In this document: piece by piece, positions 1 to 55,062 of the stretch
How positions within the stretch are numbered: the first letter of the stretch is position 1
How the letters are laid out: the number at the start of each line of letters is the position of its first letter
Source of the DNA: Pseudomonadota bacterium
GTDB taxonomy: Bacteria; Pseudomonadota; Gammaproteobacteria; Burkholderiales; Rhodocyclaceae
Assembly: GCA_963205435.1 (NCBI GenBank)
Contig: CAUJIV010000018.1
Location: forward strand, 1 to 55,062
Length of the DNA stretch: 55,062 nucleotides
Direction of reading: 5' to 3'
Translations under genes and position numbers: made by a program
The notes under the pieces: model-generated
What the model was told of the DNA's origin: nothing
Seen by the model: the letters and a program-made list of their open reading frames with translations, nothing else
Databases searched by the model: none

Positions 1-60
1 CCGCTCCAAGAATTCGCTCAAACTCATGCCCTTCTGAAATTGCACCTTGTTTCTCGGCAT
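1..60 (-). CDS. IS1595-like transposase, N-terminal fragment (cut by window edge)
   Basis: On the minus strand an ATG at 60 opens a frame reading MPRNKVQFQKGMSLSEFLER up to the window edge. The pattern of a short basic start followed by VQFQKG and an S-x-x-EF turn is typical of the N terminus of IS1595-family DDE transposases, which goes on to a zinc-ribbon and a DDE domain not visible here. A good ribosome site (AAGGAGAT) lies 6 bases before the ATG. With only 20 residues the family call rests on pattern recognition. It would encode the cut-and-paste enzyme of the element whose end lies near position 104. Confidence 0.6.
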   Translation of the reverse strand, partial: MPRNKVQFQKGMSLSEFLER

Positions 61-104
61 CACCTATCTCCTTGTGAAATCAAGCGATGCCAGTTTGCTA
101 CCCC
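1..104 (-). mobile_element. Partial insertion sequence, probable IS1595 family, one end visible
   Basis: The transposase start at 60 is preceded on the minus strand by a 44-base leader that begins GGGGTAGCAAACTGG at about position 104. A G-rich terminus is usual for IS1595-type elements, so 104 is proposed as the end of the element. Beyond it the sequence switches to the frame of a broken large gene, as expected if the element landed in or beside that gene. The other end and the target duplication lie outside the window, so the boundary is inferred. Confidence 0.45.
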
Positions 105-122
105 TACTGGCTCACAGGCTGA

Positions 123-1011
123 GCCTCATGCGTAACCAAGAAGGTCTTTGATACCGAGCAGCTGGAGACCTTGTTCGGTATTGAAGGCGTTCGCTGGTTG
201 AACCCGGCCTTGACGAGCGCCAGGTATCCGGCGCTGTATCAGTTGCTCGTGGGGAGGCGACGTTCCCAACCCGGCTACTTTCAAAAGGCTGAGTGGGCAT
301 CGGAGCCCTTGGCCGTCGACGTGGAAGTGTCTGCCGAGAGCATGGCGTCCCGATTGACTGCCGGCTTCTTGAAGGCGCAGAGCGATGAGTGGCTGATGCG
401 TTTCATGAGCTACGTCGCAAAGTCGAGCATCTATGCGTTCCACAGCATCGCGATCGTTCGGCTCGAGAGCGGGGAACATGTGGTCCCGAAGGGTAAGGAT
501 GGCCAGCCAAACGCCTACTTGCCGCCGAAAGACGGTTCTGTCGAGCTAAACGGCCTCCCGATGGTCAAGGCATCCCTGCTGACCAAGCAAGACGTCGTCG
601 ACTTCCTGCAGGACGACTTGGATCTCGGCCCTCCAGACCTCGCCGACTTTGCCCTGACCAGGATCCTTCCGAAGTACCGAAAGGCCGAGAAGGAAGTCAG
701 TGTCTCCCGTTGGAAGAAGGACTTCCGAATCGTCGTCACTGGGCTTGCTACTGACTCCTACGAGAAAAAGGGGAGGCTTCTTGAAGCCATCAGGACCACT
801 GCATTTCTCATCGGGGTCCTCTCGAGCAACAGGGACGATCTGAAGCTCGTGAAGCCTTCTCAACTCTACCTGAGCTCCCCTGAGGTCGATGAGTACTTTG
901 CGGGTGACGAGACGTTCTACATCACCCCACCAGATTTCTATGAGCAGGGTGATCCCGAGGCCCTGGCTTCCATGGGAGTCTCGAGGACGCCCCGTGTTGC
1001 ACGACGCACCA
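123..1011 (+). pseudogene. Remnant of a large sacsin-like (HSP90-type ATPase) protein gene
   Basis: An open frame without a credible start (stop codon at 120-122, no ribosome site) encodes about 290 residues that look like the middle of a much larger protein. Visible stretches include IVRLESGEHVVPKGKDGQP, YLPPKDGSVELNG, LPKYRKAEKEVSVSRWKKDF, a TDSYEKKGRLLEAIRTTAFL block and FYITPPDFYEQGDPEALASMG. This arrangement resembles the region after the histidine-kinase-like ATPase domain in sacsin-type and DUF3883-associated proteins, which are often over 1000 residues long and carried on defence or genomic islands. Both ends are missing: the 5' side meets the insertion sequence and the 3' side loses similarity near 1010. 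The family call is tentative; that it is a broken gene is better supported. Confidence 0.5.
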
Positions 1012-1254
1012 AGGCGACCTTTGCAGAAAGGAGAAAAACTGCGCGACAAAATCGAGGCGCAGCTTGCAAAACTCCAGCAAATGCCAAGACTCGTTCGCTC
1101 ATTCTTCAAAGCCCCGTCTGTCGCCTATATTGGCGACTGCTGAGTAAAAATAGAGGAATCAACGAGTTGGCGTTCTTAAATTCAGGAACGAACTGTTCTT
1201 TCCTGAACATTCGATGCAGGGGAGAGTCGCCGCGTTTCCGGATTCGGCAAAAAA
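1012..1254. other. Non-coding or decayed tract between the gene remnant and the nor terminator
   Basis: After the sacsin-like frame fades, a short lysine-rich frame (KGEKLRDKIEAQLAKLQQM, stop at 1141-1143) continues in another register. It has no start or ribosome site of its own, so it is read as a second remnant. From 1144 on nothing convincing codes for protein. Base composition is lower in GC than the housekeeping DNA that follows. The tract holds the palindrome at 1181-1207 and ends at the terminator of the nitric oxide reductase operon, so it probably marks the junction between accessory and core sequence. Confidence 0.4.
1181..1207. repeat. 27-bp near-perfect palindrome
   Basis: The arms TTCAGGAACGAAC (1181-1193) and GTTCTTTCCTGAA (1195-1207) pair at 12 of 13 positions around a central T at 1194. 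The inner part reads GAAC-T-GTTC. No T-run follows, so it is not a simple terminator. It could be an operator, a recombination site or part of the lost accessory element. No known site is recognised. Confidence 0.55.
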
Positions 1255-1293
1255 TTTTTCAAAAAAAAGCCGGGCGGAGGAAGCGCGCCCGGC
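1255..1293 (-). terminator. Rho-independent terminator of the nor operon
   Basis: On the minus strand an 8-bp stem GCCGGGCG/CGCCCGGC (1286-1293 with 1269-1276) is followed at once by a run of eight T (1268-1261) and further T-rich sequence. It starts about 35 bases after the norB stop codon. Confidence 0.85.
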
Positions 1294-1327
1294 GGAAGCA
1301 AAGCAAGTTGCTGTTTTTACGGAGGGT

Positions 1328-2998
1328 TCATGTCGCCACCGAGAGGTCGGGCGTCGGCGCGGCCGGCGCCGGCGTCCGCAGACGGGCGCCGAGCGAGGCG
1401 GTGAAGCGCAGGACGAAGCCGAGGGTGACGCCGAACAGCCCCAGGTAGCCGACACCGCCGAGCAGGTAGGGCAGGGTCGGGTCGCCCTCGACGCGCACGC
1501 GCGGCAGGTTGAAGGCGAGCAGGCTGAAGGTGATGACCATGCCGAACAGGCAGATGAAGGCGAGCCAGATGCCGGCCTCGAAGCCGCTCAGGGGGCGGCG
1601 CCAGCCGGTGGCCGGCAGGATCTCGCTTGGCACCGGCGCCGGCTTGCCCAGGGTCGCCAGGTCGTAGATGACGATGGCGGCGCCGGCGGCGAAGAGGAAG
1701 CCGAACAGCGGCAGGGTCAGCTTGAAGACGCCCATGGCCGGCGCGACGTCGCCGCCAACCCATTCCAGCCCGAGGATGCGGATGACGTAGGCCTGCACCA
1801 TGCCGCCGAAGGCGAAGCTGAGCGCCATGCCGAGGATGCCGGTGAACAGGAACCAGAAGCCCAGCTTGCCGAGGCGCTGGTCGAAGTCGGGCGCCTTGCG
1901 CACCGCCGGCACCGCCCAGTAGGCGGCGCCGATGCCGAGCATGCCGAAGGTGCCGAACAGCGCCAGGTGGCCATGGCCGGCGGTGATCCAGGTTCCATGC
2001 GACCAGGCGTTGGTCAGGGCGAAGGTCATGACGAAGCCGAGGATGCCGGCGCCGACCAGCTCGAGCACGGTCGAGCCGAGGATGAAGTAGAAGGCCGGCG
2101 CGTTCTCCAGCGGCCGCTTGTTGGCGTGGGCGTCGAGGTAGATGTGCCAGAAGCAGAACACCAGCGGCACCGGCTCCATGGCGCTGAAGAAGGAGCCCCA
2201 GAACTGCCAGAACTCCGGCGTGCCGATCCAGAAATAGTGGTGGGCGTTGCCGATCAGGCCCGACAGCCAGACCAGGGTGATGCCCCAGAACACGGCGAAG
2301 CCGACCGAGCGCACCGAGGCCTTGAACATCAGCACGATGAGGATGCCGATCAGGCTGATGTGGATGACCTCCCAGACGCCCTCGACCCAGTAGTGCACGA
2401 CATACCAGCGGAAATATTCCTGCAGGTCGAGGCGCGAGACGTAGAACAGGCCGAAGATCCACACCAGCACCAGGGCGGAGATGCCCAGTCCGAGCCCCCA
2501 GTGCACCTCGTTCCACTGCTTGACCGGCGGGAAGGTGCGCAGCACGATGAAGGCGAGCAGGATGAAGCCGACGAGCAGGGCGAAGCCGAAGATGCGGCCG
2601 CCCTCGAGATATTCCAGCCCGTTGATCAGCCAGGGCTGGTCCAGCCACCAGCCGGCCTCGCCCCGCATCGACAGCACCTGGGTGGACACGTTCCAGATGA
2701 CGATGGCGATCAGCGCGTAGAACAGCAACTTGACGAGCGCCGGCGCGGCGATGTCGCGCCTGGCGAGCAGCGGCGCGACGAACAGCGTCGCGCCGACGAA
2801 GCCGCAGACGATCCAGAGGATGCCCAGGGTCAGGTGCGAGGCGCGGATGACGTTGAAGTTGAGCGTTCCGGCGAGCAGCGTGGGGTCGGCCTGCTGCGCC
2901 GCCAGCAGCAGGCCGTACGCGACCTGCAGGCCGAACAACAGCAGCATCAGCATGAAGAAGCGCAGGCTCAGGCGCTGGCTGGGATAGGTGATTTTCAT
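1328..2998 (-). CDS. norB: Nitric oxide reductase catalytic subunit NorB, C-terminally extended
   Basis: Haem-copper oxidase superfamily protein of 556 residues that reduces 2 NO to N2O in the inner membrane. Active-site residues of cytochrome c-dependent NOR are visible: His202 in VVHYWVEGVWE with Glu206, the HH pair 253-254 in NAHHYFWIGTPEFW, Glu275 in SAMEPVP, haem ligands His342 and His344 in GHGHLALFG, and His55 near the N terminus. Usual NorB proteins are about 450-475 residues. Here roughly 80 extra C-terminal residues add what look like two more membrane helices. The long N-terminal domain of quinol-type NOR is absent. The start overlaps the norC stop (ATGA), so translation is coupled. 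NO reduction is well supported; the exact NOR subfamily is not settled. Confidence 0.85.
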   Translation of the reverse strand: MKITYPSQRLSLRFFMLMLLLFGLQVAYGLLLAAQQADPTLLAGTLNFNVIRASHLTLGILWIVCGFVGATLFVAPLLARRDIAAPALVKLLFYALIAIVIWNVSTQVLSMRGEAGWWLDQPWLINGLEYLEGGRIFGFALLVGFILLAFIVLRTFPPVKQWNEVHWGLGLGISALVLVWIFGLFYVSRLDLQEYFRWYVVHYWVEGVWEVIHISLIGILIVLMFKASVRSVGFAVFWGITLVWLSGLIGNAHHYFWIGTPEFWQFWGSFFSAMEPVPLVFCFWHIYLDAHANKRPLENAPAFYFILGSTVLELVGAGILGFVMTFALTNAWSHGTWITAGHGHLALFGTFGMLGIGAAYWAVPAVRKAPDFDQRLGKLGFWFLFTGILGMALSFAFGGMVQAYVIRILGLEWVGGDVAPAMGVFKLTLPLFGFLFAAGAAIVIYDLATLGKPAPVPSEILPATGWRRPLSGFEAGIWLAFICLFGMVITFSLLAFNLPRVRVEGDPTLPYLLGGVGYLGLFGVTLGFVLRFTASLGARLRTPAPAAPTPDLSVAT

Positions 2999-3978
2999 GG
3001 CTGCTCCTTCTTGTCGGAGAGCGAAGCCAGGTAGGCGACGACGGCGTCGAGCTCGTCGTCCTTGAGCTGGCCCTCGTAGCTGGGCATCACGCCGGCGGGG
3101 AAGCCGGCGACGACTTGCGCATTGGGCTTGAGGATCGAGTCGCGCAGGTAGTCCTTGTCGGCTTTCACCTTGCTGCCGTCGGCCAGCTCGACCTCATGGC
3201 CATAGACGCCGCCCCAGCCCGGCCCGACCTTGCGCGAGGCGTCGGTGGCATGGCAGGCGACGCAGCCGAGGCTGGCGACCAGCTGCTCTCCCTGCTTGAC
3301 CGGATCGGCAGCGACGGCGGGCGCAGCGGCGCCCGGGGCCGCGGCGGAGGAAGTCGCAGGCGCGGCGGCCTGCGCGCCGCCGGCGAGGGCGAGGCGCCTT
3401 TGCAGGTCGCCGCTGAGGATGGCCGGCGGCCAGCCCTCGTTGTCCATGGCCGAGGTGTATTTGAGGAAAGCGATCAGCTTGGCCACTTCGCCTTCGCGGA
3501 AGGCGAGGTTGGGCATGTGCGTGGGCTGGCCGCCGCGGCGCTCGATGCGCTCGCCGCTGCCAGGATATTTCGCCAGGTAGTCGTCCCAGGACGCCGCCTC
3601 GGCCAGCGCCAGCTGCTCGGGCGTCGCCAGGTGGGTGCGCACCGCCGCCGCCGTCGGCCAGCTGCCGGCCGAGGGGAGGAAGGCCTCGAGCCAGGCCGGG
3701 CCGGCATGCTTGTATTCCTTGGTCAGGTCGGGACCGAGATAGGCGCCGTTGCCGACGATGGTGTGGCAGCCCATGCAGTTGTAGGCCTGGAAGACGCGCT
3801 TGCCCTCGTCGGCGGAGAAGCCCTTGTAGCTGATCTGGTCGGGCGTCACCTGGCCGCGCGAATCGACGAAGGAGAAGGCCGACAGCACGAGGAAGATCAC
3901 CGCCATCAGCACCAGCACGATGAGCGCGGCGTTGCGCCGCGGCGTCTCGCAGTTCTTGTCTTCGGAGGAGCAGCTCAT
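2995..3978 (-). CDS. norC: Two-haem NorC: NorC cytochrome domain fused to a second cytochrome c domain
   Basis: 327 residues against about 150 for ordinary NorC. A single membrane helix (about residues 17-37) anchors a first cytochrome c domain with CMGCH at 68-72 and the NorC-like stretch KEYKHAGPAWLEAF. An Ala/Pro-rich linker (about 200-225) leads to a second cytochrome c domain with CVACH at 239-243. Its VGPGWGGVYGHEVELADGS and VMPSYEG motifs resemble the C-terminal cytochrome domain of caa3-type cytochrome oxidase subunit II. The protein should carry electrons from periplasmic donors to NorB, with an extra relay haem built in. Start and stop overlap both neighbours by ATGA. Confidence 0.85.
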   Translation of the reverse strand: MSCSSEDKNCETPRRNAALIVLVLMAVIFLVLSAFSFVDSRGQVTPDQISYKGFSADEGKRVFQAYNCMGCHTIVGNGAYLGPDLTKEYKHAGPAWLEAFLPSAGSWPTAAAVRTHLATPEQLALAEAASWDDYLAKYPGSGERIERRGGQPTHMPNLAFREGEVAKLIAFLKYTSAMDNEGWPPAILSGDLQRRLALAGGAQAAAPATSSAAAPGAAAPAVAADPVKQGEQLVASLGCVACHATDASRKVGPGWGGVYGHEVELADGSKVKADKDYLRDSILKPNAQVVAGFPAGVMPSYEGQLKDDELDAVVAYLASLSDKKEQP

Positions 3979-4229
3979 GGCCGCGCTCCCGGTTGCTCGG
4001 CCTCGCCTGTTGCCAGCGCGTCCTCGCGCGCATGGCGGAAGACGATGCGCAGGCTGCCGATGAAGGTGTAGAAGACGTAGACGGCGAGGATGAAGCCGAG
4101 GAAGAAATACGCCAGCCAGTAGGACCGCGATTCGGCGAAGTAGCCGAAGTCGCGCCAGAACGGCAGGGACAGCAGGAAGGCCGCCAGCGTGGCCAGCAGC
4201 GAGATGACGAGGTCGGTCAGGCGTCGCAT
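3975..4229 (-). CDS. Small membrane protein of the nor operon
   Basis: 84 residues beginning MRRLTDLVISLLATLAAFLL with two hydrophobic segments (about 6-22 and 33-58) and a charged tail. The start at 4229 is chosen because GGAGG lies 8 bases upstream. An upstream ATG at 4304 would add 25 residues with no ribosome site. It is the first gene of the operon and overlaps norC by four bases, so it is probably an assembly factor or accessory subunit of the reductase. I do not recognise a named family. Confidence 0.7.
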   Translation of the reverse strand: MRRLTDLVISLLATLAAFLLSLPFWRDFGYFAESRSYWLAYFFLGFILAVYVFYTFIGSLRIVFRHAREDALATGEAEQPGARP

Positions 4230-4293
4230 GCGGGAGTCCTCCGCGAACGCGCCGGCGCGCGCAATAACCCTTCCGGCGGCCGCATTATTGTTT

Positions 4294-4967
<674 letters not shown>

Positions 4968-4968
4968 G

Positions 4969-5448
4969 ATGGAAATCCGCGTCGCGCTGCCGCGGCAGAT
5001 TCTCGAGCTGCGCGACGCCGACGGCCGCCTGCTGCGCAGCTATGCGGTGTCGACGTCACGACTGGGGGCGGGCGAGCGGCGCGGCAGCCATTGCACGCCG
5101 CGCGGACGACACGTCGTGCGCGCCAAGATCGGCGCCGGCCAGCCGATGAACACGGTCTTCGTCGGCCGCCGGCCGACCGGGGAAATCTATTCGCCCGCCC
5201 TGGCGCAGGCCGAGCCGGGCCGCGACTGGATCCTGACGCGCATCCTCTGGCTGTCAGGCTGCGAGCCGGGGCGCAACCGCCTCGGCGAGGTCGATACCAT
5301 GCGGCGCTACATTTACATCCACGGCACGCCGGACGAAACCGAGCTGGGGCGGCCCGGCTCGATCGGCTGCATCCGCATGGGCAACCGAGACATCGTCGAG
5401 CTGTTCGACCTGGTGCCGGCGGGCACGCCGGTGGAGATCATCGGCTAG
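4969..5448 (+). CDS. YkuD-domain protein without signal peptide, L,D-transpeptidase fold (possible cytoplasmic L,D-carboxypeptidase)
   Basis: 159 residues forming almost only a YkuD catalytic domain. The signature runs from HGTPDETELG to SIGCIRMGNRDI, giving the catalytic His and the S-x-G-C nucleophile Cys. There is no signal peptide or membrane anchor: the protein begins MEIRVALPRQILEL, directly in the domain. Secreted L,D-transpeptidases of Gram-negatives carry export signals, whereas a cytoplasmic YkuD type (ElsL of Acinetobacter) trims tetrapeptides during murein recycling. A recycling role is therefore inferred here, in line with nagZ in the same window. The start follows the tadA stop by one base. 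Its 3' end overlaps the convergent NRDE gene by 11 bases. Confidence 0.8.
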   Translation: MEIRVALPRQILELRDADGRLLRSYAVSTSRLGAGERRGSHCTPRGRHVVRAKIGAGQPMNTVFVGRRPTGEIYSPALAQAEPGRDWILTRILWLSGCEPGRNRLGEVDTMRRYIYIHGTPDETELGRPGSIGCIRMGNRDIVELFDLVPAGTPVEIIG

Positions 5449-6214
5449 CCCCGTTCGTCACGGCAAAGGCGAACTCTCTCCTTTGCCCCGGCCGGCCGTC
5501 GGCGCCGAATGCCTGCTCGCTGAAGCGCACCCGGCCGGCGACGTCCTCGAGCAGCACGGTCGCGGAACGCGTGCCGTAGTCGGCCGAGCGGACGAAGGCC
5601 GCCGACAGCAGCCGCTCCCACTCCAGGCTGATGCCGGTGCGCGGCAGCTCCGTGTCCGGCGCGATGCGCTCGTCGCGCAGCAGCGCAAACAGCGGCGCCT
5701 CGTCGGGCAGCGCCTGCAGCGCTCCGGCCAGCGCCGACTTGCCGCGCGCCACCTTGGGCCAGGGCGTGTCGAGCAGGTGGTTGGACAATCCGTAGACGCC
5801 GGCATCGAGCGACTGCGCGCCGTTGCCGCAATTGGAGAAATACAGCAGCTCGCCGCCCGCGCCGAAGAGCAGGTTGAAGCCGTTGTAGCGCTGCTGCTCG
5901 GCCTCGAGCTCGGCCAGATACTCCTGCGGCGTCTGGCTGCCGGCGAGGAAGCGGCTGACCAGCTCGCCGCGCGAGGGCGCGCCGGCCTTGTTGCGGGAGA
6001 AGTCGCGGAAGTTGGTGAGCGCGGCGAAGCGGCCGCCGCGCGACATGCCGAGCCAGGTGCCGCCGGCCTCGAGGTCGCGCCCGGCCAGCACGTCCGGCGC
6101 TTCATTCCAGAAATCGGCGCCGGCGGTGGGGCGGGCGAAGAATTCATCGCGGTTGGCCGCGACCACCAGCGGGTATTCGGGATGCGCCTGCCAGGCGAGC
6201 AGGATCAGGCACAT
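5438..6214 (-). CDS. NRDE family protein (TANGO2-like)
   Basis: 258 residues starting MCLILLAWQAHPEYPLVVAA, followed by NRDEFFARPT, the motif that names the family. Cys2 becomes the N-terminal nucleophile in related Ntn-hydrolase folds. Middle motifs GTWLGMSRGGRFAALTNFR and GFNLLFG are also family-typical. Eukaryotic TANGO2 and some bacterial relatives are linked to haem handling; the bacterial role here is not established. It begins 7 bases after the ygfZ stop, so the two form a minus-strand operon. Confidence 0.85.
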   Translation of the reverse strand: MCLILLAWQAHPEYPLVVAANRDEFFARPTAGADFWNEAPDVLAGRDLEAGGTWLGMSRGGRFAALTNFRDFSRNKAGAPSRGELVSRFLAGSQTPQEYLAELEAEQQRYNGFNLLFGAGGELLYFSNCGNGAQSLDAGVYGLSNHLLDTPWPKVARGKSALAGALQALPDEAPLFALLRDERIAPDTELPRTGISLEWERLLSAAFVRSADYGTRSATVLLEDVAGRVRFSEQAFGADGRPGQRREFAFAVTNGASR

Positions 6215-6221
6215 GTTTTTT

Positions 6222-7250
6222 TCATTCGAGCGGGTAGGGCAGGGGGAGGAACTCGAGCAGCGGCCCCTGCGCGTTGCCGACGCGCACCGCGCCGCCCTGC
6301 GCGCTCGCCATCAGCATCGAGGCGAGCAGCTCGCAGCCGCCGGCCGGGCTGGGCACCGCCTCGATCACCTTGCCGCAGGACTGGTCGGGCAGGTCGGCGC
6401 TGTAGAGATCGGTGCCGGGCGACGGGCAGTCGCCGTCGAGGCGGGCGCGATAGGCTCGACGCTTGACCTTGCCGAGGTATCTGGTACGGGCGACGACCTC
6501 CTGGCCCGGATAGCAGCCCTTGGTGAAGCTGACGCCGCCGGTCAGCTCGAGATTCACCATCTGCGGCACGAATTCCTTCTGTGTCGCGGCGCTGATGTGC
6601 GGAACGCCGGCGGCGATCTCCAGCCAGCGCCAGGCCGCCGTGCCGACCGGGCTGGCGCGCGAGGCGAGCGAGGCCCAGAGGCGGCTCGCCGCATCGACGC
6701 ACGCGGCGATCTGGAAGTGCCCGGCCTCGAGGCGTAGCAGGACGCCGCCGGGAAACGGGCTGGCGCCGAGCACCTCCGCCGGCACGTCGAGATCGACCGC
6801 GTCGAGCGCTGCCTCGGCCTGCGGCCCGGCGAGGCCGAGCAGGACGGTGTCCTCGCTCGCATCGGCGAGCTTGACCTTGGAGCGCAGCACGTACATGCCG
6901 AGGCGCTTCAGCACGGCCGGCTGGATGTCGGCCGAGAGCTGCAGCAGGTAGTCCTGCCCTTCGCGCCAAAGCAAAAAATCGGCGAGCAGGCGTCCCTTCG
7001 GGCTGCACAGGCCGCAGCGCTCGGCGCGCTCGGCCGGCAGATGGTCGACGTCGTTGGTGAGCAGCCGATGCAGGAAGTGCGCCGCCTCCTCGCCGCTGGC
7101 ACGGATCAGGCCGAAGCGCGCCAGCGGCGCCAGCACGGTGCCGGCGGCGGCGGCGGCGAGTTCTGCCGGAGCATTGCCGAAATCCTCGAAGCGGCCATCG
7201 ACGAAGCGGGCGCCGCGGCTATCGAGAAAGGTTTTCCAGACTGGGTTCAT
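6222..7250 (-). CDS. ygfZ: Folate-binding Fe-S cluster maintenance protein YgfZ
   Basis: 342 residues with the GcvT-like fold. The diagnostic motif KGCYPGQEVVAR (around residue 245) includes the conserved Cys of YgfZ/IBA57 proteins. YgfZ uses tetrahydrofolate and supports radical-SAM and other [4Fe-4S] enzymes, such as MiaB. The N-terminal FLHRLLTNDV and CSPKGRLLADFLL segments match the family. It is divergent from mltG across a 77-base gap and coupled to the NRDE gene downstream. Confidence 0.92.
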   Translation of the reverse strand: MNPVWKTFLDSRGARFVDGRFEDFGNAPAELAAAAAGTVLAPLARFGLIRASGEEAAHFLHRLLTNDVDHLPAERAERCGLCSPKGRLLADFLLWREGQDYLLQLSADIQPAVLKRLGMYVLRSKVKLADASEDTVLLGLAGPQAEAALDAVDLDVPAEVLGASPFPGGVLLRLEAGHFQIAACVDAASRLWASLASRASPVGTAAWRWLEIAAGVPHISAATQKEFVPQMVNLELTGGVSFTKGCYPGQEVVARTRYLGKVKRRAYRARLDGDCPSPGTDLYSADLPDQSCGKVIEAVPSPAGGCELLASMLMASAQGGAVRVGNAQGPLLEFLPLPYPLE

Positions 7251-7327
7251 GTTGTTCGGGTCTCTCCATGGGGGTGGGTTATTATAGCCACTTGCCGTCG
7301 CACCCCTTCCCAGCTCCCCGCCAGACC

Positions 7328-8323
7328 ATGCGCCGGATATCCCGCCTGATCCTCCTGCTGCTCGGCGCCGCGCTCCTGCTGTTTGCCGTGCTGATTCAGT
7401 TTGCCGTCACGGCAGTCGACCTTCCGCGCAGCCCGCTCGACTTCGACATCCGGCCGGGCAGCAGCCTGGCAAGCGCCTCGCGCCAGATCGAGGAGGCCGG
7501 CGTCGGCATGCCCGCCTGGCGCTTCACCCTGCTGGCGCGGCTGCTGGGCAAGTCAGGCCAGATCAAGGCCGGCAGCTACGAGGTGGCGCGTGGCATCACA
7601 CCCTTCGGGTTGCTGGAAAAGCTGACGCGCGGCGATGTCAGCCAGGCGGAGCTGACCCTGATCGAGGGTTGGACCTTCCGCCAGTTTCGCGCCGCGCTCG
7701 ACGCGCATCCCGACCTCCGCCACGACACGCGGGAATGGACCGAGGCGCGCATCATGGCGGAATTGGGCGCGACGGGACCGGCCGAGGGGCGCTTCTTTCC
7801 CGACACCTATCTCTTCGCCCGCGGCAGCGCGGACCTGCAGATCCTGCGGCGCGCCCTCGAGCAGATGGAGCAGATCGTGCAGCGGGAATGGGAAGCGCGC
7901 GACGAGGGCCTGCCGTATGCATCGCCCAGGGACGCGCTGATCATGGCTTCCCTCATCGAGAAGGAGACCGGGCAGGCCGGCGATCGCGCGCAGATCGCCT
8001 CGGTATTCGTCAATCGCCTGAGAAGAGGCATGCTGCTGCAAACCGATCCGAGCGTGATCTACGGACTCGGCCTCCAGTTCGACGGCAATTTGCGCAAGCG
8101 CGACCTGCTCGCCGACGGCCCTTACAATACCTATACGCGCGCCGGCATGCCGCCGGGGCCGATCGCCATGCCCGGCCTCGCCTCAATCCAGGCCGCGCTG
8201 CATCCGGCCCGGACCGATTTGCTGTATTTCGTCGCCCGCGGCGACGGCTCCAGCCAATTCTCGCGAACGCTCGACGAGCACAATCGCGCCGTCGCCCGAT
8301 ACCAGCTACGCAGGGGAAATTGA
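7328..8323 (+). CDS. mltG: Endolytic murein transglycosylase MltG
   Basis: 331 residues: one N-terminal membrane helix (about 5-25), a LysM-like region and the YceG catalytic domain. The catalytic Glu lies in ASLIEKETG, and the family motifs [10 protein letters not shown] and [18 protein letters not shown] follow. MltG cleaves nascent glycan strands in the periplasm and is thought to set strand length. The ATG at 7328 is preferred because it places the helix at the very N terminus; a start at 7268 would add 20 non-conserved residues. It heads the plus-strand run mltG-tmk-holB-pilZ-tatD-ank, an order common in proteobacteria. Confidence 0.95.
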
Positions 8324-8327
8324 CAGC

Positions 8328-8939
8328 ATGCGCGGAAAGTTCATCACGCTCGAGGGCATCGACGGCGCCGGCAAGAGCACCCATCTCGCCTGGCTGGCGG
8401 AGTTCCTCCGCCGCCAGGGCAAGGACGTGGTCTCCACGCGGGAACCGGGCGGCACGCCGCTCGGCGAGAAATTGCGCGCATTGCTGCTGTCGGAAGACAT
8501 GCACCCGGAAACCGAGACCCTGCTGATGTTCGCCGCCAGGAAGGAGCATGTGGTCAAGGTCATCGAACCAGCCCTCGCCGCCGGGAAATGGGTGATGTCG
8601 GATCGCTTTTCCGATGCCTCCTACGCCTACCAGGGAGGAGGAAGGGGGCTGGCGACCGAGAAGGTGGCAACCCTGGAAGACTGGACGCTGGCCGGTTTCC
8701 GGCCGGATCTGACGCTTTTGTTCGATTTGCCGACTGCGACGGCTGGCATGAGGCTGGCAGGAACTGGTCAAGCGCCGGATCGCTTCGAGCTGGAGGCTGG
8801 AGGTTTCTTCGAACGGGTTCGACAGGCTTATCTGGATCGCGCAAGGCAGGAGCCAAGAAGGATTATGATAGTAGATTCAACAAATAATATAGAAGATATT
8901 CATAGAATTCTTGAAATTAGATTGTTATCTATTTGTTAA
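8328..8939 (+). CDS. tmk: Thymidylate kinase
   Basis: 203 residues converting dTMP to dTDP with ATP. The P-loop GIDGAGKST is at residues 10-18, the TREPGG motif follows, then [16 protein letters not shown] with the DR(Y/F) dTMP-binding motif and lid region. It starts 4 bases after mltG. The last 25 codons and the junction to holB (about 8860-8945) are strikingly AT-rich compared with the rest of the gene. Confidence 0.96.
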
Positions 8940-8941
8940 TA

Positions 8942-9979
8942 ATGATATATACATGGCAGAAAGATATCTGGAAGCGAGTGATCGATCAAATCGATCGACT
9001 GCCTCATGCCCTGCTTCTGTCTGGCCCGGCAGGGGGCGGGAAAAGGGATTTCGCCTATTCCCTGGCCGCAAGACTTTTATGTGAAACGGCGAGCGGTCAT
9101 GCCGAAGCTTGTGGAAGTTGCCCGTCCTGCACCTGGTTTTTTGCCGGAAATCACCCTGATTTCAGGATGATAGAGCCAGGAGACGGTGAATCTCCAGCCG
9201 AGGAGGAGGGGACGGAAGAGGCTGCTTCCTCGCAAAAAAGAAAAACCGATCAAATTCGCATCGGACAGATACGCGAGCTCGACAGTTTTTTCGGAGTTGG
9301 CACCCATCGCCAAGGCTATCGGATCATCCTGCTGAATCCAGCGGAAAACATGAATCAGGCAACGGCCAATGCACTTCTTAAAACACTTGAAGAACCTCCT
9401 CCATCCACTTTGTTTTTGCTTGTAACAAATAGAAAAAGAAAAATCCTGCCTACTTTGCTCAGCCGCTGTCAGATCATCGATTTTCCCAAGCCTGAGCTTG
9501 CGCTTGCCTTGTCCTGGCTGAAGGAAGCCAGAGTACAGCAGGCAGATGCCATGCTGGCGCATGCTTCAGGCATGCCGCTCGAAGCGGCAAAAGCCGCCCA
9601 TCACAACGAGTATTTCGTTGAATTTCATAAAGATATTCAGAAAATCGAGCAGCTGGGAGCGGTCACGATCTCGGCTCGCTGGGATGCCTGGCTGAAAGAG
9701 GGGGGGGCGGTAGTGCTGGATCGCGAAACCCTTGTCGTCTGGCTGCAAAAGTGGGTCTTCGATCTAATATTCATGAAATCCTGCGGGATGACGTTATTCC
9801 ATGCTGGCAAAGCAAAGGAAATCGGCGCCATGTCGGAGCGCAGCCACTTGACGGCCCTGCTGGATTGCTACAATGACCTGCTCAAGATCAGGGCGGTCGC
9901 CCGGCATCCGCTCAATTCGCGCCTGTTCATCGAAGACATGCTGTTTCGTTACGCGCGCACAGCACTGACCATGAGATAG
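8942..9979 (+). CDS. holB: DNA polymerase III delta-prime subunit
   Basis: 345 residues from the ATG at 8942 (MIYTWQKDIW); a TTG at 8933 would overlap tmk. This clamp-loader subunit has an AAA+ fold. Visible are GPAGGGKRD in the Walker A position, a four-Cys zinc site (C-x9-C-x2-C-x2-C around residues 47-63), NALLKTLEEPP and the SRC motif in LLSRCQ. An acidic/lysine insert (EEEGTEEAASSQKRK) separates the zinc region from the core. GC content is lower than in neighbouring genes. Confidence 0.93.
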   Translation: MIYTWQKDIWKRVIDQIDRLPHALLLSGPAGGGKRDFAYSLAARLLCETASGHAEACGSCPSCTWFFAGNHPDFRMIEPGDGESPAEEEGTEEAASSQKRKTDQIRIGQIRELDSFFGVGTHRQGYRIILLNPAENMNQATANALLKTLEEPPPSTLFLLVTNRKRKILPTLLSRCQIIDFPKPELALALSWLKEARVQQADAMLAHASGMPLEAAKAAHHNEYFVEFHKDIQKIEQLGAVTISARWDAWLKEGGAVVLDRETLVVWLQKWVFDLIFMKSCGMTLFHAGKAKEIGAMSERSHLTALLDCYNDLLKIRAVARHPLNSRLFIEDMLFRYARTALTMR

Positions 9980-9983
9980 GATC

Positions 9984-10358
9984 ATGTCCGAGTCCGCAAA
10001 ACCGCAGGCAGCAGCAGCCGTCGCCCGGCCCAGCGTCCTTTCCTTGAATATCAACTCAAGATCGGCGCTCTATGCCGCCTACATGCCGTATCTGAAGCGT
10101 GGCGGAATTTTCGTGCCGACCACCAAGCCCTATGGCATCGGCGACGAAGTCTTCATCCTGCTCTCCCTGATGGATGAGCCTGGAAAGTTGCCCATCGCGG
10201 GCACGGTGGTCTGGGTCACGCCAGGCGAGGCCCAAGGCAACAAGAGCCAGGGAATCGGCATACAATTCAGCAAGGACGAGTCGGGCCAGACGGCAAAGCA
10301 GAAAATCGAGAATCTCCTTGCCGGTTATCCCACCACTCGGCAAACCCATACGATCTGA
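9984..10358 (+). CDS. pilZ: Type IV pilus PilZ protein
   Basis: 124 residues with a single PilZ domain. VLSLNINSRSALYAAYMPYL and RGGIFVPTTKPYGIGDEVF match the PilZ of type IV pilus assembly. As in that subgroup, the RxxxR...(D/N)xSxxG c-di-GMP-binding motif is missing, so it is expected to act through partner proteins (PilB, FimX type) rather than by binding c-di-GMP. The window also carries pilU, so twitching motility or natural uptake is plausible. It begins 4 bases after holB. Confidence 0.92.
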   Translation: MSESAKPQAAAAVARPSVLSLNINSRSALYAAYMPYLKRGGIFVPTTKPYGIGDEVFILLSLMDEPGKLPIAGTVVWVTPGEAQGNKSQGIGIQFSKDESGQTAKQKIENLLAGYPTTRQTHTI

Positions 10359-10370
10359 TTACTCTCCTTG

Positions 10371-11141
10371 ATGCTGGTTGATTCCCACTGCCACCTCGAT
10401 TTTCCAGGGTTGGCGGAAAACATCGATCAAGTCATTGAATCGATGGAAGAGGCCGGAGTTGGCCTGGCTGTTTGCATCGGTGTCAGCCTGGAGCGAATGC
10501 CGGCCTTGATGTCTCTGGTCGAAGATCGTGGAAACCTCTTTGCCACAGTCGGCGTCCATCCTGAGCAGAAAGATTGCCTCGAGCCGGACGAGGAAACCCT
10601 GCTCCGACTGGCCAGCCACCCGAAAGTGATTGGCATCGGCGAAACCGGCCTTGATTATCATTGGCACCCAGAGCAGCCGGAGTGGCAGCGGGAAAGGTTC
10701 CGTACCCACATCCGGGCGGCAAAAAGATCCGCCAAGCCACTCGTCATACACATGCGGAATGCCTCCGAGGACACCTTGCGCATCATGGAAGAAGAGGGCG
10801 CCGGAGAAGCGGGAGGTGTCATGCACTGTTTCACGGAGAGCCTCGACACGGCGCGCAAGGCTCTCGACCTCGGCTTCCACATTTCCTTTTCCGGCATCGT
10901 GACCTTCAGGAACGCGCGTGAAATCAAGGAAGTGGCAAAGGCGATGCCGCTCGAGCGCATCCTCGTCGAGACGGATTCGCCTTATCTTGCGCCCGAGCCG
11001 CATCGCGGCAAGCCCAATCAACCCGCCTATGTCCGCCATGTCGCCGAGGAAATCGCCCGTCTCAAGGGAATCGGCCTCGAGGAAGTGGCGCGCGCCACGA
11101 CGGAAAATTTCTGCAGGCTATTCAAGGTAAGCCCGCAATGA
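10371..11141 (+). CDS. TatD family metal-dependent deoxyribonuclease (YcfH type)
   Basis: 256 residues from the ATG at 10371 (MLVDSHCHLDFPGL). The TatD signature HCHLDF gives the first metal ligands; GIGETGLDYH, PLVIHMRNA and LVETDSPYLAPEPHRGKPN give the rest of the two-metal site of a TIM-barrel hydrolase. Relatives have 3'-5' exonuclease activity on DNA. Its position after pilZ in the tmk-holB cluster matches ycfH rather than the tatABCD-linked tatD. The stop overlaps the ankyrin gene start by ATGA. Confidence 0.92.
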   Translation: MLVDSHCHLDFPGLAENIDQVIESMEEAGVGLAVCIGVSLERMPALMSLVEDRGNLFATVGVHPEQKDCLEPDEETLLRLASHPKVIGIGETGLDYHWHPEQPEWQRERFRTHIRAAKRSAKPLVIHMRNASEDTLRIMEEEGAGEAGGVMHCFTESLDTARKALDLGFHISFSGIVTFRNAREIKEVAKAMPLERILVETDSPYLAPEPHRGKPNQPAYVRHVAEEIARLKGIGLEEVARATTENFCRLFKVSPQ

Positions 11142-11803
11142 CGATTTTTTTGCCGACGCTTGCAGGAAGGAAAGCCCGGGCACTCGCGCTCGGCCTATGC
11201 CTCGTTTTCGCGGCAGGTGGCGCCCGGAGCGGAATCTACGAGGACCTGCTGCAGGCCGTCGAGAGCAACGACCTCCAGACGGTATCGTCGATCCTGCAGC
11301 GCGGCATGGACGTCAATACGACCGACAAGGTCGGCAACACGCTGCTCATGCTGGCAGCGCGCGAAGACCATCTGGAACTGGCTCGATTTCTGGCAGGCCA
11401 CCGGGCCAACGTCAGGGCGAGAAACCAGTTCGGCGACACGGCCCTGATGCTGGCAGCGCTGGGCGGCAAGCTGGAGATGACCAGGTTCCTCGTTTTGGCT
11501 GGCGCGGAAATCAACCATCCCGGCTGGAATCCGCTGATCTACGCCGCGTTCGGCGGCCATTCCAAAGTCGTGGACTTTCTCCTGAAGAGCGGCGCCGACG
11601 CCAACGCGCTGGCGCCCAACCAGGCGAGCGCCCTGATGCTGGCGGCGAAGAACGGCCATCTCGAAGTGGTCAGGCTGTTGCTCGGCAAGGGCGCGCGGGC
11701 CGATTACCGTGCGCCGGACGGCGGCAGCGCGCTCAAGTACGCCCTCGAAGGAGGCTACGACAACGTGGCCAAGACGCTCAGGCAGGCTGGAGCCCGCGAC
11801 TGA
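11138..11803 (+). CDS. Exported ankyrin-repeat protein
   Basis: 221 residues. Residues 1-30 form a signal peptide (basic start, hydrophobic LALGLCLVFAAGGA, likely cleavage before GIYEDLL). About five ankyrin repeats follow, with regular G-x-T-x-L-M-L-A-A and V(V/A)xxLLxxGA patterns. Ankyrin proteins mediate protein contacts; no enzyme domain is present, so the partner is unknown. It closes the tmk-holB-pilZ-tatD operon by a four-base overlap and ends 34 bases before the dif site. Similar small exported ankyrin proteins follow tatD in other betaproteobacteria. Confidence 0.85.
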   Translation: MTIFLPTLAGRKARALALGLCLVFAAGGARSGIYEDLLQAVESNDLQTVSSILQRGMDVNTTDKVGNTLLMLAAREDHLELARFLAGHRANVRARNQFGDTALMLAALGGKLEMTRFLVLAGAEINHPGWNPLIYAAFGGHSKVVDFLLKSGADANALAPNQASALMLAAKNGHLEVVRLLLGKGARADYRAPDGGSALKYALEGGYDNVAKTLRQAGARD

Positions 11804-11837
11804 GTGACGGGAAAACGCTCGAAATCATGAGGCCTTG

Positions 11838-11865
11838 ATTACGCATAATGTGTATTATGTTAAAT
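11838..11865 (+). other. dif site: XerC/XerD chromosome dimer resolution site
   Basis: A 28-bp sequence matches the E. coli dif at 24 of 28 positions by direct comparison. The XerC arm reads ATTACGCATAA (11838-11848), the centre TGTGTA (11849-11854) and the XerD arm TTATGTTAAAT (11855-11865); the XerD arm is identical to E. coli and proteobacterial consensus. It lies alone in a 100-base gap between convergent genes, as dif sites usually do. XerCD with FtsK resolve chromosome dimers here at division, so this point should lie in the replication terminus. Confidence 0.92.
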
Positions 11866-11903
11866 AACAAATGAGAGGCTTGAAAGGCCCGAGCTACTGC
11901 GTT

Positions 11904-12329
11904 TCAGTTCATCTCTTCGGGTAGCTTGAACGGCAAGGGAATGACGTCGATGCCCTCTTCGGCCAATTCCTGCGCTTCCCTGGGCGTCGTCTTGCCGCGG
12001 ATGGAACGGGCCTCGGCCTCGCCGTAATGGATGCGGCGCGATTCCTCGGCGAATCTCTCGCCGACATTCTCGGCGCGCAGCACGGCGGTCCTCAGGGCGC
12101 GCAGCACCATATCCGGGCGCCTTCCGGGATCACGAGGCTCTTCGCTTACGCGCTCGGCGCGGCCCTGCGTGCCGATGTTGCAGGGCGTCGGCAGGCGGGT
12201 GATTTCGGAACTGTCGCAAGTCGGGCAACGCACGGTCTGCGCTTCGATCTGCGAAGCGAAACCGCCGTGCGAGGGAAACCAGCCCTCGAAGCGATGCCCT
12301 TCCGGGCAGGAGAGCTCGAGCACGATCAT
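11904..12329 (-). CDS. DUF1178 family protein
   Basis: 141 residues starting MIVLELSCPEGHRFEGWFPS, the standard opening of DUF1178, with a putative zinc ribbon formed by Cys8 and CPTCDSSEITRLPTP. The C-terminal RSIRGKTTPREAQELAEEGI and IPLPF are also family-conserved. Function is unknown. No clear ribosome site precedes the ATG. The gene lies 36 bases downstream of tRNA-Leu on the same strand, so it is probably read from the tRNA promoter at 12,702-12,729. Confidence 0.88.
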   Translation of the reverse strand: MIVLELSCPEGHRFEGWFPSHGGFASQIEAQTVRCPTCDSSEITRLPTPCNIGTQGRAERVSEEPRDPGRRPDMVLRALRTAVLRAENVGERFAEESRRIHYGEAEARSIRGKTTPREAQELAEEGIDVIPLPFKLPEEMN

Positions 12330-12365
12330 GGGAGGTCGGAGATGCGGGCGACGAAAGCTTGCAGT

Positions 12366-12454
12366 TGGTGCCCGGAGCCGGGATCGAACCGGCATGACCG
12401 TTTCCGGTCGAGGGATTTTAAGTCCCTTGCGTCTACCCATTTCGCCATCCGGGC
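12366..12454 (-). tRNA. tRNA-Leu (TAA)
   Basis: Minus-strand cloverleaf beginning GCCCGGATGGCGAAATGGGT with anticodon TAA inside GGGACTTAAAATCCC. It has a long variable arm as expected for leucine, the T-loop GGTTCGATCCCGG, acceptor pairing GCCCGGA/TCCGGGC and an encoded CCA end. Confidence 0.97.
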
Positions 12455-12475
12455 GATCCCATGGCTCGAAAGGTT

Positions 12476-12549
12476 TGGAGGCGGGGGTCGGAATCGAACC
12501 GGCGTAGACGGCTTTGCAGGCCGCTGCATAACCACTTTGCTACCCCGCC
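12476..12549 (-). tRNA. tRNA-Cys (GCA)
   Basis: Minus-strand tRNA beginning GGCGGGGTAGCAAAGTGGTT, anticodon GCA in CCTGCAAAG, T-loop GGTTCGATTCC, acceptor pairing GGCGGGG/CCCCGCC and an encoded CCA. It lies between tRNA-Gly and tRNA-Leu in the same transcript. Confidence 0.97.
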
Positions 12550-12612
12550 GCGGATTTCCGGGCTTGAAGCTAAAAGGGGAAAACGCCGCTGGCCGCGCTT
12601 TCCCCGGGTATC

Positions 12613-12688
12613 TGGAGCGGGAAAGGAGTCTCGAACTCCCGACCTCAACCTTGGCAAGGTTGCGCTCTACCAACTGAGCTATTCCCGC
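12613..12688 (-). tRNA. tRNA-Gly (GCC)
   Basis: Minus-strand tRNA beginning GCGGGAATAGCTCAGTTGGT, anticodon GCC in CCTTGCCAAGG, T-loop GAGTTCGAGACTC, acceptor pairing GCGGGAA/TTCCCGC and an encoded CCA. It is the first tRNA after the promoter. Confidence 0.97.
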
Positions 12689-12701
12689 GGAACAGGCGTG
12701 C

Positions 12702-12729
12702 ATTATAGCGGCGGCGCCTACACTGTCAA
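12702..12729 (-). promoter_or_regulatory. Strong sigma-70 promoter of the tRNA-Gly-Cys-Leu operon
   Basis: On the minus strand a perfect TTGACA (12729-12724) and a perfect TATAAT (12707-12702) are separated by 16 bases. The predicted start near 12695 is about 7 bases before tRNA-Gly. The promoter lies between the pgsA stop and the tRNAs. Confidence 0.9.
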
Positions 12730-12746
12730 GTTGAGGCCGGCCGCGA

Positions 12747-13316
12747 TCAATCGCCTTCCTTCAGGTGCGGCCAGGCCATTTTCAAGTAGTAGGCCATCGA
12801 CCACAGCGTCAGCAGCGTCGCCAGGTAGATCAGCCAGGTGCCGACCCGTTGCGGCTCGAACCAGGGCAGCGGATCGTGATAGAGCAGCATCGGGATCGCC
12901 ACCATCTGGCTGGTGGTCTTCACCTTGCCGACGAAGGAGACGGCGACGCTGCGCGCCGCGCCGATCTTGGCCATCCACTCGCGCAGCGCGGAGATGGTGA
13001 TTTCGCGACCGATGATGATGAAGGCGACGATCGCGTCCACCCTGCCCAACTGCACCAGCATGATCAGCGCGGCGGCGACCATCAGCTTGTCGGCGACCGG
13101 ATCGAGGAAGGCGCCGAAGGCGGAGGACTGCCGCAGCACGCGGGCCAGGTAGCCGTCGAGCCAGTCGGTCAGCGCGGCGATGATGAAGATCAGCGTCGCC
13201 ACCAGGTTCTGCCGGTGGCCTGCCAGCCAATTGTGGTCCAGATAGAAGACGCCGACGAAGAGCGGGATCAGCAGGATGCGGCCCCAGGTCAGCAAGTTGG
13301 GAATGGTGTTCGGCAT
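12747..13316 (-). CDS. pgsA: CDP-diacylglycerol-glycerol-3-phosphate 3-phosphatidyltransferase
   Basis: 189-residue inner-membrane enzyme making phosphatidylglycerol phosphate. It has the CDP-alcohol phosphatidyltransferase signature D-x2-D-G-x2-A-R-x8-G-x3-D-x3-D, seen as DWLDGYLAR followed by AFGAFLDPVAD around residues 50-75. NTIPNLLTWGRILLIP at the N terminus is typical, and four to five hydrophobic helices are visible. It is read just downstream of uvrC. Confidence 0.95.
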   Translation of the reverse strand: MPNTIPNLLTWGRILLIPLFVGVFYLDHNWLAGHRQNLVATLIFIIAALTDWLDGYLARVLRQSSAFGAFLDPVADKLMVAAALIMLVQLGRVDAIVAFIIIGREITISALREWMAKIGAARSVAVSFVGKVKTTSQMVAIPMLLYHDPLPWFEPQRVGTWLIYLATLLTLWSMAYYLKMAWPHLKEGD

Positions 13317-13328
13317 CGGCGTGCGCGC

Positions 13329-15131
13329 TCAATGCAGGTGATTGTAGATCGCTTCGGCCAGCTTGCGGCTGACGCCCTCGACGCGGCACAGATCCTCGAG
13401 CGTCGCCGCGCGCACGCCCTGCAGGCCGCCGAACTGCGCCAGCAGCCGCCGGCGCCGGGCCGGGCCGATGCCGGGCACGTCATCCAGGCTGGAGCGTGTG
13501 CGCGCCCGGGCGCGCTGGGCGCGGTGTCCGGCGATGGCGAAGCGGTGCGCCTCGTCGCGGATCTGCTGCACCAGATGCAGCGCGGGATCGTCTGCGGCCA
13601 GCTGCAGCGGCGCGTCCGTCCCGGGCAGCAGCAGGCTCTCCAGCCCCGGCTTGCGCCCCTCCCCCTTGGCCACGCCGACCGCGGGGATGTCGGCCAGCCC
13701 GGCCTCGGCGAGGATGGCCCGCGCCGCCGCGACCTGCCCCTTGCCGCCGTCGATGAGGATCAGGTCCGGCCGCACGCCCTCCCCCGCCGCGACCTTCTCG
13801 TAGCGCCGCTCGAGCGCCTGGCGCATCGCCGCGTAGTCATCGCCCGGCGTGATACCGCCGATGTTGTAGCGGCGGTACTCCCCCTTCTTCATGGCCCCCT
13901 CGGCACAGACGACGCAGGAAGCGACCGTCGCCTCGCCCAGGGTGTGGCTGATGTCGAAGCACTCGATGCGATGCAGCGGCTCGGCGATGCCGAGGGCTTG
14001 CCGCAGCCGCTCGAGGCGGCCGGCGGCGCTCGCCGAAGTCATTGCCCGCGCATCGAGGGCCAGCCGCGCGTTGTGCTCGGCCATGGCCAGCCAGGCGCGT
14101 TCCTTTTCCCGGCGCGGGCGCTGCAGGGCGACGGCGTGGCCGGCCAGCCCGGCCAGCGCCTGCTCGCTGCCGGCCTGGGGCTCGAGGTTGAGCAGCACCC
14201 GCGGCGGCGCCGGATGGCCGGAGTAATGCTGCTCGAGGAAGGCGGACAAGGCCTCTTCCTCGCTGCTGTCCTGCGCGTTTTGCGGGAAATGGGCCTTGTC
14301 GCCGAGGTGACGGCCGCCGCGCACCATGGCGTGGTTGACGACGATCTGGCCGCGGGCGGCGGCGACGACGACGATGTCGACGTCCTCGTCGCGGGCGCTC
14401 TCGACATACTGCCGGTGCAGCACCTTCTGCAGCGAGCGGATCTGGTCGCGCAGCGCGGCCGCCTTCTCGAAGCGCAGCTGCCCGGCCTCGGCCTGCATGG
14501 CCGCGGTCAGCCGGTCGATGACCTCGCCGTGCCGGCCGCCGAGGAACAGCTCGGCGAGGCGCACGCTGGCGGCGTAGTCCTCGGGCGAGACGAAGCCGAC
14601 GCAGGGCGCGCTGCAGCGGCCGATCTGGTGCAGCAGGCAGGGTCGCGAGCGGTTCTGGAACACCGTATCGTCGCAGGTGCGCAGAAGAAAGATGCGCTGC
14701 AGCAGCTGGATGCTCTCACGCACCGCCTGGGCGTTGGGAAAGGGGCCGAAATAGCGCGCGCCCTTCTCGAAGGGGCCGCGATGGAAGGCGATGCGCGGGC
14801 TGGCGTCGGCCGTCAGCACGATATAGGGGTAGGACTTGTCGTCGCGGAAGAGGATGTTGTACTTGGGCGCCAGGCGCTTGATCAGGTTGTTCTCGAGCAG
14901 CAGCGCCTCGGCCTCGGAGCGCGTCACGGTGACTTCGACGGCGGCGACCTGGGCGACCATCAGGCGGATGCGCGGGCTCAGGTCGGACTTGCGAAAATAG
15001 GAGGCGACGCGCTTCTTCAGCGCCTTGGCCTTGCCGACGTAGAGCACCCGCCCCTCGGCGTCGAGCATGCGATACACCCCGGGCTCCTCGGGCAGCGAGC
15101 GGATCAACGCCTGGCTGTCGAACGCGCTCAT
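13329..15131 (-). CDS. uvrC: UvrABC system protein C
   Basis: 600 residues, the usual length. An N-terminal GIY-YIG nuclease (GVYRMLDAEGRVLYVGKAKAL, about 18-38) makes the 3' incision, a UVR domain sits near 205-240, an RNase H-like nuclease (FDISHTLGEATVASCVV and DLILIDGGKGQV) makes the 5' incision, and C-terminal HhH motifs (DDVPGIGPARRRRLL and VEGVSRKLAEAIY) bind DNA. The start overlaps the stop of the uracil-DNA glycosylase gene upstream (ATGA), which couples two repair genes. Confidence 0.97.
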   Translation of the reverse strand: MSAFDSQALIRSLPEEPGVYRMLDAEGRVLYVGKAKALKKRVASYFRKSDLSPRIRLMVAQVAAVEVTVTRSEAEALLLENNLIKRLAPKYNILFRDDKSYPYIVLTADASPRIAFHRGPFEKGARYFGPFPNAQAVRESIQLLQRIFLLRTCDDTVFQNRSRPCLLHQIGRCSAPCVGFVSPEDYAASVRLAELFLGGRHGEVIDRLTAAMQAEAGQLRFEKAAALRDQIRSLQKVLHRQYVESARDEDVDIVVVAAARGQIVVNHAMVRGGRHLGDKAHFPQNAQDSSEEEALSAFLEQHYSGHPAPPRVLLNLEPQAGSEQALAGLAGHAVALQRPRREKERAWLAMAEHNARLALDARAMTSASAAGRLERLRQALGIAEPLHRIECFDISHTLGEATVASCVVCAEGAMKKGEYRRYNIGGITPGDDYAAMRQALERRYEKVAAGEGVRPDLILIDGGKGQVAAARAILAEAGLADIPAVGVAKGEGRKPGLESLLLPGTDAPLQLAADDPALHLVQQIRDEAHRFAIAGHRAQRARARTRSSLDDVPGIGPARRRRLLAQFGGLQGVRAATLEDLCRVEGVSRKLAEAIYNHLH

Positions 15132-15766
15132 GGCGCGAGATCGGCGCGGATGGCGTCGAAGACGGCGTGGAAGGCCGCCTCGGTGAGGCGCCCGGTCTGC
15201 GTGTTGTAGCGGCTGCAGTGGTAGCTGTCGTGCAGGATGCGGCCGTCCGGCAGCCGGTGGCGCGCGCCATGCGAGAATTTCCATTGGCTGCGCCGCAGCG
15301 TCAGCGCCTGCAGCACGGCCTCGTGCGCCACCAGGCCGAGGGCGAGGATGACTTTGGCCTGAGGCGCCGCCGCCAGTTCGCCGGCGAGGTGGCGGTTGCA
15401 GGTCCGGATCTCTTCCCTTTCCGGCTTGTTCTGCGGCGGCACGCACTTGACGGCATTGGTGATGCGGCAACCGCTCAGCCGCAGCCCGTCATCTGGGGCG
15501 ACGGATTGCGGCCGGCTGGCGAAGCCGTAGCGGTGCAGGGTCGCATACAGCAGCCGGCCGGCATGGTCGCCGGTAAACGGCCGGCCGCTGCGATTGGCGC
15601 CGTGGTAGCCGGGCGCCAGGCCGACGATGAGCAGGCGCGCGCGCGGGTCGCCGAAGGGCGGCACCGGGCGGGCGTGGTAGCCAGGATGCGCGCGGCGGCA
15701 TTCTTCGAGATAGGCCGCCAGCCGCGGACAGAGGCGGCACTCCTCGAGCGGCGCGTCCGGAGCCAC
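15128..15766 (-). CDS. Family 5 uracil-DNA glycosylase (UDGb type)
   Basis: 212 residues. The motif GLAPGYHGANRSGRPFTGD (about 49-67) is the family 5 active-site signature, and the clustered Cys residues (Cys10, Cys13 and later Cys) fit the [4Fe-4S] cluster of this family. It removes uracil and some deaminated purines from DNA. The second motif appears as HDSYHCSRYNTQTGRLT. The gene overlaps uvrC by four bases, so base excision and nucleotide excision functions share a transcript here. Confidence 0.92.
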   Translation of the reverse strand: MAPDAPLEECRLCPRLAAYLEECRRAHPGYHARPVPPFGDPRARLLIVGLAPGYHGANRSGRPFTGDHAGRLLYATLHRYGFASRPQSVAPDDGLRLSGCRITNAVKCVPPQNKPEREEIRTCNRHLAGELAAAPQAKVILALGLVAHEAVLQALTLRRSQWKFSHGARHRLPDGRILHDSYHCSRYNTQTGRLTEAAFHAVFDAIRADLAP

Positions 15767-15769
15767 GCC

Positions 15770-16804
15770 CTAGGTCCCGAGCGCGGCGAGCCGCTCCAGG
15801 GCCTGTCGGTAGCCGGCGTCCTGACGCAGCGTCTCGAAGGCCGGCGCCGGCATGGCCGGCAGCAGCCTTTCCAGGCGGGCGGCGGAAAGCGGATCGCGCC
15901 GCGGCTGCCATTCGCGCAGAAGACGCGCGGCCTCCTCCGGGTTGTTGCAGACCAGCGCCATGTCGCAGCCGGCGGCGAGGGCGGCGTCGGCGCGGCCGCG
16001 GTAGCCGCCTGCCACGCTGGCGCCTTCCATCGACAGGTCGTCGCTGAAGATTGCGCCGTCGAAGCCGAGTTCGCCGCGCAGGACATAGCGCAGCCAGTAG
16101 GCCGAGAAGCCGGCCGGATGGGGATCGAGCGCCTCGTAAATGACGTGCGCCGGCATGACGGCGGCGAGGCCCATCCGCCGGTGCGCGCGATAGGGCGCGA
16201 GGTCGGCGTACAGCTCACGCACCGGTCGTCGATCGACCGGAACCGCGACGTGGGAGTCGGCGGCGACGAAGCCGTGGCCGGGGAAATGCTTGCCGACGCT
16301 GGCCATGCCGGCGCGGCGCAAACCAGCGATGAGGGCGCCGGCGAGCGCCGTCACCGCCACCGGATCGCCGTGGAAGGCGCGGTCGCCGATCACCGTGCTG
16401 GCGCCGTAGTCGAGATCGAGCACCGGCGTGAAGCTGAGATCGATGCCGCAGGCGCGCAACTCGGCGGCCAGCACCTGCCCGGCGGCTTCGGCGGCGGCCA
16501 GCCCGCGCGACGGCTTGGCGTCCCACAGCGCGCCCAGCGCGCGCATCGGCGGCAGGGCGCTGAAGCCCTCGCGAAAGCGCTGCACGCGGCCGCCCTCGTG
16601 ATCGACGGCGATCAGCAGCGGCGGCTGGCGCAGGGCACGGATCTCAGCGGTCAGTTGGCGCAGCTGGCCGGACGACTCGAAGTTGCGCGTGAACAGGATG
16701 ACGCCGCCGACCAGCGGATGCAGCAGCGCCTGGCGCTCCGCGGCGTCCAGGCGCGGACCGGCCAGGTCGAGCATCAGCGGCCCGAGCGGCAGCGTCGCGC
16801 TCAT
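15770..16804 (-). CDS. nagZ: Beta-N-acetylhexosaminidase NagZ
   Basis: 344-residue cytoplasmic glycoside hydrolase family 3 enzyme that removes GlcNAc from anhydro-muropeptides in murein recycling. The signature KHFPGHGFVAADSHV supplies the histidine acid/base of NagZ; VDHEGGRVQRF and the nucleophile Asp in IFSDDLSMEGA are also present. The start at 16804 ([16 protein letters not shown]) overlaps the acpS stop by ATGA; a longer frame would add an arginine-rich shadow of acpS. Confidence 0.95.
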   Translation of the reverse strand: MSATLPLGPLMLDLAGPRLDAAERQALLHPLVGGVILFTRNFESSGQLRQLTAEIRALRQPPLLIAVDHEGGRVQRFREGFSALPPMRALGALWDAKPSRGLAAAEAAGQVLAAELRACGIDLSFTPVLDLDYGASTVIGDRAFHGDPVAVTALAGALIAGLRRAGMASVGKHFPGHGFVAADSHVAVPVDRRPVRELYADLAPYRAHRRMGLAAVMPAHVIYEALDPHPAGFSAYWLRYVLRGELGFDGAIFSDDLSMEGASVAGGYRGRADAALAAGCDMALVCNNPEEAARLLREWQPRRDPLSAARLERLLPAMPAPAFETLRQDAGYRQALERLAALGT

Positions 16805-17187
16805 GCCGCCTCCTCGCTCTCGACGACGACGAAGGCGATGGCTCTGTCGCGCTCGTCGCTCAGACTGAGATGGGCGCGCAGACGGCGCGCGCGCATCCAC
16901 GCCTCGAGCGGCGCGGCGCAGGCGAAGCCGGGGCGGCCGCCGTCCCGGTGCGTCACCGCGATGTTGCGCAGGGTGGCCGGGTCGCGCAGGCCGAGGCCGA
17001 GCGCCTTGGCCAGCGCCTCCTTGGCGGCGAAGCGCTTGGCGAGGAAAGCGGCCGGCCGCGAGGATTCGCGATAGGCGTCCATCTCGGAGGAGGCCAGCAA
17101 GCGGGCGGCGGCGCGCTCGCCATGCGCCGCCAGCAGGCGCTCGAGGCGGGCGATGGCGACGATGTCGGCGCCGACGCCGTGGATCAT
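16801..17187 (-). CDS. acpS: Holo-[acyl-carrier-protein] synthase
   Basis: 128 residues transferring 4'-phosphopantetheine from CoA to the Ser of AcpP. The motifs [16 protein letters not shown] (with the Mg-binding Asp8) and [17 protein letters not shown] (with the catalytic Glu) are clear, and the C-terminal [18 protein letters not shown] closes the domain. The first codons overlap the end of pdxJ by four bases, the same neighbour order as in E. coli. Its substrate acpP lies about 14 kb away in the fab cluster. Confidence 0.95.
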
Positions 17188-17912
17188 CGCAGCCGTGCCT
17201 CCAGCATCAGCCGCTTCATGCGCCGCACCGCCTCCTGCCAGCCGCAGAACAGCGCCTCGGCGACGATGGCATGGCCGATGTTGAGCTCGACGATCTCGGC
17301 GATGGCGGCCACCGGCTGGACATTGCCGTAGTGCAGGCCGTGCCCGGCGTTCACCTTGAAGCCGAGCCGCCGCGCCTGGCGCGCCGCGGCGGCGACGCGC
17401 TCGAGCTCGGCCGCGGCCGCCTCGGGCGTGCCCGCCTCGGCGTAGCGCCCGGTGTGGATCTCGACGGCCGGCGCGCCGCACCCGCGCGCCGCCTCGATCT
17501 GCCGCGTGTCGGCATCGATGAACAGCGAGGCGCGGATGCCGGCGGCGGCGACGGCGCGGCAGGCTTCGCGCACGCGCTCGAAGCCGCCGGCGACGTCGAG
17601 GCCGCCTTCGGTGGTCAGCTCCTGGCGACGCTCCGGCACGAAGCAGACGTCGTGCGGACGGACGCGCAGGGCGAAGCCGACCATCTCGTCGGTGACCGCC
17701 GCCTCGAGGTTCATGCGCGTCCTCAGCCTGCCGCGCAGCTGCTCGACGTCGCGATCCTGGATGTGGCGGCGGTCCTCGCGCAGGTGCAGCGTGATGAGGT
17801 CCGCCCCGCTCTCCTCGGCCAGCAGCGCCGCGCCCAGCGGATCGGGATAGGCGGTGCCGCGCGCCTGGCGCAGCGTCGCCACGTGGTCGATGTTGACGCC
17901 CAGCTCGATCAC
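17184..17912 (-). CDS. pdxJ: Pyridoxine 5'-phosphate synthase
   Basis: 242-residue TIM barrel that condenses 1-deoxyxylulose 5-phosphate with 3-amino-2-oxopropyl phosphate. Family motifs are [17 protein letters not shown] at the N terminus, [31 protein letters not shown] and [12 protein letters not shown]. The start codon is GTG and overlaps the recO stop by four bases. This recO-pdxJ-acpS order is widely conserved. Confidence 0.96.
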
Positions 17913-18634
17913 AGTTCCTGCAGCTCCATGAAGACGCGGCGCGAATGCAGCCGCTGTTCGCCGAGATAATGCTGGATCAGCATGCGCATCAGCCGCTTGC
18001 CCTGTGCCAGCGTTTCCGCCTCGCTGTAGTCGTCGCGGGCGATGGCCAGCAGCGCCCGGCCGGAAAACGTCTCACGGGTGCTTTCTTCCACGTCGGCGCG
18101 CAGCGGCCCGCGCTCGAAAGCGTAAGCGTAGCGCCTTTCCGGCGCCACGGGCTGATCGCTGCCGGCCTCGCGGTCGAGCGGCGGGCCGTAGCCCAGTTCC
18201 TTCAGCAGCGTCTTTTCGAAGCGGCGCAGCGACGCCTGGTCCGGCTCGCCGGCGGCCAGCGCCCGCAGCGCCCCGGCGTAGGCCTGGAACAGGGCCGGGT
18301 GGGCATCCTCGCGCGGCAGCAGCCTGAGCAGCAACTCGTTCATGTAATACCCGGGCAGCAGGGCGCGCGCCTGCAGCATCGGCTGGCCGCCCGGCCATTC
18401 GATGCGCGCCAGGGTGCGCAACTCCCCCTGCCCGAACCAGTCCAGCTCGAGCGGCTGGAAGGCCATCAGCAGGCCGCGCAGGGCGGAGCGCGGTCGCCGC
18501 GCGCCGCGCGCCACCAGGGCGATGCGCCCGTGATCGCGGCTGAACGCCTCGACGATCAGGCTGGTTTCCTTGAAAGGATGGCTGTGCAGGACATAGGCCG
18601 GCTGGCCATCCACCCTGCCCTTGCCGGTCGCCAT
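17909..18634 (-). CDS. recO: DNA repair protein RecO
   Basis: 241 residues. The N-terminal OB fold is visible as [22 protein letters not shown] split over residues 10-33 and [14 protein letters not shown], followed by a helical domain with [18 protein letters not shown]. RecO loads RecA onto SSB-coated DNA with RecR. The C-terminal Cys zinc site of some relatives is absent. It lies between era and pdxJ, with a 22-base gap after era. Confidence 0.92.
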
Positions 18635-18656
18635 CAGCCTGTCGCCCGCGAACTGT

Positions 18657-19550
18657 TCATTCGTAGCCGAGCCCCCTCAGCGAGCGCTCGTCGTCGGCCC
18701 AGCCGCTTCTCACCTTGACCCAGGTTTCGAGGAAGACCTTGCCGCCGAAAAGCCTTTCGAGGTCGCGCCGGGCGTCGCTGGCGATCGCTTTCAGCTGCTC
18801 GCCGCCGCGGCCGATGACGATGGCCTTGTGCGCCGGCTTGTCGACGATGATCGCGGCATGAATGCGGCGCAGGGTGCCCTCCTGCTCGAAGCGCTCGATC
18901 TCCACCGTCATGCCGTAAGGCAGCTCCTGGCCAAGCCGGCGAAACAGCTTCTCGCGCAGGAATTCGGCGGCGAGAAAGCGTTCGCTGCGATCGGTCAGGT
19001 CGTCCTCGCCGTAGAGCGGCGCGGCGACCGGCAGATGGCGCGCCGCCGCCTCGAGCAGCCGCTCGAGGCCGTCGCCGCTGGCGGCGGAGACCGGCACGAT
19101 CGCGGCGAAGGGGTGGCGCCGGTCCATCTCGGCGATGAAGGGCAGCAGGCGCTTCTTGTCGGCCAGGCGGTCGATCTTGTTGATGACCAGCAGGGCTGGC
19201 GTGGCCGGCGGCACCATCGCCAGGATGCGCGCATCGTCCTCGGTGAAGCGCCCCGCCTCGACCACCAGCAGGACCAGATCGACGCCGGCGAGCGCTTGCG
19301 ACACGCTGCGGTTCATCAGGCGGTGCAGCGCGTTGCGGTGGCGCATCTGGAAGCCCGGCGTGTCGACGAAGACGAACTGCTCGCCGGGCCGGGTCAGCAC
19401 CCCGGTGATGCGGTGGCGCGTCGTCTGCGCCTTGCGCGAGACGATGCTGATCTTCTGGCCGACCAGGCGATTGAGCAGGGTCGATTTGCCGACATTGGGA
19501 CGGCCGACGATGGCGAGATGTCCGCAGCGGAAAGCGTCCGGGCCGCTCAT
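18657..19550 (-). CDS. era: GTPase Era
   Basis: 297 residues. The GTPase domain has G1 GRPNVGKST, G3 DTPGF and G4 NKID; the C-terminal KH domain has ERFEQEGTLRRIHAAIIVDK and VIGRGGEQLKAI. Era binds the 3' end of 16S rRNA and checks 30S maturation. The start overlaps the rnc stop by ATGA; longer frames on this strand are rnc shadows. Confidence 0.96.
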   Translation of the reverse strand: MSGPDAFRCGHLAIVGRPNVGKSTLLNRLVGQKISIVSRKAQTTRHRITGVLTRPGEQFVFVDTPGFQMRHRNALHRLMNRSVSQALAGVDLVLLVVEAGRFTEDDARILAMVPPATPALLVINKIDRLADKKRLLPFIAEMDRRHPFAAIVPVSAASGDGLERLLEAAARHLPVAAPLYGEDDLTDRSERFLAAEFLREKLFRRLGQELPYGMTVEIERFEQEGTLRRIHAAIIVDKPAHKAIVIGRGGEQLKAIASDARRDLERLFGGKVFLETWVKVRSGWADDERSLRGLGYE

Positions 19551-20218
19551 TTCGCGCCGGCCCGCTCCAGCGCCAGGCGGGCGGCTTCCTGTTCGGCGGC
19601 GCGGCGGCTCGACCCATGGCCGGTCGTGGCGATGCCCAGCTGCGGGATCAGGCAGGCGACCTCGAATGTCTGGGCATGGGCTTCGCCGCGAATGGCGCGC
19701 ACCTGGTATTGCGGCAGGGCCAGTCGCCGGCCCTGCAGCAGCTCCTGCAGGGCGGTCTTGGCGTCCTTGCCGGAATGCGCCGGGTCGAGCTCGGCCAGCA
19801 AGGGCTCGTAGAGGCGGAGGACGGCCTCGCGCGCGGACTCGAAGCCGCCATCGATGAAGATGGCGCCGAGCAAAGCCTCCAGCGCGTCGGCCAGCATCGA
19901 GGGGCGCCCCGCGCCGCCGCTCTTCAGCTCCCCCTCGCCCAGCCGCAGTTGCAGGCCGAGGTCGAGGCGCGCGGCGATTTCCGCCAGGCTGTCCTGCCGC
20001 ACCAGCCTGGCGCGCAGGCGCGACAGCTCGCCTTCCCGCTCGCGCGCGAAGCGTTCGTAGAGCGCCTGCGCGATGACGCAGTTGAGGACGCTGTCGCCGA
20101 GGAACTCGAGACGCTCGTTGTGCTCGGCGGCGAAGCTGCGGTGCGTCAGCGCCTGCTGCAGTGTCTCCCGGCTTCGGAAAGCGTAGCCGATCGCCTGCTC
20201 GATCGCCGTGACGCTCAT
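19547..20218 (-). CDS. rnc: Ribonuclease III
   Basis: 223 residues. The catalytic signature NERLEFLGDSVL (about 34-45) carries the Mg-binding Glu and Asp; the second acidic cluster is in DALEALLGAIFID. A double-stranded RNA-binding domain covers the last 70 residues, ending GSSRRAAEQEAARLAL. It cleaves rRNA precursors and structured mRNAs. It is coupled to era by a four-base overlap. Confidence 0.96.
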   Translation of the reverse strand: MSVTAIEQAIGYAFRSRETLQQALTHRSFAAEHNERLEFLGDSVLNCVIAQALYERFAREREGELSRLRARLVRQDSLAEIAARLDLGLQLRLGEGELKSGGAGRPSMLADALEALLGAIFIDGGFESAREAVLRLYEPLLAELDPAHSGKDAKTALQELLQGRRLALPQYQVRAIRGEAHAQTFEVACLIPQLGIATTGHGSSRRAAEQEAARLALERAGAK

Positions 20219-20232
20219 TCACCCGGCGCTAG

Positions 20233-20598
20233 CTAGAACGCCGGCCCGCTGCCGCGGCTGCTGCCGGCGTAATCGATGCAGATGCTGACGTTTCCGGCGA
20301 TATGGATCTTCTTGGGGTAGGCGAAGGAGATGACGATGTCGTTGCCTTCCTTGCTGACCTCGAGGTCGGCGCCGGTGATGCTCTCGGTGTAGTCGGCCGA
20401 CGCCATGCGGTCGTAGGCACGCCGCACTTCCGCCACGGTCGACACGCCGCTGTTGGCGATGGTCTTGACCTGCTTGAGGATGGTGAAGTATTCGATGACG
20501 GTCGGCGCCACCTTCATGCCGACAACGGCGAGGCCGACGACCACCGCGCTAACCAGGATCAGGCCGATCAGGCTGAGGCCCCTTTGTTGTTTTCTCAT
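20233..20598 (-). CDS. DUF4845 protein with pilin-like N terminus
   Basis: 121 residues. It starts MRKQQRGLSLIGLILVSAVV, a basic leader and a Gly followed by a hydrophobic helix, which resembles a type IV prepilin cleavage region but lacks the Glu at mature position 5. The rest is a small soluble domain ending in GSSRGSGPAF. AAGGAG lies 6 bases before the ATG. The lepB-DUF4845-rnc-era order is a betaproteobacterial standard, which suggests a link to export or membrane quality, but no function is known. Confidence 0.85.
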   Translation of the reverse strand: MRKQQRGLSLIGLILVSAVVVGLAVVGMKVAPTVIEYFTILKQVKTIANSGVSTVAEVRRAYDRMASADYTESITGADLEVSKEGNDIVISFAYPKKIHIAGNVSICIDYAGSSRGSGPAF

Positions 20599-20609
20599 TT
20601 TGCGCTCCT

Positions 20610-21398
20610 TCACTGGAAGCTGCCGATTCGTTTCAGGTCGCCAAAGTTGAACCAGATGAGGAAGGCCTTGCCGACGATGTTCTCGTCCGGCACGAACCCC
20701 CAGACGCGGCTGTCGCTGCTGGCGTCGCGGTTGTCGCCCATGACGAAATAGTGGCCGGCGGGCACTTCGCAAATCACGCCCGAGCTATTGTAAATGCATT
20801 TGTCGCGGTCGGGATACGGCAGCACCTGGCCGACGTAGGCCGGCGCATCCTTGTCGATGAGGATGCGGTGCGCGACGCCGCCCAGGCTTTCCAGATACTG
20901 CGACGAGTAGAACAGGCGGTCGGGGTGGAGGTAGTCCGGCTGCGGCGAGACGCTCACCTCGCTGCCGTTGATGTAGAGCCGCTTGTCCTGCCAGGCGACC
21001 TTGTCGCCCGGCAGGCCGACGACGCGCTTGATGTAGTCGAGCGACGGGTCGGCCGGCCAGCGGAAGACCATGACGTCGCCGCGCTGCGGCGAATTCAGCT
21101 CGATCACCTTGCGGTTAATGACCGGCAGACGGATGCCGTAGGTGTATTTGTTCACCAGGATGAAATCGCCGACCTGCAGGGTCGGGATCATCGAGCCGGA
21201 GGGGATCTTGAACGGCTCGACGATGAAGGAGCGCAGCAGGAAGACGGCGAGGATGACGGGAAAGAAGCTGGCGCCGTATTCCACCCACCAGGGCTCCTTC
21301 GCTCCCGGCTGGCGCCGCTTCTTCATCACCAGCAGGTCGAGCAGCCAGACGGCGCCGGTGGCCAGTGTCAGCAGGAACAGGATCAGTGCGAAGTTCAC
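20610..21398 (-). CDS. lepB: Signal peptidase I
   Basis: 262 residues with two N-terminal membrane helices (about 2-22 and 45-62). Catalytic Ser lies in IPSGSMIPTL, catalytic Lys in DYIKRVVGLPGDKV, and box E in GHYFVMGDNRDASSDSR. It removes signal peptides of exported proteins at the outer face of the inner membrane. The start is GTG at 21398, preceded by AGGAG; the frame is open far upstream but that part is a lepA shadow. It sits 8 bases after lepA. Confidence 0.95.
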   Translation of the reverse strand: MNFALILFLLTLATGAVWLLDLLVMKKRRQPGAKEPWWVEYGASFFPVILAVFLLRSFIVEPFKIPSGSMIPTLQVGDFILVNKYTYGIRLPVINRKVIELNSPQRGDVMVFRWPADPSLDYIKRVVGLPGDKVAWQDKRLYINGSEVSVSPQPDYLHPDRLFYSSQYLESLGGVAHRILIDKDAPAYVGQVLPYPDRDKCIYNSSGVICEVPAGHYFVMGDNRDASSDSRVWGFVPDENIVGKAFLIWFNFGDLKRIGSFQ

Positions 21399-21406
21399 GG
21401 GAGCTC

Positions 21407-23203
<1,797 letters not shown>

Positions 23204-23255
23204 GGACGGAAGGCCGCGGGGAGCGCCCTTCCGACGGATGCAAAAGTGCCGGATT

Positions 23256-23513
23256 TTACCGAAAATTCAGCAGATAAGCACGCACGGCGGCGGCATCGAG
23301 GTAATAGTGGCACAGCTCGGTCTCGTCGCCGGCCACTACCGGCACGCGCTCGCCGTAGGCCTGCCGGTGCCCGGCATCAGCGTCGACGTCGACCAACTCG
23401 ATGTCGGCGCCCTGCTCCTCGCAGATCGGCCGCAGGTCGGCGAGCAGGTCCTCGCAGAGGTGGCAGTCCCGGCGGACATAGACCGTCAGCCGGGCCCGCC
23501 TACTTGTCGCCAT
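23256..23513 (-). CDS. Glutaredoxin-like protein
   Basis: 85 residues with a thioredoxin fold. [16 protein letters not shown] carries a CHLC active-site pair, then [21 protein letters not shown] with the cis-proline segment. It is shorter than classical glutaredoxin and belongs to the DUF836-like group. The gene begins inside the last 14 bases of degP and is followed by lepA, so it sits in an envelope-stress operon. It could reduce a partner in that pathway, but this is inference. Confidence 0.85.
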
Positions 23514-24918
23514 TGACCCTCAGGGTGACATAGGTCTGCTGCTCGCCGCGGCGCACGAGCAGGGTGATCGCCGCCGACTTGTCGAGTTGCGACAGCATGC
23601 GGTTGAACTGCTCGACGCTCTTCGCCTCGGTGGTGGTTCCCTTGTGCACGGCGGCAAGGATGATGTCGCCGGGCTGCAGCTCGCCCTGGCCGCCGTTCGC
23701 CCGCAGCTGCTCCACCACCAGGCCGTTGGCGATCTTCAGATCGCGCTTCTGCTCGGGCGTCAGCTCGGCGAGGATCAGCCCGAGCCGGTTGGCGGCGGCC
23801 TCGGCCGGCCGCGCCCGCTTCTGGCCGCGCTGCGCCAGCTTCTCCTCGGCCATCTCGCCCACCGTCACCGTCAACTCGCGCGTGGCGCCCTTGCGCCAGA
23901 CCTGCATCGGCACCCGGCTGCCGGGACGCGTCGCGCCGACGATGCGCGGCAGGTCGCTGGAGGCGTTAACCGGCTTGCCGTCGAACCTGAGGATGATGTC
24001 TCCTGCCTCGACGCCAGCCTTGTCGGCCGGGCCGCCCTTTTCCAGCGCATTCACCAGCGCCCCGGCGGGCTTCGCCAGGCCGAAGGATTCGGCAAGCTCG
24101 CGCGTCAGCTCCTGGATGACGACGCCGATGCGGCCGCGGCTGACGCGGCCGCTGGCGCGCAGCTGCCCCTGCACCTCCATCGCCACGTCGATGGGAATGG
24201 CGAAGGCGACGCCCATGTAGCCGCCGGTGCGGCTGTAGATCTGCGAATTGATGCCGACGACCTCGCCCCGCATGTTGAACAGCGGCCCGCCCGAATTGCC
24301 TGGGTTGATCGCCACGTCGGTCTGGATGAAGGGCACGTAGTTCTCCTGCGGCAGGGCGCGCCCCTTGGCGCTGACGATGCCGGCCGTCACCGAGCTCTCG
24401 AAGCCGAAGGGCGAGCCGATGGCGACCACCCATTCGCCGACGCGCAGCCTGGACGGATCGCCCATCCTCACCGCCGGCAGCCCGCTCGCCTCGATCTTGA
24501 TCAGGGCGACGTCGGTGCGCTTGTCGGCGCCGATCACCCGCGCCTTGAACTCGCGCTTGTCGGTCAGCTTGACGGCGATCTCGTCGGCCGAATCGACGAC
24601 ATGGGCGTTGGTCAGGATGTAGCCGTCCGGGCTGATGATGAAGCCCGAGCCGAGCGACTTGTTCTGGAAGTCGCGCGGAAAGCCCGGATGGCGCGGGATG
24701 AAGCGCTTGAAGAACTCGAACATCGGGTCGTCTTCGTCGAGCTCCGGCATCTGCGGAAAGACCCGGTTGGCGCGGATGGTCTGCGTCGTGCTGACGTTCA
24801 CCACCGCCGGCCCCTGCCTTTCCACGAGCTCGGTGAAATCGGGCAGCTCCCTGACCTGCGCCGCCGCGTTCAGGGCGAAGAGCGTCAGGACCAGCGCGAG
24901 CTTGGGCATCCGGATCAT
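23500..24918 (-). CDS. degP: DegP/MucD-type periplasmic serine protease
   Basis: 472 residues. A signal peptide (MIRMPKLALVLTLFALNAAA) is followed by a trypsin-like domain with His in LTNAHVV, Asp in KRTDVALIKI and Ser in GNSGGPLFNM. Two PDZ domains follow, near 290-370 and 385-472. It degrades or refolds misfolded envelope proteins. The start at 24918 has GGAGG 8 bases upstream; a much longer open frame exists but is a shadow of rseC. Its place after rpoE-rseA-mucB-rseC marks it as the MucD-type protease of the sigma-E system. Confidence 0.95.
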   Translation of the reverse strand: MIRMPKLALVLTLFALNAAAQVRELPDFTELVERQGPAVVNVSTTQTIRANRVFPQMPELDEDDPMFEFFKRFIPRHPGFPRDFQNKSLGSGFIISPDGYILTNAHVVDSADEIAVKLTDKREFKARVIGADKRTDVALIKIEASGLPAVRMGDPSRLRVGEWVVAIGSPFGFESSVTAGIVSAKGRALPQENYVPFIQTDVAINPGNSGGPLFNMRGEVVGINSQIYSRTGGYMGVAFAIPIDVAMEVQGQLRASGRVSRGRIGVVIQELTRELAESFGLAKPAGALVNALEKGGPADKAGVEAGDIILRFDGKPVNASSDLPRIVGATRPGSRVPMQVWRKGATRELTVTVGEMAEEKLAQRGQKRARPAEAAANRLGLILAELTPEQKRDLKIANGLVVEQLRANGGQGELQPGDIILAAVHKGTTTEAKSVEQFNRMLSQLDKSAAITLLVRRGEQQTYVTLRVNGDK

Positions 24919-25382
24919 TTGCAAGCCTCCCTGGAAACGCAGAACGACGCGCTGCGGCGGACGAGCTCCGGCTCGGTGATGCGGCCCAGCCCGGCCCGCC
25001 GCAGCAGCAGCCCCGCCAGCAGTCCGAGCAGGAAGCCGGCGAGGGCGCCCAGGGCGGCTCCCGCATCCGCATTCACGCTCTCCCTCCAGCCCGCCCCGGC
25101 GGCGGCGCCCAGCAGCAGTCCAAGCAACGGCAGCACGTACACGGCCAGGGCGGCGCGCAGCATCGAGCCTTCGGCAACGCGCACCACGACGCGCTCGCCC
25201 TGGACGGCATCGATGCGATTGGCCAGGCGATAGTGCCATGACTTGTTGCCGAACAGCTGCGTCAGGATGCCGCTCTGGCAGCCACCTGCTTCGTGGCAAT
25301 GGCCGCAGCCGTCCGCCGCGCCGTTGGTCTCGACGTAGGCGTGGCCTCCCTCGACACGAATGACGATGGCGTCCTGGTCCAT
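24915..25382 (-). CDS. rseC: SoxR-reducing system protein RseC
   Basis: 155 residues. The N-terminal cytoplasmic part has the conserved Cys cluster CGHCHEAGGC (about 26-35); two membrane helices follow (about 75-95 and 105-130). RseC family members act in the sigma-E locus and with the Rsx complex on SoxR. The ATG overlaps the mucB stop (TGATG) and the stop overlaps the degP ATG, so it is translationally tied on both sides. Confidence 0.9.
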   Translation of the reverse strand: MDQDAIVIRVEGGHAYVETNGAADGCGHCHEAGGCQSGILTQLFGNKSWHYRLANRIDAVQGERVVVRVAEGSMLRAALAVYVLPLLGLLLGAAAGAGWRESVNADAGAALGALAGFLLGLLAGLLLRRAGLGRITEPELVRRSASFCVSREACK

Positions 25383-26347
25383 CACTTCCTCCTCGGTTCC
25401 ACGCCCCTGCCGAGGCGCTTCAGAGTCTCCAGCGGCACTTCGCCGAGCACGGTCACCAGATGCCGGCCGGCGATTCGCTTGTATACATTGACGGCGCCGG
25501 CGGCATAGCTGCCCTCCTCCGCCTTCTCCCCGGCCAGCGGTTCGATGAACACGGAAATCGAGGCGAGGCCGTCGGAAAACACGAAATGCGTGGCTTCCTG
25601 ACCGGAGGTGCTCTGGCGGATCATGCCGGCGCTTTTCCTGAAGCCCGGCAGGGAGGCCTTGAACTGCCATTCCTTGCCCGCCGTCAGGCTTTGCAGGGCG
25701 CGCGCGTTGTGGACGCGCCAGGCCTCGCCCTCCGTGTCGAAGCCGGGCTTGAGGCTGCCCGGGTCGATATTTTCGCTGATCTGCAGCTGGTTGAAAAAGA
25801 ACAGTTCCACCGTTTCGCCACGTTCGTTGATCGTGCGCGCCTTGACGATCAGTCCGCTGCCGGCGTCGGCCCAAAGCTGGTGGCCGTAGCGCAAGGCGTC
25901 CTTCGGCTTGAGGATGACCTGCTGGCTGTCCAGCCCGGCGATCCGCGCCGTGCCGCCCAGGCGAATCTGGTAGTGCTCGCCCAGCCTGCCCACCGAGGGC
26001 GGCAGCAGGGCCGGAAAGGCCTTGTAGTCTTCGCGCTTCTCGACGATCACGACCTTGTCGTCCGGCAGATAGCACTTCACCTCGGCGCTGGTGCTGATCA
26101 CCTCGCGCGGGCTGCCGTCGAGGACCTCCAGCCGTTCCTGCTGGCCCGTGGCATCCACCAGGTGCGTGATGCGCGAGGTTTCCGAATTTCCGCCGCTCTG
26201 ATAGGTGAAGATGCCGGTGTAGCTGAGCCTTTGCGCCGCCGAGGCCATCTTTTGCAGCCAGACGAGCGCCTCCGTCTGCGGGTCGGCAAAGGCCGGCGCT
26301 GCTGCCGCGACGCCGCCGAGGATCAGCAGGAACAGCGCCCGCCTCAT
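25382..26347 (-). CDS. mucB: Sigma-E regulatory protein MucB/RseB
   Basis: 321 residues. Signal peptide MRRALFLLILGGVAAAAPAFA, then the MucB/RseB N-terminal domain (LQKMASAAQRLSYTGIFTY, the lipid-sensing fold) and a C-terminal domain that includes the stretch HFVFSDGLASISVFIEP. In the periplasm it binds the anti-sigma factor RseA and protects it from DegS cleavage until lipoprotein or LPS signals release it. It overlaps rseA by ATGA. Confidence 0.94.
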   Translation of the reverse strand: MRRALFLLILGGVAAAAPAFADPQTEALVWLQKMASAAQRLSYTGIFTYQSGGNSETSRITHLVDATGQQERLEVLDGSPREVISTSAEVKCYLPDDKVVIVEKREDYKAFPALLPPSVGRLGEHYQIRLGGTARIAGLDSQQVILKPKDALRYGHQLWADAGSGLIVKARTINERGETVELFFFNQLQISENIDPGSLKPGFDTEGEAWRVHNARALQSLTAGKEWQFKASLPGFRKSAGMIRQSTSGQEATHFVFSDGLASISVFIEPLAGEKAEEGSYAAGAVNVYKRIAGRHLVTVLGEVPLETLKRLGRGVEPRRK

Positions 26348-26877
26348 GGCCTCCCGCTCTGGCCGATATCCGACACCGAGCGGATGTAGGCGGCGCCGCC
26401 AGGCTGGATGAAGCTGCCGGCGGAATGCGCCTGGTGCGCCACGATGTACTCCTGCGCGTTCGGGTTGGCCGGTCGCGCCCTCGCCACGGCGTTGGCCGGC
26501 GTCGGCACCGCGCCGGATCCGGACAGAGTGGCCTGCTGCGCCAGTTCCAGCGGCCGCGAAGCATCGAGGGACAGGGCCAGCCAGCCGACGACGGCCATGC
26601 CGGCCACGGCCGCGGCCATCGGCAGGGCGAAGCGCAGGGGTGAGCGGCGCGGCCGCGCTGCGGGCACGAAGAGAACCGGCTCATCCGACAGGCAGGCCAT
26701 CACCCGCGTCGAGAAGCCGGGGGCATGGCCGGGCATCTGGCGCAAGGCGTCGCCCACCAACTGATAAAGCTCCCAGGCTTCGCGCAGGTCCGGGTCGCGG
26801 CGCAGGGCATCGATGACGCGGCCAGTCGCGTCCGCTTCCAACTCGCCATCCAGCAGGGCCGATATGTCGTGTCTCAT
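26344..26877 (-). CDS. rseA: Anti-sigma-E factor RseA
   Basis: 177 residues. The cytoplasmic sigma-binding part starts MRHDISALLDGELEADATG and includes LREAWELYQLVGDALRQ; a single membrane helix lies near residues 85-105, and a periplasmic tail follows. It holds RpoE inactive at the membrane until proteolysis. It is only 10 bases from rpoE, in the standard order rpoE-rseA-mucB-rseC. Confidence 0.9.
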   Translation of the reverse strand: MRHDISALLDGELEADATGRVIDALRRDPDLREAWELYQLVGDALRQMPGHAPGFSTRVMACLSDEPVLFVPAARPRRSPLRFALPMAAAVAGMAVVGWLALSLDASRPLELAQQATLSGSGAVPTPANAVARARPANPNAQEYIVAHQAHSAGSFIQPGGAAYIRSVSDIGQSGRP

Positions 26878-26887
26878 GGCAGCCTCC

Positions 26888-27487
26888 TCACCATCGCTTG
26901 TCGGGCGCCGTGTCGAGCAGCGGCCGCAGCTTTTCGGCCACCGCCTCGCGCGCGCGGAAAATGCGCGAACGCACAGTGCCGATCGGACAATTCATCATTC
27001 TTGCGATATCCTCGTAGCTCATTCCCTCGATCTCGCGCAGCGTGATGGCCGTCCGCAAGTCCTCGGGCAGGGCCGCCATCGCCGCATTCACGGTCTCGGC
27101 GATCTCCTTCGAAAAGAGCATGCGCTCCGGCGTGTTGATGTCACGCAGCAACTCGCCGTCGTCGAAGCCCTCCGCCTCTTCCGCGTCGAATTCCGTCCGC
27201 GTCGGCGCCCGACGACCCTGTGACACCAGAAAATTTTTCGCCGTGTTGATGCCGATCCGGTAGAGCCAGGTATAGAAGGCGCTGTCGCCGCGGAAACTGC
27301 CCAGGGCCCGGTAGGCCTTGATGAAAGTCTCCTGCGCCACGTCCTCGACTTCCGCCGGATCGCGTATCAGCCGCGACAGCAGCCTGGCCAGCTTGCGCTG
27401 GTATTTCGAGACGAGCAGCCCGAAGGCCTGCTGGTCGCCGTGCTGGGCGCGGACAACCAGTTGCTGGTCTACTTCACGGTCTCCCAT
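26888..27487 (-). CDS. rpoE: RNA polymerase sigma-E factor
   Basis: 199 residues, an extracytoplasmic-function sigma factor. Region 2 reads DVAQETFIKAYRALGSFRGD with FYTWLYRIGINTAKNFL; region 4 reads LPEDLRTAITLREIEGMSYE with a helix-turn-helix and GTVRSRIFRAREAV. It directs the envelope-stress response. The start MGDREVDQQL at 27487 fits betaproteobacterial RpoE; no strong ribosome site is seen. A possible sigma-E promoter lies about 100 bases upstream. Confidence 0.95.
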   Translation of the reverse strand: MGDREVDQQLVVRAQHGDQQAFGLLVSKYQRKLARLLSRLIRDPAEVEDVAQETFIKAYRALGSFRGDSAFYTWLYRIGINTAKNFLVSQGRRAPTRTEFDAEEAEGFDDGELLRDINTPERMLFSKEIAETVNAAMAALPEDLRTAITLREIEGMSYEDIARMMNCPIGTVRSRIFRAREAVAEKLRPLLDTAPDKRW

Positions 27488-27580
27488 TCGAGCGGCGGTA
27501 TCCTGGACGGGCCCGGTCCGGCCTTGCCGGTCCGAAGCCGCCAGTATAGCCGAGCGCCCTGAGCCACGCTGCCGACACAG

Positions 27581-27608
27581 CAGTGACAACCCGCCACGAA
27601 AATAGTTC
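27581..27608 (-). promoter_or_regulatory. Candidate sigma-E-type promoter of rpoE
   Basis: On the minus strand GAACTA (27608-27603) resembles the GAACTT -35 of sigma-E promoters, and 16 bases later TCACTG (27586-27581) is a weak match to the -10. Autoregulation of rpoE is usual, so the site is plausible. It lies in the 295-base gap to nadB. Confidence 0.3.
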
Positions 27609-27782
27609 GGCGGCGCCGCCGGGGCGGCCGCCATCCGCCCGCTCGAAACAGGTGACAAGGAAGGAACGGCGCGCCGCCCAAATCGATACGCTCCGCTGGC
27701 CCGGACATCAGGGGCGACTGCGCATTTTCGCGATCGGGGCGGACTGGTATCATCGCGGGGAAAGCAGACAGGCCCACCTTCC

Positions 27783-29360
27783 GTGCAGACATTCGACGTC
27801 CTCATCATCGGCAGTGGCCTGGCCGGCCAATCCCTCGCCCTGCGCCTGGCCGGCCAGCGCAAGGTGGCGCTGGTCACCAAGGGCGCGCTCGAGGACAGCG
27901 CCAGCAGCCGCGCCCAAGGCGGCATCGCCGCCGCCCTCGACGACGCCGACACGATCGAGGCGCACATCCGGGACACGCTGGTGGCGGGCGCCGGCCTGTG
28001 CAGCCGCCGCGCCACCCGCTTCGTCGTCGAGCGAGGCAAGCAGGCCATCGACTGGCTGATCCGCCAGGGCGTGCCGTTCACCCGCGACGCCGACGGCGCC
28101 GGCTACCACCTGACGCGCGAAGGCGGCCACAGCCACCGCCGCGTCATCCACGTCGCCGACGCCACCGGCCTGGCGGTGCAGGACACCCTGACGGAGAAAC
28201 TGCGCGCCCATCCGAACATCACGGTGTTCGAGCAGCACATCGCCATCGACCTGATCAGCGGCGCCAAATTCGCCCTCGGCGACGCCGGCTGCCACGGCGC
28301 CTACGTCCTCGACAAGCGGACCGACCGCGTGGAGACCTTCTGCGCGCCGCACACCGCGCTGTGTACCGGCGGCACGGGCAAGGTCTATCTCTACACCACC
28401 AACCCGGACACGGCGACCGGCGACGGCATCGCCATGGCCTGGCGCGCCGGTTGCGCGGTGGCCAACATGGAGTTCATCCAGTTCCACCCCACCTGCCTCT
28501 ACCACCCGCACGCCAAGTCCTTCCTCATCACCGAGGCGATGCGCGGGGAAGGCGGCATCCTGCGCCTGCCCGGTGGCGAGCGCTTCATGCCGGAGCACGA
28601 TCCGCGCGCGGAACTGGCGCCGCGCGACATCGTCGCACGGGCAATCGACTCCGAAATGAAGAAGCGCGGCCTCGACTGCGTCTATCTCGACATGACCCAT
28701 CTGCCGGCCGCTTTCCTGATGGAGCATTTTCCCAACATCCACGCCCGCTGCCTCGAACTGGGCATCGACATCGCGCGCCAGCCGATTCCCGTCGTGCCGG
28801 CGGCGCACTACTCCTGCGGCGGCGTCGTCGCCGACCTGCGCGCGCGCACGGCCCTGCCGGGGCTGTACGCGGTCGGCGAGACGGCCTTCACCGGCCTGCA
28901 CGGGGCCAACCGCCTGGCCAGCAACTCGCTGCTCGAGTGCCTGGTCTTCTCCGCCGCCGCGGCCGACGACATCCTCGCCTCGCCGCGGCGGCCGCTGCCG
29001 GCTCTGCCGGCCTGGGACGAGAGCCGTGTCACCGACGCTGACGAGGAGATCGTCATCTCGCACAACTGGGAGGAATTGCGCCGCTTCATGTGGGACTATG
29101 TCGGCATCGTGCGCACCAGCAAGCGCCTCGAGCGCGCCCGCCACCGCATCCGCCTGCTGGAGCGCGAGATCGACGAGTACTACGCCAACTTCCGCGTCAG
29201 CAACGACCTGATCGAGTTGCGCAACCTGGTCCTCACCGCCGACCTCATCGTGCGCTGCGCGCAGCGGCGGCGGGAGAGCCGCGGCCTGCATGCCAGCCGC
29301 GATTACCCGGCCAGCCTGGCGGTCGCCCGCAACACCGTGCTGCGCAACCGCCTCAGATAG
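27783..29360 (+). CDS. nadB: L-aspartate oxidase
   Basis: 525-residue flavoprotein that oxidises aspartate to iminoaspartate, the first step of NAD synthesis; fumarate can act as acceptor without oxygen. FAD-binding motif [15 protein letters not shown] at the N terminus, [25 protein letters not shown], and [16 protein letters not shown] near residue 380. The start codon is GTG at 27783. A TATCAT -10-like element lies at 27748-27753. It is divergent from rpoE and its end overlaps the convergent ygfX-like gene by 8 bases. Confidence 0.95.
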
Positions 29361-29778
29361 ACTTCCAGCGCAGCCAGGCGCGCAGCAGGCGCGCCTCGTC
29401 CGCGGCCAGCGCGTCGGGCAGCAGGACGAGCACGCGCGGACGCCGCCTCGCCGTCTGCAGCAGCAGCACCACCAGCCCCGGCAGCAGGGTCGATTGCCTC
29501 GACACCGTGGCGTCGAACAGCGCGCCGTCGTTCTGCCGTCCTTCCAGGGTGCCGTCCTCGCGCAGCAGCAGTCCGCGGATCGAATCCGGCGCCCGGACGA
29601 GGCCATGGCGGCGCACGGAGAAGAACAGGGAGGCCAGGATGGCGGCTGCCATGGCCAGACGCAAGGGGACAGCGAGATCCAGCGGCAGCAGACTGGCGAG
29701 GGCGGCCAGGTGCAGCAGCAGGAGCAGCAGCGTCAGGTACGGGGAGGGACGGATCTCGAGCCGGAGCGGCAGCAGCAT
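29353..29778 (-). CDS. YgfX-like membrane protein
   Basis: 141 residues. Two adjacent hydrophobic helices (about 15-32 and 37-55) with a cytoplasmic domain after them ([20 protein letters not shown] and [20 protein letters not shown]). This plan matches YgfX/CptA proteins, which in E. coli were linked to inhibition of FtsZ and MreB. Here it follows fabF in the fatty-acid cluster instead of pairing with sdhE, so a toxin role is not implied. Confidence 0.65.
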
Positions 29779-29800
29779 GCCGGCCCGCCGAATCGCCCCG

Positions 29801-31033
29801 TCAGCAGCGCCGGAAGACCAGCGTGCCGTTGGTGCCGCCGAAGCCGAAGTTGTTCTTCAGGGCGATGTCGATGCGCATCGGCCGCGCCGTGTTGGCGCAA
29901 TAGTCGAGGTCGCACTCCGGGTCCGGCTCGTGCAGGTTGATCGTCGGCGGCGAGACCTGGTGGTGCACCGCCAGCGCCGTCAGCGCCGACTCGAGTCCGC
30001 CGGCGCCGCCGAGCAGGTGCCCCGTCATCGACTTGGTGGAGTTCACCACCAGATTGCGGGCGGCCTCGCCGAAGGCCAGCTTGATGGCGTCGGTCTCGTT
30101 CTTGTCGCCGAGCGGCGTCGATGTGCCGTGGGCGTTCAGGTAGTGCACCTCGTCCGCATTGACGCCGGCGTCGCGCAGGGCGTTCACCATGCTGCGCCGC
30201 GGCCCGTCGGTGTCCGGCGCGGTCATGTGGAAGGCGTCGCCGCTCATGCCGAAGCCGGCCAGCTCGGCATAGACGCGGGCACCGCGGCGCCTGGCGTGCT
30301 CGTACTCCTCGAGCACCAGCACGCCGGCGCCCTCGCCCAGCACGAAGCCGTCGCGTCCCTTGTCCCACGGGCGGCTGGCGCTGGCCGGGTCGTCGTTGCG
30401 CGTCGACAGCGCCTGCGCCGAGGCGAAGCCGCCGATGGCGAGCGGCGTCACCGTCGATTCGGCGCCGCCGCAGACCATGACATCGGCATCGCCGTACTGG
30501 ATCAGGCGGTAACCGCTGCCGATGGCGTGCAGGCCGGTGGTGCAGGCGGTCACCACGGCGAGATTCGGCCCCTTCAGGCCGAACATGATCGAGAGGTTCC
30601 CCGAGATCATGTTGATGATGGTGCCGGGGATGAAGAAAGGCGAGATCTTGCGCGGCCCGCCGGCGAGATAGTCGTTGTGGGTGTCCTCGATCATCGGCAG
30701 GCCGCCGATGCCCGAGCCGATGTTGACGCCGATGCGCTCGGCGTTGTCCGGCGTCACCTCGAGGCCGGCGTCGCGGATCGCCTGGATACCGGCCGCCATG
30801 CCGTAATGGATGAAGGCGTCCATGCGGCGCGCCTCCTTCGGCGACAGGTAGGCGCCGATGTCGAAGCCCTTCACTTCGCCGGCCATGCGCGACTTGAAGG
30901 CCGAGGCGTCGAAGCGGGTGATCGGGCCGATGCCATTGCGCCCGGCAACGATGCCCTCCCAGGCCTCCGCCACCGTGTTGCCGACGGGCGAGACAATGCC
31001 GAGTCCGGTGACGACTACCCTGCGGCGTGCCAC
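29801..31033 (-). CDS. fabF: Beta-ketoacyl-ACP synthase II
   Basis: 410 residues. Condensing enzyme that elongates acyl-ACP with malonyl-ACP. The thiolase-fold triad is seen as the nucleophile Cys in [12 protein letters not shown], His in [12 protein letters not shown] and His in [14 protein letters not shown]. The start is GTG (31033) with AGGAG upstream. It lies 39 bases after acpP and is probably co-transcribed with it. Confidence 0.96.
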
Positions 31034-31072
31034 TGCGCGCTGCTCCTGCTCCGGGAAAGGAATTGCCGCTGC

Positions 31073-31312
31073 TTACTTCTTGAGGTGGGCGTTGATGTAA
31101 TCAATCGCCTGCTGGACGGTGGTGATCTTTTCGGCTTCTTCGTCCGGGATTTCGCACTCGAACTCTTCTTCCAGGGCCATGACCAGTTCGACCGTGTCAA
31201 GGGAGTCCGCGCCCAGGTCGTCCACGAACGACGATTCGATCTTGATCTCCGATTCGTTGACGCCAAGCTGCTCGGCAACGATTTTCTTGACGCGTTGTTC
31301 GATGCTCTCCAT
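31073..31312 (-). CDS. acpP: Acyl carrier protein
   Basis: 79-residue acidic helical protein that carries growing acyl chains on phosphopantetheine. The attachment Ser lies in the canonical [18 protein letters not shown] (residues 34-51). The AcpS that modifies it is also encoded in this window. It has its own promoter in the gap after fabG. Confidence 0.98.
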
Positions 31313-31362
31313 GTGCTTCGCTCCTTCCCTTTGGTAGCGGGTATGACGAAAAAAGCGGGGGA

Positions 31363-31391
31363 ATTCTAACAGAAAGGGGGCCGGCTGTTGA
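31363..31391 (-). promoter_or_regulatory. Promoter of acpP-fabF
   Basis: On the minus strand TCAACA (31391-31386, 4 of 6 to TTGACA) and TAGAAT (31368-31363, 5 of 6) are 17 bases apart. The -10 carries the extended TGT just before it. A separate acpP promoter meets the need for very high AcpP levels. Confidence 0.6.
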
Positions 31392-31457
31392 AAATCCCGG
31401 TGGCCTCGCGGAACCCTGCCGCACTCGCGCCGGCCTGCGCGCTCGCCGTGCCCAGGA

Positions 31458-32198
31458 TCAATCCATGTGCATGCCGCCGTTGACGTGCAGGGTCGCGCCG
31501 GTGACGTAGCCCGCGCGCGGCGAAGCCAGGTAAGCGACCGCCGCCGCGACCTCCTCGGCCTGGCCGAGCCGGCCGAGCGGAATCTGTCCGAGCAGCGCGT
31601 CGCGCTGCGCTTCCGGCAGGGCGCGCGTCATGTCGGTGTCGATGAAGCCGGGGGCGACGCAGTTCACCGTGATGTTGCGGCTGCCCAGCTCGCGCGCCAG
31701 GGCGCGGCTCATGCCAGCGACGCCGGCCTTGGCGGCGGCGTAGTTGGCCTGGCCGGGATTGCCGGAACTGGCGACCACCGAGGTGATGTTGATGATGCGC
31801 CCGGCGCGCGCCTTCATCATGGCGCGCATCACCGCCTTCGACAGGCGAAAGACCGCCTTCAGGTTGGTTTCGATGACGGCATCCCATTCCTCGTCCTTCA
31901 TGCGCAGGGCGAGGTTGTCGCGGGTGATGCCGGCATTGTTCACGAGGATCGACACCGGGCCGTACTTCTTCTCGATCTCGCCGACGAGGGCCTCGCAGGC
32001 GGCGGCGTCGGCCACATCGAGCACCGCGCCCCAGCCCGGCCGCCCCGCCGCGTCCAGCGCCTTCTGGATGCCGGCCGCGCCGGCTTCACCGGTCGCCGTG
32101 CCGACCACGGTCGCGCCCTGACCAGCCAGTTCGAGCGCGATGGCGCGGCCTATGCCGCGCGAGGCGCCCGTCACCAGGGCGATCTGTCCTTCCAGCAT
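31458..32198 (-). CDS. fabG: 3-oxoacyl-ACP reductase
   Basis: 246-residue short-chain dehydrogenase reducing 3-oxoacyl-ACP with NADPH. Cofactor motif [27 protein letters not shown], and catalytic Ser/Tyr/Lys with YAAAKAG. The C-terminal [11 protein letters not shown] is typical FabG. The start at 32198 ([11 protein letters not shown]) is 11 bases after fabD; an upstream extension is a fabD shadow. Confidence 0.96.
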
Positions 32199-32209
32199 GT
32201 CGTTCTCCC

Positions 32210-33142
32210 CTATGCCCTGGTCGCCGCCAGCGCCGCCTCGACGCCGACGCGGTCGGCCATGGCGCCGCCGGACAGGCCGTCGGCGCAGCGCCTGGTCAGC
32301 CCGGCCAGCACCTTGCCCGGGCCGCATTCATAGACCTGGCCGATGCCCTGCGCCGCCATCGCCTGCATCGTCTCGACCCAGCGCACGGGCGAGGCCGCCT
32401 GGCGCACCAGCGCATCGCGGATCGCCTGCGGCTCGGACAGGCAGGCGACGTCGGCGTTGTTGATCACCGGGATGCTTGGCGCCGCGAGCGGCAATTCCGC
32501 CAGGCGCTGGCGCAGGCGTTCCGCCGCCGGCTTCATCAGCGAGCAATGGAAGGGCGCCGAGACCGGCAGCAGGACGGCGCGCTTGGCGCCCTTGGCCTTG
32601 GCGGCGTCGGCGGCGCGGCGCACGGCGGCGGCATGGCCGGCGATGACGGTCTGCTCCGGCGTGTTGAAGTTCACCGGCTCGACGATCTCGCCCTGGGCGC
32701 TCTCCTCGCAGGCCGCCTTCACGGCGGCGGCGTCGAGGCCGAGCACGGCGGCCATCGCGCCCACCCCGGCGGGCACCGCCTCCTGCATGGCCTGAGCGCG
32801 CAACTCGACCAGCGGCACGGCGTCGGCGAAGCGCAGCACGCCGGCAGCGACCAAGGCGGAATATTCCCCCAGGCTGTGGCCGGCGACCCGGTCCGGCAGC
32901 CGGCCGCCCAGCTCCTGCCACAGGCGGAAGACGGCGACGCCGGCGGTCAGCATCAGGGGCTGGGTGTTCACCGTCTGGTTGAGTGCCTCGGCCGGCCCCT
33001 CGCTCGCCAATTGCCACAAGTCGCGGCCGAGCGCCCGCGAGGCCTCGTCGAAGGTGGCGCGGATCGCCGCGCTGTCGCCATAGGCCGCCATCATGCCGAG
33101 CGACTGCGAACCCTGTCCCGGAAACACGAGCGCGAATTTCAT
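32210..33142 (-). CDS. fabD: Malonyl-CoA:ACP transacylase
   Basis: 310 residues. FVFPGQGSQSLGM-type start (MKFALVFPGQGSQ), nucleophile Ser in GHSLGEYSALVAAG (about 92), and the second catalytic His in VSAPFHCSLM. It loads malonate onto AcpP for chain extension. Start chosen at 33142; an in-frame ATG two codons earlier is possible. It follows fabH by 23 bases. Confidence 0.96.
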   Translation of the reverse strand: MKFALVFPGQGSQSLGMMAAYGDSAAIRATFDEASRALGRDLWQLASEGPAEALNQTVNTQPLMLTAGVAVFRLWQELGGRLPDRVAGHSLGEYSALVAAGVLRFADAVPLVELRAQAMQEAVPAGVGAMAAVLGLDAAAVKAACEESAQGEIVEPVNFNTPEQTVIAGHAAAVRRAADAAKAKGAKRAVLLPVSAPFHCSLMKPAAERLRQRLAELPLAAPSIPVINNADVACLSEPQAIRDALVRQAASPVRWVETMQAMAAQGIGQVYECGPGKVLAGLTRRCADGLSGGAMADRVGVEAALAATRA

Positions 33143-33165
33143 GATCATCCCTACCGGTATTTCTT

Positions 33166-34125
33166 TCAGAATCGGAGCAGCACGGCGCCCCAGGTGAATC
33201 CGCCGCCGACGCCTTCCAGCATCAGCAGGTCGCCGCGCCGGATGCGGCCGTCGCGCACCGCCGTGTCCAGCGCCAGCGGGATCGAGGCCGCCGAGGTGTT
33301 GCCGTGCCGGTCCACCGTGGTGACGACCTTCTCCATCGGCAGGCCGAGCTTCTTCGCCGTGGACTGGATGATGCGGATATTGGCCTGGTGCGGCACCAGC
33401 CAGTCGAGCGCGGCGGCGTCCATGCCGGCGCCGTCGAGCACTTCCTGCGCCACCTCGGCCAGCACCCTGACGGCGTACTTGAAGACGGCCGGCCCGTCCA
33501 TCCTGACGAAGGGCTCGCCGATCACGCGGCCGCCGCAGACGTTGCCGGGAACCTCGAGGATGCCATGCTGGGCGCCGTCGGCGTGCAGCGCGCTGGCGAG
33601 GATGCCCGGCTCCTGCGATGCCTCGAGGATGACGGCGCCGGCGCCGTCGCCGAACAGCACGCAGGTGCCGCGGTCGTTCCAGTCGAGGATGCGCGAGAAC
33701 ACCTCGGCGCCGACGACCAGGGCGCAACGGTGGCTGCCCGAGCGAATGAATTTCTCGGCGATCGCCAGGGCATAGGCGAAGCCGCTGCAGACGGCCTGGA
33801 CGTCGAAGGCGGCGGCGCCGCCGATGCCGAGCCGCGACTGCAGCAGGCAGGCGCTGCTGGGAAAAATGTAGTCGGGCGTCGACGTGGCGAGGATGATCAG
33901 ATCGATCTTCGCCGCTTCGATGCCGGCGGCCTCGATCGCCTTCAGGCTGGCCGCCAGCGCCAGGTCGCTGGTCTTCTGCCCGTCTTCCGCCAAGTGACGG
34001 TAACGGATGCCGGTGCGCTCGACGATCCACTGGTCTGACGTGTCGACGCCGCGCGCGACCAGGTCGTCGTTGCTGACGACGGTCGGCGGCAGGCAGCTGC
34101 CGGTGCCGGTGATGCGCGCGTGCAT
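33166..34125 (-). CDS. fabH: Beta-ketoacyl-ACP synthase III
   Basis: 319 residues starting fatty-acid synthesis from acetyl-CoA and malonyl-ACP. Catalytic Cys in [13 protein letters not shown] (about 113), His in [11 protein letters not shown] and Asn in [23 protein letters not shown] near the N terminus is also diagnostic. It begins two bases after the plsX stop, within the plsX-fabHDG operon. Confidence 0.97.
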
Positions 34126-34127
34126 CT

Positions 34128-35147
34128 TCAGCCCGCCGCCTGCGGCGCGTTGCGCGCCATGCGCTCGCTGATGCGCTCGACGAGCCGGTTGCGGGCGGCT
34201 TCGGCGGCCCGCTCGATGGCCTTGGCGAAGGCCATGCGGTCGGCCGAGCCATGGCTCTTGATGACGATGCCCTTGAGGCCGAGCAGGCTGGCGCCGTTGT
34301 AGCGGCGCGGATCGGCCCGTTTCTTGAAGGCGCGCAGCGCCGGCAGGGCCAGCAGCCCGGCGGCCTGGCGCAGGGGGTTGCGGCCGAATTCCTCGCGCAG
34401 GAAGGTGGCCAGCATGTGCGCCAGGCCTTCCGAGGTCTTCAGCAGGACGTTGCCGACGAAGCCGTCGCAGACGACGATGTCGGTCGTGCCCTTGTAGATG
34501 TCGTCCCCCTCGACGTTGCCGTGAAAATTCAGGTCGCTCGCCTTGAGCAGCTCGCCGGCCTGCTTGACGACCTCGTTGCCCTTGATGTCCTCCTCGCCGA
34601 TGTTGAGCAGGCCGACCGACGGGCGCTCCTTGTGGTCGACGGCGGCCATCAGCAGGGTCGCCATGATGGCGAACTGGAGCAGGTGCTGCGGCTCGCAATC
34701 GACGTTGGCGCCGAGGTCGAGGACGTAGGTGTGGCCGCGCAGGGTCGGCAGGGCAAAGGCGATCGCCGGGCGGTCGATGCCGGGCAGGGTCTTCAGGACG
34801 AAGCGGGAAATCGCCATCAGGGCGCCGGTGTTGCCGGCGGATACGGCGGCCTGGGCGTCGCCCGACTTGACCAGATCGACAGCCAGCCGCATCGAGGAAT
34901 CCTTCTTCACGCGCAGCGCGGTGGCAATTGAATCCTGCATGCCGACCACCTCGCCGGCGGCGCGGAAGCTCAACCTGCCGGGGAAGCGCGCTTGCGCTTT
35001 CTCGACATCGGCTTCGATGGCTCCAGGCAGGCCGACGAGGACGAGGCGGGCGCGCGGGTCGCCCTCGAGGAAGCCCAGCGCGGCGGGCAGCGTCACGCCC
35101 GGGCCGTGGTCGCCGCCCATGCAGTCGATCGCGATGGTCAGGTCCAT
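34128..35147 (-). CDS. plsX: Phosphate acyltransferase PlsX
   Basis: 339 residues. It makes acyl-phosphate from acyl-ACP for phospholipid synthesis. Family motifs: [20 protein letters not shown] at the N terminus, [32 protein letters not shown] and [14 protein letters not shown]. It follows rpmF, as in the yceD-rpmF-plsX-fab operon of many proteobacteria. Confidence 0.96.
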
Positions 35148-35218
35148 CGGCGCGGCCGGAGTGTCGCGCAGGCGGCCGGGGCGCTGGCGCCGCTGAGGGC
35201 GAGGCCCGCGGCCGGCCG

Positions 35219-35398
35219 CTATTCGTCCCGGCCCTTGGCGACCTTCTTGCCGCGGTAATAGCCGCTCGGGCTGATGTGATGGCGCAGGTGGGTCTCGCCG
35301 GTCGTCGGCTCGACCGCCAGCGGCGGATTGGTCAGGAAGTCATGCGCGCGATGCATGCCGCGCTTGGAAGGCGACTTCTTGTTCTGCTGGACAGCCAT
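35219..35398 (-). CDS. rpmF: 50S ribosomal protein L32
   Basis: 59 codons, read directly from the minus strand: [20 protein letters not shown] at the start, then [20 protein letters not shown] and [18 protein letters not shown] to a TAG stop. Length and motifs are those of the zinc-free L32. It sits between yceD and plsX, its usual place, which ties fatty-acid synthesis to ribosome production. Confidence 0.96.
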
Positions 35399-35512
35399 GT
35401 CGTTCTGCTCCTCGATAAGGTCATTTCAAGATCCGCGCCCCTTGCATTGCCGTCGTCCCGGAATCGTGGGCCGGGGCGCGAATCCGCGCTGCGCGGCAGG
35501 CGCCTTGCGTGC

Positions 35513-36010
35513 CTAGTTGCATTTCAGCCGGCTCAGCTCCGCGAAGGGAGATGGCGCGCGGGAGACCATTGCCGCCGGCGGCTCGCACGACTCGTGCCGC
35601 GGCGAAATCGGCAGCCCGAGCAGGATTTCCTCTTCGAGCATGCGGTCCAGATCCAGCGCCTGCGATCCCTCGATGGCGTCGCAGCGCTCGTCCTCGAGGC
35701 CGCCGGCCTGGTCGTCTTCCGGCCAGGGCGCGCCAGGCGCCACCAGCATCAGTCGCTTGCGCAGGTTCACGGCCAGCCGCAGGGGGCTGAGGCAGCGCTG
35801 GCAGGTCAGCGGCAGCTCGCCATCGAGCCTGACCGACAGAAAGGCCTTCGCGCCATCGAACTCGCCGCGCACTTCATAATCGAGACTGCCGGAGGCGTCG
35901 GCAAGCAAGCCCGCCAGGCGCTGCAGGCCGGCCAGGTCGAGACGACCCGATACGGCATCGCGGCTGCGGGCGAACTCCAGGCTGTCGACGACCCTGCCTC
36001 GTTGCAACAT
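35513..36010 (-). CDS. yceD: YceD/DUF177 family 23S rRNA accumulation protein
   Basis: 165 residues. The DUF177 motif [17 protein letters not shown] carries a Cys pair, followed by acidic [20 protein letters not shown] and a late Cys. In E. coli and plants these proteins help build up 23S rRNA. It leads the rpmF-plsX-fab operon and is divergent from maf. Confidence 0.9.
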
Positions 36011-36091
36011 AAGCCCTCAATGATATCATTTCATGACTTTTTCTGTCAAAAGAACCACCTCCGGAATCCGGGCAAACATCCGGGCAAACCT

Positions 36092-36670
36092 GTGACGCGC
36101 CTCGTCCTGGCATCGACTTCGACCTTTCGTCGCGACCTGTTGCTGCGCCTGCAGCTGCCCTTCGCCATCGCCGATCCCGAAGTGGACGAAGCCGCCCTGC
36201 CCGGCGAGGCGCCGGCAGCCACCGCGGAACGGCTCGCCGTCGCCAAGGCCAGGGCCGTCGGCGCGCGCTTCCCCGGCGCCCTCATCATCGGCAGCGACCA
36301 GGTCGCCCATCTCGACGATGAGCGTTTTGGCAAGCCGCTCACCCACGAGCGAGCCGTCTCCCAGTTGCGCCGCGTCAGCGGCAGGACGGTAACCTTCCAT
36401 ACCGGGCTGTGCCTGTTCAACAGCGGCAGCGGCGCAATCCAGGTGCGCGGCGTGCCGACCGAGGTCACGTTCCGCCGCCTCGGGGACGAGGAGATCGAGC
36501 GCTACCTGCTGAAGGAGCAGCCCTACCACTGCGCCGGCAGCGCCAAGTCGGAAGGCCTTGGCATCTCCCTGCTCTCGGCCATGCGCGGCGAGGACCCCAA
36601 CGCCCTCGTCGGCCTGCCCCTGATCGCGCTCTGCGACATGCTGCGCCGGGAAGGCGTCGCCGTGCCCTGA
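36092..36670 (+). CDS. maf: Maf family nucleotide pyrophosphatase
   Basis: 192 residues. Family motifs [19 protein letters not shown] at the N terminus, [25 protein letters not shown] (catalytic Asp) and [20 protein letters not shown]. Such enzymes hydrolyse modified or canonical NTPs; the YceF subtype prefers 7-methyl-GTP, and the place beside yceD/rpmF fits that subtype. GTG at 36092 is taken as start; an ATG at 36019 is possible but adds a non-family leader. Confidence 0.88.
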
Positions 36671-37383
36671 TGCCGGCGGGCCCGCTCTACCTGCTGCCCG
36701 TCGCCCTGGGCGAGAGCCAGCCTGAAGCGGTGCTGCCGGAAGACGTGCGACGCATCGCCGCCAGCCTGCGCTACTTCATCGCCGAAAAGGCCAAGTCGGC
36801 GCGCGCCGAACTGCGACGCATCGGCGTCGCCGGACCGCTGCGGGATCTGGTCATCCGCGAATTGCCGCGCGAGCCCGGCCGCGAAGATCTCGCGGCCCTG
36901 CTCGCTCCCCTGCTAGCCGGGGAAGCGGGCGGCCTGATGTCCGAAGCCGGCGTTCCCGCCGTGGCGGACCCGGGCGCGCGCCTGGTGCAGGCGGCCCACG
37001 AGCTGGGCATCCGGGTGGCGCCGCTGGTCGGCCCCTCCAGCCTGCTGCTGGCGCTGATGGCCTCCGGCCTCGACGGCCAGCGCTTCGCCTTCCACGGCTA
37101 CCTGCCGGTGGAGGCGGCGCAGCGCAAACAGCGAATCGGCGAACTGGAGAGGGAATCCCTGCGCGAAGGGCGGACACAGATCTTCATCGAGACGCCGTAC
37201 CGCAACATGGCGCTCTTCGCCGCCCTGCTGGAAACCTGCCGGCCCGGCACGCGGCTGTGTGTCGCGACGGAATTGACGACGCCGCAGGAGCGCATCGCCA
37301 GCCGGCGGATCGATGCCTGGCGCAAGCTGCCCGCGCCCGCGCTCGACCGGCGCCCGACGGTCTTCCTGATTCTCGCCGGCTGA
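36670..37383 (+). CDS. SAM-dependent methyltransferase of the RsmI/tetrapyrrole methylase family
   Basis: 237 residues. LYLLPVALGESQPEAVLPED replaces the usual RsmI opening; LMSEAGVPAVADPGARLVQA and PLVGPSSLLLALMASGL are the SAM-binding segments. It is about 40-50 residues shorter than RsmI, which methylates 16S rRNA C1402, so it is probably a paralogue with another RNA target. Its ATG overlaps the maf stop (TGATG), so the two are coupled. Confidence 0.8.
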   Translation: MPAGPLYLLPVALGESQPEAVLPEDVRRIAASLRYFIAEKAKSARAELRRIGVAGPLRDLVIRELPREPGREDLAALLAPLLAGEAGGLMSEAGVPAVADPGARLVQAAHELGIRVAPLVGPSSLLLALMASGLDGQRFAFHGYLPVEAAQRKQRIGELERESLREGRTQIFIETPYRNMALFAALLETCRPGTRLCVATELTTPQERIASRRIDAWRKLPAPALDRRPTVFLILAG

Positions 37384-38337
37384 TCAGCGCAACTGCGCGC
37401 CGCCGAAGAAGTTCATCAGGCTCTCGGCCAGGTCGGCGCCGAACTGCCGGGCGAAGCGCTCGGAGAGGCTGGTCCGCTGGGTGTAGTCGCGGATGTCCTC
37501 GGCCTTGACCACCTCGCGCGCCACGTATTCGACGCTGCCGAGGGCGTCGGCGAGCCCGAGCTCGACGCTCTGGTCCCCGGTCCACATCAGGCCGCTGAAC
37601 AGCTCCGGCGTGTCTTTCAGGCGCGCGCCCCTGCCCTTGCGCACGACCTCGATGAATTGCCGATGCACGTCGTCGAGCAACAGCTGCGCATGCTCCTTCT
37701 GTCGTTCGTCCTGCGGCGAGAACGGGTCGAGGAAGCCCTTGTTCTGGCCGGCGGTGAGCAGGCGCCGCTCCACCCCCAGCTTCTCCATCGTTCCGGTGAA
37801 GCCAAAGCCGTCCATCAGCACGCCGATCGAGCCGATGATGCTGGCCTTGTCGACGTAGATGCGGTCGGCCGCCGCGGCGACGTAGTAGCCGCCGGAGGCG
37901 CAGACATCCTCGACGACGGCATAGAGCGGGATATCCGGATGCTTGGCGCGCAGGCGGCGGATCTCGTCATTGATGATGCCGGACTGAACCGGGCTGCCGC
38001 CGGGACTGTTGATGCGCAGGATGACGCCTTGCGTGCCACGGTCCTTGAAGGCTGCCTGCAGGGCCTGGACGATCCTCTCCGCGCTGGCGTCGCCGGATGA
38101 CTTGATGACGCCGTTCAGCTGCACCAGCGCGGTGAATTTCTTGCCGTCGGCCAGCTTCTCGGCCGTCCCGCTCCAGTCGCCGAGGATCAGGATGAGGACG
38201 GCCAGGTAGGCGAAGCCGAGCAGCTTGAAGAAGATGCCCCAGCGTCGCCGGCGTTTCTGCTCCGCCAGCGCCTCGAGGGCGAGTTTCTCGACGATCTTGC
38301 GCTCCCAGCCCGTCGGGTTGTCGGCATTTTCGGCCAT
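37384..38337 (-). CDS. sppA: Signal peptide peptidase SppA, short form
   Basis: 317 residues with a single S49 protease domain and one N-terminal membrane helix (about 38-55). The nucleophile Ser is in EDVCASGGYYVAAAAD and the general-base Lys in the later half of the domain; LRINSPGGSPVQSG and IGSIGVLMDGFGFTGTMEKL are diagnostic. It digests leftover signal peptides in the membrane. It converges with the methyltransferase gene, with no spacer. Confidence 0.93.
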   Translation of the reverse strand: MAENADNPTGWERKIVEKLALEALAEQKRRRRWGIFFKLLGFAYLAVLILILGDWSGTAEKLADGKKFTALVQLNGVIKSSGDASAERIVQALQAAFKDRGTQGVILRINSPGGSPVQSGIINDEIRRLRAKHPDIPLYAVVEDVCASGGYYVAAAADRIYVDKASIIGSIGVLMDGFGFTGTMEKLGVERRLLTAGQNKGFLDPFSPQDERQKEHAQLLLDDVHRQFIEVVRKGRGARLKDTPELFSGLMWTGDQSVELGLADALGSVEYVAREVVKAEDIRDYTQRTSLSERFARQFGADLAESLMNFFGGAQLR

Positions 38338-38366
38338 GTTCCACTGTCCTTGGTCGATTGATCAGC

Positions 38367-38382
38367 GGCGCCGGACGGCGCC
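38367..38382. repeat. Short perfect hairpin between sppA and the HAD gene
   Basis: GGCGCC, four bases (GGAC) and GGCGCC form a perfect GC-only inverted repeat upstream of sppA. No T-run follows, so its role is unclear. Confidence 0.5.
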
Positions 38383-38472
38383 ACTCACTGCGAACAAGCC
38401 TAGCACAGGCTGTCAGTCATGCCGCGGCCCTGGTCCGGACCGGTTGCGCTCGCCGGCTGGTTCATCACGCAA

Positions 38473-39129
38473 TCAGCCATGCCGCTCCAGCCAGGCGGCC
38501 AGCTGCGCCATCTCGTCGACCAGGCCGAGCGGCTGCTCGGCCTGCAGCGTCTCGCGCGGGTGGGCGCCATAGCTGACGGCAAGGGCCGCCACCTCGGCGT
38601 TGCGCGCCATCTCGAGGTCGTGCGTGGTGTCACCGATCATCAGCGTCAGCTCCGCCGCCGCGCCCAGCTCGTCCATCAGTTCCAGCAGCATGTCCGGCGC
38701 CGGCTTCGGGCTGCATTCGTCGGCGCAGCGCGTCGCATGGAAATAGCCGCCAAGCCCTGAGGACTCGAGGGCGCGATCCAGGCCCGGCCGGCTCTTGCCG
38801 GTGGCGACGCCAAGCAGATAGCCCGCCTCGTGCAGGCTCCCGACCAGCTCGCGCGCGCCGGGGAACAGCGCCAGCTCGCGGTCGCGGGAAAGATAGTAAT
38901 GTCGATAGCGCTCGGCGACGCGGACATGCTCGCTTGCCGGCACGCCGGGCAGCACCCTCGACAGGGCGTCATGCAAGCCGAGTCCGATGACCTGCCGGGC
39001 GCTCGCCGCATCCGGCGGCGGCAGGCCGAGATCCGTCGCCGCGCTCTGAATGCAGGCGACGATGGCCGCCGCCGAGTCGAGCAGCGTGCCGTCCCAGTCA
39101 AAGACCAGCAGTCGGTAATTCCGCGCCAA
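38473..39129 (-). CDS. HAD-family phosphatase (Gph-like)
   Basis: About 218 residues. HAD motif I in LLVFDWDGTLLDSA, motif II at the Thr/Ser of GVATGKSRPGL, motif III Lys in SPKPAPDM and motif IV in LMIGDTTHDLEMARNA. Phosphoglycolate phosphatase-like enzymes have this plan, but the substrate is not certain. A TTG at 39129 is preferred as start because AGGAGG lies 9 bases upstream; an ATG at 39150 has no ribosome site. Either start lies inside the 3' end of rluC. Confidence 0.85.
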   Translation of the reverse strand: MARNYRLLVFDWDGTLLDSAAAIVACIQSAATDLGLPPPDAASARQVIGLGLHDALSRVLPGVPASEHVRVAERYRHYYLSRDRELALFPGARELVGSLHEAGYLLGVATGKSRPGLDRALESSGLGGYFHATRCADECSPKPAPDMLLELMDELGAAAELTLMIGDTTHDLEMARNAEVAALAVSYGAHPRETLQAEQPLGLVDEMAQLAAWLERHG

Positions 39130-40075
39130 AGTCGCGCTCCTCCTCGGCATCGAGCCGTTGCAGAAAGTCTCCGAGTTCTTCCGCCAGGGGCGCCGCCAGC
39201 TGCAGGCGCGCCCCGCTGGCGGGCTGGTCGAACGCCAGCCGGGCCGCGTGGAGGAACATGCGGCCCAGTCCCTGCTTTTGCAAGGCCTTGTTCAAATCGA
39301 AGTCGCCGTATTTGTCGTCGCCGCAAAGCGGAAAGCCGAGATGGGAAAGGTGCACCCGGATCTGGTGGGTGCGGCCGGTCTTCAGCTCGACTTCGAGCAG
39401 GCTGAAATTCTCCCAGCGGGCGAGCAGCCTGACCACGCTGCGCGCCGGCTTGCCCTCGCGCGAGACGCTGACCCGGCGCTCCCCTGCCGCCGTCCGGTAC
39501 TTGTGCAGGGCCAGGCTGACATGTCGCAAGGGCGCCTGCCAGCGGCCGCGGACCAGGGCCAGATAGAACTTTTCAACCTTTCCTTGCCGGAATTGGTCGT
39601 GCAGGGCGGTCAGCGCCGACCGCCGCTTGGCCACCAGCAGAAGGCCGGACGTCTCGCGATCGAGGCGATGCGCCAGCTCGAGGAAGCGCGCCTCGGGCCG
39701 CTGGCGGCGCAACTGCTCGATGACGCCGAAGCTGACGCCGCTGCCGCCATGGACGGCCATGCCGGCCGGCTTGTCGATCGCCAGCAGATCGTCGTCCTCG
39801 TGGAGGATGCGGTAAGCGCGGCCGGCGGGGACTGGCGGCCGCGGCGCCTGCGCGAGCCGGATGGGAGGAATGCGCACTTCATCGCCCGGCTGCAGGCGGT
39901 AGTCCGGACCGACCCGCTTGCGGTTGACCCGCACCTCGCCGCTCCTGAGGATGCGGTAGAGATGGCTTTTCGGCACGCCCTTGCAGACGCGCGAGAGGTA
40001 ATTGTCGATGCGCTGGCCTTCCGACTCCGCGCCAACCGGATGGCGGCTGACGGAAATTTTGCCCAACTCCTTCAT
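39098..40075 (-). CDS. rluC: Ribosomal large subunit pseudouridine synthase C
   Basis: 325 residues. An N-terminal S4 RNA-binding domain (QRIDNYLSRVCKGVPKSHLY to VRVNRKRVGPDYRLQPGDEV) is followed by the RluA-type catalytic domain with LAHRLDRETSGLLLVAK, whose Asp is catalytic, and TGRTHQIRVHLSHLGFPLCG. It makes pseudouridines 955, 2504 and 2580 in E. coli 23S rRNA. ATG at 40075 is used; one at 40105 would add 10 residues. It is divergent from rne, the usual arrangement. Confidence 0.93.
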   Translation of the reverse strand: MKELGKISVSRHPVGAESEGQRIDNYLSRVCKGVPKSHLYRILRSGEVRVNRKRVGPDYRLQPGDEVRIPPIRLAQAPRPPVPAGRAYRILHEDDDLLAIDKPAGMAVHGGSGVSFGVIEQLRRQRPEARFLELAHRLDRETSGLLLVAKRRSALTALHDQFRQGKVEKFYLALVRGRWQAPLRHVSLALHKYRTAAGERRVSVSREGKPARSVVRLLARWENFSLLEVELKTGRTHQIRVHLSHLGFPLCGDDKYGDFDLNKALQKQGLGRMFLHAARLAFDQPASGARLQLAAPLAEELGDFLQRLDAEEERDFGAELPTAGL

Positions 40076-40443
40076 TTTGAATATACTGCCGCCTGGTTTG
40101 CCCATTCCGAAGGCATGGTCATGAAGGATGCTTCAGGCCGTTGCCGGCATTGCGCCCGATGACCCGATGCGTCATGGGGAAGCGCGGCGGAAGACAGCCG
40201 AAACCGGCTCAGGCGAACCACGCCAAGGTTAATTCGCTCACCGCAAGCAGCGATACTACTTGAATTGCGCGCACTTGACATACACACGGAACACGGCGTC
40301 CTGACGGCATTTCAGGACGGGCAAATCCGCCATTAGCTTGCTGTTCTTGATGACCTTCATGATTCCAATGGAGCCAAACTAGCAGGATCCGCCCGCAGCG
40401 GATGCGATTTGTCGTCCCGTGTTCGCGCGCGGGAGAACAAACA
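40076..40443. other. rluC-rne divergent region: long rne leader with stem-loop
   Basis: 368 bases without a gene. In E. coli this gap holds the rne leader through which RNase E limits its own mRNA. Here a perfect 8-bp stem CGTCCTGA/TCAGGACG (40297-40304 with 40312-40319) lies in the leader. Upstream are TTGAAT (40260-40265) and TTGACA (40275-40280) -35-like elements. TACACA at 40281-40286 is a weak -10 for the first, with a short 15-base spacer. An inverted pair ATGAC/GTCAT lies near 40160-40180. Confidence 0.5.
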
Positions 40444-43146
40444 ATGAAACGCATGCTGTTCAATGCGACGCAGGCCGAGGAACTCCGCGTCGCGATCGTC
40501 GATGGCCAGAAACTGATCGACCTCGACATCGAATCGGCCAACAAGGAACAACGCAAGAGCAACATCTACAAGGCCGTGATCACCCGCCTCGAGCCCAGCC
40601 TCGAGGCAGCCTTCGTCGACTATGGCGCCGAACGTCACGGCTTCCTGCCCTTCAAGGAAGTCTCGCGCGCCTATTTTCGCGAAGGCGTCGATGCCGGCCG
40701 CGCCAGCATCAAGGAAGCGCTCAAGGAAGGCCAGGAGCTCATCGTCCAGGTCGACAAGGACGAGCGCGGCAACAAGGGCGCCGCGCTGACCACCTACATC
40801 TCGCTGGCCGGCCGCTACCTCGTGCTGATGCCCAACAACCCGCGCGGCGGCGGCGTCTCGCGCCGCATCGAGGGGGAAGAGCGCAACGAGCTGCGCGAGA
40901 CCATGGACCAGCTCGAGGTCCCGCAAGGCATGAGCCTGATCGCGCGCACGGCCGGCATCGGCCGCGGCGTCGAGGAACTGCAGTGGGACCTCAACTATCT
41001 GCTGCAACTGTGGCGGGCGATCGAAGGCGCCGCCGGCGGCCAGAAGGGACCGTTCCTGATCTACCAGGAAGGCAGCCTGGTGATCCGCGCCATTCGCGAC
41101 TACTTCCAGCCCGACATCGGTGAAATCCTCATCGACACCGACGACATCTTCGAGCAGGCGCAGCAATTCATGAGCCACGTCATGCCGGCCAACGTCGGCC
41201 GCGTCAAGCGCTACCGGGATGACGTGCCGCTGTTCTCGCGCTTCCAGATCGAGCACCAGATCGAGACGGCCTTCGGCCGCCAGGTGAACCTGCCCTCGGG
41301 CGGCGCCATCGTCGTCGACCACACCGAGGCGCTGGTCGCCATCGACGTCAACTCGGGCCGGGCGACGCGCGGCGCCGACATCGAGGAAACCGCCCTGCGC
41401 ACCAACCTCGAGGCGGCCGACGAGATCGCCCGCCAGCTGCGACTGCGCGACCTCGGCGGCCTCATCGTCATCGACTTCATCGACATGGAAAGCACGCGTG
41501 CCCAGCGCGAGGTGGAAAACCGCCTGCGCGATGCCCTGCACTACGACCGCGCCCGCGTGCAGACCGGAAAGATCTCGCGCTTCGGCCTGCTCGAGCTGTC
41601 GCGCCAGCGCCTGCGCCCGGCGCTGGCCGAGATGACCTACATCCCCTGCTCCCGTTGCAGCGGCACCGGCCATATCCGCAGCACGGAATCGGCCGCCCTG
41701 CACATCCTGCGCATCCTCGAGGAGGAGGCCATGAAGGAGAACACCGGCGCCGTCCATGCGCAGATTCCGGTGGATGTCGCCACCTTCCTGCTCAACGAGA
41801 AACGCGACGACATCCGCACCATCGAGCTGCGCCACAAGGTTAACCTGGTGCTCATCCCGAACGTGCACCTGGAGACCCCGGCCCACGAGATCGTGCGCCT
41901 GCGCCACGACCAGCTGAACCTCGAAGACCAGGTCCAGCCCAGCTACAAGATGGCCGAAGCGCCGCCGACCGAAGCCTATCAGCCGCCCTCGGCCCAGGCC
42001 GAGTCGCGGCCGAGCCGGCCGGAGGCCGCCGTCAAGGGCATCACCCCGGCCCAGCCCGCCCCGGTGGTCGCGCCGAGGCAGCCCGCTTCGTCACGCTCCG
42101 CGCCGGTCGCAGCGCCGGTCGCAGCGCCTGCCGGCGAACCCGGCATCATCGAGAAGATCTTCGGCTGGTTCCGCGGCAACCGCAAGCCGGAGCCGGAAGA
42201 ACCGGCAAAGGCGGATGCCCCGGCCCGGCGCGAGCCGTCACGGGAAAGCCGCGGCGGCCGCGGCCGCGGCCGCGAACGCGAACGCGGAGACCACACGCGC
42301 CAGGAAACACGTGAGCGCCCGGAGCAGCGCCCGCGCAGCCCGCAGCAGGCACGCCCGGAACAGTCCGAGCGCGGCAGCCGTCGCCCGCGCGCGGAGCGAC
42401 CGGAAGCGTCCGCTCGCGCGGAGCGGCAGGGCCAGGAACAGACGCGCCAGCCGCAACGCCCACCCCGCCCGGCGCCAGAATCTCATCCGGCCGCGGCCGA
42501 GCCCGCCAGCAGCGCCACGACCGGCGCCCTTGTCGCTGCCGAGACTGCCCCCGCCGGCAGCACCCAGGTGGATCAGGCAGACGAGCGTCGCAGCCGGCGG
42601 GGTCGCCGCGGTCGCGGCCGCGATCGCGACGAGCGGCGCAGCCAGCAGGCCGACGGTGAAGTCCCGCAAGGGATCGACAAGGCGAACGAGAGCGGCACCG
42701 AGCCAACGACGCTGCCGGCACCTGTTGTTGCTGCGCCGCCGCCAATCGCCCAGGCAGAGGAACCCCAGAGCGCGGCTGCCCCGCTGGCGTCGATTGGCGA
42801 GGCCGAGCCTGCTCCCTTGCCGCTCGCCGTGGCCAGCGAAGAAGCATCCGAACCCGCAACGCTCAGTCAGGCAATCGAACCCGCCTTCGCGCCGGTTGCC
42901 CTGCCCCTGGAAGAAGCGGTGGCGGCGACAGCCAGGCAGGACGAACCGCCTGCCCCGAGCAAACCGCAGGTCGACCTCTCGCTCGTGCTGCAGGAGAGCG
43001 GCTTGATCATGGTCGAGACCAGCTCAGCCAGCACGCCCCGCACGGTTGCGGCCGAGTCCGAGATCCGCCTGGGCCGCAAGCCGAAACCCGTCGTCGCCGT
43101 CAGCAACGAGCCCATGCTGCAGGTGGAAACCCGCAAGCAGGCATAG
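40444..43146 (+). CDS. rne: Ribonuclease E
   Basis: 900 residues. The catalytic half (1-510) has the S1 domain ([18 protein letters not shown]), the 5' sensor, the DNase I-like site ([13 protein letters not shown] and LIVIDFIDM with Mg-binding Asp residues) and the zinc-link CSRCSGTG. The second half is low-complexity: Arg/Glu-rich blocks between about 570 and 740 and an Ala/Pro/Glu-rich tail. This unstructured half would bind RNA and degradosome partners, but known E. coli partner motifs are not recognisable. The start [13 protein letters not shown] follows GGGAG. Confidence 0.96.
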
Positions 43147-43172
43147 TCCTGATCTCAAACGGGGTTTGAACG

Positions 43173-43200
43173 AAAAAGGCCGGCGAATGCCGGCCTTTTT
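43173..43200 (+). terminator. Bidirectional Rho-independent terminator after rne
   Basis: Stem AAAAAGGCCGGC with GCCGGCCTTTTT around the loop GAAT. The T-run serves rne on the plus strand and the A-run gives a T-run for transcripts of the convergent phosphatase gene. Confidence 0.93.
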
Positions 43201-43219
43201 CATGGTGCGCCGCTTCTCT

Positions 43220-43692
43220 TCAGCCGCTCCGCTTGCCGGCCAGTCGCTCGACCAGGCCGGTTGCGGCATCTTCCGCCATGTCGAGCACGCGCTCGAAGCC
43301 CTCATCGCCCCCGTAATACGGATCCGGCACGTCGAGGCCGCGAAAACGGGGCGAATAATCCGTGAACAGGCCGAGGCGGCCATGGTATTCGGGTCGCGAA
43401 CCGCGGCGCATGATTCCAAGATTTTCGCGATCCATCGCCAGCAGCAGGTCGAAGCGTTCGAAATCGGTCGGAATGAGTTTGCGAGCGCGTTGCCCGCTGA
43501 TGTCGATGCCTCGCCTGAGAGCCGCCGCGCAGGCACGGGGATCGGGTGCTTCACCTATGTGATAGCCATTTGTCCCTGCAGAATCTACTTTAAATAATTC
43601 TTTTATCTTATTGTTTAGCAGATATTTTAACAGAACGCCTTCAGCGGTTGGCGATCGGCAGATATTGCCTGCGCAAACGAAGAGGATACGGA

Positions 43693-43696
<4 letters not shown>
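43220..43696 (-). CDS. Low-molecular-weight protein-tyrosine phosphatase
   Basis: 158 residues. The P-loop [16 protein letters not shown] (C-x5-R-S) is at residues 8-20, and the general acid Asp is in [18 protein letters not shown] near residue 125. Such enzymes dephosphorylate tyrosine on proteins, often in exopolysaccharide control, but here no capsule genes are near. The stop-to-start overlap with uvrB is ATGA. The first 40 codons (about 43,565-43,660) are unusually AT-rich ([16 protein letters not shown]). Confidence 0.92.
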
Positions 43697-45765
<2,069 letters not shown>

Positions 45766-45775
45766 GGACCGGATT

Positions 45776-46654
45776 CTATCCCGCCCCGCCGCTGCCTGTC
45801 TCCAGTCTGCCCGAGAGCAGGCTGGCGGCGACGATCATGGCGCCGCCAGCCCATTCCTTCGGTCCCATGGCTTCGCCGGCGAGCAGCCAGGAAGAAAACG
45901 CCGCCACCACCAGTTCGAAAAGAAAGAGGACGATGGCGCGGTTGGCCGGCAGGTGGGTCAGGCCGTACTGCACGACCAGATTGGTTGCCAGAAGCGCCAG
46001 GCCGACCAGCATGATCAGCAGCCAGCCCTGCGTCGGCGGCGCGACGACGGCGGCGGGATAGACCGGCAGCAGCGCCAGGCCGATCACGACGACCCCGGCG
46101 AAGGCCGCCAGCGACTTCACCTCGACCGAATGCCGCTGCGCCTTGCGGCTCAGCACGTTGGCCAGCGCGAAGAGCAGGCCTGCCGCCAGCCCGAGCCACT
46201 CGGCGCCTTCGCGCGGCAGCGGAAAGCCCTGCTGCGGCTGCCACAGCATGACGAGGGCGCCGCCCAGCGACAGGGCGATGACGACGGCGCCGGCGCCATT
46301 GATGTTCTCGCCGAGCAGCGCGCGGGCGAGCAGGACGGTCCACAGCGGCGCCAGGTAGAACAGCAGCAGGACGCGCATCACCTCGCCATGCACCGTCGCC
46401 ACCACGTAACCGAGGTTGAGGCCGCCGGAAGCCAGCGCGATCAGCAGCAGCAGGCCGTCGGGCCGGGCGCGGTCCAGTTGCCGACGCAGCAGGACCAGGC
46501 CGAGCAGCAGGGCGATGCCATAGGTCGCCGTGGCGCCGAGGACGGCTGACACCGCCATTTCCTCGAGCACCCGGTAGGGATACCAGGCCAGGCCCCAGAC
46601 GACGGCTCCGGCGAGCAGCGATGCAGGCGCGAGCAGGGATTTTCGTTGGGTCAT
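45776..46654 (-). CDS. EamA/DMT family transporter
   Basis: 292 residues with about ten hydrophobic helices in two similar halves, the EamA repeat. [19 protein letters not shown] opens the first half and [20 protein letters not shown] the second; [19 protein letters not shown] near the end is typical. Substrates of this family include amino acids and metabolites; this one cannot be assigned. It starts at 46654 and ends 10 bases before uvrB. Confidence 0.85.
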
Positions 46655-47010
46655 GGCGGGATCGAAAGGAGGCGACAAGCGGCGTTCGGCCACGGGCCGG
46701 GCCGCAGCGCAGGCCCGGTCTGTCCGGAAGACGAGGCGCCTCGCCTGCTTCCCGGCCACGGCCTTTGCCGCGTCTGCGGTGAAATTGTCCGCGGGAGATT
46801 ATCCCACGCGCCAGCCCGCCTTTCGTTTCACCGACGTTGCCGCGCAAGGCCGGCATTCCCGTCCGGTGCAAGCCCCTGCCGCGAGCGACGGCCGGCCGGA
46901 CTTGTCCCCGTCGGGCACCCGCCCGCGCCGGGCACGCGCTCGCCCGCAAGCGTGAATATAATGGAACCCCTTGTTCCAGCGCCCGGCAAACCCGCCTCCC
47001 GGAGAAACCC
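46655..47010. other. Divergent promoter region between eamA and pilU
   Basis: 356 GC-rich bases with no convincing gene. A perfect TATAAT at 46957-46962, 48 bases before the pilU start, is the best -10 element, though no good -35 precedes it. Open frames here lack ribosome sites and family features. No terminator or riboswitch was recognised. Confidence 0.45.
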
Positions 47011-48192
47011 ATGATATTCGACAAGCTCTTCCACCTGATGGCCGAGAAAAAAGCCTCGGACATCTTCGTCTCCGCCGGGGCGCCGATCCACATCAAGATC
47101 CAGGGCTCGACCGTGCCGATCAACCAGCAGATGATGACGCCGGAAACGATCCAGCGCATGGCCTACGAAATGCTGACGCCCGAGCAGATCCGGCATTTCG
47201 AGACGGAAAAGGAGATCAACGTCTCCTTCGGCGTGCGCGACCTCGGCAACTTTCGCGTCAACATGTTCTGGCAGCGCGGCACCATCGCCATTGTCGTGCG
47301 CTTCATCCAGGGCGAGATCCCCAAGCTGGACGAGCTCGGCCTGCCCAAGGTGCTGGCCGACCTGATCATGGAGAAGCGCGGCCTGATGCTGGTGGTCGGC
47401 GCCACCGGCTCGGGCAAGTCCACCACCCTGGCGGCGATGATCGACCATCGCAACAGCAACCGCTCGGGCCACATCCTGACGGTGGAGGACCCCATCGAAT
47501 ACCTGTTCAAGCACAAGAAGTCGGTGGTCAACCAGCGCGAGATCGGCCTCGACACCAAGGTCTGGGAGAACGCCCTGAAGAACGCCATGCGCCAGGCGCC
47601 CGACTGCATCCTGATCGGCGAGATACGCGACCGCGAAACCATGGCGGCGGCGCTGGCTTATGCGCAGACCGGCCACATCTGCCTGGCCACGCTGCACGCC
47701 AACAACAGCTACCACGCGCTCAACCGCATCATCAACTTCTACGCCCTGGAGAACCGGCCGGCCCTCTACCTCGACCTGTCGGTCTGCCTCAAGGCGATCG
47801 TCTCCCAGCGCCTCGTCAGGAAGCCCAACGGCGAGCGCACGCCGGCCATCGAGATCCTGCTCAACACCCGCCACATCCAGGACCTCATCGAGAAGGGCGA
47901 GATCAACGCCATCAAGGAGGCCATCGAGCAGAGCATGGCGCCCGGCTCGCAGACCTTCGAGCAGGACCTCTTCCGCCTCTACAAGGAAAACGTCATCACG
48001 CTGGAGGAGGCGCTGGCCAACTCCGATTCGCCGACCAACCTCTCCTGGCTGATCAACAATGCCCAGCTGAACGTGCCCGCCGCCCAGGAGAAGAAGACGG
48101 CCGTGCCGGCCGCCGCGCTCGATTTCGACGCCGCCGGCACGGCGGCCTCGTTCACCGAATTCACCTTCAACGTCGACGACGGCGCGGGCTGA
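47011..48192 (+). CDS. pilU: Type IV pilus retraction ATPase PilU
   Basis: 393 residues. Walker [15 protein letters not shown] (about 131-144), Asp box [10 protein letters not shown], Walker [12 protein letters not shown] and His box [20 protein letters not shown]. The N-terminal [20 protein letters not shown] and the long C-terminal tail (about 345-393) mark PilU rather than PilT. PilU boosts retraction force with PilT. GGAG lies 8 bases before the ATG. pilT, usually just upstream, is not in this window. Confidence 0.93.
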
Positions 48193-49319
48193 TGGCCGGG
48201 CCGACCCTCGAACTCGCCCGCGAGCTCGTCAGCCGCAGGTCCGTCACGCCGGCCGATGCCGGCTGCCTCGACCTGCTCGGGCAAAGGCTGGCCCGGCTCG
48301 GCTTCGGCCTCGAGCGCATGGACGGCGGCGGCGTCTGCAACCTGCTGGCGCAGCGCGGCAGCGGCAGCCCCTGGCTGGTCTTCGCCGGCCACACCGACGT
48401 CGTGCCGCCCGGCCCTGCCGAACAGTGGACTTCCGATCCCTTCATGCCGGAAGTGCGCGACGGCTTCCTCTATGGGCGCGGCGCAGCCGACATGAAGGGC
48501 AGCATCGCCGCCTTCGTCACCGCCGTCGAGCGCTTCCTCACCGGCAATCCGCGGCACGCCGGGCGCATCGGCCTGCTGCTGACTTCCGACGAGGAAGGGC
48601 CGGCCATCGACGGCACGGCGCGGATGGTCGCCGAGCTGCAAAGGCGCGGTGAGCGGCCCGACTTCTGCATCGTCGGCGAGCCGACTTCGGAATCCAGGCT
48701 GGCCGACACCGTCAAGAACGGGCGGCGCGGCTCGCTCTCCGGCCGCCTGCGGGTGAAGGGCGTGCAGGGCCACATCGCCTATCCGCATCTTCTGAGGAAC
48801 CCGATCCACGCCGTGGCGCCGGCGCTGGCGGAACTGGTGGCGACGCCATGGGACGAGGGCAACGCGCATTTCCCGCCGACCTCGTGGCAGGTGTCAAATT
48901 TTCACGCCGGCACCGGGGCGGACAACGTCGTTCCGGGCACGGCGGAGATCCTCTTCAATTTCCGCTTCTCGACGGCCAGCACGCCCGAGGGGCTGCGGCA
49001 GCGCGCGCAGGCGATCCTCGACCGCCACGGGCTCGAATACGCCCTCGACTGGACCCTCTCGGGCAAGCCCTATCTGACGCCGAGCGGCCGGCTGGTGGAC
49101 CAGGTTTCGCAGGCCATTCGCGAGATCGTCGGCCTCGAGCCGGCGCTGTCCACCGGCGGCGGCACCTCGGACGGCCGCTTCATCGCCGACATCTGCCCCG
49201 AAGTGGTCGAACTGGGGCCACTGAACCGGACCATCCACAAGATCGACGAGTGTGTCGCCGTCGAGGATCTCGACACGCTTTCCCGCATCTACGAGCGCGT
49301 CCTCGAACTCCTGCTATGA
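48192..49319 (+). CDS. dapE: Succinyl-diaminopimelate desuccinylase
   Basis: 375 residues, same as E. coli DapE. Two-zinc peptidase family M20: [11 protein letters not shown] gives the first ligand, [10 protein letters not shown] the bridging Asp, [12 protein letters not shown] the catalytic Glu and ligand, and the final His lies in [12 protein letters not shown]. It releases LL-diaminopimelate for lysine and murein. Its ATG overlaps the pilU stop by one base, so pilU-dapE-prmB form one unit. Confidence 0.96.
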
Positions 49320-50212
49320 CGGCGCCGCCGCCCGAACTGGCCACGCTGCGCGATTTCCTGCGCTGGGCGACCAGCCGCTTCAGCGCGGCCGGGCTGAGCT
49401 TCGGCCACGGCACGCAGAACGCCTTTGACGAAGCCGCCTGGCTGCTGCTGCACACCCTGCGCCTGCCGCTCGACCAGCTCGAACTCTTCCTCGACGCGAC
49501 CCTGACGCAAGAAGAACGCGGCACCGTCGCCGCCATCATTGACCGGCGCATCGGCGAGCGCCTGCCGGCGGCCTACCTGACCGGCGAGGCCTGGCTGCGG
49601 GACCTCAGGTTCCGTGTCGATCCGCGCGTCATCGTGCCCCGCTCTCACATCGCCGGCCTGCTGCTCGACGAGGCCCTGGCGCCGTGGATCGGCGAGGCCG
49701 AAGCGATCGCCAGCGCGCTCGACCTGTGCACCGGCAGCGGCTGCCTCGCCATCGTCATGGCCCGGGCTTTCCCCCTGGCCCACATCGACGCCGCCGACCT
49801 GTCGGCGGACGCGCTCGAGGTGGCACGGGAAAACGTCGCCGACTACGCCCTGGGGGCGCGCATCGAACTGGTACGCTCGGATCTCTTCGACGGGCTGGCG
49901 GGACGCCGCTATGACCTCATCGTCTCGAACCCCCCCTACGTCACCGGCGAAGCGATGCGCCGCCTGCCGCCGGAATACCGCCACGAGCCCGTGCAGGCGC
50001 TGGCTGCCGGCGAGGACGGACTGGATGCCGTCAGGGCCATCCTGGCGAAGGCACGCGCCCACCTCAAGCCGGAAGGCCTTCTTGTCGTTGAAGTAGGCGA
50101 CAATCGCGGCGGCGTCGAGAAGGCATTTCCCGCCCTGCCCTTCACCTGGCTCGAGGCGGAAAGCGGGGAAGAGACGGTTTTCGTGCTGCAGCAGGACCAG
50201 TTGCCGCGCTGA
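49316..50212 (+). CDS. prmB: Ribosomal protein L3 glutamine methyltransferase PrmB
   Basis: 298 residues. SAM-binding [16 protein letters not shown] and the NPPY catalytic motif ([13 protein letters not shown]) define the HemK/PrmB group; [17 protein letters not shown] (with R-S-H instead of the release-factor enzyme's R-x-E-T) points to PrmB, which methylates Gln150 of ribosomal protein L3. The start overlaps the dapE stop by ATGA. Confidence 0.92.
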
Positions 50213-50449
50213 TCGCCGAGCAGCGGCAGCATGGGCAGCCGCCGCTTCGAGCCGTGCCGTCCGCCGGCTTGCGCGGGACTGAAGGGGCGGTGTATTTTGA
50301 TCGGGCCACTTGACTTGGGCTGGCAGACCGCCCGCATCACGGCGCCCGGCGACCGTCATGGCGAAAATGCGGCAGGAAGACGCTGGCAGACCGGCCAGCG
50401 GGCCCTTGCCGATGAATGACTTGCATTTCCTGACAGGATCGATGCTGCT

Positions 50450-50899
50450 ATGCCGAACGACCGGCCCATTTTGCTGGTGGAGGACAATCCGGACGACGAG
50501 GCGCTGACCCTGCGCGCCTTCAGCAAGAACCGCATCGAGAATCCGGTCATCGTGGCGCGCGATGGCGTCGAGGCACTGGATTATCTCTTTGCCACCGGCC
50601 GCCATGCCCAGCGCGACCTGTCCGTCATGCCCGCCGTGATCCTGCTCGACCTCAAGCTGCCCCGCATCGACGGCCTCGAAGTCCTGCGCCGGATTCGCGC
50701 CGACGAGCGCACCCGTCTGCTGCCGGTGGTCATCCTGACGACCTCGCGCGAACACCAGGACATCCACACCGGCTACAGCCTGGGCGCCAACAGCTATATC
50801 CGCAAGCCGGTCGATTTCGAGAAATTCATCCAGGCAGTCGGCCAGCTCGGGCTTTACTGGCTGGGAATGAACGAAGCCGTCGAAAACGCCGCGGATTGA
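50450..50899 (+). CDS. Stand-alone response regulator (Rcp1-like receiver)
   Basis: 149 residues, receiver domain only. Acidic pocket EDNPDDE, phospho-acceptor Asp in VILLDLKLPRIDGLEVLRRI (near residue 63), Thr in VVILTTSRE and Lys in SYIRKPVDFEKF. The DNPDDEALTLRAF opening marks the Rcp1 type, which usually takes phosphate from a bacteriophytochrome or hybrid kinase. No kinase or output domain is nearby, so its partner lies elsewhere. The 237 bases upstream hold no gene and no clear promoter. Confidence 0.9.
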   Translation: MPNDRPILLVEDNPDDEALTLRAFSKNRIENPVIVARDGVEALDYLFATGRHAQRDLSVMPAVILLDLKLPRIDGLEVLRRIRADERTRLLPVVILTTSREHQDIHTGYSLGANSYIRKPVDFEKFIQAVGQLGLYWLGMNEAVENAAD

Positions 50900-51380
50900 G
50901 ACCGCGGTTCGCTTTTCTCCGTCTTCGGGGAAATCTTCCAGCACCCCCCGATTTGCCTTTCGAGCAGATCGACCGGACCCCGTTCAAGTGCAGATGCGCC
51001 AGCGATCGTGCAATCCTGGACGTTCAGCCAGTCATCCATGACGGCCTTGTCAAAAAGCAATATCATGCTTTTGCATTTTAAAACATGCACTATATAGCGC
51101 TATTCATGCTTGGGAATTGCCTGCAGATCGACATTGAGACTCAATCTGTATCAAAACTCAACCTTCAGACAAAACAAGCTATATTGTTTTAATATATCAT
51201 GTATCTATTTATTTTTATTAAAGCTATACTTAAATAATAAAGGGCCTCTGTTTCTCTTGAACTCTCTCCAGATCGCTCATCACCCAATGCCCTGCCAAAT
51301 CGTACCCGATTGGCGTGACCGAGCTTGACCGATGATTCGTAAAATCCCGTATCGAATTAAGAAGTCTTCAGGAGATCTGA

Positions 51381-51394
51381 TTGACTCAAATCAA
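51381..51394 (+). promoter_or_regulatory. FNR-type box of the benzoyl-CoA operon
   Basis: TTGAC-TCAA-ATCAA matches the FNR consensus TTGAT-N4-ATCAA at 9 of 10 defined positions. Its centre (51387.5) lies about 42 bases before the predicted start at 51429-51430, exactly where a class-II FNR activator sits. This fits oxygen-controlled expression of an anaerobic aromatic pathway, as with the FNR-type AcpR of Azoarcus sp. CIB. Confidence 0.75.
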
Positions 51395-51417
51395 ATGTCC
51401 CTGGTATCACTGTCGGC

Positions 51418-51423
51418 TACAAT
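51418..51423 (+). promoter_or_regulatory. -10 element of the dch-had-oah promoter
   Basis: TACAAT, 5 of 6 to TATAAT, with predicted start near 51430. There is no good -35, as expected when FNR replaces it at -41.5. The leader to the dch ATG would be about 190 bases. Confidence 0.65.
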
Positions 51424-51431
51424 ACAATGTA

Positions 51432-51487
51432 TGCATTCTATTACCTGATAATTTCATGCAATGCGCTATTTTTCATGATTTATCAGG
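51432..51487 (+). promoter_or_regulatory. Candidate repressor operator: TGCA motifs and long inverted repeat
   Basis: TGCA occurs at 51432-51435 and 51457-51460, overlapping and following the predicted start. The arms CCTGATAA (51444-51451) and TTATCAGG (51480-51487) are perfect inverted repeats, with inner CATG pairs at 51455-51458 and 51474-51477. BzdR/BoxR-type regulators of benzoyl-CoA genes in Azoarcus bind TGCA repeats within palindromes around the start. The repressor gene itself is not in the window. Confidence 0.45.
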
Positions 51488-51617
51488 ACAAGATCACAGG
51501 GCGGCGAATTGCGCCAGGCCTGGATCGAGAGAGGACTGGCCTCCAGGCGAACCCGGACGGGTCAGAAGCCGAGCCGTCAGGCAAGGCATCTGGCGGTCAG
51601 GCATTCAGGGAGAATGA

Positions 51618-52391
51618 ATGGAATCCTTCAAATTTTTGAAATATGGCGTTGCCGATGGCCTGGCAACCCTCACCATCGACCGGCCACCGCACAACGTCCT
51701 CGACATCGCCCTGATGGAGGAGCTCAACCGCGCCCTCGACATCGCCGCGCGCGAGGAGGCGGCCAAGCTCCTGATGATCACCGCGGCCGGTGAAAAGGTC
51801 TTTTCCGCCGGCGTCGACGTCATGGACCACACGCCGGACAAGGTGGTGCAGATGATCGATGTCTTCCACGGCATTCTCAAGCGCCTGATGGTCTTCCCGC
51901 TGCCGACGGTGGCGGCGCTCAACGGCTCGGCCATGGGTGGCGGCTGCGAGCTGGCCATCGCCTGCGACATGGTGGTCGCCACCGAGGACGCGCGCATCGG
52001 CCAGCCGGAAATCAAGCTGGGCGTGTTCCCGCCGATCGCCGCCATCCTGATGCCGCGCATCATGCCGCTGCCCAAGGTGATGGAACTGCTGCTCGGCGGC
52101 GGCCTCATCAGCGCCCAGGAGGCGCACGCCCTCGGCCTGGTCAATCGCGTCTTTCCGCGCGCCAGTTTCGTCGCGGACACGCGCGGCTTCCTCGACCAGT
52201 TTCTCAACCTGTCGCGCGTCGCCTTGATGTACACCAAGAAGGCGGTGCGCGAGGCGGCCGGCAAGCCCTTCTTCGAGGCGCTGTTCACCGTCGAGCAGAT
52301 CTACCTCAAGGACCTGATGGCCACCGCCGACGCGGTGGAAGGCCTCAACTCCTTCATGGAGAAGCGCAAGCCGGTCTGGCAGAACAAATGA
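51618..52391 (+). CDS. dch: Cyclohexa-1,5-diene-1-carbonyl-CoA hydratase
   Basis: 257-residue crotonase-family enzyme (BamR type). It adds water to the product of benzoyl-CoA reductase to give 6-hydroxycyclohex-1-ene-1-carbonyl-CoA. Crotonase marks are PPHNVLDIALMEELNRAL, the oxyanion-hole segments FSAGVDVMDH and LNGSAMGGGCELAIACD, and GQPEIKLGVFPP. The specific call rests on the adjacent had and oah genes in Thauera order. AGGGAGA precedes the ATG. It is the first gene of the operon. Confidence 0.92.
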   Translation: MESFKFLKYGVADGLATLTIDRPPHNVLDIALMEELNRALDIAAREEAAKLLMITAAGEKVFSAGVDVMDHTPDKVVQMIDVFHGILKRLMVFPLPTVAALNGSAMGGGCELAIACDMVVATEDARIGQPEIKLGVFPPIAAILMPRIMPLPKVMELLLGGGLISAQEAHALGLVNRVFPRASFVADTRGFLDQFLNLSRVALMYTKKAVREAAGKPFFEALFTVEQIYLKDLMATADAVEGLNSFMEKRKPVWQNK

Positions 52392-52488
52392 TCCGTCCCC
52401 GGCGCGAGGGTGCGCAAACGACGCAACGGGAAACATGCCTGGCTGCCGGCCCGGCCGCAGCCTGATATCGACCATCGGAGACCGAAAC

Positions 52489-53559
52489 ATGACCCCCAAG
52501 AGCATCCAGACCTGGCAGATGACCGAGCCGGGCAAGCTGGCGCGAACCGAAATCCCGGTGCCCGCGCTCGGTCCAGGCGAAGCGCTCGTCGAAATCCGCG
52601 GCTGCGGCGTCTGCCACACCGACCTGTCCTACTTCTACATGGGCGTGCCGACGATCCAGAAGCCGCCACTGACGCTCGGCCACGAGATTTCCGGCATGGT
52701 GGTCGCCTGCGACGAGCCGCTGATGCTGGGCAAGGAAGTCATCGTGCCGGCCGTGCTCCCCTGCAACAACTGCGAGATCTGCAAGGCCGGCCGCGGCAAC
52801 CGCTGCCTTTCGCAGAAGATGCCCGGCAACTCGATGGGCATCTACGGCGGCTTTTCCAGCCACATCCCGGTGCCGGCCAAGGACCTCTGCGTGGTGCATG
52901 AGCGCGGCGACATCCCGCTCGAGCACCTGGCCGTCGTCGCCGACGCCGTCACCACGCCCTACCAGGCGGCCAAGCGCGCCCGGCTGCAGGAGGGCGACCT
53001 GGTCATCGTCATCGGCGCCGCCGGCGGCGTCGGCAGCTTCATGACGCAGACTGCCAAGGGCTTCGGCGCCAGGGTCGTGATCGGCATCGACATCAACGAC
53101 GAGAAGCTCGAGTTCATGAAGGGCTACGGCGCCGATGCCACCATCAACCCGAAGGGCAAGAGCGCCAAGGAAGTGAAGGAACTGTTCAAGGCGATCTGCA
53201 AGGAGAAGGGTGTTCCGTCCAACTATGGGTGGAAGATCTTCGAGGTCACCGGTTCGAAGCCGGGCCAGGAACTGGCGCTGTCCCTGCTCTCCTTCATCGG
53301 CACCCTGGTGATCGTCGGCTACGGCACCGACGAGACCTCCTACATGCTGTCGAAGCTGATGGCCTTCGACGCGGAACTGATCGGCACCTGGGGCTGCCTG
53401 CCGCAGCATTACCCGAACGTCCTCGACATGTGCGTCGACGGCCGCATCGCTCTCGCCCCCTTCGTCGAGACGCGGCCGATGAGCCAGATCGAGCAGGTGT
53501 TCGACGAGGCCCACCACGGCAAGCTGAAGAAGCGCGTCGTCCTCACCCCGGATTTTTGA
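52489..53559 (+). CDS. had: 6-hydroxycyclohex-1-ene-1-carbonyl-CoA dehydrogenase
   Basis: 356-residue zinc alcohol dehydrogenase (BamQ type) oxidising the 6-hydroxy compound to 6-oxocyclohex-1-ene-1-carbonyl-CoA with NAD+. Catalytic zinc motif RGCGVCHTDLSYFYMG and GHEISG, structural zinc CNNCEICKAGRGNRC, and Rossmann motif VIGAAGGVGSF. The tail AHHGKLKKRVVLTPDF is typical of this subgroup. Start at 52489 has GGAG 8 bases upstream. A 97-base gap separates it from dch, with no promoter evident. Confidence 0.93.
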   Translation: MTPKSIQTWQMTEPGKLARTEIPVPALGPGEALVEIRGCGVCHTDLSYFYMGVPTIQKPPLTLGHEISGMVVACDEPLMLGKEVIVPAVLPCNNCEICKAGRGNRCLSQKMPGNSMGIYGGFSSHIPVPAKDLCVVHERGDIPLEHLAVVADAVTTPYQAAKRARLQEGDLVIVIGAAGGVGSFMTQTAKGFGARVVIGIDINDEKLEFMKGYGADATINPKGKSAKEVKELFKAICKEKGVPSNYGWKIFEVTGSKPGQELALSLLSFIGTLVIVGYGTDETSYMLSKLMAFDAELIGTWGCLPQHYPNVLDMCVDGRIALAPFVETRPMSQIEQVFDEAHHGKLKKRVVLTPDF

Positions 53560-53573
53560 TGAACCTGACCGCC

Positions 53574-53660
53574 TCGAACGCAAAGGACGCAAAGGCGCGA
53601 AGACCGCAAAGAACCCCCTTGTTCATCTCCGGTTCTCTTTGCGCCCTTTGCGTGTTTGCG
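53574..53660. repeat. GCAAAG-type intergenic repeat forming a long hairpin between had and oah
   Basis: The left half (53574-53614) repeats units such as CGCAAAGGACGCAAAGG and CCGCAAAGAACC; the right half (53631-53660) reads GGTTCTCTTTGCGCC then CTTTGCG, its inverted counterpart. It could fold into an imperfect hairpin of about 28 pairs. It looks like a dispersed palindromic element inserted inside the operon. No T-run follows. Confidence 0.75.
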
Positions 53661-53705
53661 ATCTCGGCGTCGCAAGAGGTTTGCTGACTTCACAAGGAGA
53701 AAACC

Positions 53706-54836
53706 ATGGCATTGGAATGGCTGCGCCGCGACAACGAGCTGAAGGACCATCAGCTCTTCGACAATTCCCATTTCGGCAAGGATGCGCCGACCATCATCTA
53801 CGAGGAGCGCCCGATCACCGACGAAAAGGGCGCCAGGGTTGACGGCCTCTACTCGGCCTGGATCTGGCTCAACAACCCGGGCCAGTACAACTCCTACACG
53901 ACGGAAATGGTGAAGGGCGTCATCGCCGCCTTCCAGCGCGCCTCGAGCGACCGCAAGATCGTCGCCGCGGTGTTCACCGCCGTCGGCGACAAGGCCTTCT
54001 GCACCGGCGGCAACACCGCCGAGTACGCCGCCTACTACTCGCGCCGGCCCAACGAGTACGGCGAGTACATGGACCTCTTCAACGGCATGGTGGACGGCAT
54101 CCTCAACTGCAAGAAGCCGGTGATCTGCCGCGTCAATGGCATGCGCGTCGCCGGCGGCCAGGAAATCGGCATGGCCACCGACATCACCCTGTCCTCCGAT
54201 CTCGCCGTCTTCGGCCAGGCCGGGCCCAAGCACGGCTCGGCGCCGGTCGGCGGCTCGACCGACTTCCTGCCCTGGTTCCTCTCCATGGAAGACGCCATGT
54301 ACAACTGCATCTCCTGCGAGACCTGGAGCGCCTACAAGATGAAGGCCAAGGGCATGATCACCAAGGTCGTGCCGGTGCTGAAGAAGGACGGCAAGTGGGT
54401 GCGCAACCCGCTGGTGCGCACCGACACCTACGTCGATGACGGCGAGATCGTCTACGGCGAGCCGGTCGCCGCCGGCCAGCGCGAGGCGGCGAAGAAGCTG
54501 ATGGGCGAATGCACCACCGACTTCGAGCTGCTCGACGCCGAGGTCAACGCCATGCTGTGGAAGTTCGCCAACCTGTTCCCGAACTGCCTGATCAACTCGA
54601 TCGACCAGATCCGCGCCAAGAAGAAGTTCTTCTGGGACCAGATGAAGGTCGCCAACCGCCACTGGCTGGCCGCCAACATGAACCACGAGGCCTGGCTCGG
54701 CTTCAACGCCTTCGACGCCAAGAAGGTGACCGGCAAGGACACGGTCGACTTCATCAAGTTCCGCCAACTGCTGGCCGAGGGCCATCTGTTCGGCGAGGAA
54801 TGGGCCGAAAAGGTTCTCGCCAAGCCGAAAGGCTGA
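53706..54836 (+). CDS. oah: 6-oxocyclohex-1-ene-1-carbonyl-CoA hydrolase (BamA)
   Basis: 376-residue crotonase-family ring-opening hydrolase; it adds two waters and yields 3-hydroxypimelyl-CoA. Strongly conserved BamA stretches are visible: AWIWLNNPGQYNSYTTEMVK, AFCTGGNTAEYAAYYSRRPN, NGMRVAGGQEIGMATDITLS and KHGSAPVGGSTDFLPWFLS. Length equals known Oah/BamA proteins. This gene is widely used as a marker for anaerobic aromatic degradation. AAGGAG lies 7 bases before the ATG. Confidence 0.97.
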   Translation: MALEWLRRDNELKDHQLFDNSHFGKDAPTIIYEERPITDEKGARVDGLYSAWIWLNNPGQYNSYTTEMVKGVIAAFQRASSDRKIVAAVFTAVGDKAFCTGGNTAEYAAYYSRRPNEYGEYMDLFNGMVDGILNCKKPVICRVNGMRVAGGQEIGMATDITLSSDLAVFGQAGPKHGSAPVGGSTDFLPWFLSMEDAMYNCISCETWSAYKMKAKGMITKVVPVLKKDGKWVRNPLVRTDTYVDDGEIVYGEPVAAGQREAAKKLMGECTTDFELLDAEVNAMLWKFANLFPNCLINSIDQIRAKKKFFWDQMKVANRHWLAANMNHEAWLGFNAFDAKKVTGKDTVDFIKFRQLLAEGHLFGEEWAEKVLAKPKG

Positions 54837-54844
54837 GCACCCGC

Positions 54845-54868
54845 AAGCCCGCTCCGGCGGGCTTTTTT
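54845..54868 (+). terminator. Rho-independent terminator after oah
   Basis: Stem AAGCCCGC/GCGGGCTT with loop TCCG, followed by a T-run to 54868. It begins 9 bases after the oah stop and ends the dch-had-oah operon. Confidence 0.93.
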
Positions 54869-54899
54869 GTATCATCTTCCGCAGCCTTGCCCGGTCGCG

Positions 54900-54928
54900 T
54901 TGACACGCCGAATCCGGGTGTATACCGT
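54900..54928 (+). promoter_or_regulatory. Candidate promoter of the final gene
   Basis: A perfect TTGACA (54900-54905) is followed by TATACC at 54921-54926 (15-base spacer) or TACCGT at 54923-54928 (17-base spacer). It lies between the oah terminator and the next start. Confidence 0.4.
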
Positions 54929-54977
54929 ATCCACAAAACACGCAGCCAACCCCCAGCAGGCGCAACAGGAGGAGCAC

Positions 54978-55062
54978 ATGACTGCCCGCCCCGGCGAACT
55001 CAAGCTCAAGCACCTATTCCAGCCCGGCCAGATCGGCAGGTTCAAGACCAAGAACATGATCA
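54978..55062 (+). CDS. Old-yellow-enzyme family reductase, N-terminal fragment (cut by window edge)
   Basis: 28 codons visible: MTARPGELKLKHLFQPGQIG then RFKTKNMI. The LKHLFQPGQIG...KNMI pattern is the standard opening of NADH:flavin oxidoreductases of the 2,4-dienoyl-CoA reductase type. AGGAGG lies just upstream. It follows a terminator, so it starts a new unit. Its place suggests a role in reducing an unsaturated CoA ester or a related step, but this is inference from location only. Confidence 0.75.
   Translation, partial: MTARPGELKLKHLFQPGQIGRFKTKNMI

Follow-up and report, generated by a model that had tools for sequence, protein, structure and literature searches.

A 28-bp site read as the chromosomal dif of a Rhodocyclaceae bacterium, and a gene neighbourhood around it that recurs in other families of the order

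Does a dif-like string between two convergent genes mark the place where the two replichores of this chromosome meet, and are the essential genes that lie so close to it a peculiarity of this genome? The question was addressed in a window of 55,062 nucleotides, which is the whole of contig C18 (CAUJIV010000018.1) of a draft genome (G000) comprising 2,548,147 bases in 134 contigs and estimated to be 85.43% complete. The host is probably a member of the Rhodocyclaceae near Sulfuritalea, as far as sequence likeness can tell; among the best 80 of 592 PilZ relatives, the closest ones (80–81% identity) came from the MAGs Rhodocyclaceae bacterium QR_Bin.30, Sulfuritalea sp. PRO1, and Betaproteobacteria bacterium EFPC_67. 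We read the 28-mer as the chromosomal dif site of this bacterium, serving XerCD/FtsK dimer resolution at the replichore junction, and put the probability of this reading at about 97%.

The site occupies positions 11838–11865 of the window (ATTACGCATAATGTGTATTATGTTAAAT) and agrees at 24 of 28 positions with what we take to be the E. coli dif sequence, the borders of the arms being likewise those that we presume for E. coli. The half corresponding to the XerC arm (11838–11848, + strand) is the same at 8 of 11 positions, the central hexamer TGTGTA (11849–11854, +) at 5 of 6, and the XerD-arm half (11855–11865, +; TTATGTTAAAT) is identical, so that the differences from E. coli dif lie in the XerC arm and at one spacer base. 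The 28-mer has the canonical dif architecture of two 11-bp arms around a 6-bp spacer, with a conserved XerD arm. The second-best place in the window reached 17/28, and 20 first-order shuffles of the window gave at most 18/28, which bears out the match that the earlier note had proposed at these positions. Betaproteobacterial dif sites, such as that of Thiobacillus denitrificans (ACTTCGCATAATGTATATTATGTTAAAT), have the core CGCATAATGT.TATTATGTTAAAT in common with the site in the window, and lie between genes close to the terminus with a low G+C content, according to the consulted parts of Carnoy and Roten (2009, PMC2731167); these parts concern other species and do not describe the gene neighbourhood found here.

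The site is intergenic and lies between convergent genes, as the earlier note had claimed, and is directly flanked by housekeeping genes, in which it differs from E. coli dif. On its left, six genes (named, like all others in the window, by labels placed on Pfam matches) read rightward toward it over 4.5 kb (7268–11803, all + strand): mltG (YceG-like, 7268–8323, PF02618), tmk for thymidylate kinase (8328–8939, PF02223), holB for DNA polymerase III delta prime (8933–9979, PF13177), pilZ (9984–10358, PF07238), tatD (10368–11141, PF01026), and, directly beside dif, a gene for an ankyrin-repeat protein (ank, 11138–11803, PF12796). The gene directly to the right encodes a DUF1178 protein (11904–12326, − strand, PF06676), with a start that we infer to be at 12326; the listed ORF (11904–12440) overlaps the tRNA-Leu gene. 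It is followed by tRNA-Leu(TAA), tRNA-Cys(GCA), and tRNA-Gly(GCC) (12366–12688, −, ARAGORN), by a pgsA-like gene for a CDP-alcohol phosphatidyltransferase (12747–13316, −, PF01066), and by uvrC (13329–15470, −, PF08459 and others, start uncertain). Altogether, three tRNA genes and 16 Pfam-supported genes, among them an era ORF with GTPase and KH domains, lie on the − strand to the right of dif, up to a sigma factor ORF that starts at 26888, and the first Pfam-supported + strand gene starts at 27783; six overlapping + strand ORFs within this run matched no family in the Pfam scan. Both the rightward mltG-to-ankyrin run and the 15.5-kb leftward run of the earlier note were thus found, the latter approximately at its given length. 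In the window, tmk, holB, pilZ, and tatD (8328–11141) have a low G+C content of 0.52–0.59, as against 0.64–0.74 in the other listed genes, and the same four are AT-rich in same-genus genomes as well.

A dif pattern allowing up to 3 mismatches occurred once in the draft genome and its reversed control did not occur; this count covers an 85%-complete genome, in the missing part of which another copy is possible. A second copy of the motif was accordingly absent from both the window and the draft at this threshold, and single occurrence joins the 24/28 match and the identical XerD arm in the likeness to E. coli dif. The same pattern was matched in 30 of 60 genomes (G000 included), in 29 of these 30 at a single place, and found no match in the other 30, among which are 7 of the 16 genomes of the genus. 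The nine genus members with a match thus stand beside seven that include incomplete drafts. When 200 genomes of the order, again with G000 among them, were searched with a looser pattern that has five free positions, 152 had a match, as against 7 for its reversed control by our own row count; among the matches listed, several genomes had extra and mostly weaker ones. One genome (G053) carries two identical dif sites, both at contig ends (L006, at G053:C5:166–191, and G053:C11:3–28), perhaps the result of a contig break at dif.

Where this site lies on the chromosome can be seen in two single-contig genomes of the same genus (G001 and G002), in which the orthologous dif stands beside the same left and right neighbour genes as in the window and opposite dnaA, here taken as the marker of the origin. 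In G002, DnaA matches best at 473, and dif lies at 1,572,859 of a chromosome of 3,145,360, i.e., 49.99% of its length from dnaA, and in G001, the corresponding positions are 2,871,089 and 1,141,128 of 3,405,959 (49.2%). GC skew and KOPS were profiled over twenty 20-kb stretches from each genome. In G002, nine of the ten stretches before dif had positive skew and seven of the ten beyond it negative skew, and KOPS words were 28 forward and 7 reverse before, 4 forward and 35 reverse after, so that 63 of 74 in the sampled stretches pointed to dif (binomial 2.7e−10). Sorted by replichore, G001 had positive skew in 6/10 and negative skew in 8/10 stretches, with KOPS counts of 27/14 and 12/30 (57 of 83 pointing to dif). 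The change of skew sign and KOPS polarity at dif is therefore clearly visible in G002 and less marked in G001. These results, including the sign change that was looked for at dif and found in the same-genus relatives, support the terminus reading of the earlier note. In relatives of the host, likeness to the E. coli site, on which XerC, XerD, and FtsK act, also takes in terminus position and KOPS convergence.

The same polarity was seen when the comparison was widened beyond the genus to 45 dif loci in 34 families of the order; these loci were chosen by hand from the hits of the two dif patterns, mostly one per family and away from contig ends where possible, and are a non-random sample. Over a span of about 10 kb on either side of dif where the contig allowed it, 210 of 244 KOPS words pointed to dif, 41 loci agreed with this polarity (2 were against it, 2 tied or empty), and the pooled switch point fell at dif within 250 bp. 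This pooled switch bears on the thought that the 28-mer, in a GC-rich genome, could be an AT-rich and palindromic string that resembles dif by chance, for which speak the shortness and intergenic position of the site, intergenic DNA being AT-richer. Against it stand the switch itself, the score of 24/28 where shuffles reached at most 18, and the orthologous sites in the genus; the conservation of the site refutes it, and we regard its probability as negligible.

Taken alone, KOPS and GC skew in the window are equivocal as evidence for dif. The word GGGNAGGG occurs 8 times forward and 10 times reverse, with 12 of 18 pointing to dif, and the best switch point lies at 6.5–7 kb (13 of 18) and not at dif; the positions of such words given in the earlier note exist, but make up only part of these 18. 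The cumulative GC skew has its maximum at 23310, 11.4 kb from dif, and a maximum within a 55-kb contig need not be that of the replicon. Such a distance is not unusual given the values in the consulted parts of Carnoy and Roten (2009, PMC2731167), where the median distance from dif to the skew peak is 7,277 bp and the third quartile 21,445.5 bp. A dif that is genuine and yet does not lie opposite the origin in the host species, either because the chromosome is rearranged or because the contig is misassembled, would be in keeping with these profiles, which do not peak at dif, and with the 85%-complete, 134-contig state of the draft. However, both flanks match the gene order of the genus, and both complete genomes of the genus place the locus opposite dnaA, which leaves rearrangement or misassembly improbable. 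That the replication terminus lies at dif in the window is what these relatives imply for a host whose own genome is a draft of 134 contigs.

The two flanks differ in how closely they resemble those of other genus members: DNA identity between the window and eight genus genomes was 78–82% to the right of dif, in long matches, and 67–74% to the left. Identity was lower on the left in all 10 genome pairs, third codon positions included, two pairs with G010 covering only four right-side genes. A horizontal replacement of the left flank peculiar to the window was considered and rejected, as all 10 pairs behave alike and tmk, holB, pilZ, and tatD are AT-rich in relatives too; an effect of gene class and composition is more likely.

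The components that would act on the site are encoded in the draft genome: a XerD above the curated cut-off (376 bits), a second Xer paralogue (254 bits) that we read as XerC, and FtsK-gamma. KOPS words converging on dif would guide FtsK, which, in a chromosome dimer, would join both copies of dif at the septum; XerD and then XerC would exchange strands across the TGTGTA spacer, turning the dimer into two monomers, and dif would in this way mark the junction of both replichores. XerCD binding, recombination, and activation by FtsK at dif in the window are predictions.

The relatives of the host also show how the site is bordered, and whether it could have come with a mobile element. In all eight genus loci examined, the left cluster stands on the XerC-arm side of dif, and ank lies within about 0.7 kb of it in seven, the exception being G002, in which it is 4.7 kb away, beyond an IS66 transposase. 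To the right of dif, tRNA-Leu, -Cys, and -Gly follow directly in G001, G011, and G015 with no element at dif, inserts separate dif from its right neighbours in G002 and G005, and in G009, G010, and G012, these neighbours sit on another contig. The insert in G002 (L031:17860 to L032:6273 and on; G002:C1 1572859 to about 1581200) comprises about 8.3 kb with genes of filamentous-phage type (protein I/Zot-like, G2P-like replication, ssDNA-binding, regulator) and ends, on the tRNA side, at a degenerate dif-like site that agrees with the pattern at 17 of its 21 positions; of the eight ORFs scanned in this insert, four had no match in either the Pfam or the PHROG library. The insert has the appearance of a Xer-dependent insertion into the orthologous dif locus, and the IS66 and filamentous-phage genes around the G002 site are what sets it apart from the one in the window. 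In G005, about 26 kb lie between dif and the tRNA side (L035:11895 to L036:about 17900, G005:C88), a tyrosine integrase gene coming first, next to dif; this insert showed no second dif-like site, and it may therefore have integrated at the tRNA gene instead of dif.

Phage genes between dif and a degenerate dif-like site, as in G002, are also the ground for asking if the 28-mer belongs to an integrated Xer-exploiting element (an IMEX or a filamentous prophage) and not to the resident chromosome. An integrated element was looked for at dif in the window and none was found. Between dif and tRNA-Leu there is only the DUF1178 gene, which has no match among the PHROGs, and the ankyrin protein matches three PHROGs of unknown function, as is expected of ankyrin repeats; neither adjoining gene thus shows a phage hallmark family. 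No second dif-like site that could enclose element genes was found in the window or elsewhere in the draft genome, and in G001, G011, and G015, this dif is present with no element beside it. We therefore hold a mobile origin of the site to be very improbable. According to the consulted parts of Carnoy and Roten (PMC2731167), mobility genes adjoin about one dif site in four; beside the one in the window, no mobile element was found.

The DUF1178 gene between dif and tRNA-Leu is, compared with G001 and G002, found in the window only, and it was not found in any of the eight other genus genomes searched, six of which are at least 90% complete. Outside the genus, one locus (L145) has the same order as the window, dif-DUF1178-tRNA-Leu-Cys-Gly-pgsA-uvrC, and the gene also lies close to dif in L162 and L136, and adjoins the tRNA cluster in L119. 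Given the same place in L145 and the proximity in L162 and L136, a new insertion at dif was rejected as the source of this gene, and its loss from the other genus members fits better. L145 (CAMAWC010000071.1), with its window-like dif neighbourhood, comes from a MAG titled Bordetella parapertussis, a title that may be wrong.

The earlier note had found it remarkable that essential genes lie so close to the terminus; they do, but they are not peculiar to this genome, the arrangement being shared and apparently inherited. Among the 45 loci outside the genus, 16 (13 families) combine tatD with one or more of mltG, tmk, holB, and ank within 10 kb of dif. The other side of dif carried tRNA-Leu/Cys or pgsA/uvrC in 6 loci, two of which (L119 and L124) have that side only; a lone tRNA-Leu beside dif in L109 was left out of the six, and era was left out of all locus counts. 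At least one conserved side is kept in 15 of 34 families, and neither is in 27 of the 45 loci. By our own estimate, 20 kb make up about 0.6% of a genome of 3.5 Mb, and independent placement would be expected to yield well under one such locus. Inheritance is the simplest reading of a dif neighbourhood shared across the order, as judged from locus counts. An obligate linkage of ank and dif was rejected: among the best 80 of 592 PilZ loci, a dif-like site (≤ 3 mismatches) lies in the stored flank of 10 of the 80, and many with 10 kb downstream have none there, a count from which some may be missing where the flank was short or the dif had diverged.

The orientation of dif itself is less constant. 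Relative to the tatD/ank cluster, it is reversed in L128, L136, L145 (a weak match with 3 mismatches), and L162, with ank close by, and also in two loci of one genus, L047 and L130, where ank is at a distance of about 7 kb. Over these six loci, 31 of 38 KOPS words nonetheless point to dif, L128 being the weakest (6 of 10). Both flanks are present in L136 and swapped relative to dif, and on sequence grounds, it seems that a short dif segment has itself been turned. We favour, with moderate confidence, an ancestral terminus inherited within the order, in which dif lay between clusters reading toward it, namely (fab-)mltG-tmk-holB-pilZ-tatD-ank on one side and tRNA(Leu, Cys, Gly)-pgsA-uvrC-nagZ-pdxJ-recO-era-rnc-lepA on the other, and in several lineages of which dif was inverted with KOPS remaining convergent, as if dif were free to lie either way round and only the polarity of the flanks were constrained. 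The fabF gene lies beyond mltG on the same side in 9 of the 45 loci, and to the right of dif in both the window (29801–31033) and G001, a difference that would be in keeping with an earlier inversion around the terminus.

As such, the site in the window is an ordinary chromosomal dif, and the order-wide neighbourhood is the part worth a second look. The terminus is usually regarded as the most variable part of the chromosome. We found no report of a conserved dif neighbourhood in the literature searched, and the consulted parts of PMC2731167 and PMC3025954 do not describe one, which is no proof that none exists. The loci compared here suggest that a neighbourhood of essential genes can persist around the terminus in many families, with mobile elements inserting beside dif and dif flipping, and they provide a comparative setting for asking what constrains terminus organisation. 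For Rhodocyclaceae drafts of this kind, the dif of the window offers a useful anchor by which contigs can be oriented. The 1-kb bin at dif was below the mean G+C content of its locus in 40 of the 45 order loci, as compared with 24 of 40 control stretches.
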